This document shows, in pieces, positions 1 through 50,534 of a DNA stretch of 50,534 nucleotides. Numbering within the stretch: position 1 is the stretch's first letter; the number at the start of each line of letters is the position of its first letter. The stretch spans positions 1 to 50,534 of the forward strand of contig QHBJ01000036.1 in NCBI GenBank assembly GCA_003243975.1, written 5' to 3'. The notes under the pieces are model-generated. The model did not search any database and had not been told where the DNA came from. It saw only the letters and a list, made by a program, of their open reading frames with translations. The DNA comes from Candidatus Meridianibacter frigidus. Its GTDB lineage: Bacteria; Vulcanimicrobiota; Vulcanimicrobiia; Vulcanimicrobiales; Vulcanimicrobiaceae. The translations under genes were made by a program, and so were the position numbers.

Positions 1-411
<411 letters not shown>

Positions 412-420
<9 letters not shown>

Positions 421-433
421 AAACTTTATGGAG
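412..433 (-). other. inverted repeat at the 16S 5' end (processing hairpin candidate)
   Basis: CTCCATAAA (412-420) and TTTATGGAG (425-433) are a perfect 9-bp inverted repeat with a 4-nt loop that straddles the predicted mature 5' end of 16S. In the precursor this could fold as a hairpin and mark the 5' maturation site. The repeat is seen directly; its role is inference. Confidence 0.45.
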
Positions 434-620
434 CCTTGTTATTTGGCTCTCAAACTTCGCTGACTAATACTTGAACTCGATTGCGAATCGAATTCCGAAT
501 TCACGACGCCCGGCTGGGTATCGCGAAAACGTAGTCATAAATTGTACGATCGGGCTGACTTTTTCGTGAAAAACCGGTGGAGCCGGGGTTTCACATCAGA
601 CCGATTAAAATCTCACGACC

Positions 621-646
621 AAAAAGAAAAAACGCCTTGCGGCGCT
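621..646 (-). terminator. terminator-like hairpin inside the rrn leader
   Basis: On the minus strand AGCGCC-GCAA-GGCGTT forms a 6-bp stem (one G-U) with a GNRA tetraloop and is followed by U6-C-U5. It looks like a weak intrinsic terminator placed between the rrn promoter and 16S. If real, transcription of 16S would need antitermination; it could also simply be a leader fold. Confidence 0.4.
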
Positions 647-683
647 CGTCTTATGGTTGGAGACCCACAGACTTTATGCGCTA

Positions 684-707
684 CTGCACTGTTCAGTTTT
701 CAAGGAA
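684..707 (-). promoter_or_regulatory. conserved rRNA leader motif (antitermination/processing-type)
   Basis: The minus strand reads TTCCTTGAAAACTGAACA followed by GTGCAG. This resembles the TTGAGAACTCAACAG-type block in actinobacterial rrn leaders and the TTGAAAACTGAACA block of rRNA spacers in Gram-positive bacteria, where it is linked to antitermination and processing stems. The similarity is from memory of those families, not from an alignment. Confidence 0.5.
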
Positions 708-785
708 CGAACGCCGACACCCAACCAGGACCGGTTGGATCTTGCTGACCACACCGCGAGGGTAGGTGCCAGAGTCACGACGACC

Positions 786-814
786 AGTATATCCAAGGGC
801 ACTAGCGGAGTCAA
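786..814 (-). promoter_or_regulatory. rrn promoter, sigma70 type
   Basis: The minus strand carries TTGACT (809-814), a 17-nt spacer and TATACT (786-791): 5/6 matches to each consensus hexamer. It lies between the terminator of the upstream gene and the 16S leader and is the best promoter in the region. Predicted start is near 779. A weaker candidate (TTCACG-18-TACAAT, about 543-572) lies nearer to 16S. Confidence 0.75.
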
Positions 815-859
815 GCGCGAGGCGCGAGCTTCCTGTGGGCATCGTGTGGACAGATTCGC

Positions 860-900
860 AAAAAAAAAATAACACGAGCCCCCTCGGCGGCTCGGTGTTA
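860..900 (-). terminator. intrinsic terminator after the CGNR regulator gene
   Basis: TAACACCGAGCC and GGCTCGTGTTA pair (11 bp with one bulged base) around a short loop, followed on the minus strand by T9. It sits 20 nt behind the stop codon of the CGNR gene and just ahead of the rrn promoter, so it isolates the two units. Confidence 0.85.
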
Positions 901-920
901 CATCTTCTTTAACGCAAACC

Positions 921-1514
921 TCAGGCCGAAGGTTGCCAACCCTCGAACCCGCCCTGGTCACCTTTCTCCCGTTCGCGGCGCCTGCGGGCCTTGGCGCGGT
1001 TTCCGCACACCGCCATGGAGCACCAGGTCGCCGACGCGTTCTTCGAATGATCGTAGAATGCGTAGAGGCAGGTCTGCTCCGGGCAGGCCTTTAGCCGTCG
1101 AAAAGTCCCGGCTTTCACCCCGTCGTACAGGTACCCGGCCAACCGACCGGCAACTCGCTGGGCGCTCGTCCCGGCCGGTACGATGGAAGTCTGCTCGGGA
1201 GTCTGGCCCACCAAGAGCCTGAGCGGCAAGCGAGCGGCCCGGTCCCGCATGTCCCCCCATGCTAGCTCCGCGGCGGTTTGGGCCCCACCGTTGTTGGCTA
1301 GGGCAACATCCCGCAGAGCCCGTCGCCAGTCGCTCAAAAAGACTAAATCCGCGGCTCCGATCTCCTCCGCCGCGTCGAGCAGTTCGTGCCGGAGCAGCCA
1401 CTCACTGGCACGGTCGGGTGAGCTGAGAACGTCCTCTTCTGCCGTTACGGCCGTATTGATGAAGGCGCGGACCCGCTCCAAGGTCCCCGGAGCGAATTGT
1501 GAGCTGGTCGTCAC
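921..1514 (-). CDS. CGNR zinc-finger (ABATE-domain) putative transcriptional regulator
   Basis: 197 aa with a GTG start. The N-terminal part (about 10-135) fits the ABATE/stress-induced domain, and the C-terminus holds a CGNR zinc finger with C144-x4-C149, then WC165 and the signature C170-G-N-R followed by an arginine run. Such proteins are predicted DNA-binding regulators; none of the targets can be read here. The start GTG at 1514 lies about 7 nt from its likely -10 box, so the mRNA may be leaderless. It is divergent from a 46-codon ORF with which it shares overlapping promoters, and ends in a strong terminator ahead of the rrn promoter. Domain call is firm, target is unknown. Confidence 0.9.
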   Translation of the reverse strand: MTTSSQFAPGTLERVRAFINTAVTAEEDVLSSPDRASEWLLRHELLDAAEEIGAADLVFLSDWRRALRDVALANNGGAQTAAELAWGDMRDRAARLPLRLLVGQTPEQTSIVPAGTSAQRVAGRLAGYLYDGVKAGTFRRLKACPEQTCLYAFYDHSKNASATWCSMAVCGNRAKARRRREREKGDQGGFEGWQPSA

Positions 1515-1520
1515 ATTTCG

Positions 1521-1549
1521 AATATAGCACCATCAAAGACACTTTACAA
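1521..1549 (-). promoter_or_regulatory. promoter of the CGNR gene
   Basis: The minus strand has TTGTAA (1544-1549, 4/6), 17 nt, TATATT (1521-1526, 5/6). The predicted start is at about 1514, the G of the GTG codon, implying a leaderless transcript. Its -35 box overlaps the -35 box of the opposite promoter at 1543-1548. Confidence 0.6.
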
Positions 1550-1571
1550 GTTACTCTAACCGGTGTACAAT
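1543..1571 (+). promoter_or_regulatory. promoter of the 46-codon ORF
   Basis: TTTACA (1543-1548, 5/6), 17-nt spacer, TACAAT (1566-1571, 5/6) on the plus strand. The start would be near 1578, 24 nt ahead of the GTG codon. It is back to back with the CGNR promoter and the two -35 boxes share five bases, so one DNA-bound protein could control both. Confidence 0.7.
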
Positions 1572-1601
1572 CTTCAGTAGTTACTTATTAAGGAGGCCCC
1601 A

Positions 1602-1742
1602 GTGAACACCCCGCGCCCTACGATCCCACTCATCCCCGAGCTCATCGACATCCGCCTGCGCACTAAAAGCGTCCGCGGCGCCGCCGACGATCAGTTGTTT
1701 CGCGGCTGGGGCATCGGCCTGCCCAGCTCCCGTAACTGGTAG
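1602..1742 (+). CDS. 46-aa small protein of unknown function
   Basis: A short ORF that standard length cut-offs miss. It has a near-perfect promoter, a strong Shine-Dalgarno AAGGAGG (1590-1596) five nt before a GTG start, and 39 of 46 codons end in G or C, as in the real genes around it. The peptide begins MNTPRPTIPLIPEL and ends GWGIGLPSSRNW; it has no membrane segment and no cysteine. It fills the gap exactly, stopping 11 nt before the stop of the convergent aldehyde dehydrogenase gene. No family recognised. A leader/RiPP-like precursor is possible, but no modifying enzyme is next to it; a small regulated partner of the CGNR protein is the other option. Confidence 0.7.
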   Translation: MNTPRPTIPLIPELIDIRLRTKSVRGAADDQLFRGWGIGLPSSRNW

Positions 1743-1753
1743 AGAAGGGCCCG

Positions 1754-3364
1754 CTAGAACCCTTTACCGGCCTCGCCGCTGTCTTTCTTCTCAACTTTCT
1801 TGGCGATCGTCTTTGCCTGAAGAAAAAGCAGTAGATAATCGGCGCTGCCCGCTTTTGAATCCGTGCCCGACATATTGAAACCACCGAACGGATGCGCGCC
1901 GACCATAGCGCCCGTGCACTTGCGGTTTAAATAGAGATTGCCGACGAAAAACTCTTCGCGCGCTCGGTCTAACTTGGCGTCATCTTTCGAATAAACGGCG
2001 CCAGTCAAACCGAACTCCGTGTTGTTCGCGATCTGCAGCGCGTCGTCGTAATCCTTGGCTTTAATAACCGCCAGAACGGGACCGAAGATTTCTTCTTGTG
2101 AAATGCGCGCATCGGGCGGCACATCCACGATCACCGTTGGTTGCAAGAAATACCCGCGGTCGCCGACTCTACTTCCGCCCGCGAGCAAGTTGCCCTCGCT
2201 CTTGCCAACTTCGATATACTGCGAGATCGATTTCAGTGCGCTCTCATTGACGACGGGTCCCATGTAGTTGTTTTGAGCGGCCGGATCTCCGACCGTGATT
2301 CGCTCGACGCGCTTCTTTAGCTTGGCAACGAACTCGTCGTAGATTTCTTCATCAACGATGGCGCGCGAGCACGCCGAGCACTTCTGTCCTTGAAAACCGA
2401 ATGCGGAAACGGCCACGCCTTCGACTGCGGCGTCCACGTCGGCGTCGTCCGCAACGATGATGGAATCTTTGCCCCCCATCTCGGCGACGACACGCTTAAT
2501 CCACTTCTGGCCGGGTTGCGTCTTAGCGGCCAGCTCATTAATGTGCAGGCCAACCTCCTTCGAACCAGTGAAGGAAATGAATCGCGTAAGCGGGTGCGAC
2601 ACAATGGCGTCGCCAATCGTGCCTCCCGATCCTGGGACAAAGTTCAGCACGCCCGCCGGTAGCCCAGCCTCATCGAGCAATTCGACAAACTTAGCCGCGA
2701 TGACAGGCGCGTCGCTGGAAGGTTTCAGCACGGCCGTGTTTCCGGCAACGATAGCGGCGGTGGTTATGCCAGCCATGATAGCGAAAGCAAAGTTCCACGG
2801 TGGAATTATGACGCCAACGCCCAGCGGAATGTAACGCAGTTCGTTGGCTTCCCCTTCCATTGGAACGACGGGTTGCGGGCCATCGTAGCGCAGCGCTTCG
2901 CGCGCATAGAATTCTAAAAAATCTATGGCTTCGGCCGTATCGCCGTCGGCTTCGGACCAACTTTTGCCGACTTCGTAAACCAAGAACGCGTTGAACTCCA
3001 TGCGCCGCCGGCGAACGAGTTCCGCTGCCTTAAAAATAATGCCGGCGCGTTCTTTGGCTCGTGTGTGCTTCCACGTTTCGAAGCTCTTGGCTGCGGCTTC
3101 AATTGCGCGCGTCGCTTGCTCGAGCGAGGCGGAGCCCACCAACCCGATAACTTCATCCGGATTGGCAGGATTGATCGAAGCGATGTACTTCTCTGTCTCC
3201 AGACATTCGCCGTCGATAACGATATGATACTTCTTTCCAAAATCGGATTGGACGGACCTGAGCGCTTCTTGCATCGCAACTACATCGGCAGGGTCAGTAA
3301 AGTTCTTTACGGGTTCGTTCTTAAAAGGGCTAATCGTGCGCTCCAGCGTGGCGGTCATCGGCAT
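1754..3364 (-). CDS. rocA: L-glutamate gamma-semialdehyde (1-pyrroline-5-carboxylate) dehydrogenase
   Basis: 536 aa, aldehyde dehydrogenase superfamily. It oxidises glutamate semialdehyde (P5C) to glutamate with NAD+, the second step of proline catabolism, in the cytosol. Visible: the catalytic base in EMGGKD (E295), the nucleophile in GQKCSACSR (C329), the FTGSKEVG cofactor motif (265-272) and PWNFAFAI (189-196). Length and N-terminus match the single-domain RocA/PruA class (Bacillus RocA type), not PutA fusions. A GGAG lies a few nt before ATG. No proline dehydrogenase gene is adjacent. It is divergent from the L-2-hydroxyglutarate oxidase gene 84 nt away. Subfamily assignment within ALDH is by overall resemblance. 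Confidence 0.88.
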   Translation of the reverse strand: MPMTATLERTISPFKNEPVKNFTDPADVVAMQEALRSVQSDFGKKYHIVIDGECLETEKYIASINPANPDEVIGLVGSASLEQATRAIEAAAKSFETWKHTRAKERAGIIFKAAELVRRRRMEFNAFLVYEVGKSWSEADGDTAEAIDFLEFYAREALRYDGPQPVVPMEGEANELRYIPLGVGVIIPPWNFAFAIMAGITTAAIVAGNTAVLKPSSDAPVIAAKFVELLDEAGLPAGVLNFVPGSGGTIGDAIVSHPLTRFISFTGSKEVGLHINELAAKTQPGQKWIKRVVAEMGGKDSIIVADDADVDAAVEGVAVSAFGFQGQKCSACSRAIVDEEIYDEFVAKLKKRVERITVGDPAAQNNYMGPVVNESALKSISQYIEVGKSEGNLLAGGSRVGDRGYFLQPTVIVDVPPDARISQEEIFGPVLAVIKAKDYDDALQIANNTEFGLTGAVYSKDDAKLDRAREEFFVGNLYLNRKCTGAMVGAHPFGGFNMSGTDSKAGSADYLLLFLQAKTIAKKVEKKDSGEAGKGF

Positions 3365-3448
3365 GCGATCTCCAGGAAGTACAGGGACTTTTAACTGCTA
3401 CTCCTGCCCTAGCAAGCCCTCTGTACCCTGTGAGAAGATGGCGCCGCA

Positions 3449-4675
3449 ATGATCTATGACATCGCCGTGGTCGGCGGCGGAATCGTCGGCCTGGCTACGG
3501 GCCGGGAGCTGCTGCGCCGTCATCCGCATCTCAAATTGGTCAACCTGGAGAAAGAGGATGTTCTCAGCAAGCACCAGACCGGACACAATAGCGGTGTCAT
3601 CCATTCCGGCATCTACTATGCCCCGGGTTCGCTTAAGGCACGCCTCTGCGTCGAAGGCCGCAAGAAGCTCTGGAAATACTGCGATGCAAAGCAAATCGAA
3701 TGGCGCCCGGTCGGCAAGCTCATCGTTGCGACCCACGAATCCGAGATTCCGCGCCTTGAAAGTCTAATGCAGCGCGGGGTCGCCAACGGCATCAACGAGT
3801 TGCAGATGCTCGACGAGGCGGGGATTAAAGAACGCGAGCCGCATTGCGCCGGAATTCGCGCGATCTTCTCTCCGGTGACGGGCATCGTCGACTACGGCGC
3901 GGTTGCGCGCGCCTATGCGGACGACATTCGCGAGGGCCGCGGCGAGATCTACACCGGCCGCGAGGTCACCGCGATCGACCGGGCAAACAATGTCACTCGA
4001 TTGCGTACCAGCGCCGGAGATTTTGAAGCCCGCGGTGTTATCACATGCGCCGGATTGCAGTCAGACCGGCTCGCCAAAATGACCGGCAACAAAAGTGATC
4101 CCAAAATCGTCCCGTTCCGCGGCGACTATCTAATCCTTAAACCGGAGAAGCGCTACTTGATCAAGGGGAACATCTACCCCGTTCCCGACCCGGCCTTTCC
4201 CTTTTTGGGCGTGCATTTCACCCCGCGCATGAACGGCGACATCTGGCTTGGTCCGAATGCCGTTCTGGCCTTCGCGCGCGAGGGATACAACTTTGCAACC
4301 ATCAACCCGCGCGATCTCTTCGAGGCCCTCAGCTATTCCGGCTTCATCAAGATGGCCAGCAAGTTTTGGAGAGTCGGGTGCGGTGAGATGTATCGAGATG
4401 TCGTTCGGGGCGCTTACGTAAGGGCGTTGCAACGGTACATTCCCGAATTGCAAGTTGAGGACACCTTGCCGGGACCATCAGGGGTTCGCGCGCAAGCAAT
4501 GAATGCCGATGGCAGCATGGTGGATGACTTTGTGATCGACGCGGCGCCCGGTGTCATCCACGTTCGCAACGCCCCTTCGCCGGCTGCAACATCGTCGCTC
4601 GCCATTGGCTCCTATGTGGCCGATGAAGTGGAACGCCACTTCTCTTTGGGCAGAACGCCTGCTCCCGTTCCCTAA
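3449..4675 (+). CDS. lhgO: L-2-hydroxyglutarate oxidase
   Basis: 408 aa FAD-dependent oxidase of the DAO family. It oxidises L-2-hydroxyglutarate to 2-oxoglutarate, a metabolite-repair step, usually associated with the membrane through the quinone pool. Visible: dinucleotide-binding GGGIVGLA (9-16), the LhgO signature TGHNSGVIHSGIYYAPGSLKA (44-64, given here as key residues H46, N47, H52, Y56-57), and a C-terminal GPSGVRAQA block. Transcribed away from the P5C dehydrogenase gene; both feed 2-oxoglutarate/glutamate metabolism. A GAGAAG lies about 12 nt before ATG. It is convergent with trpA, whose stop overlaps its end by 4 nt. Confidence 0.9.
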   Translation: MIYDIAVVGGGIVGLATGRELLRRHPHLKLVNLEKEDVLSKHQTGHNSGVIHSGIYYAPGSLKARLCVEGRKKLWKYCDAKQIEWRPVGKLIVATHESEIPRLESLMQRGVANGINELQMLDEAGIKEREPHCAGIRAIFSPVTGIVDYGAVARAYADDIREGRGEIYTGREVTAIDRANNVTRLRTSAGDFEARGVITCAGLQSDRLAKMTGNKSDPKIVPFRGDYLILKPEKRYLIKGNIYPVPDPAFPFLGVHFTPRMNGDIWLGPNAVLAFAREGYNFATINPRDLFEALSYSGFIKMASKFWRVGCGEMYRDVVRGAYVRALQRYIPELQVEDTLPGPSGVRAQAMNADGSMVDDFVIDAAPGVIHVRNAPSPAATSSLAIGSYVADEVERHFSLGRTPAPVP

Positions 4676-5451
4676 CCTTCGCAAGCCTCGCGCAGCGCTT
4701 TCGCAAGGCGGTACACGTGCTGCGCCGCCTTCTCTTTTGAAACATCGGCGTACGCGTCGATAAGGGCGCTTCCGACGACGGTGCCGTCGGCTTGGCCGTG
4801 GAGCCGGCGGACGTCATCCGGCGTACGAATTCCGAAGCCGACGGCCAGCGGCAGGTCCGTTAGGGAGCGCAATTCTGCTAGCCGCTGCCTCAAACCGAAT
4901 TCTTCGTCGCCCGACCTCCCGGTAACACCCAACCGAGAGACCACATAGACAAAGCCGCTGGCTTGTTCGCAAATTGTCGCAATGCGCGGAGGCCGGGTGG
5001 TTGGCGCAACAAGCAAAGGCATTTTAATGCCACGCGCGAGCAGGGCGGCGCGAAGCTCTTGGCCTTCTTCGAGCGCGACGTCCGGTACAATGACGCCTAC
5101 AATGCACGCGTCTTCGCACGCTTGAGCGAATCCGTCGATGCCGAATTGCATGATTGGATTGAAGTATCCAAAGAGAATCACGGGCAGCGGCGATTTTTTT
5201 GCAAGGGCCAGGACTGCGGCCACCGTCGTCCCCGATTTGAGCGCACGCTGCCCGGCTCGTGCGATGGTTGTCCCGTCGGCCAGCGGATCCCCGTACGGGA
5301 TGCCCAATTCCACAAGGTCCGCACCTGCGCGGGCGAGCTGATCGAGTACTCGCTGCGAGGTTTCAACGTCTGGATCGCCGGCCATAATGTACGGAATGAG
5401 CGCTAAGCGGCCTTGCTTTTGAGCCCGGCCAAAGACACGCGCAATACCCAC
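4672..5451 (-). CDS. trpA: tryptophan synthase alpha subunit
   Basis: 259 aa TIM barrel; splits indole-3-glycerol phosphate to indole and glyceraldehyde 3-phosphate in the alpha2beta2 synthase. The catalytic E48 is in LVELGIPYGDPLADG, with D59 close by, and YVVSRLGVTG is the phosphate-side loop. The usual F-S-D of GIPFSDP is Y-G-D here, a mild variant. The GTG start shares one base with the trpB stop (TAGTG). Last gene of the trp run; its 3' end overlaps the convergent lhgO stop by 4 nt, and no terminator is visible. Confidence 0.95.
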   Translation of the reverse strand: MGIARVFGRAQKQGRLALIPYIMAGDPDVETSQRVLDQLARAGADLVELGIPYGDPLADGTTIARAGQRALKSGTTVAAVLALAKKSPLPVILFGYFNPIMQFGIDGFAQACEDACIVGVIVPDVALEEGQELRAALLARGIKMPLLVAPTTRPPRIATICEQASGFVYVVSRLGVTGRSGDEEFGLRQRLAELRSLTDLPLAVGFGIRTPDDVRRLHGQADGTVVGSALIDAYADVSKEKAAQHVYRLAKALREACEG

Positions 5452-6638
5452 TACGTTCGCGCGCGTATTTGAGCGATATCTTTGTCGCCGCGGCCGCTCA
5501 AATTGACGACGACCAAGTCATCGGCCCCGCGTTGCCCGGCTAGACGCTGAGCGAATGCGATCGCATGTGCGCTCTCGAGCGCCGGAATGATGCCTTCGTG
5601 TGCCGCCAGCGATCGAAAGGCGGCGAGTGCTTCAGCGTCGTCGATCGTAACGTATGTTGCGCGGCCGCTTTCGCGCAAGTGAGCGTGCTCGGGTCCGACG
5701 CCCGGATAATCCAAGCCGGCGCTGACGGATTGCGTCTCGCGCACTTGTCCCTCGGCGCTTTGAAGGACGTACGACCGCGAACCGTGGAGCACTCCTACTG
5801 AACCCGCGGTTAAAGCAGCGGCGGTGCGCCCGCTCTCGACGCCTTCGCCGCCGGCTTCGACGCCCCAAAGCCGGACATCCGAATCCGCGAGAAAGGCGGA
5901 GAAGATTCCGAGCGCGTTGCTTCCGCCGCCCACGCACGCGATCACATCACTTGGAAGGCGACCGAACCGCTGCAGGCATTGCTCGCGAGTTTCGTCGCCG
6001 ATCACCCGCTGAAATTCGCGCACCATATACGGATACGGATGTGCGCCGACGACGCTCCCGATCACATAAAATGTGTCCTCAACTCGGGCGGCCCACACGC
6101 GAAAGGCCTCGTTGATCGCATCTTTGAGCGTTTGGCTAGCGCCGCCAACCGAATGAACCCGCGCGCCCAGCAGCTCCATGAGATAGACGTTGAGCGCTTG
6201 CCGCTCGATGTCGAGCGCGCCCATGTACACGTCAACGTGCATGCCGAACTTGGCGCCCACCGTCGCCGTAGCTACCCCGTGTTGCCCCGCACCGGTTTCC
6301 GCGATCAGGCGTTTCTTGCCCATGCGACGCGCCAGCAGCGCTTGGCCAACCGTATTGTTGACCTTGTGAGCGCCCGTGTGATTGAGATCTTCGCGTTTCA
6401 AAAGCACCGGTACGCGCTCCCCTCCCGGTAACCGTCCCACTCGGTAGAGCGGAGTCGGCCGGCCCACGAAGTCGCGCAACACAGCATGATACTCCGCCCA
6501 GAACTCGGGATCGGCGAACGCTCCTTCCAGCGCCACCTCCAACTCGTCGAGCGCGGCAACGAGAACCTCTGGAACGAATCTGCCGCCGAAGTTTCCAAAG
6601 TAACCGCGCCGGTCCGGGCTATTGCGCTCGATCGGCAT
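5451..6638 (-). CDS. trpB: tryptophan synthase beta subunit
   Basis: 395 aa; condenses indole with serine using PLP. The lysine that holds PLP is K92 in [22 protein letters not shown] and [10 protein letters not shown] (phosphate binding) are present, so this is the TrpB1 form that pairs with TrpA. A longer reading frame exists upstream to 6761, but the family start is [21 protein letters not shown], giving ATG at 6638; this overlaps the end of trpF by 20 nt and has AGAGAAG just upstream. Confidence 0.95.
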
Positions 6639-7260
6639 CCGCTTCTCTGACGGCTTCCACGAACGCGCGCATCTTTTCGCCGTCTTTCCTTTCATCACGC
6701 TCAACGCCGCTGCGCACATCAACCCCGAAGGGCCGCAGCGTCCGCACGCAAGCGGCCACATTTTGGGGCGTCAAACCGCCGCCAACGATGCTGCGCCGGT
6801 GCCGCGCAAATGGAACGACGCAATCCCAAGCAAAAACCTGCCCGGTACCGCCCGCGCGGCGGTCGTTCTCGGTGTCGAACAAGATCGTGGCATCGGGGTA
6901 GGCGTTGATCCGCTCCGAAAGCACTGGCCCGTCCTCACCTTCGGGCGCTATATGGATGGCCTTGATGGCACTTACACCAAAAAAGGAAGTAAAGGCCGGC
7001 GACTCTGTGCCACTCAACTGCACCAGCAAGTTTGGCATGGCGTCGCACACCCGACGGACCTCATCGTCGCTCGGGTTTACGAAAACGCCGACGAGCGAGA
7101 CAAGGGGCGGCAATGCGGCTGCAATCTCGCGCGCCACGGCAAGCTCCACGCGGCGGGGGCTTGCAGCAAAAACCATGCCGACTGCATCGGCGCCTGCCTC
7201 CGCGGCTAAGGTTGCGTCGGCTGCACTCGTACAGCCGCAGAACTTAATGCGCGTTCTCAG
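6619..7260 (-). CDS. trpF: phosphoribosylanthranilate isomerase, probable CTG start
   Basis: Converts phosphoribosylanthranilate to CdRP. The first conventional start is at 7176, but that would drop the conserved first strand. Reading upstream in frame gives M(R)[26 protein letters not shown], the normal TrpF N-terminus with catalytic C8; D181 in DVRSGVE is the general acid. The only start candidates are CTG at 7260-7258, which overlaps the trpC stop as CTGA, or ATT at 7248. MRTRIK is the usual TrpF beginning, so CTG is preferred; length is then 213 aa, normal for the family. Start codon is inference, identity is firm. Confidence 0.88.
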
Positions 7261-8066
7261 GAGAGCACCGGGAGCGTCGCGGCCGCCTGGCGCAGCCCCG
7301 CGACGAACGCGTTACGATCAGGCGCGCGCATCAGCGCTTCGCCGATCAGAAAACCCTTGGCGCCTGCACGATAGAGGCGTGCAACCTCGGCGGGTGCGCT
7401 CATGCCGCTTTCGCTCACAATCGTGGCGCCCTTTGGAGCCAAGGGAATGAGATGATCGCTCACCGCCAGTTCCGTTTCGAAGGTTCGGAGATTGCGATTG
7501 TTGATCCCGATCAGATCGGCATTCAAGGCCGAGGCGCGACCCAGCTCGCTAGCGTCGTGAACCTCGATCAGTATATCGAGGGCAAAACGGCGGCACTCGG
7601 CATGTAGCTCCCGTAAACTTTCGTCGGTCAGGCCGGCGACGATCAGGAGAACGGCATCGGCTCCATAGGCGGCGGATTGCGCGATCTCATATCGGCTGCT
7701 CAAGAAATCCTTACGCAGAATCGGCAAGGTGCTCTGAGAGCGCACGGCCTCCAAGTACGTCAACTCGCCCAGAAAATGGTCGCTCTCAGTAAGTACGCTG
7801 ATTGCATCCACACCCGCGGCTTCATAGGAGCGCGCGATGCCCGCAGGGTCAAAGTCGCGCGAGATCAGTCCGGCCGACGGGGAGGCACGCTTGATTTCAC
7901 CGATAACGGCGGCATGCGGTGCAACTTCAAGTGCATGCCGAAAAGGACGGCGCGTCGGAACGCGCGCCGAAGCCCGCGCGCTTACTTCGTCGTACGGTTC
8001 CCGTCGCTCGTCGCGTTCGCGGACAGCTGTCTTGGCCGCGAAAATTCGTTGCAGGATATCCGTCAC
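7257..8066 (-). CDS. trpC: indole-3-glycerol phosphate synthase
   Basis: 269 aa TIM barrel; closes the pyrrole ring of CdRP to indole-3-glycerol phosphate. The catalytic lysine region GEIKRASPSAG lies at 56-66, ILRKDF and INNRNLRTFE follow, and SESGM is the phosphate-binding loop. The frame is open to 8207, but the family start fits V-T-D-I-L-Q-R-I, a GTG at 8066 whose GTGA overlaps the trpD stop. Confidence 0.95.
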   Translation of the reverse strand: MTDILQRIFAAKTAVRERDERREPYDEVSARASARVPTRRPFRHALEVAPHAAVIGEIKRASPSAGLISRDFDPAGIARSYEAAGVDAISVLTESDHFLGELTYLEAVRSQSTLPILRKDFLSSRYEIAQSAAYGADAVLLIVAGLTDESLRELHAECRRFALDILIEVHDASELGRASALNADLIGINNRNLRTFETELAVSDHLIPLAPKGATIVSESGMSAPAEVARLYRAGAKGFLIGEALMRAPDRNAFVAGLRQAAATLPVLS

Positions 8067-9076
8067 GGCGACTGCGAGCCAGTCTTTGTCGCTTGCAAGA
8101 GGCGACTCACCCGGCCGTCGGCGATGGCTGTGCGTGCTTGCTCCATCCCCGCGGAAATATCGTTCGCCTTGCCCGCTACGTGCAGCGCAAAGCCGGCGTT
8201 GAGCCAAACCACTTTCGCGCGCCCCGACTGTTCACCATCAAGAATTGACAGAAAGGCCCGACTGCAACTCTCCTTAGAACCGCCTTTGAGCTCGGCGAGC
8301 GGGACGCGAACGCCGTAATCACCAGGATCAAAAATCCAGCGACGCGCGGCCTCTTCATTAAACTCGTAGACGATGGCCGCACGGTCGCCGACGATTTCGT
8401 CTACTCCGTCTGAGTGAACGACGGCGCCGGCCTGCACGCCTAAAGCTCGTAGCGCATCACCGACCAGTTCAAGGTGTCTCTCGCGCGCAACGCCCACCAC
8501 TTGGTGCGTAGCCCGCGCCGGATTTGTGAGGGGACCGAGCACGTTGAAGATCGTGCGGACGCCCAGTTCGCGGCGCAGCGGGGCAACGTTCTTCATGGCG
8601 GGGTGGTAGGCGGGCGCGAACATGAACGCAAAACCGCACGACTCCAACATCTCCGCCGCCTGTGCAGGCGTCAGGTCAATCCGAGTGCCGACTGCCTCCA
8701 GCACGTCGGCGCTACCGCAGGTACTCGAGGCGGCGCGATTTCCGTGCTTGGCAACCGGAACCCCGGCGGCCGCCACAACCAGCGCCACCATGGTTGAAAT
8801 GTTAATGGTCCCGGCAGCGTCACCACCGGTCCCGCAGACGTCCATCAAGAGTGGCAGACCATGCTCAACGTGCAGACTGCGTTCGCGCATCGCGCGAGCC
8901 GCTCCGACCAGTTCTTCCACGCACTCCTCACGCGCCGCAATTGCGGTCAGCAGCGCCGCCGATTGCGCGGCCGTCATCGTGCCGTCCATGATCGTACCGA
9001 CCACTTCGAAGGCGAGCGATTCGCTGAGCGTCGCGCCCTCGAGCAGCGAACGCAGGAGCGGGGGAAACTCCGTTAT
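8063..9076 (-). CDS. trpD: anthranilate phosphoribosyltransferase, probable ATA start
   Basis: Transfers phosphoribose from PRPP to anthranilate. PRPP site CGTGGD (81-86), NISTM and KHGNRAASSTCGSADVLEA are canonical. The first conventional start, GTG at 9004, lacks the N-terminal helix. In frame upstream the codons give (I)TEFPPLLRSLLEGATLSE, the usual TrpD beginning, with ATA at 9076-9074 overlapping the rplQ stop as ATAA; no ATG, GTG or TTG occurs there. With this start it has 337 aa, the family norm. Identity is firm, the unusual start is inference. trpE and trpG are not in this run. Confidence 0.87.
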   Translation of the reverse strand: MTEFPPLLRSLLEGATLSESLAFEVVGTIMDGTMTAAQSAALLTAIAAREECVEELVGAARAMRERSLHVEHGLPLLMDVCGTGGDAAGTINISTMVALVVAAAGVPVAKHGNRAASSTCGSADVLEAVGTRIDLTPAQAAEMLESCGFAFMFAPAYHPAMKNVAPLRRELGVRTIFNVLGPLTNPARATHQVVGVARERHLELVGDALRALGVQAGAVVHSDGVDEIVGDRAAIVYEFNEEAARRWIFDPGDYGVRVPLAELKGGSKESCSRAFLSILDGEQSGRAKVVWLNAGFALHVAGKANDISAGMEQARTAIADGRVSRLLQATKTGSQSP

Positions 9077-9426
9077 CGAACCAGTTCGAGAATCGACAGC
9101 TCGGCCGCGTCCCCCGGTCGTACGCGCGACTTGACGATGCGCGTATACCCGCCGGTCCGTTCTTTGAGACTGGGGGCGATTTGATCGCAGAGTTTAGCGA
9201 CGACCTTCGGCTCCGTAAGATACTCGGCCACCATGCGGCGCGAATGCAAATCGCCCCGCGAAGCCGTCGTGATCAAGCGTTCGATAACTTTGCTGACCTC
9301 TTTAGCCTTCGTGCTTGTCGTTTCGATTTTCTCGTGCTTGAAAAACGACGTTGCCATGTTGCGCAGCAGCGCTTTGCGGTGTCCGTCCGTCCGGGAAAGG
9401 CGTTTCTTGGCTATTTGGTGCGGCAT
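9073..9426 (-). CDS. rplQ: 50S ribosomal protein L17
   Basis: 117 aa, complete: MPHQIAKKRLSRTDGHRKALLRNMATSF is the L17 start, with GGYTRIVKS near the end. Part of the large subunit near the exit tunnel. It follows rpoA by 10 nt as in most bacteria; here its TAA stop is shared with the start region of trpD, so the trp genes are read from the same transcript. Confidence 0.97.
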   Translation of the reverse strand: MPHQIAKKRLSRTDGHRKALLRNMATSFFKHEKIETTSTKAKEVSKVIERLITTASRGDLHSRRMVAEYLTEPKVVAKLCDQIAPSLKERTGGYTRIVKSRVRPGDAAELSILELVR

Positions 9427-9436
9427 GATCTCTTCG

Positions 9437-10363
9437 CTACGGCTGGCGCAGCGAAAGTCCCCTCTCTTCCAAAACCTGTTTTATCTCATCCAAAGACTTC
9501 TTGCCGAAGTTGCGCATCTTGAAGATCTCATCCTCACTCATGTCCAGCAGCTCTGAGACTCTCGAGATACCGGCACGCTTGAGGCAATTGAACGAACGCA
9601 CGGAGAGATTGAGCGTTTCTACCGGAACGTCCCATTCGCTTACGGGAGCCGCTGCAACGGGTTTCTCTTCCGTATTGAAGTTGACGAACAGATCCAGTTG
9701 TTCTTGCATGATCTGGGCGGCGATGGAGAGTGCTTCGTTCGGCGTGATCGAACCGTTCGTTTCGATTTCGAGGGTCAGGCGATCATAATCCACATTTTGG
9801 CCGACGCGCGTGTCGTCAACCGAGAAGTTGATTTTGCGGATGGGCGAGAAGATCGAATCGAGCGGAATGAGCCCAATCAAGTGTTCCACATTGCGTTGCC
9901 GGTCGGCGGTGACATAGCCGCGGTGCTTCTCGACGCCGATCTCCATCGACAGTTTCGCGTTCTTGGCGGTCAGGGTCGCAATATGATAGGTAGGTTCCAG
10001 AATTTCGACGTCCGCATCGGGCGCAATATCCGCGGCGGTAACCTCTTTGATGCCGCTCGCGCTTAGGGACAGGACCTTGGGTTCGTCGGAGTTGAGCTTA
10101 ACCGGCAACCCCTTGAGGTTGAGCATCAGGTTGGTGGTGTCTTCGACCACGCCCGGAATGGTAGAAAACTCGTGCAGCACGCCATCGATCTTCATGTAGG
10201 TCACCGCCGCTCCCGGAATCGAGCTTAGCAGAATGCGCCGCAGCGCGTTCCCCAGCGTGATGCCGAAGCCGCGCTCCAGTGGCTCGATGACGAACTTTGC
10301 GTAATTGTCGCGGCGGTCGCGAATCTCTATTGCCGCACCTTGCGGAACATCTAAAACGGTCAT
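9437..10363 (-). CDS. rpoA: RNA polymerase alpha subunit
   Basis: 308 aa. The N-terminal dimer domain (1-~230) contains ERGFGITLGNALRRILLSS and the linker leads to an alpha-CTD (~240-308) with the helix-hairpin-helix SELLDMSEDEIFKMRNFGKKSLDEI used for UP-element and activator contact. Complete, normal length. AAAGGA lies about 14 nt before ATG. The 81-nt gap to rpsD has no clear promoter. Confidence 0.97.
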   Translation of the reverse strand: MTVLDVPQGAAIEIRDRRDNYAKFVIEPLERGFGITLGNALRRILLSSIPGAAVTYMKIDGVLHEFSTIPGVVEDTTNLMLNLKGLPVKLNSDEPKVLSLSASGIKEVTAADIAPDADVEILEPTYHIATLTAKNAKLSMEIGVEKHRGYVTADRQRNVEHLIGLIPLDSIFSPIRKINFSVDDTRVGQNVDYDRLTLEIETNGSITPNEALSIAAQIMQEQLDLFVNFNTEEKPVAAAPVSEWDVPVETLNLSVRSFNCLKRAGISRVSELLDMSEDEIFKMRNFGKKSLDEIKQVLEERGLSLRQP

Positions 10364-10444
10364 GTTTTGTCTATTTGTCCTTTAGCATCTACGTTATCCG
10401 TCACTTAGTGTTAAATGGCGATCATACGCCTGATGCAGTAGTAG

Positions 10445-11104
10445 TTAGCGCGAGTAGTATTCGACGATTAGCTGCTCGTCGACCGGAGTATCGATCTGCT
10501 CGCGCGAGGGTAACTGGGTGACCTTCGCGGAGTTCTCTTGATCGTTGAACTCCAGCCATTCCGGCGCACGCCGGCTCCTGGCAACTTCGAGGTTGGATTG
10601 GAATACGGTTGACTTGAGCGAGCGTTCGCCGATGCTGATGACATCGCCCGGTTTGACGATATACGACGGCACGTTGACGGTGCGCCCATTGATTCTGAAA
10701 TGACGATGCGTAACTAGTTGGCGCGCTTGCGCGCGGCTGTTCGCCAGGTTCAAGCGGTAGACGACGTTGTCCAACCGGCGTTCGAGCAGCTGCAGAAACG
10801 TACGACCCGTCTGGCCGGGTACGCGTGCGGCTTGCCGGAAGTAGTTGGAGAACTGCGCCTCGATCACACCGTAGTACCGGCGCATCTTCTGCTTTTCGCG
10901 CAGCTGGCGACCGTATTCGGAAACCTTCTGGCGTCCGGGCTTGCCCTGCGTCTTCTGGCCGGGGGCCGTGCCTCGGCGTTCGACCGCGCACTTTTTGGTG
11001 AGACAGCGGTCACCCTTCAGAAACAGTTTGATTTTCTCGCCGGTCCTGTTGGCCGCAGTCTCGCGGCGGCACAGTCGGCATACGGGGCCCGTGTAGCGTG
11101 ACAT
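10445..11104 (-). CDS. rpsD: 30S ribosomal protein S4, zinc (C+) form
   Basis: 219 aa. Four cysteines C9-x2-C12 and C34-x4-C39 form the zinc site of the C+ class; the S4 RNA-binding domain follows ([22 protein letters not shown], key residues about 108-130). Primary 16S binder and small-subunit assembly protein; in other bacteria it autoregulates its operon, which makes the structured leader in front of rpsK interesting. Lies 12 nt behind rpsK. Confidence 0.97.
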
Positions 11105-11116
11105 ATACTCTCTCTT

Positions 11117-11512
11117 TTAGACGCGCCGGCGCTTGGGCGGGCGGCATCCATTGTGGGGAATCGGCGTGACATCTTTAATCAGGGTAATTTCCAATCCGGC
11201 AGCCTGAAGCGAACGGATCGCAGCTTCTCTTCCGGCGCCGGGGCCCTTTACCATCACTTCGGCGGCTTTCATACCGTGCTCCATCGCCTTGCGCGCAACC
11301 GCCTCGGCGGCCATCTGTGCGGCAAACGGCGTGGATTTCTTCGATCCCTTGAAACCTAGGTTCCCCGCCGACGCCCACGCGATCACGCTGCCCTGGTTGT
11401 CGGATATCGTGACGATCGTGTTGTTAAAGGATGAGTGAATGTGAGCCACGCCCGATTGGACGTTCTTAAACTCACGCTTCTTGCGCGATTTCGTTTGCTT
11501 CTTGGCGGCCAA
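11117..11512 (-). CDS. rpsK: 30S ribosomal protein S11
   Basis: 131 aa with a TTG start at 11512 chosen because [20 protein letters not shown] is the family N-terminus and AGGG lies eight to nine nt upstream; a longer TTG start at 11548 would add 12 unlike residues. Core [15 protein letters not shown] and the C-terminal [13 protein letters not shown] are typical. First gene of an S11-S4-alpha-L17-trp transcription unit. Confidence 0.95.
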
Positions 11513-11691
11513 AATATGAACCCTGTGAAGTGTTATCCTGTCCGCCAAACGATGGCGGTGTCGTCGCCTCGACCGGGCCGGTTCCGCTGGAACCTCACGA
11601 TCTTCTACGCAAGCGATCGGCGAGATCGCTGCGCTCCCGGGAAGCGGCTACGGCGTGCCGGGAGGGTGGCGCGAGAGAAGCGACACCACAA
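11513..11691 (-). promoter_or_regulatory. structured 5' leader of the rpsK operon
   Basis: About 180 nt with four perfect inverted repeats in transcript order: CTCCCGG/CCGGGAG (11634-11664), AGCGATC/GATCGCT (11612-11630), GGTTCC/GGAACC (11580-11594) and CCGCCA/TGGCGG (11542-11558), then the AGGG and TTG of rpsK. No ORF with a fitting start is seen. Such a dense fold before an operon that encodes S4 and S11 fits an autogenous r-protein leader, but no known leader class was recognised. Confidence 0.55.
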
Positions 11692-11697
11692 GCGCAC

Positions 11698-11726
11698 ATT
11701 CTACCGGACCCTCGTCTCTCGGTCAA
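11698..11726 (-). promoter_or_regulatory. promoter of rpsK-rpsD-rpoA-rplQ-trpDCFBA
   Basis: TTGACC (11721-11726), 17 nt, TAGAAT (11698-11703): 5/6 and 5/6. It lies directly behind a strong terminator, so it must start a new unit. Predicted start near 11691. Confidence 0.8.
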
Positions 11727-11742
11727 GCGACTTTTGAGGGAC

Positions 11743-11772
11743 AAAAAAAGGGGCGGGAGATCATCCCGCCCC
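11743..11772 (-). terminator. intrinsic terminator after the CuAO/beta-barrel gene
   Basis: GGGGCGGGA (11750-11758) and TCCCGCCCC (11764-11772) form a perfect 9-bp GC stem with a 5-nt loop, followed on the minus strand by seven T. It ends the preceding unit 20 nt behind the stop codon. Confidence 0.9.
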
Positions 11773-11791
11773 TCTCGCCCACCGAGGGGTG

Positions 11792-13219
11792 CTAGAAGTG
11801 GAGCCCTAAACCGACATACGGTCCGTTGTGGGTGAAATCGGCGGGCGCATTCGACTTGTTGCGTCCACGGTCACCCAGGAATCCGAAGTCCAAGAAAAGC
11901 GGGGAGCTTCCGAAGTTGAAGGTTCCACCAATCTGGTACTTGAGGATGTTGTATGCCAGGGTATAGGGGCCGGTCGGACAGACGTCCGTTCCACACGTCC
12001 CGCGTACATTCGGGTAGTACCAGAGGCTTCCATAGAGCGAGAAGGCCTGATCGAGATCGGGCAGTTTCTCCGCTCCGAAGCCCACGCCGTTCAAGCGCGG
12101 GTATCCGTAGTTGCCGGTGCGGTACATGTAGCCGATTCCAATATATATACGGGGATCGGCGATCTTGAGCCCAAGGCGCGCATCGAAGTCATAATCGCGA
12201 ACCGCGAATGCGGGCACGAAGACCTGCGCGACTGGGGTGAACTGGTTTCCGCCGATGACCGTTACGCAACCCGGGTCACCCGCAACCGGACAGTGGTTGT
12301 GGAGCGGATCGTCGTGGACGTAGTCGGCAGGAGTTGCAACACCTTGGTTGTGCTGATAGGAATACTGCCGATAATCGCCCTCAAGCATCCATGGCAGACC
12401 GATGAGCGGGAACTCGATCGCGCCGCGGACGGCATACGACCCGTTGTTTCCACCCGTGTTTCCCGCGCTGAACTCGTTGTACACCTTCGGTGAGAAGATG
12501 TAATCGCCGGCAATGAAGTGGTCGTAGTAACGAGCCGGAGCGGGGGTCGGCGTCGGAGCCGGGGGCACCGGCGTTACGGCCGGCGGGGGCGGTGGCGGAG
12601 GCGCGGGTGTAGTCGGCAGGTAGCGGACCACGACAAGTCGTTTATCCGGGACCCACTGGACATAGGCACCCATGCCTTCGGAGATGACGCGAACCGGAAC
12701 GACGACGTGACCCTGATAGATTTCAGGGGGAACGTCGAGAGGGCGCGTCTCGCCGTTAATGACGACTTCCGGTTTGCCGACAGTAACCTTTACGTCGGAG
12801 CCGGGTTTACTCACGTCAACGGTTTTCGAACCGGCATCATACGAAACCGTCGCGCCCATTTGCTCGAACATCGAGCGCAGGGGGATCAGGATCGTTCCGC
12901 CGCGCACTAGCGCAGCCAGAACGCGACCCTGTTTTAACTTGTCGGGTTTCGCGTAGACGTGGTGATCGTTGAAAAGAATTGGAATCTGCCCCGACGGCGG
13001 CGAACCGAAGTCCATTGCCGGAGGAGCGGGGGCCATGGTGGCAGCCGGAGCCGTGGTGGCTTCCGGAGCCATCGTCGGTGCGGGCGTCGCAGTCGCCTGT
13101 GCGATCACGTTGGGTCCGATGTTGCCATGTGATGCAGGCGTAGACGATGCCGCAACCGCGTTCAATCCCAGTCCTGCCACTACGAGCAGGGTAAAGATTG
13201 CGGTGCTGAGTCGTTTCAA
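11792..13219 (-). CDS. secreted CuAO-N domain / outer-membrane beta-barrel fusion protein
   Basis: 475 aa. A TTG start at 13219 is chosen because AGGAGG lies six nt upstream and a signal peptide (MKRLSTAIFTLLVVAGLGLNAVAAS) starts there; the frame is open farther but lacks such signals. Order: signal 1-24; Pro/Ala/Thr-rich stretch 25-78; a copper-amine-oxidase N-terminal-like domain 80-200, in which ILIPLRSMFEQMGATVSYD and VVVPVRVISEGMGAYVQW are the two repeat motifs; proline-rich linker 202-229 with seven prolines in a row; then alternating aromatic strands to a C-terminal GLGLHF. The final Phe is the usual BamA signal, so this predicts an outer membrane. It may anchor or bind the cell wall or an extracellular ligand; function is unknown. 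Confidence 0.75.
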   Translation of the reverse strand: MKRLSTAIFTLLVVAGLGLNAVAASSTPASHGNIGPNVIAQATATPAPTMAPEATTAPAATMAPAPPAMDFGSPPSGQIPILFNDHHVYAKPDKLKQGRVLAALVRGGTILIPLRSMFEQMGATVSYDAGSKTVDVSKPGSDVKVTVGKPEVVINGETRPLDVPPEIYQGHVVVPVRVISEGMGAYVQWVPDKRLVVVRYLPTTPAPPPPPPPAVTPVPPAPTPTPAPARYYDHFIAGDYIFSPKVYNEFSAGNTGGNNGSYAVRGAIEFPLIGLPWMLEGDYRQYSYQHNQGVATPADYVHDDPLHNHCPVAGDPGCVTVIGGNQFTPVAQVFVPAFAVRDYDFDARLGLKIADPRIYIGIGYMYRTGNYGYPRLNGVGFGAEKLPDLDQAFSLYGSLWYYPNVRGTCGTDVCPTGPYTLAYNILKYQIGGTFNFGSSPLFLDFGFLGDRGRNKSNAPADFTHNGPYVGLGLHF

Positions 13220-13348
13220 GAGTTGCCTCCTAATGCTAAGGTAAGGGGACCGATCATTGCGGCAAGCAGCCAACCAAGGGCACACTGCTGCACCCAACGG
13301 AAGACGGCATACTGTGGGTCTTATTCCCACTCGCGGTCGAAAATTACT

Positions 13349-14542
13349 TCACGTAAGCGAATCGGGCTGTGCCACGAGCCGCGGGATGCGCCATATCCAA
13401 AGGCTGCCAGCCGCCAGCGCACAGGCGGCCATCGCGAACGCCACAAGCGGTGCCACCGCTCGATTTGAATGCAACGCCAATAGCGCCGCACTGGTGAGGG
13501 CCGGTGCGATAACTTGCGGCCCTGCGACCGCCAGGTTCCAAAGCGCCATTGCGGTGGCCATAGCACCTGCCGGCAGGATCGCGCAGCCCAGCGCCCAGTC
13601 GGCTGCCAGGAAGATGCCCCACCCAACGCCGGCAACAGCAGCGATGCCATCCACGGCAATGGGGTTACGTGCAAACGCAAATGCAACGACACTTAGAACG
13701 ACGAGCGCATTTCCCGTATTAACGATCAACCGCCGGTCAAACCGGTCCGCGCGCCAACCGCCAAGTGCCGCGCCAAGCGCGCCGCTCACGGTGAAGATCA
13801 GAATCACGATGCCGGATCCGCGCGCGGGATCCACGGCGTGAACGACGTCGCGCAAGTAAAAGAGCATATAGCCCAAAATGATGTAGAAACCAACGTACAG
13901 CAGTGCGCGTGAAATAAAGAGATCCGCCGCCGACGGCAGCAGCTCGATCTTGGCGGCGCATACGGGACGCATCTCGCGCGAACGAATGTGTCCCACCGTC
14001 CACAGAACCGACGCAATCAAAAGGATCGAGAGAACCGCCGCAACCGCGCCCGGCGGGCGAACCAGCGTTACTGTAATTGCGCCGGCTGCATTTCCAAGAC
14101 TCTGGGTTGCGCCCATCCAGGCAGAGGCGATGCCGGCGCGATTGCGCGCTACGTAGTCGGGGATGATTGCTTGGTACGGGCCGATGGCAACGTTCATCGC
14201 GATCTGCACGCCGATAGTAGCGGCGATCAAGACCTCGAATGTGGAAGCGGAGTAAAACCAAAACAGACAGCCGCTCGCGGCTATCGCGCCGGTCAGGAAG
14301 AAAACTCGCCGGTCTCCGCCGCGCGACCGCAGCCGGTCGGAGACAATTCCGGTGACGATTTGCGTTAGGGCCGCTGCGCTCGCACCGCTTACAGCCAGAA
14401 TGCCGTACGCAAGCACTGAGTCAACCGCATGCAGTTGGCTGCTACGGGCCTGCAGTGAAACGCCGAGCAGCGCGCCCCATACCGCCTGCAGGCCGAACCA
14501 GAAAACTGCAAGCGGAGCGGCTTTAGCTTCGGGCAAGCGCAT
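13349..14542 (-). CDS. MFS transporter
   Basis: 397 aa, about 12 membrane segments. The loop 2-3 motif is GIVSDRLRSRGGDRR, the classic MFS signature, and a second copy GGWRADRFDRR follows the central loop, as expected of two six-helix halves. The ATG at 14542 (MRLPEAKAAPLAVFWFG) is chosen since it starts right before helix 1 and overlaps the NTP transferase gene by 20 nt; the open frame upstream lies inside that gene. Substrate unknown. Confidence 0.85.
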   Translation of the reverse strand: MRLPEAKAAPLAVFWFGLQAVWGALLGVSLQARSSQLHAVDSVLAYGILAVSGASAAALTQIVTGIVSDRLRSRGGDRRVFFLTGAIAASGCLFWFYSASTFEVLIAATIGVQIAMNVAIGPYQAIIPDYVARNRAGIASAWMGATQSLGNAAGAITVTLVRPPGAVAAVLSILLIASVLWTVGHIRSREMRPVCAAKIELLPSAADLFISRALLYVGFYIILGYMLFYLRDVVHAVDPARGSGIVILIFTVSGALGAALGGWRADRFDRRLIVNTGNALVVLSVVAFAFARNPIAVDGIAAVAGVGWGIFLAADWALGCAILPAGAMATAMALWNLAVAGPQVIAPALTSAALLALHSNRAVAPLVAFAMAACALAAGSLWIWRIPRLVAQPDSLT

Positions 14543-15251
14543 ATTGATAATCATCCAACGTATCGACATCGAAGCACAGCTCGGGCGCGCAGTCGCGCAC
14601 TGCAAGAACCGCAACCCTAATCTCGCGCGCCGCCTTGCGTTCGAGGTCGGCAATGCGCAATCGTCCAACCGCAAAACGCGCCAAGAGTTGCGGGCCCAAT
14701 AGAAAGCTCATGCGCAGCAAGCTTTTTCTGGCCGCAAAGAAACGACCGGCAATGTCGACGACTGCCGGTCCGCTGCCGGCCGGTATTGTAAACACCGATC
14801 CGTTTGCGATACGTTCGCCGCCGATATGCGTCGCGTGCGCCGGCGCCCCCGGGAAGCGGCTCTCATACGATTGCGCGGCGCACACTGCCATGCCGAGCGC
14901 ACCGGAAGTACTTCGCTCAACAAACTCACGCAGGTATGCCCCCGTAACGAATGGGAGGTCGCTGGTCAAGAAGAGCGCATCGGCCTGCGGATTAGCCAGA
15001 AGCGCGCGCCGCAGATTCTCGACTCCATCCGAATGTTCGCCAATGAGGCGATCGATTTTGCTTTGGCACGCGCGGCCAACCTCCGGGCCACCCACAACGG
15101 TAACGCTGCGCACCCCCGCTCCGCGCGCGGCATCGATCGCGCAATCCAGAAGCGTTCTGCCGCCAATTAAAGCGAGCGCCTTTACATCGGTTCCGATGAC
15201 TCGCGCGAACTCTCCCGACACGCGCCCGCCGGCGGTAATAACTGCGTGCAT
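14523..15251 (-). CDS. MobA-like NTP transferase domain protein
   Basis: 242 aa of the NTP_transf_3 (GT-A) type. Visible: the start VITAGGRVSGEF (nucleotide loop), metal-site aspartate in LFLTSDLPFV (D98), and a C-terminal DVDTLDDYQYAL that matches the end of MobA/CofC-type enzymes. Reaction is probably nucleotidyl transfer to a small molecule or cofactor; the substrate cannot be read. 18 nt behind rpsM and overlapping the MFS gene, so co-transcribed with both. Confidence 0.75.
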   Translation of the reverse strand: MHAVITAGGRVSGEFARVIGTDVKALALIGGRTLLDCAIDAARGAGVRSVTVVGGPEVGRACQSKIDRLIGEHSDGVENLRRALLANPQADALFLTSDLPFVTGAYLREFVERSTSGALGMAVCAAQSYESRFPGAPAHATHIGGERIANGSVFTIPAGSGPAVVDIAGRFFAARKSLLRMSFLLGPQLLARFAVGRLRIADLERKAAREIRVAVLAVRDCAPELCFDVDTLDDYQYALARS

Positions 15252-15269
15252 CGCGGGAGCTCTGCGAAG

Positions 15270-15653
15270 CTACTTCTTGGCCAGGGTCTTCTTCTTGTTG
15301 CCGACCGTCTTCTTAGGACCTTTGCGGGTGCGGCTGTTTGTTTTCGTACGCTGCCCGCGAACCGGCAACCCGCGCCGGTGGCGAATACCGCGATAGCACC
15401 CAATATCGGAGAGGCGTTTTATGTGCCCCGAAACCTCGCGCCGCAAATCGCCTTCGACCTTGATTTGGCCATCGATAGCGTCGCGCAGCTTTTTCTCGTC
15501 CTCTTCGCTCATATTTTTGATCCGCAGATTGGGGTCGACCCCCGTTTGCGCGAGCAGTTTCTGAGCGGTCTTCGGCCCGATGCCGTAGATGTAGGTCAAA
15601 GCGATCTCCGCGCGCTTCTCGCGCGGCAGATCGATACCGGCAATACGGGCCAT
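15270..15653 (-). CDS. rpsM: 30S ribosomal protein S13
   Basis: 127 aa, complete. [26 protein letters not shown] is the S13 start (helix-two-turns-helix) and [19 protein letters not shown] the conserved basic end. It follows rpmJ with a TAATG overlap. Normally rpsK comes next; here an NTP transferase and an MFS gene follow instead. Confidence 0.97.
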
Positions 15654-15769
15654 TAGCCTTGCACCTGCTTATGTTTGGGATTAACGGTGCAGATCACGCG
15701 CACTTTCCCCTCGCGGCGAATGATCTTGCACTTCTCACAAATTCGTTTCACTGACGGTCTTACTTTCAT
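15653..15769 (-). CDS. rpmJ: 50S ribosomal protein L36
   Basis: 38 aa: [21 protein letters not shown] and onward, with zinc ligands C11, C14, C27 and H33. Too short for most gene finders' cut-offs but unmistakable. Its TAA overlaps the ATG of rpsM (TAATG). Standard neighbour of infA and rpsM. Confidence 0.97.
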
Positions 15770-15795
15770 TTATAAGGCACTCCGCCCCGCTCCGT

Positions 15796-15814
15796 GCCCC
15801 AGCCAAGCTGGGGC
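15796..15814 (-). promoter_or_regulatory. GC-rich hairpin upstream of rpmJ
   Basis: GCCCCAGC and GCTGGGGC form a perfect 8-bp stem with a 3-nt loop in the 112-nt gap between infA and rpmJ. There is no U tract, so it is not an obvious terminator; it could be a pause, processing or regulatory fold. Confidence 0.4.
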
Positions 15815-15881
15815 CCCAGAACATGGGCTCCTCTCTCCATTAGTGTAGTTTCAAGCTTCCCCCGAGGGTCGCCCCAAAGTT

Positions 15882-16175
15882 TTATTTATATCTATACGTT
15901 ATGCGGCCGTGGGTTAGATCATAGGGTGAGAGCTCGACCAGAACGCGGTCGCCCGGAAGAATGCGGATGAAGTTCATCCGAATCTTTCCGGAAACGTGCG
16001 CCAGCACGCGGTGCCCGTTGGCCAGTTCTACCCGAAACATGGCGTTCGGCAGGGGTTCGACGATCGTGCCCTCGACCTCGATCGCTTCTTCCTTCGGCGT
16101 CGCCGTCGCCGCCGCGCGGTCCGCTTTCTTCTGGCGGCGCTCGGTGTACCGGTTACGATTATGCCCCCGCGCCAT
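15882..16175 (-). CDS. infA: translation initiation factor IF-1 with N-terminal extension
   Basis: 97 aa. Residues 31-97 are the complete OB fold ([21 protein letters not shown], then [19 protein letters not shown]). Residues 1-~26 ([20 protein letters not shown]...) are a basic extension not present in the 72-aa E. coli protein. The ATG at 16175 is chosen because it overlaps the map stop (TGATG) and has GAAAGGGG upstream; a start inside the extension is not available before the core. Binds the 30S A site during initiation. Confidence 0.93.
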
Positions 16176-17002
16176 CAGGCCGCCCCTTTCCCGCTCAGTG
16201 AAGCAGCTCTCCACTCCTGCGTTGCGTAGGCAGATGCGTCCGGATGTTCGCCGCTTTGCCGCAGCGTTAAGATACGTGGGCCATCTTCCATAATGGCAAT
16301 CGTATGCTCGAAGTGCGCTGCGAGTTTACCATCTGCAGTCACGACTGTCCAGCCGTCCTTGAGGGTTTCCACTTCGTGGCCACTCTGCGTGATCATCGGC
16401 TCGACCGCCAAGACCAGGCCGCTGCGCAATTCCATGCCCGCACCGGCCGTCCCATAGTTGGGGACGTGCGGCTCTTCGTGCATCTTTGTGCCGATGCCGT
16501 GTCCGACGAGTTCGCGCACGACCCCGTAGCCGTTGGCTTCGGCGTGCTCTTGCACTGCAGCCCCGATGTCACCGAGCCGTTTGCCTACCCACATCTGCGC
16601 CACGCCGCGCATCAAGCATTCCTGCGTCACGCGCATCAGGCGCTGCGCCGTTTGCGAAACGTTTCCAATTGCGATGGTTACAGCGCTGTCGCTCACATAG
16701 CGCTCGAAGGTCGTCCCGATGTCGATGGAGAGCAGATCACCGTCGCGCAACAGCCGGTCGCCGGGAATTCCGTGCACGACCTCTTCATTTACCGAGGTGC
16801 AAATCGAGCACGGGAAACCGTTGTAACCCTTAAAGGTCGGGACGCCGCTGGCCGCGCGTATCTGGTGCTCGGCCAGCGCATCGAGGTCGCCAGTGGAGAC
16901 GCCTGGCCGGGCCGCAAGGATCAAGTTTTCAAGAACCCGCGCGGTAATCGTACCGCTGCGACGCATCGTATCAATTTCGCGCGGCGATTTCATGCTGATC
17001 AC
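16175..17002 (-). CDS. map: methionine aminopeptidase, type I
   Basis: 275 aa. Removes the initiator Met. Metal ligands lie in [17 protein letters not shown] (two Asp), [14 protein letters not shown] (His) and AVEPMIT (Glu). The GTG at 17002 overlaps the adk stop (GTGA); an ATG three codons later (16993) is equally possible. The C-terminus runs about 25 residues beyond the usual end (after [17 protein letters not shown]...). Confidence 0.95.
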
Positions 17003-17649
17003 GACGCCGCCGCCCTGGCGCGCAGGCCTTCGGTAATTGATTCGCTCACTGCGTCAACGGATTGCAGTGCGTTCACGCGCAGGAGCTTCCCCTTGATTCG
17101 GTAGTAATCGATAAGGGGCTTCGTCTGCGCATCGTAGACTTCCAACCGTTTGGCGACGGTCTGCGGCAGGTCGTCCTCACGTTGGACCAGGGGGCCACCA
17201 TCGTCGTCGTCGATTCCGGCTGTCCGCGGGGGATGCGATAGCGCGTTGTACGTGCGGCCCGTGCGCGGGTTGGTCCAGCGAGATGTCAACCGTTTCAAAA
17301 GTGCTTCACGGTCCGCCTGGAAGAGCACCACCGCATCCAAATTCCATCCGTTCTTAGCCAGCAGTGCGTCGAATGCTTCGGCCTGCGCAACCGTGCGCGG
17401 AAATCCGTCTAGGGTAAACCCTTCCGCCGCCGCCAGTTCGCGTTCGATCATCTTAATGATCAACTCGTCGGGCACGAGCTCGCCGGCCTGCATGAACTGC
17501 TCAGCGGATTTTCCCAGCTCGGTTCGACGTTCGCGGTGCTCGCGCAGAATGTCGCCCGTCGAAATCTGGCGCGCGGATAGTCGCGACGCTAGAATGCGTG
17601 CCTGCGTTCCCTTGCCGGCCCCGGGAGGGCCCAGGAAAATGAGGCGCAC
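16999..17649 (-). CDS. adk: adenylate kinase
   Basis: 216 aa, long type. P-loop GPPGAGKGT (7-15), DGFPRT (NMP site) and a LID beginning RWTNPRTGRTYN without zinc cysteines. Balances AMP, ADP and ATP. The GTG start shares a base with the secY stop (TAGTG), as expected for secY-adk-map. Confidence 0.96.
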   Translation of the reverse strand: MRLIFLGPPGAGKGTQARILASRLSARQISTGDILREHRERRTELGKSAEQFMQAGELVPDELIIKMIERELAAAEGFTLDGFPRTVAQAEAFDALLAKNGWNLDAVVLFQADREALLKRLTSRWTNPRTGRTYNALSHPPRTAGIDDDDGGPLVQREDDLPQTVAKRLEVYDAQTKPLIDYYRIKGKLLRVNALQSVDAVSESITEGLRARAAAS

Positions 17650-18941
17650 TAGCGCTTCATGAAACCGCGGTAGTCGCGCATCGCCAACCGCGCTTCGATT
17701 TGCGTCATCGTATCAAGGGCCACGCCGACCACGATCAGCAGCGAGGTCGAGCCGAGGTAGAAGGTCGTGACGCCCAAACCGCGTTCAAGAGTGGTGGGCA
17801 ATACGGCCAGCAGGCCCAGGTAGATGGCTGCCGCGGTCGTGATTCGTAGCAGGATCCGATTTATGTATTCCACGGTCGGCTGGCCGGGACGGATCCCGGG
17901 AATGAACGACCCGCTCTTCTTTAGGTTATCCGCAATATCGCGCGTGTTGACCACAATCGCGCTGTAGAAAAACGTGAAGACGACGACAAGCAAGAAGTAG
18001 ACCACGTTATAGAGCCATTCGTTGGGGCTGAAGTACGCCGTTAAGAATGCGGAAATGTTTCCCGCAAATCCCGACTGCGTGCCGCGCCCGAACCAGGAAA
18101 GGGCCTGTTGCGGAAGCAGCAGCAACGAAATCGCAAAGATGATGGAAATTACGCCGGCATTGTTCAGACGAAGCGGAATGTAGGTCGAACGCCCGGCGAA
18201 CATCTTGCGGCCGACGACGCGCCGCGCCTGTTGCACCGGGACCCGACGCTGGCCTTGGTAGAGAAAAATAATCGACACGATGGTCACCAGGGCGATCAGA
18301 ATGAACATCACGAGATTGAAGATGTTGATTCCGCCGCCCGCGGCGCTGGACACGGTGTTGGCGATCTGCGTCGGAAACCGCAACACGATGCCGATGAAAA
18401 TGATAAGCGAAATACCGTTGCCGATTCCGCGGTCGGTGATCTGCTCGCCCAGCCACATGAGAAACATCGTGCCGGCAACAAACATCAGGACGGCAAACAG
18501 CTGGAACGCCAAGCTGTGGTCATAGAACACGCCGGCCTGCGACATGAAGCGTGTCATGAAGAAAGACTGCACCGTTGCCAGAATGATTGTCAGCCAGCGC
18601 GTGTACTGGCTGATCTTTTTGCGACCTTCCTCGCCGCCCTTCTTCGCCATCTCCTCAAGTTGGGGCAGTACGACCGTCATGAGTTGCATGATAATCGAAG
18701 CGTTGATGTACGGGGTAATCCCCATTGCGATAATCGACAACTTCTGCAGCGCGCCGCCCGAGAGGAAGCCCAGAAAGTTAAAGAACGTCCCGCTCTGCAG
18801 CTGCTGCTGCCACGCCTGCTCGTTGACGTTGGGCAGTTGAATGTGCACCATGAAGACAAACACGGCGAACGCGCCAAAAACGAACCCGATCCGCTGCCGA
18901 ATGTCGGGCACCAGAAGAGCCGCCCGCAGCGTATTGATCAA
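17649..18941 (-). CDS. secY: preprotein translocase subunit SecY
   Basis: 430 aa, ten membrane segments; the channel of the Sec translocon. Plug and TM signature GITPYINASIIMQL and the C-terminal cytosolic loop before GVALDTMTQIEARL are typical. The start is TTG, with GGAG eight nt upstream and MINTLRAALLVPDIRQRI as the normal N-terminus. Two nt behind the rplO stop. Confidence 0.96.
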   Translation of the reverse strand: MINTLRAALLVPDIRQRIGFVFGAFAVFVFMVHIQLPNVNEQAWQQQLQSGTFFNFLGFLSGGALQKLSIIAMGITPYINASIIMQLMTVVLPQLEEMAKKGGEEGRKKISQYTRWLTIILATVQSFFMTRFMSQAGVFYDHSLAFQLFAVLMFVAGTMFLMWLGEQITDRGIGNGISLIIFIGIVLRFPTQIANTVSSAAGGGINIFNLVMFILIALVTIVSIIFLYQGQRRVPVQQARRVVGRKMFAGRSTYIPLRLNNAGVISIIFAISLLLLPQQALSWFGRGTQSGFAGNISAFLTAYFSPNEWLYNVVYFLLVVVFTFFYSAIVVNTRDIADNLKKSGSFIPGIRPGQPTVEYINRILLRITTAAAIYLGLLAVLPTTLERGLGVTTFYLGSTSLLIVVGVALDTMTQIEARLAMRDYRGFMKR

Positions 18942-18944
18942 GTG

Positions 18945-19643
18945 CTATTCTCCGTCGATCTGTGCGCCGGCGGCTTTGAGCGCTTCCTTTGCGCTGCTGC
19001 TAAAAAGAACATCGCGGAAACGCAGCCCTTGTGGCAGCGCCTTCCCTGCGCGCGAGCCGCCCAAAATCTTTACGCCGTCCAGCCCGTGGGAGAGTTTGCC
19101 CGCTACCTTGAGGGTTTGGGGCGAGATTTCGACCGCAGCATCCCAATCGCTGAGATCATGCAGATTCACCACGGCTAGGCGGGTCCGGAAATGTCCGATG
19201 TCGCGCGCTTTCTGCGAGTAACCGCGGCGGTGCGGAAGTCTGCGCGCCCAGGGCGTCTGGCCGCCTTCGAAGGCCGGCCCTTTGCCGCCGCCTGATCGGA
19301 CGGTCTGACCCTTACCGCCCTCGCCACCGGTTTTCACCATGCCCGAGCCGTGTCCGCGACCGACTCGCGTACGCTTGGGACGAGATCCACGGTTGGGCTT
19401 GAGCGCTCCCATGGTCAAGCCGCCGGAAGGGCGAGCCAGACCCGTGCCGCGGTCGATACCTGGATCTGAAGTCTTCTTTCGCGCCACCGCTTTCGTGCCG
19501 GTAATCGTGCGAGCCGTGGTTTTTTTCGCGGGGCTCTTCTTTGCGGCACTTTTCTTTGCGGCACTTTTCTTTGCGGCACTTTTCTTTATGGGAGCCTTTT
19601 TCGCGGCGCTCTTTTTTACGCCGCTCTTCTTCGATGCTGCCAT
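18945..19643 (-). CDS. rplO: 50S ribosomal protein L15 with histone-like N-terminal extension
   Basis: 232 aa, versus about 145 normally. The L15 core begins near residue 78 (MGALKPNRGSRPKRTRVGRGHGSG). Residues 1-77 are Lys/Ala/Ser-rich repeats (KKSAAKK) like histone H1 tails. The long start is preferred because its ATG overlaps the rpsE stop (TAATG); an internal ATG at 19412 would give a normal-length L15 but has no clear ribosome site. The tail may bind rRNA or nucleic acid in general; that is inference. Confidence 0.92.
   Translation of the reverse strand: MAASKKSGVKKSAAKKAPIKKSAAKKSAAKKSAAKKSPAKKTTARTITGTKAVARKKTSDPGIDRGTGLARPSGGLTMGALKPNRGSRPKRTRVGRGHGSGMVKTGGEGGKGQTVRSGGGKGPAFEGGQTPWARRLPHRRGYSQKARDIGHFRTRLAVVNLHDLSDWDAAVEISPQTLKVAGKLSHGLDGVKILGGSRAGKALPQGLRFRDVLFSSSAKEALKAAGAQIDGE
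19541..19585. repeat. 15-bp tandem repeat inside rplO
   Basis: Three perfect copies of TTGCGGCACTTTTCT, in frame, coding for the KKSAA unit of the L15 tail. Repeat-number change would lengthen or shorten the tail by five residues without a frameshift. Confidence 0.9.
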
Positions 19644-20155
19644 TACGCTGCAAAAATCTCGGCAGTCGTCTTGCCGCGCAGCGCAGCAACCTGCTCGACG
19701 GTCTTCAATGAACGAAGTCCTTCGATCGTGGCGTACACCACATTGATCGGATTGCTGGTACCCAGCGACTTCGTAAGAATGTCGTGTATGCCGGCCAGTT
19801 CCAGCACCGCGCGCATCGCGCCGCCCGCAATAACACCGGTCCCGGGCGCCGCCGGTTTCAACAGGACGCGAGCCGCACCAACCTGCTGGGTTACCTGATG
19901 GGGTATGGTTTTTTCGACCATAGGAACGGTCACAAGATTTCTCTTCGCCCCCTCTACGGCCTTACGGATGGCTTCGGGAACTTCGCCCGCTTTGCCGATC
20001 GCGAAACCAACTCGGCCTTTGCGATCGCCGACGACGACCAGCGCGCTAAAGCTGAAACGCTTGCCGCCCTTGACGACTTTGGCGACGCGGTTCACGCGTA
20101 CGACGGTTTCCTCAAATCCACTGTTGTCGCGGTCGCGACCTCCACGATAGTTCAC
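19643..20155 (-). CDS. rpsE: 30S ribosomal protein S5
   Basis: 170 aa. [16 protein letters not shown] and the C-terminal [13 protein letters not shown] are typical; decoding-fidelity protein of the small subunit. GTG start shares a base with the rplR stop (TAGTG). In most bacteria rpmD (L30) follows; here rplO follows directly. Confidence 0.97.
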
Positions 20156-20514
20156 TAAAACTCCAGTCCGGCTGCACGCGCCGCGTCGGCCAGTGCCTTT
20201 ACCCGCCCGTGATACTTAACGCCGCCGCGGTCAAATACAACACTCGAAACGCCCACGGTTTTGGCTTTAGCGGCAATCGCTGCGCCGACTCGCTGAGCGG
20301 CCTCAATATTTGTTTTGGATGAAAGCGAGGCACCCACGGCACCCTCGCGCGTGGAGGCCGCAGCGATCGTATGGCCGCGCGCATCATCAACCACAGCGGC
20401 GTAGATGTGGTGCAGGGTGCGGCGCACGAGCAAACGCGGGCGCTCGCCCGAACCACTCAGAGTGCGGCGCAAGCGGCGATGGCGCTTCTGGCGCGACTGA
20501 TCTTTTGAAATCAC
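20155..20514 (-). CDS. rplR: 50S ribosomal protein L18
   Basis: 119 aa, complete; binds 5S r[23 protein letters not shown] and the end [20 protein letters not shown] are typical. GTG start overlaps the rplF stop (GTGA). Confidence 0.97.
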
Positions 20515-21059
20515 TTCTTGCCCGCCTTGCCGGCTTTTCCAAGTTTCTTTCGGACGATCTCGCCCGAATAGCGAATGCCCTTGCCCTTGTAGGGCTCGGG
20601 AGGACGCAGGTTACGAATCTCGGCGGCGACTTGCCCCACGCGTTGCTTGTCGATCCCGTCGATGTGGATCTTGGTCGTTCCCTCAACCGTAAAAGAAACG
20701 CCCTTGGGGCCTTCGTAACTTACCGGATGCGAGAAACCGAGCGTCAAGTTAAGCTTTTCGCCGCTCTTGGCGGCGCGAAAGCCGACGCCTTGGATCTCCA
20801 AGCTCTTGCGAAAGCCTCGGGTAACGCCCTCGACCATGTTGTTGATCAAAGTCCGCGTCAAGCCGTGGGTCGCGCGCTGGGATTTTCCATCACCGGTGCG
20901 CTCGACGATCAGCTTCCCTTCTTCCAGCTTGACGGCAACGTGCGAAAGGATGGGCTGAGTCAGCTCACCCTTGGGGCCCTTCACGGACACTTCGCTCTCT
21001 TTGACTTGCACGCTGACGCCGTCCGGCACCTCAACGGGCAACTTTCCTATTCTAGACAT
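20511..21059 (-). CDS. rplF: 50S ribosomal protein L6
   Basis: 182 aa. [15 protein letters not shown] start and the conserved [11 protein letters not shown] block near 158-168, ending in a short Lys tail. Its ATG directly abuts the rpsH stop. Confidence 0.97.
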
Positions 21060-21461
21060 CTACCATACATAGGCCAAGACTTCTCCGCCGCAGCCTTCCT
21101 TTTTCGCTCGTTTGCCCGACATGATGCCCTTCGATGTCGAGATGATAACCAGACCGAGCCCTCCAAGCACGCGCGGAATCTCGGTCTTGTTCGTAAAGAC
21201 GCGTAGCCCCGGCCGCGAGATGCGGCGCAGTCCGGTGATCACTTTCTCTTTCTCTGGGCCATATCGCAACGTGATCCGAAGCTTACCCTGCGGCCCTTCG
21301 TTCACGCGCTCAAAGTCGTTGATAAAACCCTCGTCCTTGAGAATCTGAGCTACCGCGGCTTTCATTCGCGAGGCCGGAATCTCGCAAGTAGGATGATTCG
21401 CGGTATTCGCGTTGCGGATACGAGTGAGCATATCGGCGATGGGATCGGTAATAACGCCCAT
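21060..21461 (-). CDS. rpsH: 30S ribosomal protein S8
   Basis: 133 aa. [16 protein letters not shown] at the start and the 16S-binding end [26 protein letters not shown], key residues 113-133. S8 is the autogenous repressor of spc operons in E. coli. ATG overlaps the rpsN stop (TAATG). Confidence 0.97.
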
Positions 21462-21646
21462 TACCAGGACGCCTTTACAATGCCCGGCACAACGCCCTTA
21501 TGCGCATTCTCGCGCAGGCAGATACGGCACATGCCAAACTTGCGGTAGAAGCCGCGAGGCCGGCCGCAGGTAAGACAGCGGTTGTGTGCGCGCACCCGAA
21601 ATTTGGGTGTTCGTTTTGATTTCTCGATCAGCGCGGTTTTTGCCAT
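21461..21646 (-). CDS. rpsN: 30S ribosomal protein S14, zinc (type Z) form
   Basis: 61 aa, the short zinc-binding S14. The two CxxC pairs are C24/C27 and C40/C43, followed by [18 protein letters not shown]. Length and motif match type Z S14. Nine nt behind rplE. Confidence 0.97.
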
Positions 21647-21655
21647 TCCTCTTCC

Positions 21656-22222
21656 TTATGCCGTGGCTCTCGGAGCACTCTTCTGCAATGGCAAGCCCAT
21701 CGCAGTAAGAAACTCCGTCGCTTCTTCGTCGCTTCTTGCCGAGGTCACGATCACGATATCCATGCCTCGAGCCTTGTCGACTTTATCAAAATTGATCTCA
21801 GGGAACACCAGTTGCTCTCTTAGTCCCAAGTTGTAGTTGCCGCGTCCGTCGAACGATTTGCGCGGCAGTCCACGGAAATCGCGAATACGCGGCAGTACGA
21901 TGTTGAACAGTTTGTCAAGGAACATGTACATGCGCTCTCCGCGCAACGTGACTTTCGCGCCGATATTCATGCCTTCGCGCAGCTTGAATGCCGCGATCGA
22001 TTTTTTCGCCTTAGTAATGACCGGTTTCTGTCCGGAAATGGCCTGCAGCTCCGCCGCGGCAACGTCGAGGACCTTGCTGTTTTGGATTGCCTCGGTGACA
22101 GACATGTTAAGAACGACTTTCTCCAGCTTGGGAACCTGGTTGAGGTTCTTGTAGCCGAATTTCTCCACCATTTGGTTACGAACTTCCGTCCGGTACTTCT
22201 CTTTTAAGCGCGTGGCAGCCAT
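21656..22222 (-). CDS. rplE: 50S ribosomal protein L5
   Basis: 188 aa from ATG 22222, which overlaps the rplX stop (TAATG); the open frame to 22336 lies within rplX and is not used. [13 protein letters not shown] and the [16 protein letters not shown] end are typical. 5S rRNA binder. Confidence 0.97.
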
Positions 22223-22572
22223 TATGCCCCCTTGCTCGATTCGCGCGCGGGCTCGCCACATTTGGCGCAAACGCGCTGAATGCCGTTGGCACCATCCTGG
22301 TAACGCACGCGGGCGGGCATGTTGCATTTTACGCACACGTACATGAGGGCCGACAATGGCAGCGGCGCCTCTTTTTCCAGAATGCCGCCCGTCTGCGCCG
22401 CGCCGCCCATGTTCTGCTGCTGTGTACCGGTTTTCGTGTGGCGTTTGACGACGTTGATGCCTTCCACGGTGGCGGCATTCGCCCGCGGGAAAACGGCCTT
22501 TATCGTTCCGCGCTTGCCTTTTTCGCGGCCGCGCCGAACCATGACGGTGTCGCCCTTGACGATGGTGGGCAC
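22222..22572 (-). CDS. rplX: 50S ribosomal protein L24
   Basis: 116 aa. KOW region [21 protein letters not shown]-terminal CVKC (81-84) and CAKC zinc knuckle as in many non-proteobacterial L24. GTG start shares a base with the rplN stop. Confidence 0.96.
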
Positions 22573-22949
22573 TACAGCACCTCCGGCGCGAGCGACGCGA
22601 TCTTCAGGAAACCGCGGTCGCGCAATTCGCGCATGACCGGTCCGAAAACGCGGGTGCCGCGCGGGTCGAGATTATCTTTTTCGCCTTTGATGATGACGCA
22701 GGCGTTATCGTCGCATTTCACGACCGAGCCATCGGGGCGCCGAATCGGCGCCGACGTCCGCACCACGACCGCCTTGACCACTTGCCCCTTCTTTACCGCG
22801 GCACCGGGGATGGCACTCTTTACAGTGCCGACGATAATGTCGCCGACGTGCGCGTATGGGTGGCGGCTGCCCCCCTGTACGTGAATGCAAAGCAATTCGC
22901 GCGCGCCCGAGTTATCGGCCACTTTGAGCCGCGTCTCTTGCTGGATCAT
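22572..22949 (-). CDS. rplN: 50S ribosomal protein L14
   Basis: 125 aa. [22 protein letters not shown] is the L14 start and [19 protein letters not shown] the end; slightly longer than E. coli. ATG overlaps the rpsQ stop by 4 nt (ATGA). Confidence 0.97.
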
Positions 22950-23227
22950 CGCGCCTTCTCAATGACTTCAACCAAACGCCAGCGCTTGTCGCGGGAAACC
23001 GGACGGCATTCCGCGATCCGAACCACATCGCCGACATTGGCCTCGTTCTTCTCATCGTGCGCCTTGAAGCGCGCCGACTTACGCATGATCTTGCCGTAAA
23101 CCGGATGCGGAACCCGAGTCTCGGAGACGACGACGATTGTCTTGTCCATCTTATTGCTGGCGACGCGGCCCTGCTTCATACGGCGGCGGTTTTCACGACG
23201 CGCGCCTTCGTGTGCGATGTCTGTCAC
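22946..23227 (-). CDS. rpsQ: 30S ribosomal protein S17
   Basis: 93 aa. Core [22 protein letters not shown] followed by [19 protein letters not shown]. About 15 extra basic residues precede the core. One nt behind the rpmC stop. Confidence 0.96.
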
Positions 23228-23228
23228 C

Positions 23229-23441
23229 TTAGGCAGCTCCCTCGTTGAGTCGTTTGTCCGAGATCACGGTTTGAATCTGCGCATAGGTGCGGCGCATTGC
23301 CCGAACCTTACTGAAATCTGTGAGGTGTCCAGTCCGCAGCGCGAAGCGCAGGTTGAACAGCTCTTCCTTCGTTTCGCGAGCCTTCTTCTGCAACTCGGGA
23401 ATGGTCAGTTGACGCAGCTCCTTAAAGTCGTTGTGCTTCAT
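23229..23441 (-). CDS. rpmC: 50S ribosomal protein L29
   Basis: 70 aa from ATG 23441, overlapping the rplP stop (ATGA); the frame is open farther but inside rplP. Two-helix protein, [20 protein letters not shown] and [18 protein letters not shown]. Confidence 0.96.
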
Positions 23442-23857
23442 ACTTCCGCCTCCGCGCGGGCCACAATCTTCGTGCCGATGGGAAGCTTGGCGGCCGCCAG
23501 ACGAAGCGCTTGTTTGGCAACGGTCTCTTCCACACCGGACAACTCGAAGAGCACGCGGCCTGGACGCACAACGGCAACCCAAAACTCGGGATTTCCCTTG
23601 CCCGATCCCATGCGCACCTCAGCCGGCTTCTTGGTTACCGACTTGTCCGGAAAGACTTTAATCCACACCTTGCCGCCGCGTTTAATGTGGCGGGTCAAGG
23701 CAATACGGGCAGCTTCAATCTGGCGATTGGTCATCCAGCACGGCTCGAGCGCCTGCAAGCCATAGTCACCAAAGGTAAGGGTGCTGCCGCGCAAAGCCTT
23801 GCCGGTCATTCGGCCACGGTGCACGCGCCGCCACTTTACTCTCTTGGGCGTCAACAT
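23438..23857 (-). CDS. rplP: 50S ribosomal protein L16
   Basis: 139 aa. [19 protein letters not shown] at the start and [15 protein letters not shown] in the middle are diagnostic. TAATG overlap with rpsC. Confidence 0.97.
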
Positions 23858-24954
23858 TACTCGGTACTCTCGGTGGTTGGGTGCGAAGGCTGTGGATCGC
23901 CCTGCGGTGAGGTTTCCGTTGGTTGCGCGGACTCCGGCGCAGGCGCTGGATTGGTATCGGGAACTTGAGTCGGCTCCGCTTCGAGATCCGAACTCTCTTC
24001 GGTTGTGTTTGGCTGATCCGGCGCCTCGCTCTGTTCGCTCGCATCCGATGACGCGGCGAGCGCATTCTCTAACTCCACCTCGTGTTCGGCAGCGCCGAAC
24101 ACTTGCTCCGCTGAAACGGGTGCAGCGGTATCGCTTGGCGATTCTGCGATGTCGTCAACACTCTGGTCGGTAGCGTTGGCCGGCTGCGCGGGGGCGTCCG
24201 CGACAACAGCGGCTGGTTCTGCCGCAGTCACGCTGCGCGATGTGCGGCCGGCGCGAGGAGCCCGGTCCCGGCGGTCCCGGAACGTAGCGCGATCCGATCG
24301 GTCGGCGCGATTCTCCGTGCGCGGCTGATCGGGAAGCACTTCACCGCGGTATATCCAGACTTTGACTCCGATGCGCCCGAATGTCGTAAATGCTTCGACA
24401 TGAGCGTAATCGATGTCGGCACGCAGCGTGTGCAGGGGCACCTTCCCGTCGTGATTGCGCTCCCTGCGCGCGATTTCGGCGCCGCCCAAACGGCCGGACA
24501 CCTGGACTTTGATGCCGCGCGCGCCCGCCTTCATGCTGCGCATGATCGCCTGTTTCATCGCGCGCCGAAAAGCGATCCGTTTCTCTAATTGATCGACGAT
24601 ATTCTGGGCAACCAGGCGCGCGTCCAGTTCGATGTGCTTGATCTCGACGACGTTGACTTGCACGGTCTTGCCGCTAAGTTTTTCAAGATTCTTGCGGATC
24701 TCTTCAATGCCGACGCCGCGTTTGCCGATGATGATGCCGGGTTTGCCCGTATTGATGAGGATGCGCGCTTGATTGGCGCGCCGCTCGATCTCGATCTTTG
24801 AGATGGCCGCCGGACGCATCCAGCGCGCAAAATACTTCCGTATGGCAACATCTTCATGCAGCCAAACCTTGTAGTTTTTCTTTTCGAACCAGCGGCTGTC
24901 CCACGTACGCGTGATTCCAAGGCGAAGTCCGACTGGATGAATCTTTTGACCCAT
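23857..24954 (-). CDS. rpsC: 30S ribosomal protein S3 with long acidic C-terminal tail
   Basis: 365 aa against ~210-230 in most bacteria. Core 1-208: [13 protein letters not shown], the KH loop GKRG (77-80), and [15 protein letters not shown] at the end. After a short Arg-rich linker (about 210-243) comes a Glu/Asp/Ala/Pro/Ser-rich disordered tail (244-365) with no recognised domain. Frame and stop are clean, so this is not a misread. The tail would sit on the solvent side by the mRNA entry channel. Confidence 0.95.
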
Positions 24955-25511
24955 TAAACTCCCTTTTGTTTCTTGGCCGGCTTCTTGGGGGCCGGCGCTT
25001 TGCCGGTGGCCGGCTTCTTGGCGCCCGAGGCCTTCTTGCGGGGAGCGAGCTTGGTGGTTGCAGTAGCCGCCGCACTTCGTCGCGTGACCGGCCGCTTGAG
25101 CGAAATCGAAGCTCCCCCACGCGCTCTGCGCGTTTTGCGCGCAGCTTGCTCGCCCACGACTAGCGTCACGTGCGAAAGGCGCTTGCGTTTGAAGTTCGCA
25201 CGCCCTTGGGCGCGGGGATCCAATCGTTTCGTAAAGCGGCCGCCGGGGCCGCCGTCAACCGTAACGCGCGTGATGTAGAGAGCGTCCGTGTTCATATTAT
25301 GATTGTTCTCGGCATTAGCCACTGCGCTACGCACGAGCTTCTCCATAGGCGCGGCTGCAAAGACTCCGGAAAACTTCAAAAGGACCAGCGCTTCGCGCAC
25401 GCTCATGCCGCGGATCGCGTCGGCCACCCGGCGCAATTTGCGCGGACCCATGCGGGCAAACTTCAGATGTGCGGCCGCTTGCGTCCGAACCTCCGCGTTC
25501 GTGTCGGCCAT
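24954..25511 (-). CDS. rplV: 50S ribosomal protein L22 with basic C-terminal tail
   Basis: 185 aa. Core about 12-120 ([42 protein letters not shown]). Residues 121-185 are an Ala/Lys/Pro-rich tail ([21 protein letters not shown]), similar in composition to the L15 extension. L22 lines the exit tunnel. Confidence 0.95.
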
Positions 25512-25789
25512 TATGCTTTCACCGCAGCTTTGTCGCCGCTGTGCCCACGAAATATACGGGTCGGGGCAAACTCGCCGAGCTTATGGCCGACCATGTTCTC
25601 GGTAATAAAAACAGGTACGTGCGCCTTGCCGTTGTGAACTGAGATCGTGTGCCCGACCATAGCGGGAACGATCGTCGAGGCACGGCTCCACGTCTTTACG
25701 ACCCGTTTCTCGCGGGTTTCGTTCATCTTCTCGATCTTTGCCAGCAGGTGATCGGCAACGAACGGGCCTTTCTTAAGCGAACGGCCCAT
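25511..25789 (-). CDS. rpsS: 30S ribosomal protein S19
   Basis: 92 aa, complete. [16 protein letters not shown] and [23 protein letters not shown] are diagnostic. TAATG-type junction with rplV; 29 nt behind rplB. Confidence 0.97.
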
Positions 25790-25818
25790 TAGAAAGCGCT
25801 CCGCTCTAACATCATCAT

Positions 25819-26649
25819 CTACTTGGCATTCCTCTTGCGTACGATCATCTTATTGGTCTGCTTGCTGCGGCTCCGCGTCTTCTTGCCCATCGTCATTTGA
25901 CCCCAAGGCGTGGTGGGGGGACGGCCGGATGTGGAGCGCGCTTCGCCGCCGCCATGCGGATGGTCGACCGGGTTCATCGCGATTCCGCGAACGCTGGGGC
26001 GCTTGCCGCGGTGGCGCTGGCGCCCGGCTTTCCCGACGATTTCATTTTCGTGTTCTACGTTGCCGAGCTGTCCGATGGTGGCGCGGCAGACCATGAGAAT
26101 CTTGCGCACTTCCCCGGATGGCATGCGCACCTGCGCGTACTCGCCTTCCTTTGCCATCAACTGAGCAGCGCCGCCGGCACTGCGAACCAGTTTTCCGCCC
26201 TGCCCAGGGCGCAGTTCGATATTGTGAATCACCGTGCCAAGTGGGATGTTTTTGATCGGCAGGCAGTTGCCGTTGCGAATGTCGGCGCCGGGCCCGGATT
26301 CAATCTTGTCGCCGACGCGCAAAGCTAGCGGCGCCAAAATGTAGCGCTTCTCGCCGTCCTTGTAGTGTACCAAAGCGATCCGCGCGGAACGGTTCGGATC
26401 GTACTCAACGGTCGCAACCTTGGCAGGAATGCCGTCTTTGGTGCGCTTGAAATCGATGAGCCGATACTGGGTCCGGTAGCCGCCGCCTTTGTGACGCACC
26501 GTGATGTGCCCATTATTGTTCCGCCCGGAGTGCTTCTTCTTCACTTCGGTGAGCGACTTTTCGGGTGCGACTTTGCTCAGATCGGAGAAGTCCATGGTAG
26601 TCATGAACCGCCGTCCGGCGCTGGTCGGTTTGTATTTCTTAACGGGCAT
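25819..26649 (-). CDS. rplB: 50S ribosomal protein L2
   Basis: 276 aa. [18 protein letters not shown] start and the peptidyl-transferase-near motif [17 protein letters not shown], with the conserved histidine. Complete. Confidence 0.98.
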
Positions 26650-26669
26650 TAGCGATGCTGCTCCGAGAC

Positions 26670-26978
26670 TTACTGTTCAAAGTAGTTCACGCCGCCGAGC
26701 TCGATCTTCTGGCCGGCCTTGAGGGTGACGATGGCCTTTTTCCAATCCGACTGCTTGCCGGACGTGCGCTTGGCAGAGCGCGCGAAGTTGCGCTTTTTGC
26801 CGCCCACGTTGACCGTGTTGATCTTGATAACGTTGACCTTGAAAATCTCTTCAATCGCATGACGAATCTGCGTCTTAGTGGCATGCGGATGAACCACGAA
26901 GCTGTACTGCTGGGTCAGAGCTCCCGCCATCGCTTTCTCGGTGATGCGCGGCGAAATAATGACGTCCCGTGCGTCCAT
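26670..26978 (-). CDS. rplW: 50S ribosomal protein L23
   Basis: 102 aa. [12 protein letters not shown] start and [16 protein letters not shown] core; docking site for SRP and trigger factor at the exit. ATG overlaps the rplD stop (TAATG). Confidence 0.97.
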
Positions 26979-27667
26979 TAGAAGGCGCTCCGCTCCACGC
27001 TGCGTTCCGGTTTTTGGTTTTTCGTTAATTGGGCGTTGATTTCGTCGAAGGCCGCGCTCGTAAAGACCAGGCGGTTGAAACGCAGGACGTCTTTGACGTC
27101 CAGCGCCCCGGAGTGCGTAATGGCGACTTTGCGCAGATTGCGGCCCACGCGATGCAGATTTTCTCCGACGCCCTCATGCTCGTTTTGGCCGAACACGATT
27201 AGCGTCGTGTGCCCTCGCTTTGCATCTTGCGGGGTGCCGTAGAGCAAGGACGCCAAATCACGGGTCTTCTCGAGCTTGAACGAGCCCGTATCCAGAAGCG
27301 TCACCGCATCGTTCTTCAAGCGGTCGGCCAACGCTGCGATGAAAGCTAAGCGCCGCTCTTTCTTGTTGAGATCCGTTTCGTAACTGCGTGGTTTGGGTCC
27401 AAATACGACGCCGCCGTGCCGCCATTGCGGCGAGCGGATGGATCCCTGGCGCGCGCGCCCGGTGCCCTTCTGGCGCCACGGCTTTCTTCCGCCGCCGCGC
27501 ACTTCGTCCCGCCGCAAGGTGGACGCGGTCCCCATGCGCGGACTGGCCATCTCGCGGAACACCGCTCGGAAGATCGTATTGGTATGCGCGCTATAGTCCG
27601 CAGCAAAAAGGTCGGGAATCTGCACTTCGCCTACGGTCTTTCCGGTGACGTCGATTACGTTCGGCAT
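26978..27667 (-). CDS. rplD: 50S ribosomal protein L4
   Basis: 229 aa. The tunnel loop [19 protein letters not shown] and [20 protein letters not shown] are diagnostic. L4 represses the S10 operon in E. coli. Its start directly follows the rplC stop. Confidence 0.97.
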
Positions 27668-28315
27668 TTACTTCGCGCCCTGGGCGGGCTTGCAACCGGG
27701 CTTCACGGTGGCGCGGACGATGACCAAACCATTCTTTGCGCCGGGGACGGGTCCGCGCAGCAGCAAGACGTTGCGCTCGGCATCGGCGCGGACGACCTCT
27801 AGATTCTGGTGAGTCGTCCGGTCCACGCCATAGTGTCCGGGGCGGCGGGCGCCTTTGGGAACACGCCCGGCATTTGTATCCCCGTTGGAGGCGGGCTGGC
27901 GATGGATCATCGAGCCGTGGCTTGCGCCGCCGCCTGAGAAGTTGTGCCGTTTGATGCCGCCGGCGAAGCCGTGGCCCTTGGAAATACCGACTACATCGAC
28001 ACGGTCTCCGGCTTCAAAGTCCGCGGCCGTGACCGTCGCGCCGGCTTCGGCGCCTTCGATGCCCGTGCGAAATTCGCGAACGTGACGCTTGGGCTCGGCT
28101 CCATTCTTCTTATAGTGTCCCGCCAGCGCACTGCTAACGCGGCCCTTCTTCACCGCTCCAAACGCAAGGGAGACGGCATCGTAGCCGTGCTTCTCGGCAG
28201 TCTTGCGCTCGACCACGGTACAGGGACCGGCTTCGATCACGGTCACAGGAACAGAACGTCCGTTCTCCGTGAACACGCTGGTCATCCCGACCTTGCGGCC
28301 AAGGATATTTTTCAC
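27668..28315 (-). CDS. rplC: 50S ribosomal protein L3
   Basis: 215 aa, GTG start. GRKVGMTSVFTENGRSVPVTVIEAGPC and the GHGFAGGIKRHNFSGGGASHGS region are typical. First gene of the rplC...rpmJ unit here; rpsJ, which normally precedes it, is 3.2 kb away behind inserted genes. Confidence 0.97.
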   Translation of the reverse strand: MKNILGRKVGMTSVFTENGRSVPVTVIEAGPCTVVERKTAEKHGYDAVSLAFGAVKKGRVSSALAGHYKKNGAEPKRHVREFRTGIEGAEAGATVTAADFEAGDRVDVVGISKGHGFAGGIKRHNFSGGGASHGSMIHRQPASNGDTNAGRVPKGARRPGHYGVDRTTHQNLEVVRADAERNVLLLRGPVPGAKNGLVIVRATVKPGCKPAQGAK

Positions 28316-28457
28316 GTCCTCGTCCTAGTTCGTAAGTGCGGGCCAAGTAAACTGACCCTGGCGTACAGATTTTTGTTCCATCGGACGCGGCGTATGAGGG
28401 CCGCGGCCGTCCGGACCACAACTTCGGAAGTTTATCATGCGGCCACCGCAGGGTCAA
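28316..28457 (-). promoter_or_regulatory. promoter and leader of the rplC operon
   Basis: TTGACC (28452-28457), 17 nt, TAAACT (28429-28434; 4/6). Transcription would start near 28422 and leave a ~107-nt leader with a GC-rich imperfect hairpin (CGGACG...CGTCCG arms around 28385-28415). No ORF fits in it. The promoter makes sense of the missing rpsJ upstream. Confidence 0.65.
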
Positions 28458-28480
28458 GCGACATAGACCGAAGGACTCGG

Positions 28481-28930
28481 CTATTTGGGAATCGGGATTC
28501 CGTTCGGGCAGTATGCCATGTGAACCGCGTGCGAAACATAGTAGGCATGCACGTCATAATGCGGGATCGGATAGCCCTCATGCCCATGGGGTTCGAACTC
28601 GACGTCCACGTGATCGATCCGGTAGCCCGTCAGGGGTTTCAGCATGTTTTCAAAGCTCTTGCCAACCGCGAAGGCCTTTCGGTCGATCATGATTTCCGTA
28701 AAGACCGGATGGCCTTTGTAGACTCCGTAGAAGGGGCCGACCGGAAGATAATTGGGATTGCCCCAATGCTCCCCCATCCCGATGATGCATGGCGACAGCA
28801 AGAGGGCGCCCCTCGGGATGCCACCGGGATGGGTTTTTGGCTGCGGAGGCAACTGCATGCCGCCCGGCGGTGCAGGTGTGGCAATTGCAAACATGCTTAC
28901 AAGCAGGACCAACCCCAACAATGATTTCAT
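28481..28930 (-). CDS. secreted protein, TTHB210-like (DUF5602) candidate
   Basis: 149 aa with a signal peptide (MKSLLGLVLLVSMFAIATPAPP). The mature part has MGEHWGNP, GKSFENML, and a His-rich end FEPHGHEGYPIPHYDVHAYYVSHAVH that recalls the DUF5602/TTHB210-like family; this assignment is from memory and moderate. The many histidines suggest metal binding (inference). AAGGAAG lies before ATG. It sits between rplC and the acyl-CoA dehydrogenase on the same strand. Confidence 0.65.
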   Translation of the reverse strand: MKSLLGLVLLVSMFAIATPAPPGGMQLPPQPKTHPGGIPRGALLLSPCIIGMGEHWGNPNYLPVGPFYGVYKGHPVFTEIMIDRKAFAVGKSFENMLKPLTGYRIDHVDVEFEPHGHEGYPIPHYDVHAYYVSHAVHMAYCPNGIPIPK

Positions 28931-28971
28931 CGGTCTTCCTTCAGAGCGGGCGAAGTGTCCAGCTTTTGCGG

Positions 28972-29011
28972 AGGAGGGTTTTCCGCTCTTTTGAACCGCG
29001 GCGACCCTCCT
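28972..29011 (-). other. long-stem hairpin in the 5' region of the secreted-protein gene
   Basis: AGGAGGGT (28972-28979) and ACCCTCCT (29004-29011) pair perfectly over 8 bp, with part of the 24-nt interior (CCGC/GCGG) able to extend the fold. It lies about 40 nt before the ATG at 28930, in a 226-nt gap where no gene and no convincing promoter is seen. Confidence 0.35.
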
Positions 29012-29156
29012 GCGTTGTACGGCTCGCGAAAGCTATCAATCCATTCACGTCAACGCTTTTCCATCGTGGCTACGCGGGATGGCAACCGCCGGTCAGCACG
29101 CCCTTTTGGAATGTTGCGGCATGGCACCGCTAAACGCAGGACTTGGCTTTTCTTTG

Positions 29157-30323
29157 CTAGGTGAAAGCGGGTTTTCCGGTAATCGCCTGTCCCAGAATCA
29201 ACGTGTGTATTTCGCTGGTGCCCTCGTAGGTCAGCACCGACTCCAGATTGTTCATGTGGCGGATGACCGGGTATTCGAGGGTCACGCCGTTCGCGCCTAA
29301 AATGGTGCGCGCCTCACGCGCGATCTGCAGGGCCTCGCGCACGTTGTTCAGCTTTCCGAAACTCACGTGATCGGGTGCCGCGCGACCACCATCCTTCATG
29401 CGGCCGATATGGAGAGCAAGCAACGTTCCTTTTCCCAGTTCCAGCAGCATATCGACCAGCTTCTGTTGGGTGAGCTGAAATGCCGCGATGGGACGGTCGA
29501 ACTGCACACGCGTTTTGGCATAATCCAGCGCCGTTTCATAGCACGTCCGCGCGGCGCCCATCGACCCCCAAATGATTCCGTAGCGCGCCTCGTTCAGGCA
29601 CGCGAGCGGGCCTTTAAGACCGTGCACTTCGGGGAAGGCTGCGTCGGCAGGCAGGCGGCAATCGTGTAGCACCAGCTCGGAGGTGATGGACGCGCGCAGC
29701 GAGAGCTTGCGCTCGATGTCGTTCGCGGTAAAACCCTTCGTTTGCGCCGGTACGCAAAAACCACGGATTCCCTCGTCGGTCATGGCCCAGATCACTGCTA
29801 CGTCGGCAATCCCGCCGTTGGTGATCCACATCTTGGTTCCGTTCAGAATCCAGTCACCGCCGTCTCGCCGCGCCGAAGTGCGCATACCCGCAGGATTGCT
29901 GCCGAAATCGGCTTCGGTTAGTCCGAAGCAGCCGATTTTCTCACCCGCCGCCATCGGCGCCAGCCACTGCTGCTTCTGCTCTTCGCTGCCCCACCGATGA
30001 ATTGCGAACATGGCCAGCGATCCTTGTACCGACGCAAAGGAACGAACGCCGCTGTCGCCGGCTTCCAATTCCATACATGCAAGGCCGTAGGCAACCGCAC
30101 TTGCACCGGGACATCCGTATCCACTCAGATGCATCCCGAGCAAGCCGAGGCCCCCGAGATTGCGCGCGAGTTCTTTGGGCAGGAAACCTTGCTCGAACCA
30201 ATCCCCGATGCGCGGTAAAATCTGATCGGTTACGAATGCACGCACGGTGTCCCGGATCATGCGCTCTTCTTCGCTTAAGAGCGCATCGATCGCAAGAAAG
30301 TCGCGCGGGCTCGGAGTCTTCAG
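29157..30323 (-). CDS. gcdH: glutaryl-CoA dehydrogenase, probable CTG start
   Basis: Acyl-CoA dehydrogenase; oxidises and decarboxylates glutaryl-CoA to crotonyl-CoA. Visible: GCFGLTEADFGSNPAGM, WITNGGIADV, an Arg in VRSFASVQGSLAM at the position that binds the glutaryl carboxylate in human GCDH, and the C-terminal YEGTSEIHTLILGQAITG with the catalytic Glu. The first conventional start (30260) cuts the N-terminal helix; in frame upstream the codons give (L)KTPSPRDFLAIDALLSEEER, the normal GCDH beginning, starting at CTG 30323 that overlaps the SRPBCC stop as CTGA. Length is then 388 aa, normal. Enzyme call firm, start is inference. Confidence 0.87.
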   Translation of the reverse strand: MKTPSPRDFLAIDALLSEEERMIRDTVRAFVTDQILPRIGDWFEQGFLPKELARNLGGLGLLGMHLSGYGCPGASAVAYGLACMELEAGDSGVRSFASVQGSLAMFAIHRWGSEEQKQQWLAPMAAGEKIGCFGLTEADFGSNPAGMRTSARRDGGDWILNGTKMWITNGGIADVAVIWAMTDEGIRGFCVPAQTKGFTANDIERKLSLRASITSELVLHDCRLPADAAFPEVHGLKGPLACLNEARYGIIWGSMGAARTCYETALDYAKTRVQFDRPIAAFQLTQQKLVDMLLELGKGTLLALHIGRMKDGGRAAPDHVSFGKLNNVREALQIAREARTILGANGVTLEYPVIRHMNNLESVLTYEGTSEIHTLILGQAITGKPAFT

Positions 30324-30745
30324 CGCTTTAGAACGCGAGCGATCTTGTCGAACAGCGCTTCGATCGAGCGCTCGTTGGCATCTTCGAGCCGCCGCCAGAG
30401 AAGGCGGCCTTCGGTGTCGCTCAGCGTTGCTTCCACCCGGTGCTCAAGCTTCGTTTGTTTGCCCTCCGAGCTAAGGTAGAAGCCGTGCGTGCCATCTACG
30501 CCTTCATTTTGAATCCGCCATACGATCTTTTCCTCAGGAGCAACCTCGTCCAGGATCGCGTGGAAGCCATGATGCCACTCCTCCGTGCGCCCCGGTATTA
30601 GCGGCCCTGACGACCGCATGAACGGCTGCGATGCAAAGGGCCAGATGATGTCATTGGAGGTCCCCATGTCCACCAAAAGTTGGAAAATCCGGCGTTTCGT
30701 CCCGGAAAAAATCCGTTCACGCTTCTCTTGCAGAGGAATTGGCAT
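30320..30745 (-). CDS. SRPBCC (START-like) domain protein
   Basis: 141 aa from MPIPLQEKRERIFSGTKRRIFQLLVDMG; the fold is suggested by the N-terminal helix/strand, IPGRTEEWHHGFHAILDEVAPEEKIVWRI and the long C-terminal helix. It probably binds a hydrophobic ligand; no specific function can be read. The start is chosen to match family length; an open frame runs to 30823 but crosses the promoter of the divergent gene. Overlaps gcdH by 4 nt. Confidence 0.65.
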   Translation of the reverse strand: MPIPLQEKRERIFSGTKRRIFQLLVDMGTSNDIIWPFASQPFMRSSGPLIPGRTEEWHHGFHAILDEVAPEEKIVWRIQNEGVDGTHGFYLSSEGKQTKLEHRVEATLSDTEGRLLWRRLEDANERSIEALFDKIARVLKR

Positions 30746-30799
30746 TCGCGTGCTCTTCGCTGGGGCGCGGCAAAAATGCTTCGTTAACGCTCGGCCGGG

Positions 30800-30850
30800 T
30801 ATAATCCAGGGCGTCCCTCGCATTTGTCAACCGTTCATTTTTAAGGAGGA
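30800..30850 (+). promoter_or_regulatory. -10 box and ribosome site of the DUF4142 gene
   Basis: A perfect TATAAT (30800-30805) with only a poor -35, and a strong AAGGAGGA (30843-30850) three nt before ATG 30854. The start would be near 30812. Confidence 0.55.
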
Positions 30851-30853
30851 CCC

Positions 30854-31474
30854 ATGAAAGCAGCATCCCGAGCCACGTCGCTCTTCGGCTTCCTACTGGT
30901 CGCGGCGCTCGCCACGGCGAGCGCGCTTGCCGTAACGAACAACCTTGAAGTTACCAGCGCCGACAAAGATTTTGTCGCCAAAGCGATTCATGGAGGCGAC
31001 GTTGAGATTGGTCAGGCGCACCGCATGGCCAATAGCAAGGACGCCCAGGTTCGTCTCTTCGCACGTCTGATGATTCGCGACCACACTTCCGCGAACACCA
31101 AACTAGCCGCACTTGCCGAGCAATACGGGATCAAGTATCCGCAACGCTCGGTGCAATCCGCTGGCAGCGAATCGGGCGATTCGGCCTCGGCCAGCATCAG
31201 CGCAATGAAAACCGGCACGGCACATCCACCCGTTGGCTCCAGAACCATGACGCCTAGCGCGTACATGCAAAGCGAACTGACCGCCCACATGAAAACGATC
31301 GACTTGCTCAAAGGCGAAGTCAGCAACGGCACCAATCAGAACATCAAGAACTGGGTGGGCAACACGCTGCCGACTGTCCAAGGGCACCTGCTGATGATTA
31401 AGCAGTACTTGACCGGCCAAAAGATGACCATGCCGACGCCCGCTCCCGGTGCAAATAATCCGACGAGTCATTAG
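30854..31474 (+). CDS. DUF4142 (ferritin-like) secreted protein
   Basis: 206 aa with a signal peptide (1-~26, ATASALA). Residues ~37-190 form the helical DUF4142 pattern (DKDFVAKAIHGGDVEIGQAHRMA; LFARLMIRDHTSANTKLAALA; VQGHLLMIKQYL), with a Ser/Ala/Thr-rich linker near 100-130. These are periplasmic or exported helical bundles of unclear function. The only plus-strand gene inside the r-protein region; convergent with rpsJ. Confidence 0.85.
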   Translation: MKAASRATSLFGFLLVAALATASALAVTNNLEVTSADKDFVAKAIHGGDVEIGQAHRMANSKDAQVRLFARLMIRDHTSANTKLAALAEQYGIKYPQRSVQSAGSESGDSASASISAMKTGTAHPPVGSRTMTPSAYMQSELTAHMKTIDLLKGEVSNGTNQNIKNWVGNTLPTVQGHLLMIKQYLTGQKMTMPTPAPGANNPTSH

Positions 31475-31494
31475 TTCGCGGCAACTCTGAGCGC

Positions 31495-31532
31495 AGCAGC
31501 TCGTACTCCGGTCCAGGGTAGTACGGGCTGCT
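31495..31532. terminator. hairpin between convergent DUF4142 and rpsJ genes
   Basis: AGCAGC-T-CGTACT and AGTACG-G-GCTGCT pair over 12 bp with one mismatch and a 12-nt loop. It sits midway in the 83-nt convergent gap, so it could end both transcripts, but neither side has a U tract. Confidence 0.45.
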
Positions 31533-31557
31533 TCGTGCCGCCGCGGCGCGAGGCGCG

Positions 31558-31866
31558 TTAGGCCTTAAGTTCGATATCCACGCCGGCGGGCAGATCGAGA
31601 TGCATGAGCGCATCCATCGTTTTCGGCGATGCTTGAAGAATATCGATGAGCCGTTTATGCGTGCGCATCTCGAAGTGCTCTCGCGATTTCTTATCCACGT
31701 GCGGCGAGCGATTGACGCAGAAGCGGTTGATCTCCGTCGGCAACGGCACCGGTCCGCTAACGAAGGCGCCGGTGCGTTTGGCGGTGTCGACAATCCGTTC
31801 CGCCGACTGATCGAGCACCTTGTGGTCGTACGCCTTGAGACGAATCCGAATCTTCTGCTTAGCCAT
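31558..31866 (-). CDS. rpsJ: 30S ribosomal protein S10 (NusE)
   Basis: 102 aa, complete. [21 protein letters not shown] and [29 protein letters not shown] are diagnostic. Also NusE in antitermination. It is the last gene after tuf and does not lead into rplC. Confidence 0.98.
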
Positions 31867-31877
31867 CTTAGCTTCGG

Positions 31878-33080
31878 TTAGTCCGAAACCGAGGTGACGA
31901 CGCCCGCACCCACGGTACGGCCGCCCTCACGAATTGCAAAACGCAGGCCCTCTTCACAGGCGATCGGCGTGATCAACTCCACGTCCATCGCGACATTGTC
32001 GCCGGGCATCACCATCTCGACACCTTCGGGCAGCTGGATGGTTCCCGTCACGTCGGTGGTACGAAAGTAAAACTGCGGGCGGTAGTTGGCGAAAAAGGGC
32101 GTGTGACGCCCGCCCTCTTCCTTCGAGAGTACGTACACCTCGGCTTTGAACTTTTTGTGCGGTTTGATCGAACCGGGCTTCGCCAGCACCTGACCGCGCT
32201 CAATATCGTTGCGCTCCACGCCACGCAGTAGCACGCCCACGTTATCGCCAGCGATGCCAACGTCCAGCAGCTTGCGGAACATTTCGATGCCGGTTACCAC
32301 CGACTTGCGCGTCTGCTCAGTCAAGCCGACGATCTCGACTTCTTCGCCGACCTTGATCTGACCGCGTTCCACGCGGCCGGTGCCTACGGTACCGCGGCCG
32401 GTAATGGTGAACACGTCTTCGACCGGCATGAGGAAGGGCTTGTCGACGGCGCGTTCAGGATTAGGGATGTATTCATCCACCGTATCCATCAGTTTGAAGA
32501 TCGCGGCCGCATCGGGGTCGTCGCGCTTTCCGCTGGAGTTGAGCGCCTTGAGCGCCGAACCTCGGATGATCGGGGTCTTCTCGCCAGGAAACTCGTATTG
32601 GTCGAGCAGCTCGCGGATCTCCATTTCGACCAGTTCGAGCAGCTCTTCGTCGTCAACCATGTCGCACTTGTTGAGAAACACGACGATGTACGGAACTCCA
32701 ACTTGCTTCATTAGCAGAATGTGCTCGCGCGTCTGCGGCATGGGTCCGTCGGTCGCCGAGACGACCAGAATTGCGCCATCCATTTGTGCGGCGCCGGTAA
32801 TCATATTCTTGATGTAATCGGCGTGACCGGGACAGTCCACGTGGGCGTAATGACGCTTGGCCGTCTCGTACTCTTGATGTGAAATGGCGATCGTAATGCC
32901 GCGCTCCTTCTCTTCAGGAGCGTTGTCGATATCGTCGACATTGCGTTTAGCGATGCTCGAGTTCTCGGTCGCCAAGCAGTTGATAATAGCCGCAGTCAGG
33001 GTTGTCTTACCGTGGTCGACGTGCCCCGTGGTGCCGATATTAACGTGCGGTTTGCTCCGTTCGAATTTCGCCTTAGCCAT
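31878..33080 (-). CDS. tuf: elongation factor Tu
   Basis: 400 aa GTPase that delivers aminoacyl-tRNA. GHVDHGKT (19-26), [24 protein letters not shown] and the C-terminal [10 protein letters not shown] are all present. Eleven nt before rpsJ and expressed from its own promoter. Confidence 0.99.
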
Positions 33081-33211
33081 TTAAATCGCTATCTTCCTTA
33101 TTTTCAATCACTCAGAGTGTAGGTTGTATCGCGCGCGAAGTGGGGAACGCGCGGTGGTCGCATTGATGCAAAGGCCGGCCCCGAGGGTGCCGGCGCAGGT
33201 ATGACTTAGGG

Positions 33212-33241
33212 AATATATCAGGCCGTCCTGCGTCCTGTCAA
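33212..33241 (-). promoter_or_regulatory. tuf promoter
   Basis: TTGACA (33236-33241, perfect), 18 nt, TATATT (33212-33217, 5/6), starting 15 nt behind the fusA stop. The ~125-nt leader contains GCCGGC...GCCGGC and CGCGCG repeats and AAGGAAG before ATG 33080. It lets tuf-rpsJ be made in excess over fusA. Confidence 0.8.
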
Positions 33242-33256
33242 CGCGCGGCGCCGCCA

Positions 33257-35347
<2,091 letters not shown>

Positions 35348-35365
35348 TAGGTTTTTGCGGTCGAA

Positions 35366-35836
35366 TTACCAGCGGTAGTGCGCGAACGCTTTGTTGGCTT
35401 CAGCCATCTTGTGCGTGTCTTCGCGCTTCTTTATGGCAGCGCCCAAATTGTTGGCGGCATCCATCAGCTCGCCCGCAAGCTTCTCTTGCATGGAGTGGCC
35501 CGCGCGCTTGCGAGCAAAGGTGATAAGCCAGCGCATCGCCATGGCCTGGCGGCGATCCGGGCGTACCTCCATCGGAACCTGGTAGGTGGCTCCGCCGACC
35601 CGCCGCGGTCGCACTTCCACCAGCGGCATCGCGTTGGAGAGCGCCTGCGAGAAAACGTCCATAGGGTCGCGCCCCATCTTCTGCTCGACGATCTGCAGCG
35701 CGTCGTAACAGATTCGCTCGGCCGTAGATTTTTTGCCCTGCAGCATCACCTTATTAATGAAGCGCGCGAGCACTTTGGAGTTGAACTTGGGGTCGGGTAG
35801 GATCTGCCGCTTGGTTGCGGGGCCTTTGCGTGGCAT
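35366..35836 (-). CDS. rpsG: 30S ribosomal protein S7
   Basis: 156 aa, complete. [20 protein letters not shown] and [20 protein letters not shown]; in E. coli it represses the str operon. Seven nt behind rpsL. Confidence 0.98.
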
Positions 35837-35843
35837 ATCTCTC

Positions 35844-36284
35844 TTACTTCTTGGCGGTGCGCTTGGCGCCGTATTTCGAGCGGCCTTGCTTGCGGTTGGC
35901 GGTGCCCGAGGTATCGAGCGTGCCGCGAATGATGTGATAGCGAACCCCAGGCAAATCTTTCACGCGGCCGCCCCGAATGAGGACGACGCTGTGCTCTTGC
36001 AGATTATGCCCGATGCCCGGGATGTAGGCAGTAACCTCTTCGCCGTTAGTGAGGCGTACGCGAGCCACTTTCCGCAGCGCGGAATTCGGCTTTTTGGGCG
36101 TAATGGTCTTAACTTGGGTGCACACGCCCCGGCGCTGTGGATTCCCCGTCACCTCGAAGGTGCGAAGCGGCAGATCCGGATGCCCCGGCTTTGGTCCGGT
36201 TTGGACAACGCGAAAGGCCGGAGTCTTGACCTTCTTCTGAATTTTCTCGCGGCCTTGACGGACCAGTTGGCTAATGGTCGGCAC
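35844..36284 (-). CDS. rpsL: 30S ribosomal protein S12 with an internal insert
   Basis: 146 aa against ~124 in E. coli. [11 protein letters not shown] start, [10 protein letters not shown] and [20 protein letters not shown] decoding-site loop, then [15 protein letters not shown]. Between P22 and P49 about 24 residues ([20 protein letters not shown]) are inserted where E. coli has two or three. First gene of the str run; leader of ~50 nt. Confidence 0.97.
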
Positions 36285-36340
36285 TCAATCTCCCTACACA
36301 CAAAAATCAGCCGCACCGCAGGGTGGGCCGGAACCCCGGG

Positions 36341-36369
36341 ATTATAGCAAGGCGGCCCAGGGCCGTCAA
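36341..36369 (-). promoter_or_regulatory. str operon (rpsL) promoter
   Basis: TTGACG (36364-36369), 17 nt, TATAAT (36341-36346, perfect), start near 36334. The TGA stop of the upstream membrane protein gene forms part of the -35 box (GTT TGA CGG). Confidence 0.88.
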
Positions 36370-37034
36370 ACGCTTTTGCGCGGCGAACGGATCAGTTCGA
36401 GAGCCACGGCCGCCATCCACACCATCAGCGGTACCACGCCGATGATCATCGTACCGATGCCGCCCAGCGCCATGAAGCCACCGGTGAAGAAGAGCGAGAG
36501 CGATTTTATGGTGGCTCCAGCCGCAGCCGCGTATCCCAAGGTGACGAGCCAGGGCGGCAGCGTACCGTGGCGTCTCGCGCTCAGACTGGTTGCAAAGACC
36601 ATGACGATAAGCGGAATAAAGATGAAGGTGCTGGCCATCGTGTAGGTATCGAAGAGCACCCGCACGCCGATCAGGCTGATGTCTTGCGGCCGGAAACCCA
36701 ATGAGCCCTGGAGCATGCCGGTCGCCAGTGCCAAGATGCCCGCCGCCATTCCGGCGACCAGCATGTAGGTCGGCAGGCCGTCGTCCAAATCGGCTGTGGC
36801 GCGCAGAAAGCTGCGCAGCTGAACGACAAACCAGAAGAAGAATGCACTCTCGGGCAGGGTAAGCCACGCCCCCACAAGCCAGAGCGTCCGATGCACGAAG
36901 ACGAAGTCTCCAACATCGCCGGCGGGCCAGGTAATCAGGGGCGGAATGCCGTTGAGGAAAAGCCCGACAACCGAGATGAGCACAAAGGCGATGCCGGCAT
37001 AGCCGGCCGAGCGTTCGACGTGGACGTTTGGCAT
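36366..37034 (-). CDS. six-helix membrane protein of unknown function
   Basis: 222 aa, about six hydrophobic segments (for example GIAFVLISVVGLFLN, MLVAGMAAGILALATGML, FIFIPLIVMVFAT, IGTMIIGVVPLMVWMAAVALEL). ATG 37034 is preferred because GGAGGG lies 9 nt upstream; the frame is open to 37103. The layout recalls DUF4386-type proteins, not firmly. Divergent from the acyltransferase. Confidence 0.7.
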   Translation of the reverse strand: MPNVHVERSAGYAGIAFVLISVVGLFLNGIPPLITWPAGDVGDFVFVHRTLWLVGAWLTLPESAFFFWFVVQLRSFLRATADLDDGLPTYMLVAGMAAGILALATGMLQGSLGFRPQDISLIGVRVLFDTYTMASTFIFIPLIVMVFATSLSARRHGTLPPWLVTLGYAAAAGATIKSLSLFFTGGFMALGGIGTMIIGVVPLMVWMAAVALELIRSPRKSV

Positions 37035-37121
37035 GCAGCACGCCCTCCCGGGCGGTTGAATAACCCTTAAACGGCGGCTGCAGGTAGCCCTCGCTCGAAC
37101 CAATCGCCAAAGAGAGAGGCC

Positions 37122-38279
37122 ATGGCGCAGAATCGGTTGGACGTTCTCGATGGGTTGCGAGGGCTAGCGGTAGTTCTGGTTGTGTGGTTTCACATCTGGC
37201 AGATCTCGTGGTTGCCCGCCCCGATCGCGATTTTGCAGTTCATCCCGGAAACCGGGTTCATCGGGGTTCACCTGTTCTTTTTTCTCAGCGGCTTCGTCAT
37301 CGCGTATCCGTTCGTGCGGGCCGCCTTCGACCGTACGGAGCCGCCTGCGTGGGGCCACTTTGCGTACCGGCGGGCCATCAAGATCGTCCCTTCATACGTG
37401 CTCTCGATCGCGCTATGCTACGCGATCGGTTACCAACACCGCCAAAGCAGCGCTGGAGCGTTGGAGGACATCTTGAGTCATCTCTTCTTCGTCCACAATC
37501 TGTGGCCCGACACATATGGCGCGATCAACGGCGTGTTGTGGACGCTGGCAGTGGAAGTGCAGTTCTATTGCATCTTTCCAATTATTTGGCCGGCCTTTGC
37601 GCGCCGGCCCATCATCACGTTCCTCGGCCTAAATGTATTGGCAATCGCGTACCGGCTGCACGTACAATCCGCACCCGACGCCTCGCGCCTGATCGAACTC
37701 TTGCCCGGCTATTTGGATCTATTCGCATGCGGCATGATCGCGGCATACGCATACGTGCGGCTCCGCGCGAAGTCCGCCTACCCGGCCGTGCGAGTATCCG
37801 CCACCCTATTCGCGCTCGTGGGATTTGCGCTGCTCACTATCTTGATGGAGTCGCTTTTTTCCGTGCGTCACGCGCAAAGCGATTGGCCTTTGCACTGGGA
37901 AGCGGCCAACCGTACGTGGCTGGCATTCGCGTTCGCGTTTATCGCCCTCGCTTCGCTTTGCGCTGCTTCATGGTGGAAGCGCCTTCTGGCCAATCCGTTC
38001 CTCGTGTTCTTCTCCATCATTTCCTATAACCTATACATCTACCATCAACTCGTGGCACGCGAGTTGCTGTCGCTACGCATTCCAAGTTGGGCGGGCACAT
38101 CGCCGCAGTTCGATCACCATTGGCAGATATGGTATACCGCGATCGCCTTCCCGGCCACGATTGTTGTTGCTGCGATCGTGACCTATGGATTCGAACGGCC
38201 GCTGCTGCGAACCGAGCCGCAATTTTGGTTCCGTTACCTCGAACCGCTGTGGCAAAGGACGCGTTCCGCTGGGCGTTAA
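37122..38279 (+). CDS. acyltransferase 3 family membrane protein
   Basis: 385 aa with about ten membrane helices. LDGLRGLAVVLVVWFH (9-24) carries the catalytic His of AT3 proteins, then GVHLFFFLSGFVI and the RAIKIVPSYVLSIAL block. Such enzymes O-acylate cell-surface polysaccharide or peptidoglycan; substrate not readable. AGAGAGAGG lies before ATG. It heads a plus-strand run with the DUF3311/symporter pair. Confidence 0.9.
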   Translation: MAQNRLDVLDGLRGLAVVLVVWFHIWQISWLPAPIAILQFIPETGFIGVHLFFFLSGFVIAYPFVRAAFDRTEPPAWGHFAYRRAIKIVPSYVLSIALCYAIGYQHRQSSAGALEDILSHLFFVHNLWPDTYGAINGVLWTLAVEVQFYCIFPIIWPAFARRPIITFLGLNVLAIAYRLHVQSAPDASRLIELLPGYLDLFACGMIAAYAYVRLRAKSAYPAVRVSATLFALVGFALLTILMESLFSVRHAQSDWPLHWEAANRTWLAFAFAFIALASLCAASWWKRLLANPFLVFFSIISYNLYIYHQLVARELLSLRIPSWAGTSPQFDHHWQIWYTAIAFPATIVVAAIVTYGFERPLLRTEPQFWFRYLEPLWQRTRSAGR

Positions 38280-38291
38280 AAGGTGCCGGGA

Positions 38292-38489
38292 ATGAAGCAG
38301 CGGCGAGCGTGGTATTGGTTGCTCCTTCTGCCGTTCATTGCAACGCTATTTCCACCGTTGTATGCGCGTACCGATCCAGTGGTTGCCGGCTTTCCATTCT
38401 TTTATTGGTACCAACTGCTCTGGGTTGTCCTCGCAGCGCTCGTGGTTGGCTGCGTAATGGTGTTTGCGAAGGAACGCGACGATGTCTAG
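38292..38489 (+). CDS. DUF3311 small membrane protein
   Basis: 65 aa, two membrane helices (WYWLLLLPFIATLFPPLY; FYWYQLLWVVLAALVVGCVMV) with the family centre GFPFFYWYQ. ATG 38292 has AAAGG eight nt upstream; a GTG three codons earlier has none. DUF3311 proteins are regular upstream partners of sodium:solute symporters, and it overlaps that gene here. Confidence 0.88.
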   Translation: MKQRRAWYWLLLLPFIATLFPPLYARTDPVVAGFPFFYWYQLLWVVLAALVVGCVMVFAKERDDV

Positions 38490-39987
38490 CGGGACGATCA
38501 TCTTCGTCCTGCTCATCGCTACCGTGACCGTTATGGGCTTCGCAGCCGCGCGTTGGCGGCCCGGCAATCTGGCAAATCTCGATGAATGGGCACTTGGCGG
38601 CCGCGGCTTCGGAACGCTTGTCAGCTGGTTTCTGCTGGGCGGCGACCTCTATACGGCGTACACCTTCATCGCCGTTCCCGCGCTGGTTTACGGCGCCGGC
38701 GCACTCGGATTCTTTGCAGTGCCGTACACCACCATAGCATATCCATTTGTGTTCGTGGTCATGGCGCGCTTCTGGGTCGTTGCCAAGAATCGCGGCTACG
38801 TTACCGTCGCCGATTTTGTTCGCGACCGCTTCGGCGACCGCTGGCTTGAGGTTGCCGTTGCACTCACCGGCGTCTTAGCCGCCATGCCGTATATCGCGCT
38901 ACAACTCGTGGGCATGCAAGTCATCTTCGCGGAGATCGGCGGCGCGCAAGCGGTGGTCTTCGAACAAATCGCGTTGATCCTGGCGTTCGCCATCCTGGCG
39001 GCGTACACGTACACCAGCGGGTTACGCGCGCCTGCAATGATTGCATTCGTCAAGGATGCCCTTCTGTACGTCACGATCATCGCTGCGATCGTCATCATAC
39101 CCGCCAAATTGGGCGGATGGGCGCACATCTTTTCCACAGCGGCGCTATCCTTAAAAGCGCACAAGCCACCCGGATCGCTTGTCATAGCGCCGCACCAGTA
39201 CTTTGCGTATGCGGCGCTGGCATTCGGCTCGGCGATGTCGCTCTTTCTTTACCCCCACTCAATCACAAGTTTACTTAGCGCGAAGAGTAAGCGCGTCATT
39301 CAGAGAAACTCAGCGTTGTTGCCACTCTATTCGATCCTACTGGCTCTGCTGGCATTGCTGGGCTACTGCGCGCTGGCCGCCGGAATCAACGTCCCGGCAC
39401 CCTATAATCTGGCCATCCCGCGCTTATTCGAACGCTTCTTTCCGGACTGGTTTGTGGGAGTTGCTTTTGCGGCCATCGTGATCGGTGCACTCGTGCCGGC
39501 GGCGATCATGGCCATCGGCTCGGCCAATCTGTTCGTTAGCAACGTGCTTCGCGAGTTCTCGCCGCGTCGCCCGGCCGCAGAAACGCAGCAAGCGAAATGG
39601 CTCTGCTTGGCCATCTGCGCGGCAGCGCTCGCGTTCGTCCTGCTGGTACCGGTGCCGTATGCGATCAATTTTCAGCTGCTCGGTGGAGGCTGGATGCTCC
39701 AGGTTTTTCCATCCACCGCGCTCGCGCTCTACACGCGCTGGTTTCATCCCAAAGCGCTGCTGGCTGGATGGGCTTGCGGCATGATTGCGGCCACGTGGAT
39801 GGCGATCGCCGTCAACTATAAAACGCTCTTCCCCCTCCCGCTTCCCGGTGGGGGGACGCTCATCGGATTCATCGCCTTTTACGCAGTGGTGGTGAACTTT
39901 GCAGTCAGCATCGCGTTGACGCCGATCTTCAATGGGTTGCGCTTCGCGCGCGGCGTCGATTGCACTGCGGCGGCCGATTACGCATGA
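38482..39987 (+). CDS. sodium:solute symporter family protein
   Basis: 501 aa, about 13 membrane helices, LeuT-like fold. WALGGRGFGTLVSWFLLGGDLYTAYTFI (key residues G, S, D) is the SSS TM1-TM2 signature, and LFLYPHSITSLLSAKSKRVIQRN matches the TM8 region, the class of the monocarboxylate/acetate/pantothenate carriers. Substrate not readable. ATG 38482 lies inside the DUF3311 gene, AAGGAA upstream. A paralogue begins at 50358. Confidence 0.88.
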   Translation: MSSGTIIFVLLIATVTVMGFAAARWRPGNLANLDEWALGGRGFGTLVSWFLLGGDLYTAYTFIAVPALVYGAGALGFFAVPYTTIAYPFVFVVMARFWVVAKNRGYVTVADFVRDRFGDRWLEVAVALTGVLAAMPYIALQLVGMQVIFAEIGGAQAVVFEQIALILAFAILAAYTYTSGLRAPAMIAFVKDALLYVTIIAAIVIIPAKLGGWAHIFSTAALSLKAHKPPGSLVIAPHQYFAYAALAFGSAMSLFLYPHSITSLLSAKSKRVIQRNSALLPLYSILLALLALLGYCALAAGINVPAPYNLAIPRLFERFFPDWFVGVAFAAIVIGALVPAAIMAIGSANLFVSNVLREFSPRRPAAETQQAKWLCLAICAAALAFVLLVPVPYAINFQLLGGGWMLQVFPSTALALYTRWFHPKALLAGWACGMIAATWMAIAVNYKTLFPLPLPGGGTLIGFIAFYAVVVNFAVSIALTPIFNGLRFARGVDCTAAADYA

Positions 39988-40379
39988 CCAAGATCTTGCA
40001 GCCGGGGGGCTGGTGGCAGCCGCAGGGCTACTCAAATGGCGTTCTGGCGACAGGACGATACATTGCGGTCGCGGGGCAGATCGGATGGAACGAAGCCGGC
40101 GATTTGGTCGCCGACGACTTCGTCAGTCAGGCGGCCCAAGCGCTACGAAACATCGTCGCCGTCGTGGCCGAGGGCGGAGGAAAGCCCGAACACATCGTGC
40201 GGCTCACGTGGTATGTCACCGACAAGCTCGCTTACAGCAACAACAGCAAGGAACTCGGCGAGCGATACCGTGAAATCATGGGCGCGCACTACCCGGCCAT
40301 GACGCTCATCGAAGTAAAATCCTTGCTGGAGGATGAGGCCGTAGTCGAAATTGAAGCGACGGCAATCGTCCCGGAGTAG
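39984..40379 (+). CDS. RidA/YjgF-family protein lacking the catalytic Arg
   Basis: 131 aa from ATG 39984, overlapping the symporter stop (ATGA). Rid fold by YSNGVLATGRYIAVAGQIGW and the C-terminal EDEAVVEIEATAIVPE. At the position of the imine-hydrolysing Arg105 of E. coli RidA (PARSCVEV), this protein reads PAMTLIEV, so it is probably a Rid-like subgroup with another reaction. It lies next to the anthranilate-CoA cluster, whose intermediates include an enamine; a link is inference. Confidence 0.85.
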   Translation: MTKILQPGGWWQPQGYSNGVLATGRYIAVAGQIGWNEAGDLVADDFVSQAAQALRNIVAVVAEGGGKPEHIVRLTWYVTDKLAYSNNSKELGERYREIMGAHYPAMTLIEVKSLLEDEAVVEIEATAIVPE

Positions 40380-40406
40380 GACCTGCAGTCACAATGCTGG
40401 CCCGTC

Positions 40407-40483
40407 TCGACAAGCTCGAACTGACAAATGAGCACTGAGCTCTGCTCGAACCGAAGCCAGCAGTCTCAGTTCGAGCTTGTCGA
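40407..40483. repeat. 18-bp inverted repeat between convergent genes
   Basis: TCGACAAGCTCGAACTGA (40407-40424) is repeated inverted at 40466-40483 without mismatch, 41 nt apart. Each arm also contains TTCGA/TCGAA-type symmetry. It fills the 112-nt convergent gap, so it could stop both transcripts as RNA, or be a dispersed intergenic repeat of the TTCGACAAGCTC kind seen in many bacterial genomes. No gene is seen in the gap. Confidence 0.75.
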
Positions 40484-40491
40484 ACGCACAA

Positions 40492-42117
40492 TTATTGCGG
40501 CTTCTCGACTTCTTTATTGCGTAGCACGAAGCGCTGCAGTTTGCCGGTTTCCGTGCGTGGAAGTTCCCTCACGAATTCGATTTCGCGCGGGCATTTGAAT
40601 GTTGCTAGCTTGGTCTTCACGAAATCCTGCAGCGCAAGCACTTCATCGAGGTCATCGTTGCAGCCATGGTTCAACACCACGAACGCTTTGACCATGTTCG
40701 TGTGGCGCGCCGGGTCGGGCTTGGCAACGACAGCGCATTCCTTGACATCCGGGTGGGCCAAGAGCGCTTCCTCAACCTCGGGGCCGGAGATGTTGTACCC
40801 GGCTGCAACGATCATGTCGTCCAGGCGCGCCACGTACCAAAAATATCCGTCTTCGTCCATCCGGTAGGCATCGCCCGGAAAATTCCAGCCATTCTGTACG
40901 TACTGCAGTTGACGTTCGTCATTGAGATAACGGCAGCCGGTTGGGCCACGTACGGCAAGGCGGCCAATCATTCCGGGCCGGACCTCTTTGCCGTTGTCGT
41001 CGACAACGCGGGCCTGATATCCAGGAACCGCCTTCCCGGTTGACCCGGGGCGTATCTCATCCTCGCGCGCGGAGATGTAGATATGCAGCATCTCGGTGCC
41101 GCCGATACCGTCGATAATTTTCACGCCGGTCGCCGCTAGAAACGCGTCATAGACGGGAAGCGGCAGCGTTTCGCCGGCCGAAACGCACGTGCGCAAACGC
41201 GATAGATCGAAACGATCTGCCATGCCGGCCATCGTCCGGAACGCGACCGGCGCCGTGAAGACTACGCTCACGCCTTGTTCGGCGCTGGTTTGCATCAGCA
41301 GTTCCGGTGTCGCCTTCTCCAAGAGTAGCGTGGCAGCGCCAGCATCCATCGGAAAGAGTAGCAGGCCGCCCAACCCGAACGTAAACCCAAGCGGGGGGCT
41401 GCCGCAGAAAAGATCTTCTGGCGTGGCGCGCAGGCACGACTTGGCGAATGTATCGCACACCGCCAGGACATCCCGGTGAAAGTGCATCGTCGCCTTTGCT
41501 TTTCCGGTGGTGCCGGAGGTAAAGGCAATAAGCGCAACGTCTTCTGCGGCGCTCTCGACATTCTTGAACGCGGAGGGTTTCGATTCCATCGCCGCTTCGA
41601 GTCCATCTGCCGATTCGTCACCGAAGTATTTAGTCGTAAAACCAGCAAGGCCGGATACGCCCGCATCCAAAGCATCGGCCAGGCGGAGATCGCACAACGC
41701 GTGATGCACGCTGGCCTTCTCGACGATGTGCTTCAATTCGGTTTCCCGATACAGGGGCATCGCCGTAATAGCAATCGCGCCTGCCTTCATGACGGCGAAC
41801 CAGCAAGCCGCCAGCATCGGGCCGTTAAAACCGCGCAACAAGACTCGGTTGCCGGGAACGATTCCAAGATCGTCGACCAGCACAGCAGCAATCTGATTAG
41901 CTTTGGTTTGCAGCTGCTCGTACGTCCACTCTCCGCCCGGCCACACGATCGCGCGCCGGTTTCCGTCCTCCTCTGCGATATGACGGTCGAGCAAGCGCGT
42001 CGCGCAGTTCATCTTTTCGGGGTAGTGCAACTCCGGAAAATCAAAGATAAGATCGGGCCACTGATCGCGGGGCGGAAGGTGCGAGCGCGCAAAAAGATCG
42101 ACGTGCGCAGTGTACAC
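40492..42117 (-). CDS. 2-aminobenzoate (benzoate-type) CoA ligase
   Basis: 541 aa AMP-forming ligase. Visible: P-loop FTSGTTGKAKATMHFHRD, GIGGTEMLHIYISA as in benzoate/aminobenzoate ligases, AGYNISGPEVEEALL hinge region, and the C-terminal lysine in RTETGKLQRF. It activates an aromatic acid with ATP and CoA. 2-Aminobenzoate is the best guess because the 2-aminobenzoyl-CoA monooxygenase/reductase-type gene is in the same run. GTG start directly after the dehydrogenase stop, AGGGG upstream. Confidence 0.85.
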   Translation of the reverse strand: MYTAHVDLFARSHLPPRDQWPDLIFDFPELHYPEKMNCATRLLDRHIAEEDGNRRAIVWPGGEWTYEQLQTKANQIAAVLVDDLGIVPGNRVLLRGFNGPMLAACWFAVMKAGAIAITAMPLYRETELKHIVEKASVHHALCDLRLADALDAGVSGLAGFTTKYFGDESADGLEAAMESKPSAFKNVESAAEDVALIAFTSGTTGKAKATMHFHRDVLAVCDTFAKSCLRATPEDLFCGSPPLGFTFGLGGLLLFPMDAGAATLLLEKATPELLMQTSAEQGVSVVFTAPVAFRTMAGMADRFDLSRLRTCVSAGETLPLPVYDAFLAATGVKIIDGIGGTEMLHIYISAREDEIRPGSTGKAVPGYQARVVDDNGKEVRPGMIGRLAVRGPTGCRYLNDERQLQYVQNGWNFPGDAYRMDEDGYFWYVARLDDMIVAAGYNISGPEVEEALLAHPDVKECAVVAKPDPARHTNMVKAFVVLNHGCNDDLDEVLALQDFVKTKLATFKCPREIEFVRELPRTETGKLQRFVLRNKEVEKPQ

Positions 42118-43278
42118 TTACGTCGCCCCTTGCAGCACGTGCCGCGCGATGACGATTTGCTGGATCTCGCTCGCACCCTCATAGATGCGTAGCGCACGGA
42201 TTTCGCGGTACAACCGCTCGACAACCTCGCCGCGCGTCACGCCGCGGCCGCCAAAGAGCTGCACGGCATCATCGATGCAACGCTGTGCAGCTTCGGTTGC
42301 ATACCATTTGGCCATCGCCGCCTCTTTGGTGATGCGGTCAGCGCCCTGATCCTTGGCAAAGGCGGCCCGATACACAAGTAGTGCGCTAGCATCGATCTCG
42401 GTTGCCATGCTTGCAATCTTCGCCTGCGTCATTTGCAGCGCCGAGAGGGGTGCGCCAAACAGCTTGCGCGAGAGCACGTGCGCGGTGCTCTCGTCGAAGG
42501 CACGCTGGGCGAAGCCGAGCGCCGCCGCTCCAACCGTGCAACGAAAGCGATCCAGGGTCGCCATGGCGATCTTAAAGCCGTCTCCTTCCGAGCCGAGCCG
42601 GCCGGAAACCGGGATGCGACAGTTCGTAAAGTGCACGGTAGCGAGCGGATGCGGCGCAGTGGTTTCGATGCGTTCGGTGATATGGATGCCTTCCGTCGTG
42701 CTGTCGACCACGAAGGCGCTCAAGCCGCGCGGTCCTGCTTCACCGGTCCGCGCAAAGAGAATGTAGAAATCGGCGATGGTCCCGTTCGATATCCAGGTCT
42801 TTTCGCCTGAGAGCAGATACTCGTCGCCCTGAAGCGTTGCAGAGGTCGTAAGCGCACCCACATCGGAGCCGGCCTCCTTCTCCGAAAGCGCAAACGCCGC
42901 GATGAGCTTTCCGCTTCCCACCCCAGGGAGGTAGCGCTGTTTAAGTTCGGGTGATCCGAAGAAGCTGATCGGCGCGCTGCCAAGTCCCTGCATGGCAAAA
43001 GCGAACTCGGCCAGACCGTCGCGGTACGCTAAGGTTTGACGCGCAAGGCAGAGCGTGCGCACATCCAGGGGCCGCTCGGCGCCGCCAAATGGTATGGGAA
43101 TACAATAACGTAGCCATCCCGCGTCGCCCAGTCGTTCGACCCAACGCCGGCAGGCCGCATCGACGTCTTCTTCGCTGGCGGGTACGGACTGGCAACCGAT
43201 CCATTCCTCAAGCTCGCACTGAAACGCACTATGCCGCGCATCAAAGAAAGGCCAGCGCAAGAACGATGGGTCCTTCAA
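42118..43278 (-). CDS. acyl-CoA dehydrogenase
   Basis: 386 aa. [14 protein letters not shown] and [15 protein letters not shown] are the FAD/substrate motifs; the C-terminus [17 protein letters not shown] holds the catalytic Glu position. Start TTG 43278 ([19 protein letters not shown]) has GGGGA upstream and lies one nt after the hydratase stop; a longer frame exists but overlaps it. It probably oxidises a ring-derived acyl-CoA in the aminobenzoate path. Confidence 0.88.
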
Positions 43279-43279
43279 A

Positions 43280-44068
43280 CTAATCCCCGGCGAAAACCGG
43301 TTGCTCGCCGCGCACGAATGCCTGGTACGCGCGCTTGAAGTCGTTGCTGAGCATGAGCTGGGCCTGCGCCTCGGCTTCCGCATCGATGGCGAAATCCAAC
43401 CCCATCTCCCACTCATGGTGCAGCATGCGTTTGGTCATCGCGTGCGCGAGGGTCGGGCCTGCTGCCAAATGGTGCGCCGTTTGCATGGCGGCCTGCAGAA
43501 CGCGATCGCCGGGGTGCACCTCGTTGTAAAATCCCCATGCGAGCGCCTCTTGAGCCGACATCGAGCGACCCGTGTAGAGCAGTTCTGCCGCCCGGCCAAG
43601 CCCAATCATACGCGGCAGCATCGCACATGCGCCCATATCGCAGCCACCCAGCCCGACCCGCGTAAAAAGGAAGGCGACTTTACTCTTCGGAGTGCCGTAT
43701 CGCAAGTCGGACGCCATCGCCAGAATTGCGCCCGCGCCCACGCAGATTCCGTCAATGGCCGCAACGATCGGTTGAGGGCAAGCGCGCATCGCCTTGACCA
43801 GGTTGCCGGTCATTTGCGTGAACTCAAGCAGTTGGGAATACGACATCGCAGTAAGCGGACCGATGATTTCACGCACGTCGCCGCCTGAAGAAAAATTACC
43901 GCCGGCTCCCGTTAAGACGACCACTCTCGTCGTCTTATCAATGCTGAGCGCCCGAAAACGGTCGCGCAAGGCCGCATACGACTCGAACGATAGTGGGTTC
44001 TTGCGCTCGGGGCGGTCGAGCGTCACCACCGCTATCTTGCCTTGCGTTTCCCAGCGGTAATCGCTCAC
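43280..44068 (-). CDS. enoyl-CoA hydratase/isomerase family protein with an altered active site
   Basis: 262 aa crotonase fold. Oxyanion motifs NFSSGGDV and [22 protein letters not shown] are present. The region that holds Glu144 in rat hydratase (FG.PE..LG) reads [21 protein letters not shown], so that Glu is missing, while the second Glu (GRAAELL) is kept. This variant suggests isomerase, hydrolase or ring-opening chemistry. Start GTG 44068 overlaps the SDR stop (GTGA) with GGAGG upstream. Confidence 0.87.
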
Positions 44069-44799
44069 GCCACCTCCTCGCCCGGTAAGATCAGGCACTC
44101 CCCGTTTCGATCGGACACGCAAAGCTCCACGACGCTTTGCGCCACTTCACGCGGGGCAACGAGCCGGCCTTGCGGATTGCTAGACGCTAAGTACGCCTTG
44201 GCTTCCTCGGCACTCTTTCCGGTCTTGCCCACGATGTTCTCTATTGCGCGTTCCAACATATCCGTTTCCGTGTATCCGGGACAGAGTGCATTGACCGTAA
44301 TGCCGTCGGCGCCTAACTCTTGTGCCAGAGCGCGCGTGAGCCCCACGACGCCGTGTTTCGATGCACTGTATGCACTTAAATAAGGAGCTCCATAGAGTCC
44401 CGCAATACTGGCAACCTGAACGATTCGGCCGTACCCGGCGGTTCGCATGTCGGCAACGACATTCTTGATGCACAGGAACGTGCCGGTAAGATTGATTCCC
44501 AAGGTCTCATCCCACAACTCGCGCGTCGTGCGCTCGATCGGTGCCGAGCGTGCGAGGCCGGAATTGTTGATCAAAATCGAGACCGATCCATTTTTCGCAC
44601 GCGCTCTTGCAAAGGCGCTCTGCAAAGCTGCTTCATCGAGCATGTCTGCGTCGAAAGCAGCAAAGGGCGTCTTCACACCGCTGGCGGTCCGGCTAATAAT
44701 AGAAACAGTCGCGCCGGCATCACTCAACGCATCCGCGACGGCACGGCCAATGCCCCGATTTCCGCCGGTAACCACCGCATGCTTTCCTTTGATGCTCAT
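44065..44799 (-). CDS. SDR family oxidoreductase
   Basis: 244 aa. [10 protein letters not shown] (11-20), INNSG, and the catalytic triad S131, Y144, K148 (YSASK). FabG/3-hydroxyacyl-CoA dehydrogenase-like. ATG 44799 overlaps the monooxygenase stop (ATGA). Likely reduces or oxidises a CoA-bound alcohol/ketone in the ring-cleavage path. Confidence 0.9.
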
Positions 44800-47117
44800 A
44801 TGTTTGCCGAAGCGATTTCCGCGGCGCGGGCGAGGTTTCGCTCGTATTGAGACTTTCCGACCAAGTATTGATTCGGCCACCATTGATTCAAATAGCCGAG
44901 TTGGGCGGCGGCGTGCAACGTCCAAGCGGGATCCGCCAGATGCGGACGCGCGAGGGCACAAAGATCGGCGCGTCCGGCGGCAATAATGCTGTTGACGTGG
45001 TCCGGCTCGAAGATGTTGCCCACCGCCATGGTGGCGATCCCGACTTCGTTGCGAATTCGGTCGGCGTAGGGCGTCTGGTACATGCGTCCATACACGGGCT
45101 CGGCTTCGCGCGATGTCTGGCCGGTCGAAACGTCGATGAGGTCAGCGCCGGCGCGCTGAAATGCGCGCGCAATTTCGACCGAATCATCTCCCGAGATTCC
45201 GCCCTCCACCCAGTCCGTGGCGGAAATGCGTACCGACATCGGCTTCTGACTGGGCCAAATCGCCCGCATGGCTGCAAAGATCTCGAGGGGATAGCGCAAA
45301 CGGTTCTCAAGCGAACCGCCGTACTCGTCGGTACGCCGGTTCATGAGCGGTGTAATGAAGCTGGACAAGAGATACCCGTGGGCGCAGTGTAGCTCCAGCA
45401 TGTCGAAACCGGCTGCAATTCCAAAATGGGTAGCGCGCTCGAACTGTCGCAGTATCTCTAGCATGCCGGAGCGCGTGAGTGCGCGCGGTGTTTGGTTCTG
45501 CGGGCCGTAGGGAATCGAGGAGGGCCCCACTACCTCCCAGTTGCCGCTTTCAAGCGGTTCGTCGATGCCCTCCCACATCAGTTTCGTAGAACCCTTAGGG
45601 CCGGAGTGCCCCACCTGCAAGCATATCTTGGCAGGTGAGTGCTGATGCACGAAATCGACGATGCGCGCGTATGCCCGCATTTGGTCTTCATTATAGAGGC
45701 CGGTGCAGCCGTATGTGATGCGGCCTTCGGGCGAAACGCAGGTCATCTCGGTGTAAAGCAAACCGGCGCCGCCGAGGGCGCGGCTACCCAAATGCACGAG
45801 ATGAAACTCGGTGGGTATACCGTCGACCGCGCTGTACATATCCATGGGCGAGATGACAACGCGGTTGCGCAAATCGAGTTCGCGCAAACGAAAGGGCGTG
45901 AACATCGGCGGTACGGCCGTTCCCGGCTGGTGCCCTCGCGAGGGTCGCGAACCGTTCGCAGCCGAGCGCGCGAGCCACAATTCCATTCGCTCGACATAGC
46001 CCTTATCGCGCAGCCGCAGATTCTCGTGACTGATGCGCTGGCTGCGGGTCAGCAGACTATAGGCGAACTGCTCGGGCGGGAGTCCCGCGTAGCGGGCCAC
46101 GTTCTCGAACCACTCCGTGCTATTGCGAGCAGCGTTCTGAAGCTTGAGGACCTCAATGCGCCGCTGCGCCTCGTACGTCGCGAATGCCTGCCTGGGTGTG
46201 GGCTCACTTTGTAGCGCATCGCAGAGCCCGATCGCATCCTCCAGCGCCAGCTTGGTGCCGGAGCCCACCGAAAAGTGCGCCGTGTGTGCCGCGTCGCCCA
46301 GCAGCGCGATATTCTCGTGCGTCCAATGTCGGTTGCTCACGCGGTTGAAGTTAATCCAATCGCTCCCGCGCAGATGGGCTGAGTTGGCCATCAGGCGATG
46401 GCCGGCCAGTTGCTTGGAAAAAAGCTGTTCACAGAAGGCCAGCGTCGCCGCTGTGTCGGCTCGTTCGAGTCCGGCCGCCTTCCACGTTTCCTCCCGGCAC
46501 TCCACGATGAACGTGCTGGTGTCTTGATCGAAGCGATAGGCGTGAACGGTGAACCACCCCCACTGTGTCGGCTCGAAGTAGAACGTAAAGGCGTCGAAGG
46601 GTTTGTCGGTGCCCAGCCACACGAACTTGCACTTGCGACGGTCAATGTCGGGCTTAAAATGCGCCGCGCCGAGCGCGCGAATCCGGCTGTTGGCGCCGTC
46701 GGCCGCGACCGAGATATCGGCATCGCGAATCTGCTGCAAGTCCGTGACCTCGCATTGGAAGTTCAGGTCGACCCCGAGCGCCTGCGCGCGTCGCTGAAGG
46801 ATCTGCAGCAGCCGTTTGCGCGCAATACCCGCGAATCCGTGGCCGCCCGAGGTAATGACGCGTCCACCAAAGTGCACGTCGATGTCGTCCCAATGGGCAA
46901 AGCTCGCCACGATCTCATCATGGGTCTGAGCGTCGCGTGCGCGGAGATTGCCAAGCGTCTGATCGGAAAAAACCACGCCCCAGCCAAAGGTATCGTCGGC
47001 TCGATTGCGCTCGAATAGGCGTACACGTGCGCGCGCGTCGGCGTTCTTAAGCAAGATCGAGAGGTACAGACCCGCCGGTCCTCCACCGGCGATGTTGACT
47101 GATAAGGGCTGGCTCAA
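44796..47117 (-). CDS. bifunctional 2-aminobenzoyl-CoA monooxygenase/reductase (salicylyl-CoA 5-hydroxylase type)
   Basis: 773 aa, two flavin domains in one chain. Residues 1-~390 are a FAD aromatic hydroxylase ([18 protein letters not shown] at 7-24; [22 protein letters not shown]). Residues ~405-773 are an old-yellow-enzyme (beta/alpha)8 NADH:flavin reductase ([61 protein letters not shown]). This domain pair and ~85 kDa size match the Azoarcus evansii enzyme that hydroxylates and reduces anthraniloyl-CoA. Start TTG 47117 (TTGA overlap with the exonuclease stop) has GGAG six nt upstream. Confidence 0.88.
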
Positions 47118-47896
47118 GGCGGGCTCCAATCAACATCGTACTCGATTGTAACCGGGGCGTGATCCGAGAATCGCTCGCCTTTGTAGATCGAAGCGCTGCG
47201 CACCGATTGCTGGAGCGCGGGCGAGACAAGCTGATAGTCGATACGCCAGCCAAGATTATTCGACCAGGCCTTCGGCCATCCCGACCACCACGTGAACTGC
47301 TTGAGCTCTTTATTGACCACGCGGAAGGCATCCACCCAGCCGATTTCACCCACGACTCGATCGAACCACGCCCGCTCCGGCGCAAGGAAACCGGTTACGT
47401 TTGCGCAGCTACGTGGACTGAAAACGTCGATCTCCTTATGTGCGATGTTGTAGTCACCGCACAAAATGTAGCGGCGGTCTTCGCTCATTTTTTCTTTTAG
47501 CACCGGCAGGAAACGCTTCAAGAACTCGTACTTCACGGCTTGCCGCTCGGGGCCGCTGGTTCCCGACGGTACGTAGATCGATGCAAGACTCAGCGGTCCA
47601 AAGTCGGCCTGAAGATACCGCGCTTCGGCGTCCGTATCCGGCCATCCGAGGCCGCGCACCAACCGGTCGGGCTCGCGGCGCGCGTAGATGGCCACGCCGC
47701 TGTATCCCTTCTTCTGCGCGTCCAAGAAGTACCCGGCGTAGCCCGGAACTGCGGTTATGTCAGTCGTCAGTTGGTGTTCTTGTGCCTTCGTTTCCTGAAT
47801 GCAAACCACGTCGGCGTTCTGGCGGAGCATCCACGGATAGAATCCTTTGCGCGCTGCCGCGCGGATTCCGTTGGCATTCAGCGTGATGATCTTTAA
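47114..47896 (-). CDS. xth: exodeoxyribonuclease III, possible TTA start
   Basis: Class II AP endonuclease/3'-5' exonuclease. [11 protein letters not shown] (metal Glu), CGDYNIAH, and [13 protein letters not shown] at the end are diagnostic. The first conventional start is ATG 47941, which adds 15 residues encoded inside the methyltransferase end; the family starts (M)[13 protein letters not shown], which here would begin at TTA 47896-47894, overlapping the methyltransferase stop as TTAA, giving 260 aa. I give the short form; the ATG form is the alternative. Confidence 0.85.
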
Positions 47897-48555
47897 CGTT
47901 TGCGCACCAGCGTGAGCCCGTCGCCGATCGGGGTCATGCACATGTCGACGCGTTCGTCTCCGAAGATCTTCTCGTTGAGCCGCCGCAGCGCGACTGTGTC
48001 GTCATCATTTTTTTCCGGATCCGCCACGTCGCCGCCCCACAGGACATTGTCGACCGCAATCAGCGCGCCCGTGCGCACCAAGCGCAACGTGCGCTCGTAG
48101 TAAACGTCGTAATTCACCTTGTCCGCATCGATGAAGGCGAAATCGAAGGTAGCCGCGTTTCCGGCTTCCAGTAGAGCATCCAACGTCTGCTCGGCGGGAA
48201 GAAGGCGCAAGTCGATCTTCTTGTCCACGCCGGCCTTTCTCCAAAACTCCTGAGCGATCGACGTGTACTCGCTACTGATGTCGCATGCCACCACCCGCCC
48301 ATTCTCCGGCAGCGCAGCGGCAACGCACAGCGTGCTGTAGCCGGTGAATACCCCGATCTCCAAGTACTCCTTGGCGCCCATGAGCTTGGCGAGAAAAGCC
48401 ATGAACTGGCCCTGATCGGGACCGATTTGCATGCCCGCATGAGGCAGCTCGGCCGTGCGTTCGCGCAGTTCGCGCTGCACGCTGTCCTCGCGCAGCGAAA
48501 CGCGCAACAGGTACTCGTAGAGCTTCTCGTCCAGCTCGATGGTCTTGCGGCTCAT
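47893..48555 (-). CDS. O-methyltransferase, CCoAMT type
   Basis: 220 aa SAM enzyme. YLEIGVFTGYSTL is the SAM loop, FIDADKVNYDVYYERTL and LIAVDNVLWGGDVAD are the family's metal/substrate motifs. ATG 48555 overlaps the flavoprotein stop (ATGA). Probably methylates a catechol-type hydroxyl; substrate unknown. Confidence 0.9.
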   Translation of the reverse strand: MSRKTIELDEKLYEYLLRVSLREDSVQRELRERTAELPHAGMQIGPDQGQFMAFLAKLMGAKEYLEIGVFTGYSTLCVAAALPENGRVVACDISSEYTSIAQEFWRKAGVDKKIDLRLLPAEQTLDALLEAGNAATFDFAFIDADKVNYDVYYERTLRLVRTGALIAVDNVLWGGDVADPEKNDDDTVALRRLNEKIFGDERVDMCMTPIGDGLTLVRKR

Positions 48556-50132
48556 CGCAACATCTCCCGTGCGGCATTCCAGCCGGCGGCTCCCATGACG
48601 CCGCCGCCCGGATGCGTTGCCGAACCACACAGAAATAATCCTTTGACCGGCGTTCGGTAGTTTGCGTACCCCGCCACGGGACGTAGCATAAAAAGCTGAT
48701 GCAACGGCATGGCACCTTGGAAAATGTTACCGCCCGTCAAACCGAACGTTCGCTCCAAGTCGAGGGGGCTCAGGATCTGCCGGCCGATAACTGAGGATGT
48801 GAATCCGGGAGCATACTGCTCGACAATCTCGAAGCAGCGGTCGGCCACGCTGGCTTTGAGCCCGTCGTTCCAGGTGCCCTCCTTAAGCTTATAGGGCGCA
48901 AACTGAACGAACATCGACATCAAATGGCGCCCGGGCGGGGCCACCGTTTCGTCTACCGCCGAGGGAATGGTGCATTCAACGATGGGATCTTTTGACGGCC
49001 GCCCGTATTTGGCGTCGTCGTATCCGCGCTCGATGTAATCCTGATCGGGACAGAGGTGCACGGTCCCGCGGTGCTGTGGCCCTACATGCGTTCCCGGAAG
49101 TGCGGTGAAGTTCGGCAACGAGGCGAGCGCAACGTTGATTTTCAACGAGGCGCTGCTGTAATCGATACGGTTTACGGCCTCGAGAAAATCGGACGGCAAG
49201 TCAGCAGCATCCATGAGTTTATTGAAAGTAACGTTGCAATCCGCATTGCTGGCAACTTGCGATGCTTCGAACTGCTCGCCGGAACTCAAGACCACGCCTT
49301 TCACGCGGCCACGTTCGACCATAATCTTCGACACTTCGGCCTCCGTGCGGATCTGCGCGCCGCCGGCTTGCGCCGCGTTTGCGAGTGCTTGCGTCAGTCC
49401 GCCCATGCCGCCGCGGACATAACTCCACACGCCACGCTTACCGTTGGTTTCTCCCATCACGTGATGGAAGAGGACATACGCCGTTCCCGGCATGGATGGA
49501 GCGGCAAACGCGCCGATTATCGCGTCGGTACCAAGCGTCGCTTTGAGCTGTTCCGATTCAAACCAGCGGTCCAGAATCGTGCGCGCCGGGCCGGTAAGCA
49601 CTTCGAGCGCCTCGCTCATGCCGGGTCCCATTTTCTGGAACGCGCGCACTAAGCGTCCCATCTTCGCCAAATCATTGATACGCGGCCGCAGAACGTTGGG
49701 GGGGGGTTGAACCAGCGTCGGTTCGACCACGGCTGCCACGCGTTCGAGCATCGCCTCGTACGCAGGATAATTTTGCGCGTCTCTTTGGCTGAACTTGGCA
49801 ATCTCGGCTTGGTCCGCCGCCGCATCGGCGCCTAGCATCAAATAGCGCCCATCGAGGAACGGTGAGAACGACGCCGGATTGCGTTCGAGCACTTCGAAGC
49901 CGAAATCGCGCAGGCGCAAATCGCGGATGATCTCGGGCCTAAAGAGGCTGTTGACGTAGGCCGCCGTCGATACTTTAAAGCCGGGAAACGTTTCTTCGGT
50001 CACGCACGCGCCGCCGACGATGTAGCGCCGTTCCAAGACGAGCACGCTCTTCTTCGCGCGCGCGAGATACGCGGCCGCCACCAGCCCATTGTGGCCGCCC
50101 CCGATAATAATAGCGTCGTACTTTGCAGGCAT
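48552..50132 (-). CDS. PYROXD2-like / phytoene-desaturase-type FAD oxidoreductase
   Basis: 526 aa from MPAKYDAIIIGGGHNGLVAAAYLARA (GxGxxG at 11-16) with GGACVTEETFPGF and a C-terminal GLFLCGSATHPGGGVMGAAGWNAA FAD motif. Closest in layout to PYROXD2 rather than to carotenoid desaturases; substrate unknown. The frame is open to 50315 but crosses the divergent gene; ATG 50132 has GGGAAAAG upstream. Only 28 nt separate it from the divergent DUF3311 start. Confidence 0.88.
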   Translation of the reverse strand: MPAKYDAIIIGGGHNGLVAAAYLARAKKSVLVLERRYIVGGACVTEETFPGFKVSTAAYVNSLFRPEIIRDLRLRDFGFEVLERNPASFSPFLDGRYLMLGADAAADQAEIAKFSQRDAQNYPAYEAMLERVAAVVEPTLVQPPPNVLRPRINDLAKMGRLVRAFQKMGPGMSEALEVLTGPARTILDRWFESEQLKATLGTDAIIGAFAAPSMPGTAYVLFHHVMGETNGKRGVWSYVRGGMGGLTQALANAAQAGGAQIRTEAEVSKIMVERGRVKGVVLSSGEQFEASQVASNADCNVTFNKLMDAADLPSDFLEAVNRIDYSSASLKINVALASLPNFTALPGTHVGPQHRGTVHLCPDQDYIERGYDDAKYGRPSKDPIVECTIPSAVDETVAPPGRHLMSMFVQFAPYKLKEGTWNDGLKASVADRCFEIVEQYAPGFTSSVIGRQILSPLDLERTFGLTGGNIFQGAMPLHQLFMLRPVAGYANYRTPVKGLFLCGSATHPGGGVMGAAGWNAAREMLR

Positions 50133-50150
50133 ACTTTTCCCGCATATACT
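50122..50150 (+). promoter_or_regulatory. possible promoter of the second DUF3311 gene
   Basis: TTTGCA (50122-50127, 4/6), 17 nt, TATACT (50145-50150, 5/6); start near 50157, four nt before ATG 50161, so the mRNA would be almost leaderless. It overlaps the first codons of the opposite gene. Confidence 0.45.
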
Positions 50151-50160
50151 AGATTCGGCT

Positions 50161-50361
50161 ATGTTTTCTTTGCGGGTACGCGTGCTGCGAGCCGTGTTCG
50201 CTCTGATTCCCGCCCTGATGCTTACGCTGGCCGTACCCCTTATCAACCGGGTCGAGCCCCACGTCTTCGGCCTTCCATTCTTGCTGGCGTGGATCGTGCT
50301 GTGGCTGCTTCTCACTCCGCTGTTTCTGTACGCGATCTATCGTATGGAAGGCCGAACCTGA
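50161..50361 (+). CDS. DUF3311 small membrane protein (second copy)
   Basis: 66 aa, two membrane helices (VFALIPALMLTLAVPLI; FLLAWIVLWLLLTPLFLYAIY), centre FGLPFLLAW like the copy at 38292. The ATG at 50161 is used; the frame runs upstream but inside the divergent promoter region. Its TGA overlaps a CTG that begins the symporter. Confidence 0.82.
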   Translation: MFSLRVRVLRAVFALIPALMLTLAVPLINRVEPHVFGLPFLLAWIVLWLLLTPLFLYAIYRMEGRT

Positions 50362-50534
50362 GCCCTGCCGCCCTTGCGCTGACCATCATCGCGCTAATTG
50401 TTGCAGGCACCATTGCGTTTGCGCTCTTTGGCGTACACCGCATTGCGACGTCGCCAGAACAATTTCTGGTTGGAGGGCGTTCGTTCGGACCGCTTTTCTT
50501 GTGGATTCTGCTGGCGGGCGAAGTGTACACAAGC
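50358..50534 (+). CDS. sodium:solute symporter family protein, N-terminal part (cut by window end), probable CTG start
   Basis: 59 codons to the edge. LTIIALIVAGTIAFAL then FLVGGRSFGPLFLWILLAGEVYTS match the TM1-TM2 region of the symporter at 38482 (LGGRGFGTLVSWFLLGGDLYTA). No ATG, GTG or TTG exists at a sensible place; CTG 50358 overlaps the DUF3311 stop as CTGA and gives the expected hydrophobic N-terminus. A GTG about 20 codons upstream in frame gives an unlike, non-hydrophobic lead. Confidence 0.8.
   Translation, partial: MSPAALALTIIALIVAGTIAFALFGVHRIATSPEQFLVGGRSFGPLFLWILLAGEVYTS

Follow-up and report, generated by a model that had tools for sequence, protein, structure and literature searches.

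A conserved 46-residue protein gene paired with a CGNR regulator, and a likely CGNR operator, in Vulcanimicrobiota

Main

In the TetR/MarR-type arrangement, an autoregulated repressor controls one divergent target gene. For the CGNR/ABATE protein Jann_2411 (PDB 3h0n), a role as a ligand-gated DNA-binding regulator was already proposed in 2009 (PMC2954205). In our search of the open literature, neither an operator nor a small-protein partner came to light for CGNR, ABATE or DUF1470 proteins.

Here we analyse a locus from Candidatus Meridianibacter frigidus, contained in a 50,534-nucleotide (nt) stretch of contig QHBJ01000036.1 that was studied as a whole and is hereafter called the window. A first-pass annotation had pointed to a 46-residue open reading frame (ORF) divergent from a CGNR regulator gene and had interpreted it as a real small-protein gene paired with that regulator, perhaps a signalling or toxic peptide module. 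Our evidence is sequence-based throughout and comes mostly from metagenome-assembled genomes, in which genes outside the window are simple ORF calls. It supports the gene and the pairing, though not a role as signal or toxin, and reveals a conserved DNA site between the two genes that is likely to be the CGNR operator.

A conserved small-protein gene

The small gene and its surroundings comprise the following features.

1543–1571, + strand: promoter of sigma-70 type driving the small gene, TTTACA (1543–1548), 17 nt, TACAAT (1566–1571)
1590–1596, + strand: Shine-Dalgarno sequence AAGGAGG, 5 nt 5′ of the GTG at 1602
1602–1742, + strand: 46-aa small-protein gene (class A, defined below), GTG start, 46 codons, TAG stop at 1740–1742
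1754–3364, − strand: aldehyde dehydrogenase (ALDH) gene, convergent, its end 11 nt past the small-gene stop

The promoter, the AAGGAGG sequence, the GTG start, the 46 codons and the fit into the gap before a convergent gene, all read by the first-pass annotation, are present in the sequence. Its figure of 85% G/C-ending codons also holds (39/46), compared with 0.65–0.76 in three neighbouring genes. In many relatives the promoter takes the form TTGACA-17-TATAAT; promoter-like sites number 5 in 4 kb, against 1.3 expected. Domain searches identify the window neighbours as the ALDH, an FAD oxidoreductase and the CGNR protein. Because the ALDH gene is convergent, the small gene has no co-transcribed downstream gene in the window, and its layout there is monocistronic.

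The first-pass annotation had proposed looking in relatives for a preserved reading frame, for mostly synonymous change and for constant association with a CGNR gene. A peptide search of 60 relatives gave two clear matches. With homologue profiles built first from four sequences and later from twenty, intact homologues of 43–46 aa were found in 25 of the 149 genomes searched from the phylum (Vulcanimicrobiota/Eremiobacterota), exactly one in each and none with an internal stop, so that the frame is indeed kept. The homologues include the window type, RPTIPLIFDYxELRLR...RADDPFLREAGIxLPISRV (type 1), and a second type from three genera, MFRDPIRTAPLVSDIxDIDLRLKxxRADSALFLESNLRLPHLRVx (type 2). Change is mostly synonymous: among 17 gap-free type-2 members, to which the test was confined because the more remote 44-aa members have diverged too far, pN is below pS in 136 of 136 pairs. 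The means are 0.17 and 0.55, with synonymous sites so near saturation that the ratio is a bound only, although its direction is plain. In the same 17 members, 27, 16 and 43 of 44 columns vary at codon positions 1, 2 and 3, respectively. By these sequence criteria, the ORF at 1602–1742 is a genuine, conserved small-protein gene, and one that annotation would miss. Pfam and NCBIfam hold no family matching the 46-aa peptide, and its AlphaFold model has no confident fold (pLDDT 65).

The CGNR/ABATE regulator

The divergent gene and its promoter lie on the opposite strand.

921–1514, − strand: CGNR zinc-finger/ABATE regulator, 197 aa, divergent from the small gene
1521–1549, − strand: CGNR promoter, TTGTAA (1549–1544), 17 nt, TATATT (1526–1521), with the start GTG at 1514

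The regulator matches PF11706 (zf-CGNR) with 58.1 bits (cut-off 24, E 7e-16) and PF07336 (ABATE) marginally, with 24.8 bits (cut-off 24.4, E 3.5e-5); its predicted fold matches 3h0n, the only ABATE/CGNR protein of solved structure, with E 1.1e-5 and a TM score of 0.52. The zinc-ligand residues C144, C149, C165 and C170 and the motif C170-GNR are invariant in 12 relatives. A domain search found no TPR in the protein.

Since its GTG at 1514 lies only about 7 nt from the −10 box, the CGNR mRNA is probably leaderless; many CGNR orthologues look leaderless too, with a start codon about 6–8 nt beyond the −10 (1512–1526 in the window). The window opens within a 16S rRNA gene (− strand), adjoined by the CGNR gene, which lies directly upstream of it on the same strand (1–1514). 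This arrangement seemingly recurs in several other genera (L002, L003 and L009) and is absent in the examined loci of genus g36.

A candidate operator in the shared control region

The −35 boxes of the two opposite promoters overlap at 1544–1548, as the first-pass annotation had observed in arguing that expression of the two genes is linked. The region that they share is conserved far beyond chance, and contains three further elements.

1528–1537, + strand: CACC-n2-CAAA, a conserved block flanked by the −35 boxes and the CGNR −10, kept in 25–31 of 31 loci per column
1549–1584, + strand: predicted CGNR operator AGTTAC-n24-AGTTAC, a direct repeat with a 30-bp period, both half-sites exact
1555–1561, + strand: extra conserved half-site (C)TAACC after the first AGTTAC, with T-n-ACC kept in 26–31 of 31 loci per column

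The first AGTTAC abuts the small-gene −35 and the second lies just past its −10; allowing one mismatch, 0.11 such repeats would be expected in the window by chance. Aligned intergenic regions keep a fixed order of CACC-n2-CAAA, TTGACA, AGTTAC, T-n-ACC, TA-n3-T and RGTTAC, with AGTTAC and RGTTAC spaced at 30 bp in 31 of 42 distinct sequences and at 31 bp in 9. This intergenic DNA is better conserved than the peptide itself, a conservation that is partly built into the search pattern, with the CACC, CAAA and T-n-ACC columns lying outside that pattern.

Within the phylum, the operator pattern occurs in 32 of 149 genomes, beside a CGNR gene in all 32, whereas the reversed pattern, used as a control, gives 1 match in the 149 genomes. 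It occurs once per genome, which gives no sign of a multi-site regulon. Scanning 84,980 species genomes yielded 36 matches, 30 of them beside a CGNR gene and in records of four phyla: 29 with the CGNR gene divergent in the locus, and L095, in which it lies past the stored edge. Records labelled as Actinobacteria, Chloroflexi and Deinococci are among these 30. Since many Eremiobacterota genomes recur across searches, the counts are not mutually independent. The six matches without a CGNR gene (L084, L087, L104, L105, L106 and L108) were taken as chance, for which the prior rough count was about 8, and the only other such repeat in the genome of the window was set aside, its flanks reading as coding. 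Judged by its sequence conservation and position, AGTTAC-n24-RGTTAC is a newly recognised DNA control site and likely the CGNR operator. A repeat that spans the small-gene −35 and −10 and touches the CGNR −35 fits an autoregulating repressor.

Pairing with CGNR and loss of the small gene

CGNR genes are present in 63 of the 149 phylum genomes, and all 25 small-protein homologues adjoin a CGNR orthologue, 23 of them in immediately divergent position; in G110 and G111, a TonB_C-like gene stands between the operator and the small gene. The association follows an orthologous CGNR subfamily, distant CGNR paralogues in the phylum having neither the small ORF nor the site. A maximum-likelihood tree groups the CGNR partners of class A proteins in a single clade (support 100/99), within which several losses are nested. 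Among the losses examined, L246, L248, L249 and L251 have a deleted or degenerate second half-site as well as no ORF, and G041 and L265 retain the operator without a comparable ORF. Several lineages have lost or replaced the small gene, which is therefore dispensable.

Two observations on these loci stand apart. At L265 (G125:C151), the only ORF after a good operator has 10 codons (MGPIILPPGS) and may be the remnant of a small gene. In genus g25 (L025, L026 and L247), the CGNR operator is directly followed by a TonB_C-like gene with a probable signal sequence; in L025 and L026 this gene precedes the small ORF.

The pattern of presence and loss bears on what the small protein could be. Were it the toxin of a toxin–antitoxin-like pair, with CGNR as the neutraliser, one would expect it never to occur without CGNR and to be lost repeatedly while CGNR is retained, as is seen. 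However, the layout is divergent rather than operonic, the gene is not scattered and mobile but present as a single copy next to an orthologous regulator, and a repressed target accounts for the same pattern; we regard a toxin as very improbable. Repeated loss of the peptide while the CGNR gene is kept also weakens the first-pass suggestion of a signalling or toxic peptide.

Three classes of small ORF behind the operator

A small ORF lies about 20–70 nt beyond nearly every true site, and these ORFs fall into three classes. Class A, that of the window, has 43–46 aa. Class A′ (family f3) has about 45 aa and ends in RTxLVRIPxGADTxLFGGWGVRI. Class B, found in other phyla and in some relatives, comprises basic, helix-like proteins of 55–91 aa. 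At L082, the sequence after the operator is masked. In L089, L091, L103, L111 and L115 (Actinobacteria, Chloroflexi and Deinococci records), the site precedes genes for basic, helix-like proteins of 64–83 aa, some of them running a few bases into the following gene.

Some class B CGNR partners nest among class A′ partners in the tree (94/91), so the small protein seems to have switched class while its regulator and site were retained, and three unrelated-looking classes behind the same site argue against one fixed function. The same data weigh on the idea that the small protein binds CGNR itself, as an anti-repressor or co-repressor, which would explain an inseparable pair: the protein is never without CGNR (25/25) and is the sole gene on the divergent promoter in the window and at most g36 loci. 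Yet CGNR is retained where the small gene has been lost, a switch between A′ and B within one CGNR clade (94/91) is hard to reconcile with a dedicated partner, and peptides with similar tails adjoin unrelated regulators. Binding to CGNR therefore seems to us unlikely, if still worth keeping in mind.

Downstream of the small ORF there is nothing in the window and at most g36 loci; elsewhere we find VOC genes (L009, L027, L025, L273 and L115), an EamA gene (L103) and a SnoaL-like gene (L089), the EamA, SnoaL and most VOC calls having been made by reading the sequence and not by profile. Could the ORF be a leader, acting in cis on a downstream gene through attenuation, arrest or translational coupling? 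In L089, L103 and L115, the class B ORF extends a few bases into the gene that follows, and the F-x-GWG peptides described below often end 4–50 nt before a GntR gene. In the window, however, a convergent gene comes next, after 11 nt, and most class A loci are alike; as no same-direction gene follows, an arrest peptide or leader was rejected for the window, where the absence of a same-strand gene leaves no cis role. As a general account, we hold a leader to be extremely improbable.

A wider set of F-x-GWG peptides

Searching with the A′ tail uncovered 57 distinct short peptides in the phylum that end in F-x-GWG. A transcription regulator lies within 1.3 kb of 48 of them, a raw count in which about 30 belong to one GntR locus type and are not independent. 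These regulators are most commonly of a GntR-ABC type, and also include CGNR, LuxR-AAA, SARP, BlaI, ECF sigma and possible XRE types. The window peptide has the tail DDQLFRGWGI / LFRGWGIGL, and its F-x-GWG motif stops several residues before the C terminus. Comparison of the class A and F-x-GWG profiles gives E 1.2e-4 when the window peptide and L109 are included and P 0.06 without both, and a 25-column C-terminal profile (A4) did not recover the window peptide. By its tail, the window peptide is weakly tied to short peptides ending in F-x-GWG-[VP]-[RK], a tie that we take as a lead.

Several loci of the wider set are of note. In L183–L206, L210, L212 and L215 (also L155 and L158–L162), from many genera, ORFs of 40–60 aa ending in LFQGWGPKF or similar come first, lying 4–50 nt ahead of genes for a GntR (YtrA-like) protein and an ABC transporter; the one LFQGWGPKF-type ORF that was tested matched no family model. 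In L147 (4937–7941) and L148 (2198–5166), an FGGWGVKI peptide is convergent with, and 12 nt from, a 934-aa LuxR-type regulator (AAA, weak TPR). At L286 (5025–9840), a SARP/BTAD gene, a divergent 47-aa peptide ending in LFPGWGPKL, a 105-aa protein and a YcaO gene stand in a row, a possible modified-peptide cluster.

Another reading takes the small protein for a secreted or internalised, pheromone-like signal whose C-terminal part is active. It is short and paired with a regulator, and the related tail F-x-GWG-[VP]-[RK] is kept to the last residues beside TPR-bearing LuxR and SARP regulators. RRNPP-type pairs likewise consist of a short ORF adjoining its regulator, as is generally known. Unlike them, the window locus has neither an export signal nor a TPR receptor: by inspection, the aligned class A members contain no hydrophobic export signal, and no TPR was detected in CGNR. 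No exporter or protease adjoins the window gene, and the final residues of class A proteins are variable. We consider such a signal improbable, and the lack of an evident secretion signal or of a nearby export or modification gene disfavours the first-pass idea from this side as well.

A precursor of a modified peptide (RiPP) would find a parallel in G034, where a YcaO gene (PF02624, E 1e-40) closely follows a related-tail peptide. No maturase was found at the window locus or at the class A loci examined, and the other SARP-linked peptide (L287) has no recognised YcaO gene nearby. Because YcaO was seen at no other examined locus, we rate a RiPP precursor as quite improbable.

More tentatively, and with considerable doubt, the CGNR-paired proteins may belong to a large, so far unrecognised F-x-GWG family of short peptides that stands under many regulators (CGNR, GntR-ABC, LuxR, SARP, BlaI and ECF sigma) and acts throughout via one common partner. 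If true, this family would be a phylum-wide small-protein channel for stress or communication, with the CGNR operator as one input common to several phyla.

Discussion

Our preferred explanation, to which we give a probability of roughly 0.7, is that the 46-aa product is a cytosolic small protein that acts in trans and is controlled by the adjacent, autoregulating CGNR repressor. A CGNR dimer would bind repeated G-T-N-A-C-(C) half-sites between the divergent genes, occupying AGTTAC between the small-gene −35 and −10, which also lies against the CGNR −35, and RGTTAC just past the −10. It would thereby repress both promoters until the ABATE domain takes up a small molecule. Once CGNR is released, the small gene would be strongly expressed, together in some lineages with a VOC, EamA or SnoaL-like gene that follows it. 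From the sequence we infer CGNR binding to the candidate site, repression and a toxic compound as the signal, the last suggested by the VOC, EamA and SnoaL-like neighbours elsewhere. The small protein itself would most likely bind a partner in the cell through its conserved second half; that partner is our guess.

For CGNR/ABATE proteins, called likely regulators since 2009, the locus offers a precise candidate operator and a regular first target, and makes CGNR binding and induction directly testable. It also adds a conserved small-protein family, absent from Pfam and NCBIfam, and points to what may be a larger family of short peptides linked to regulators, in a phylum with few laboratory tools.

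The window regulator shares with Jann_2411 (3h0n) its domain order, the invariant cysteines, the Cys-Gly-Asn-Arg motif and the fold. Unlike the distant CGNR paralogues of the phylum, its subfamily has a conserved candidate operator and a regular small-protein partner. With the TetR/MarR-type arrangement, the window has in common overlapping divergent promoters and an operator between them. It differs in that a CGNR protein takes the place of a helix-turn-helix regulator, that tandem half-sites in the same direction with a 30-bp period take the place of a palindrome, and that the target is a 46-aa protein.
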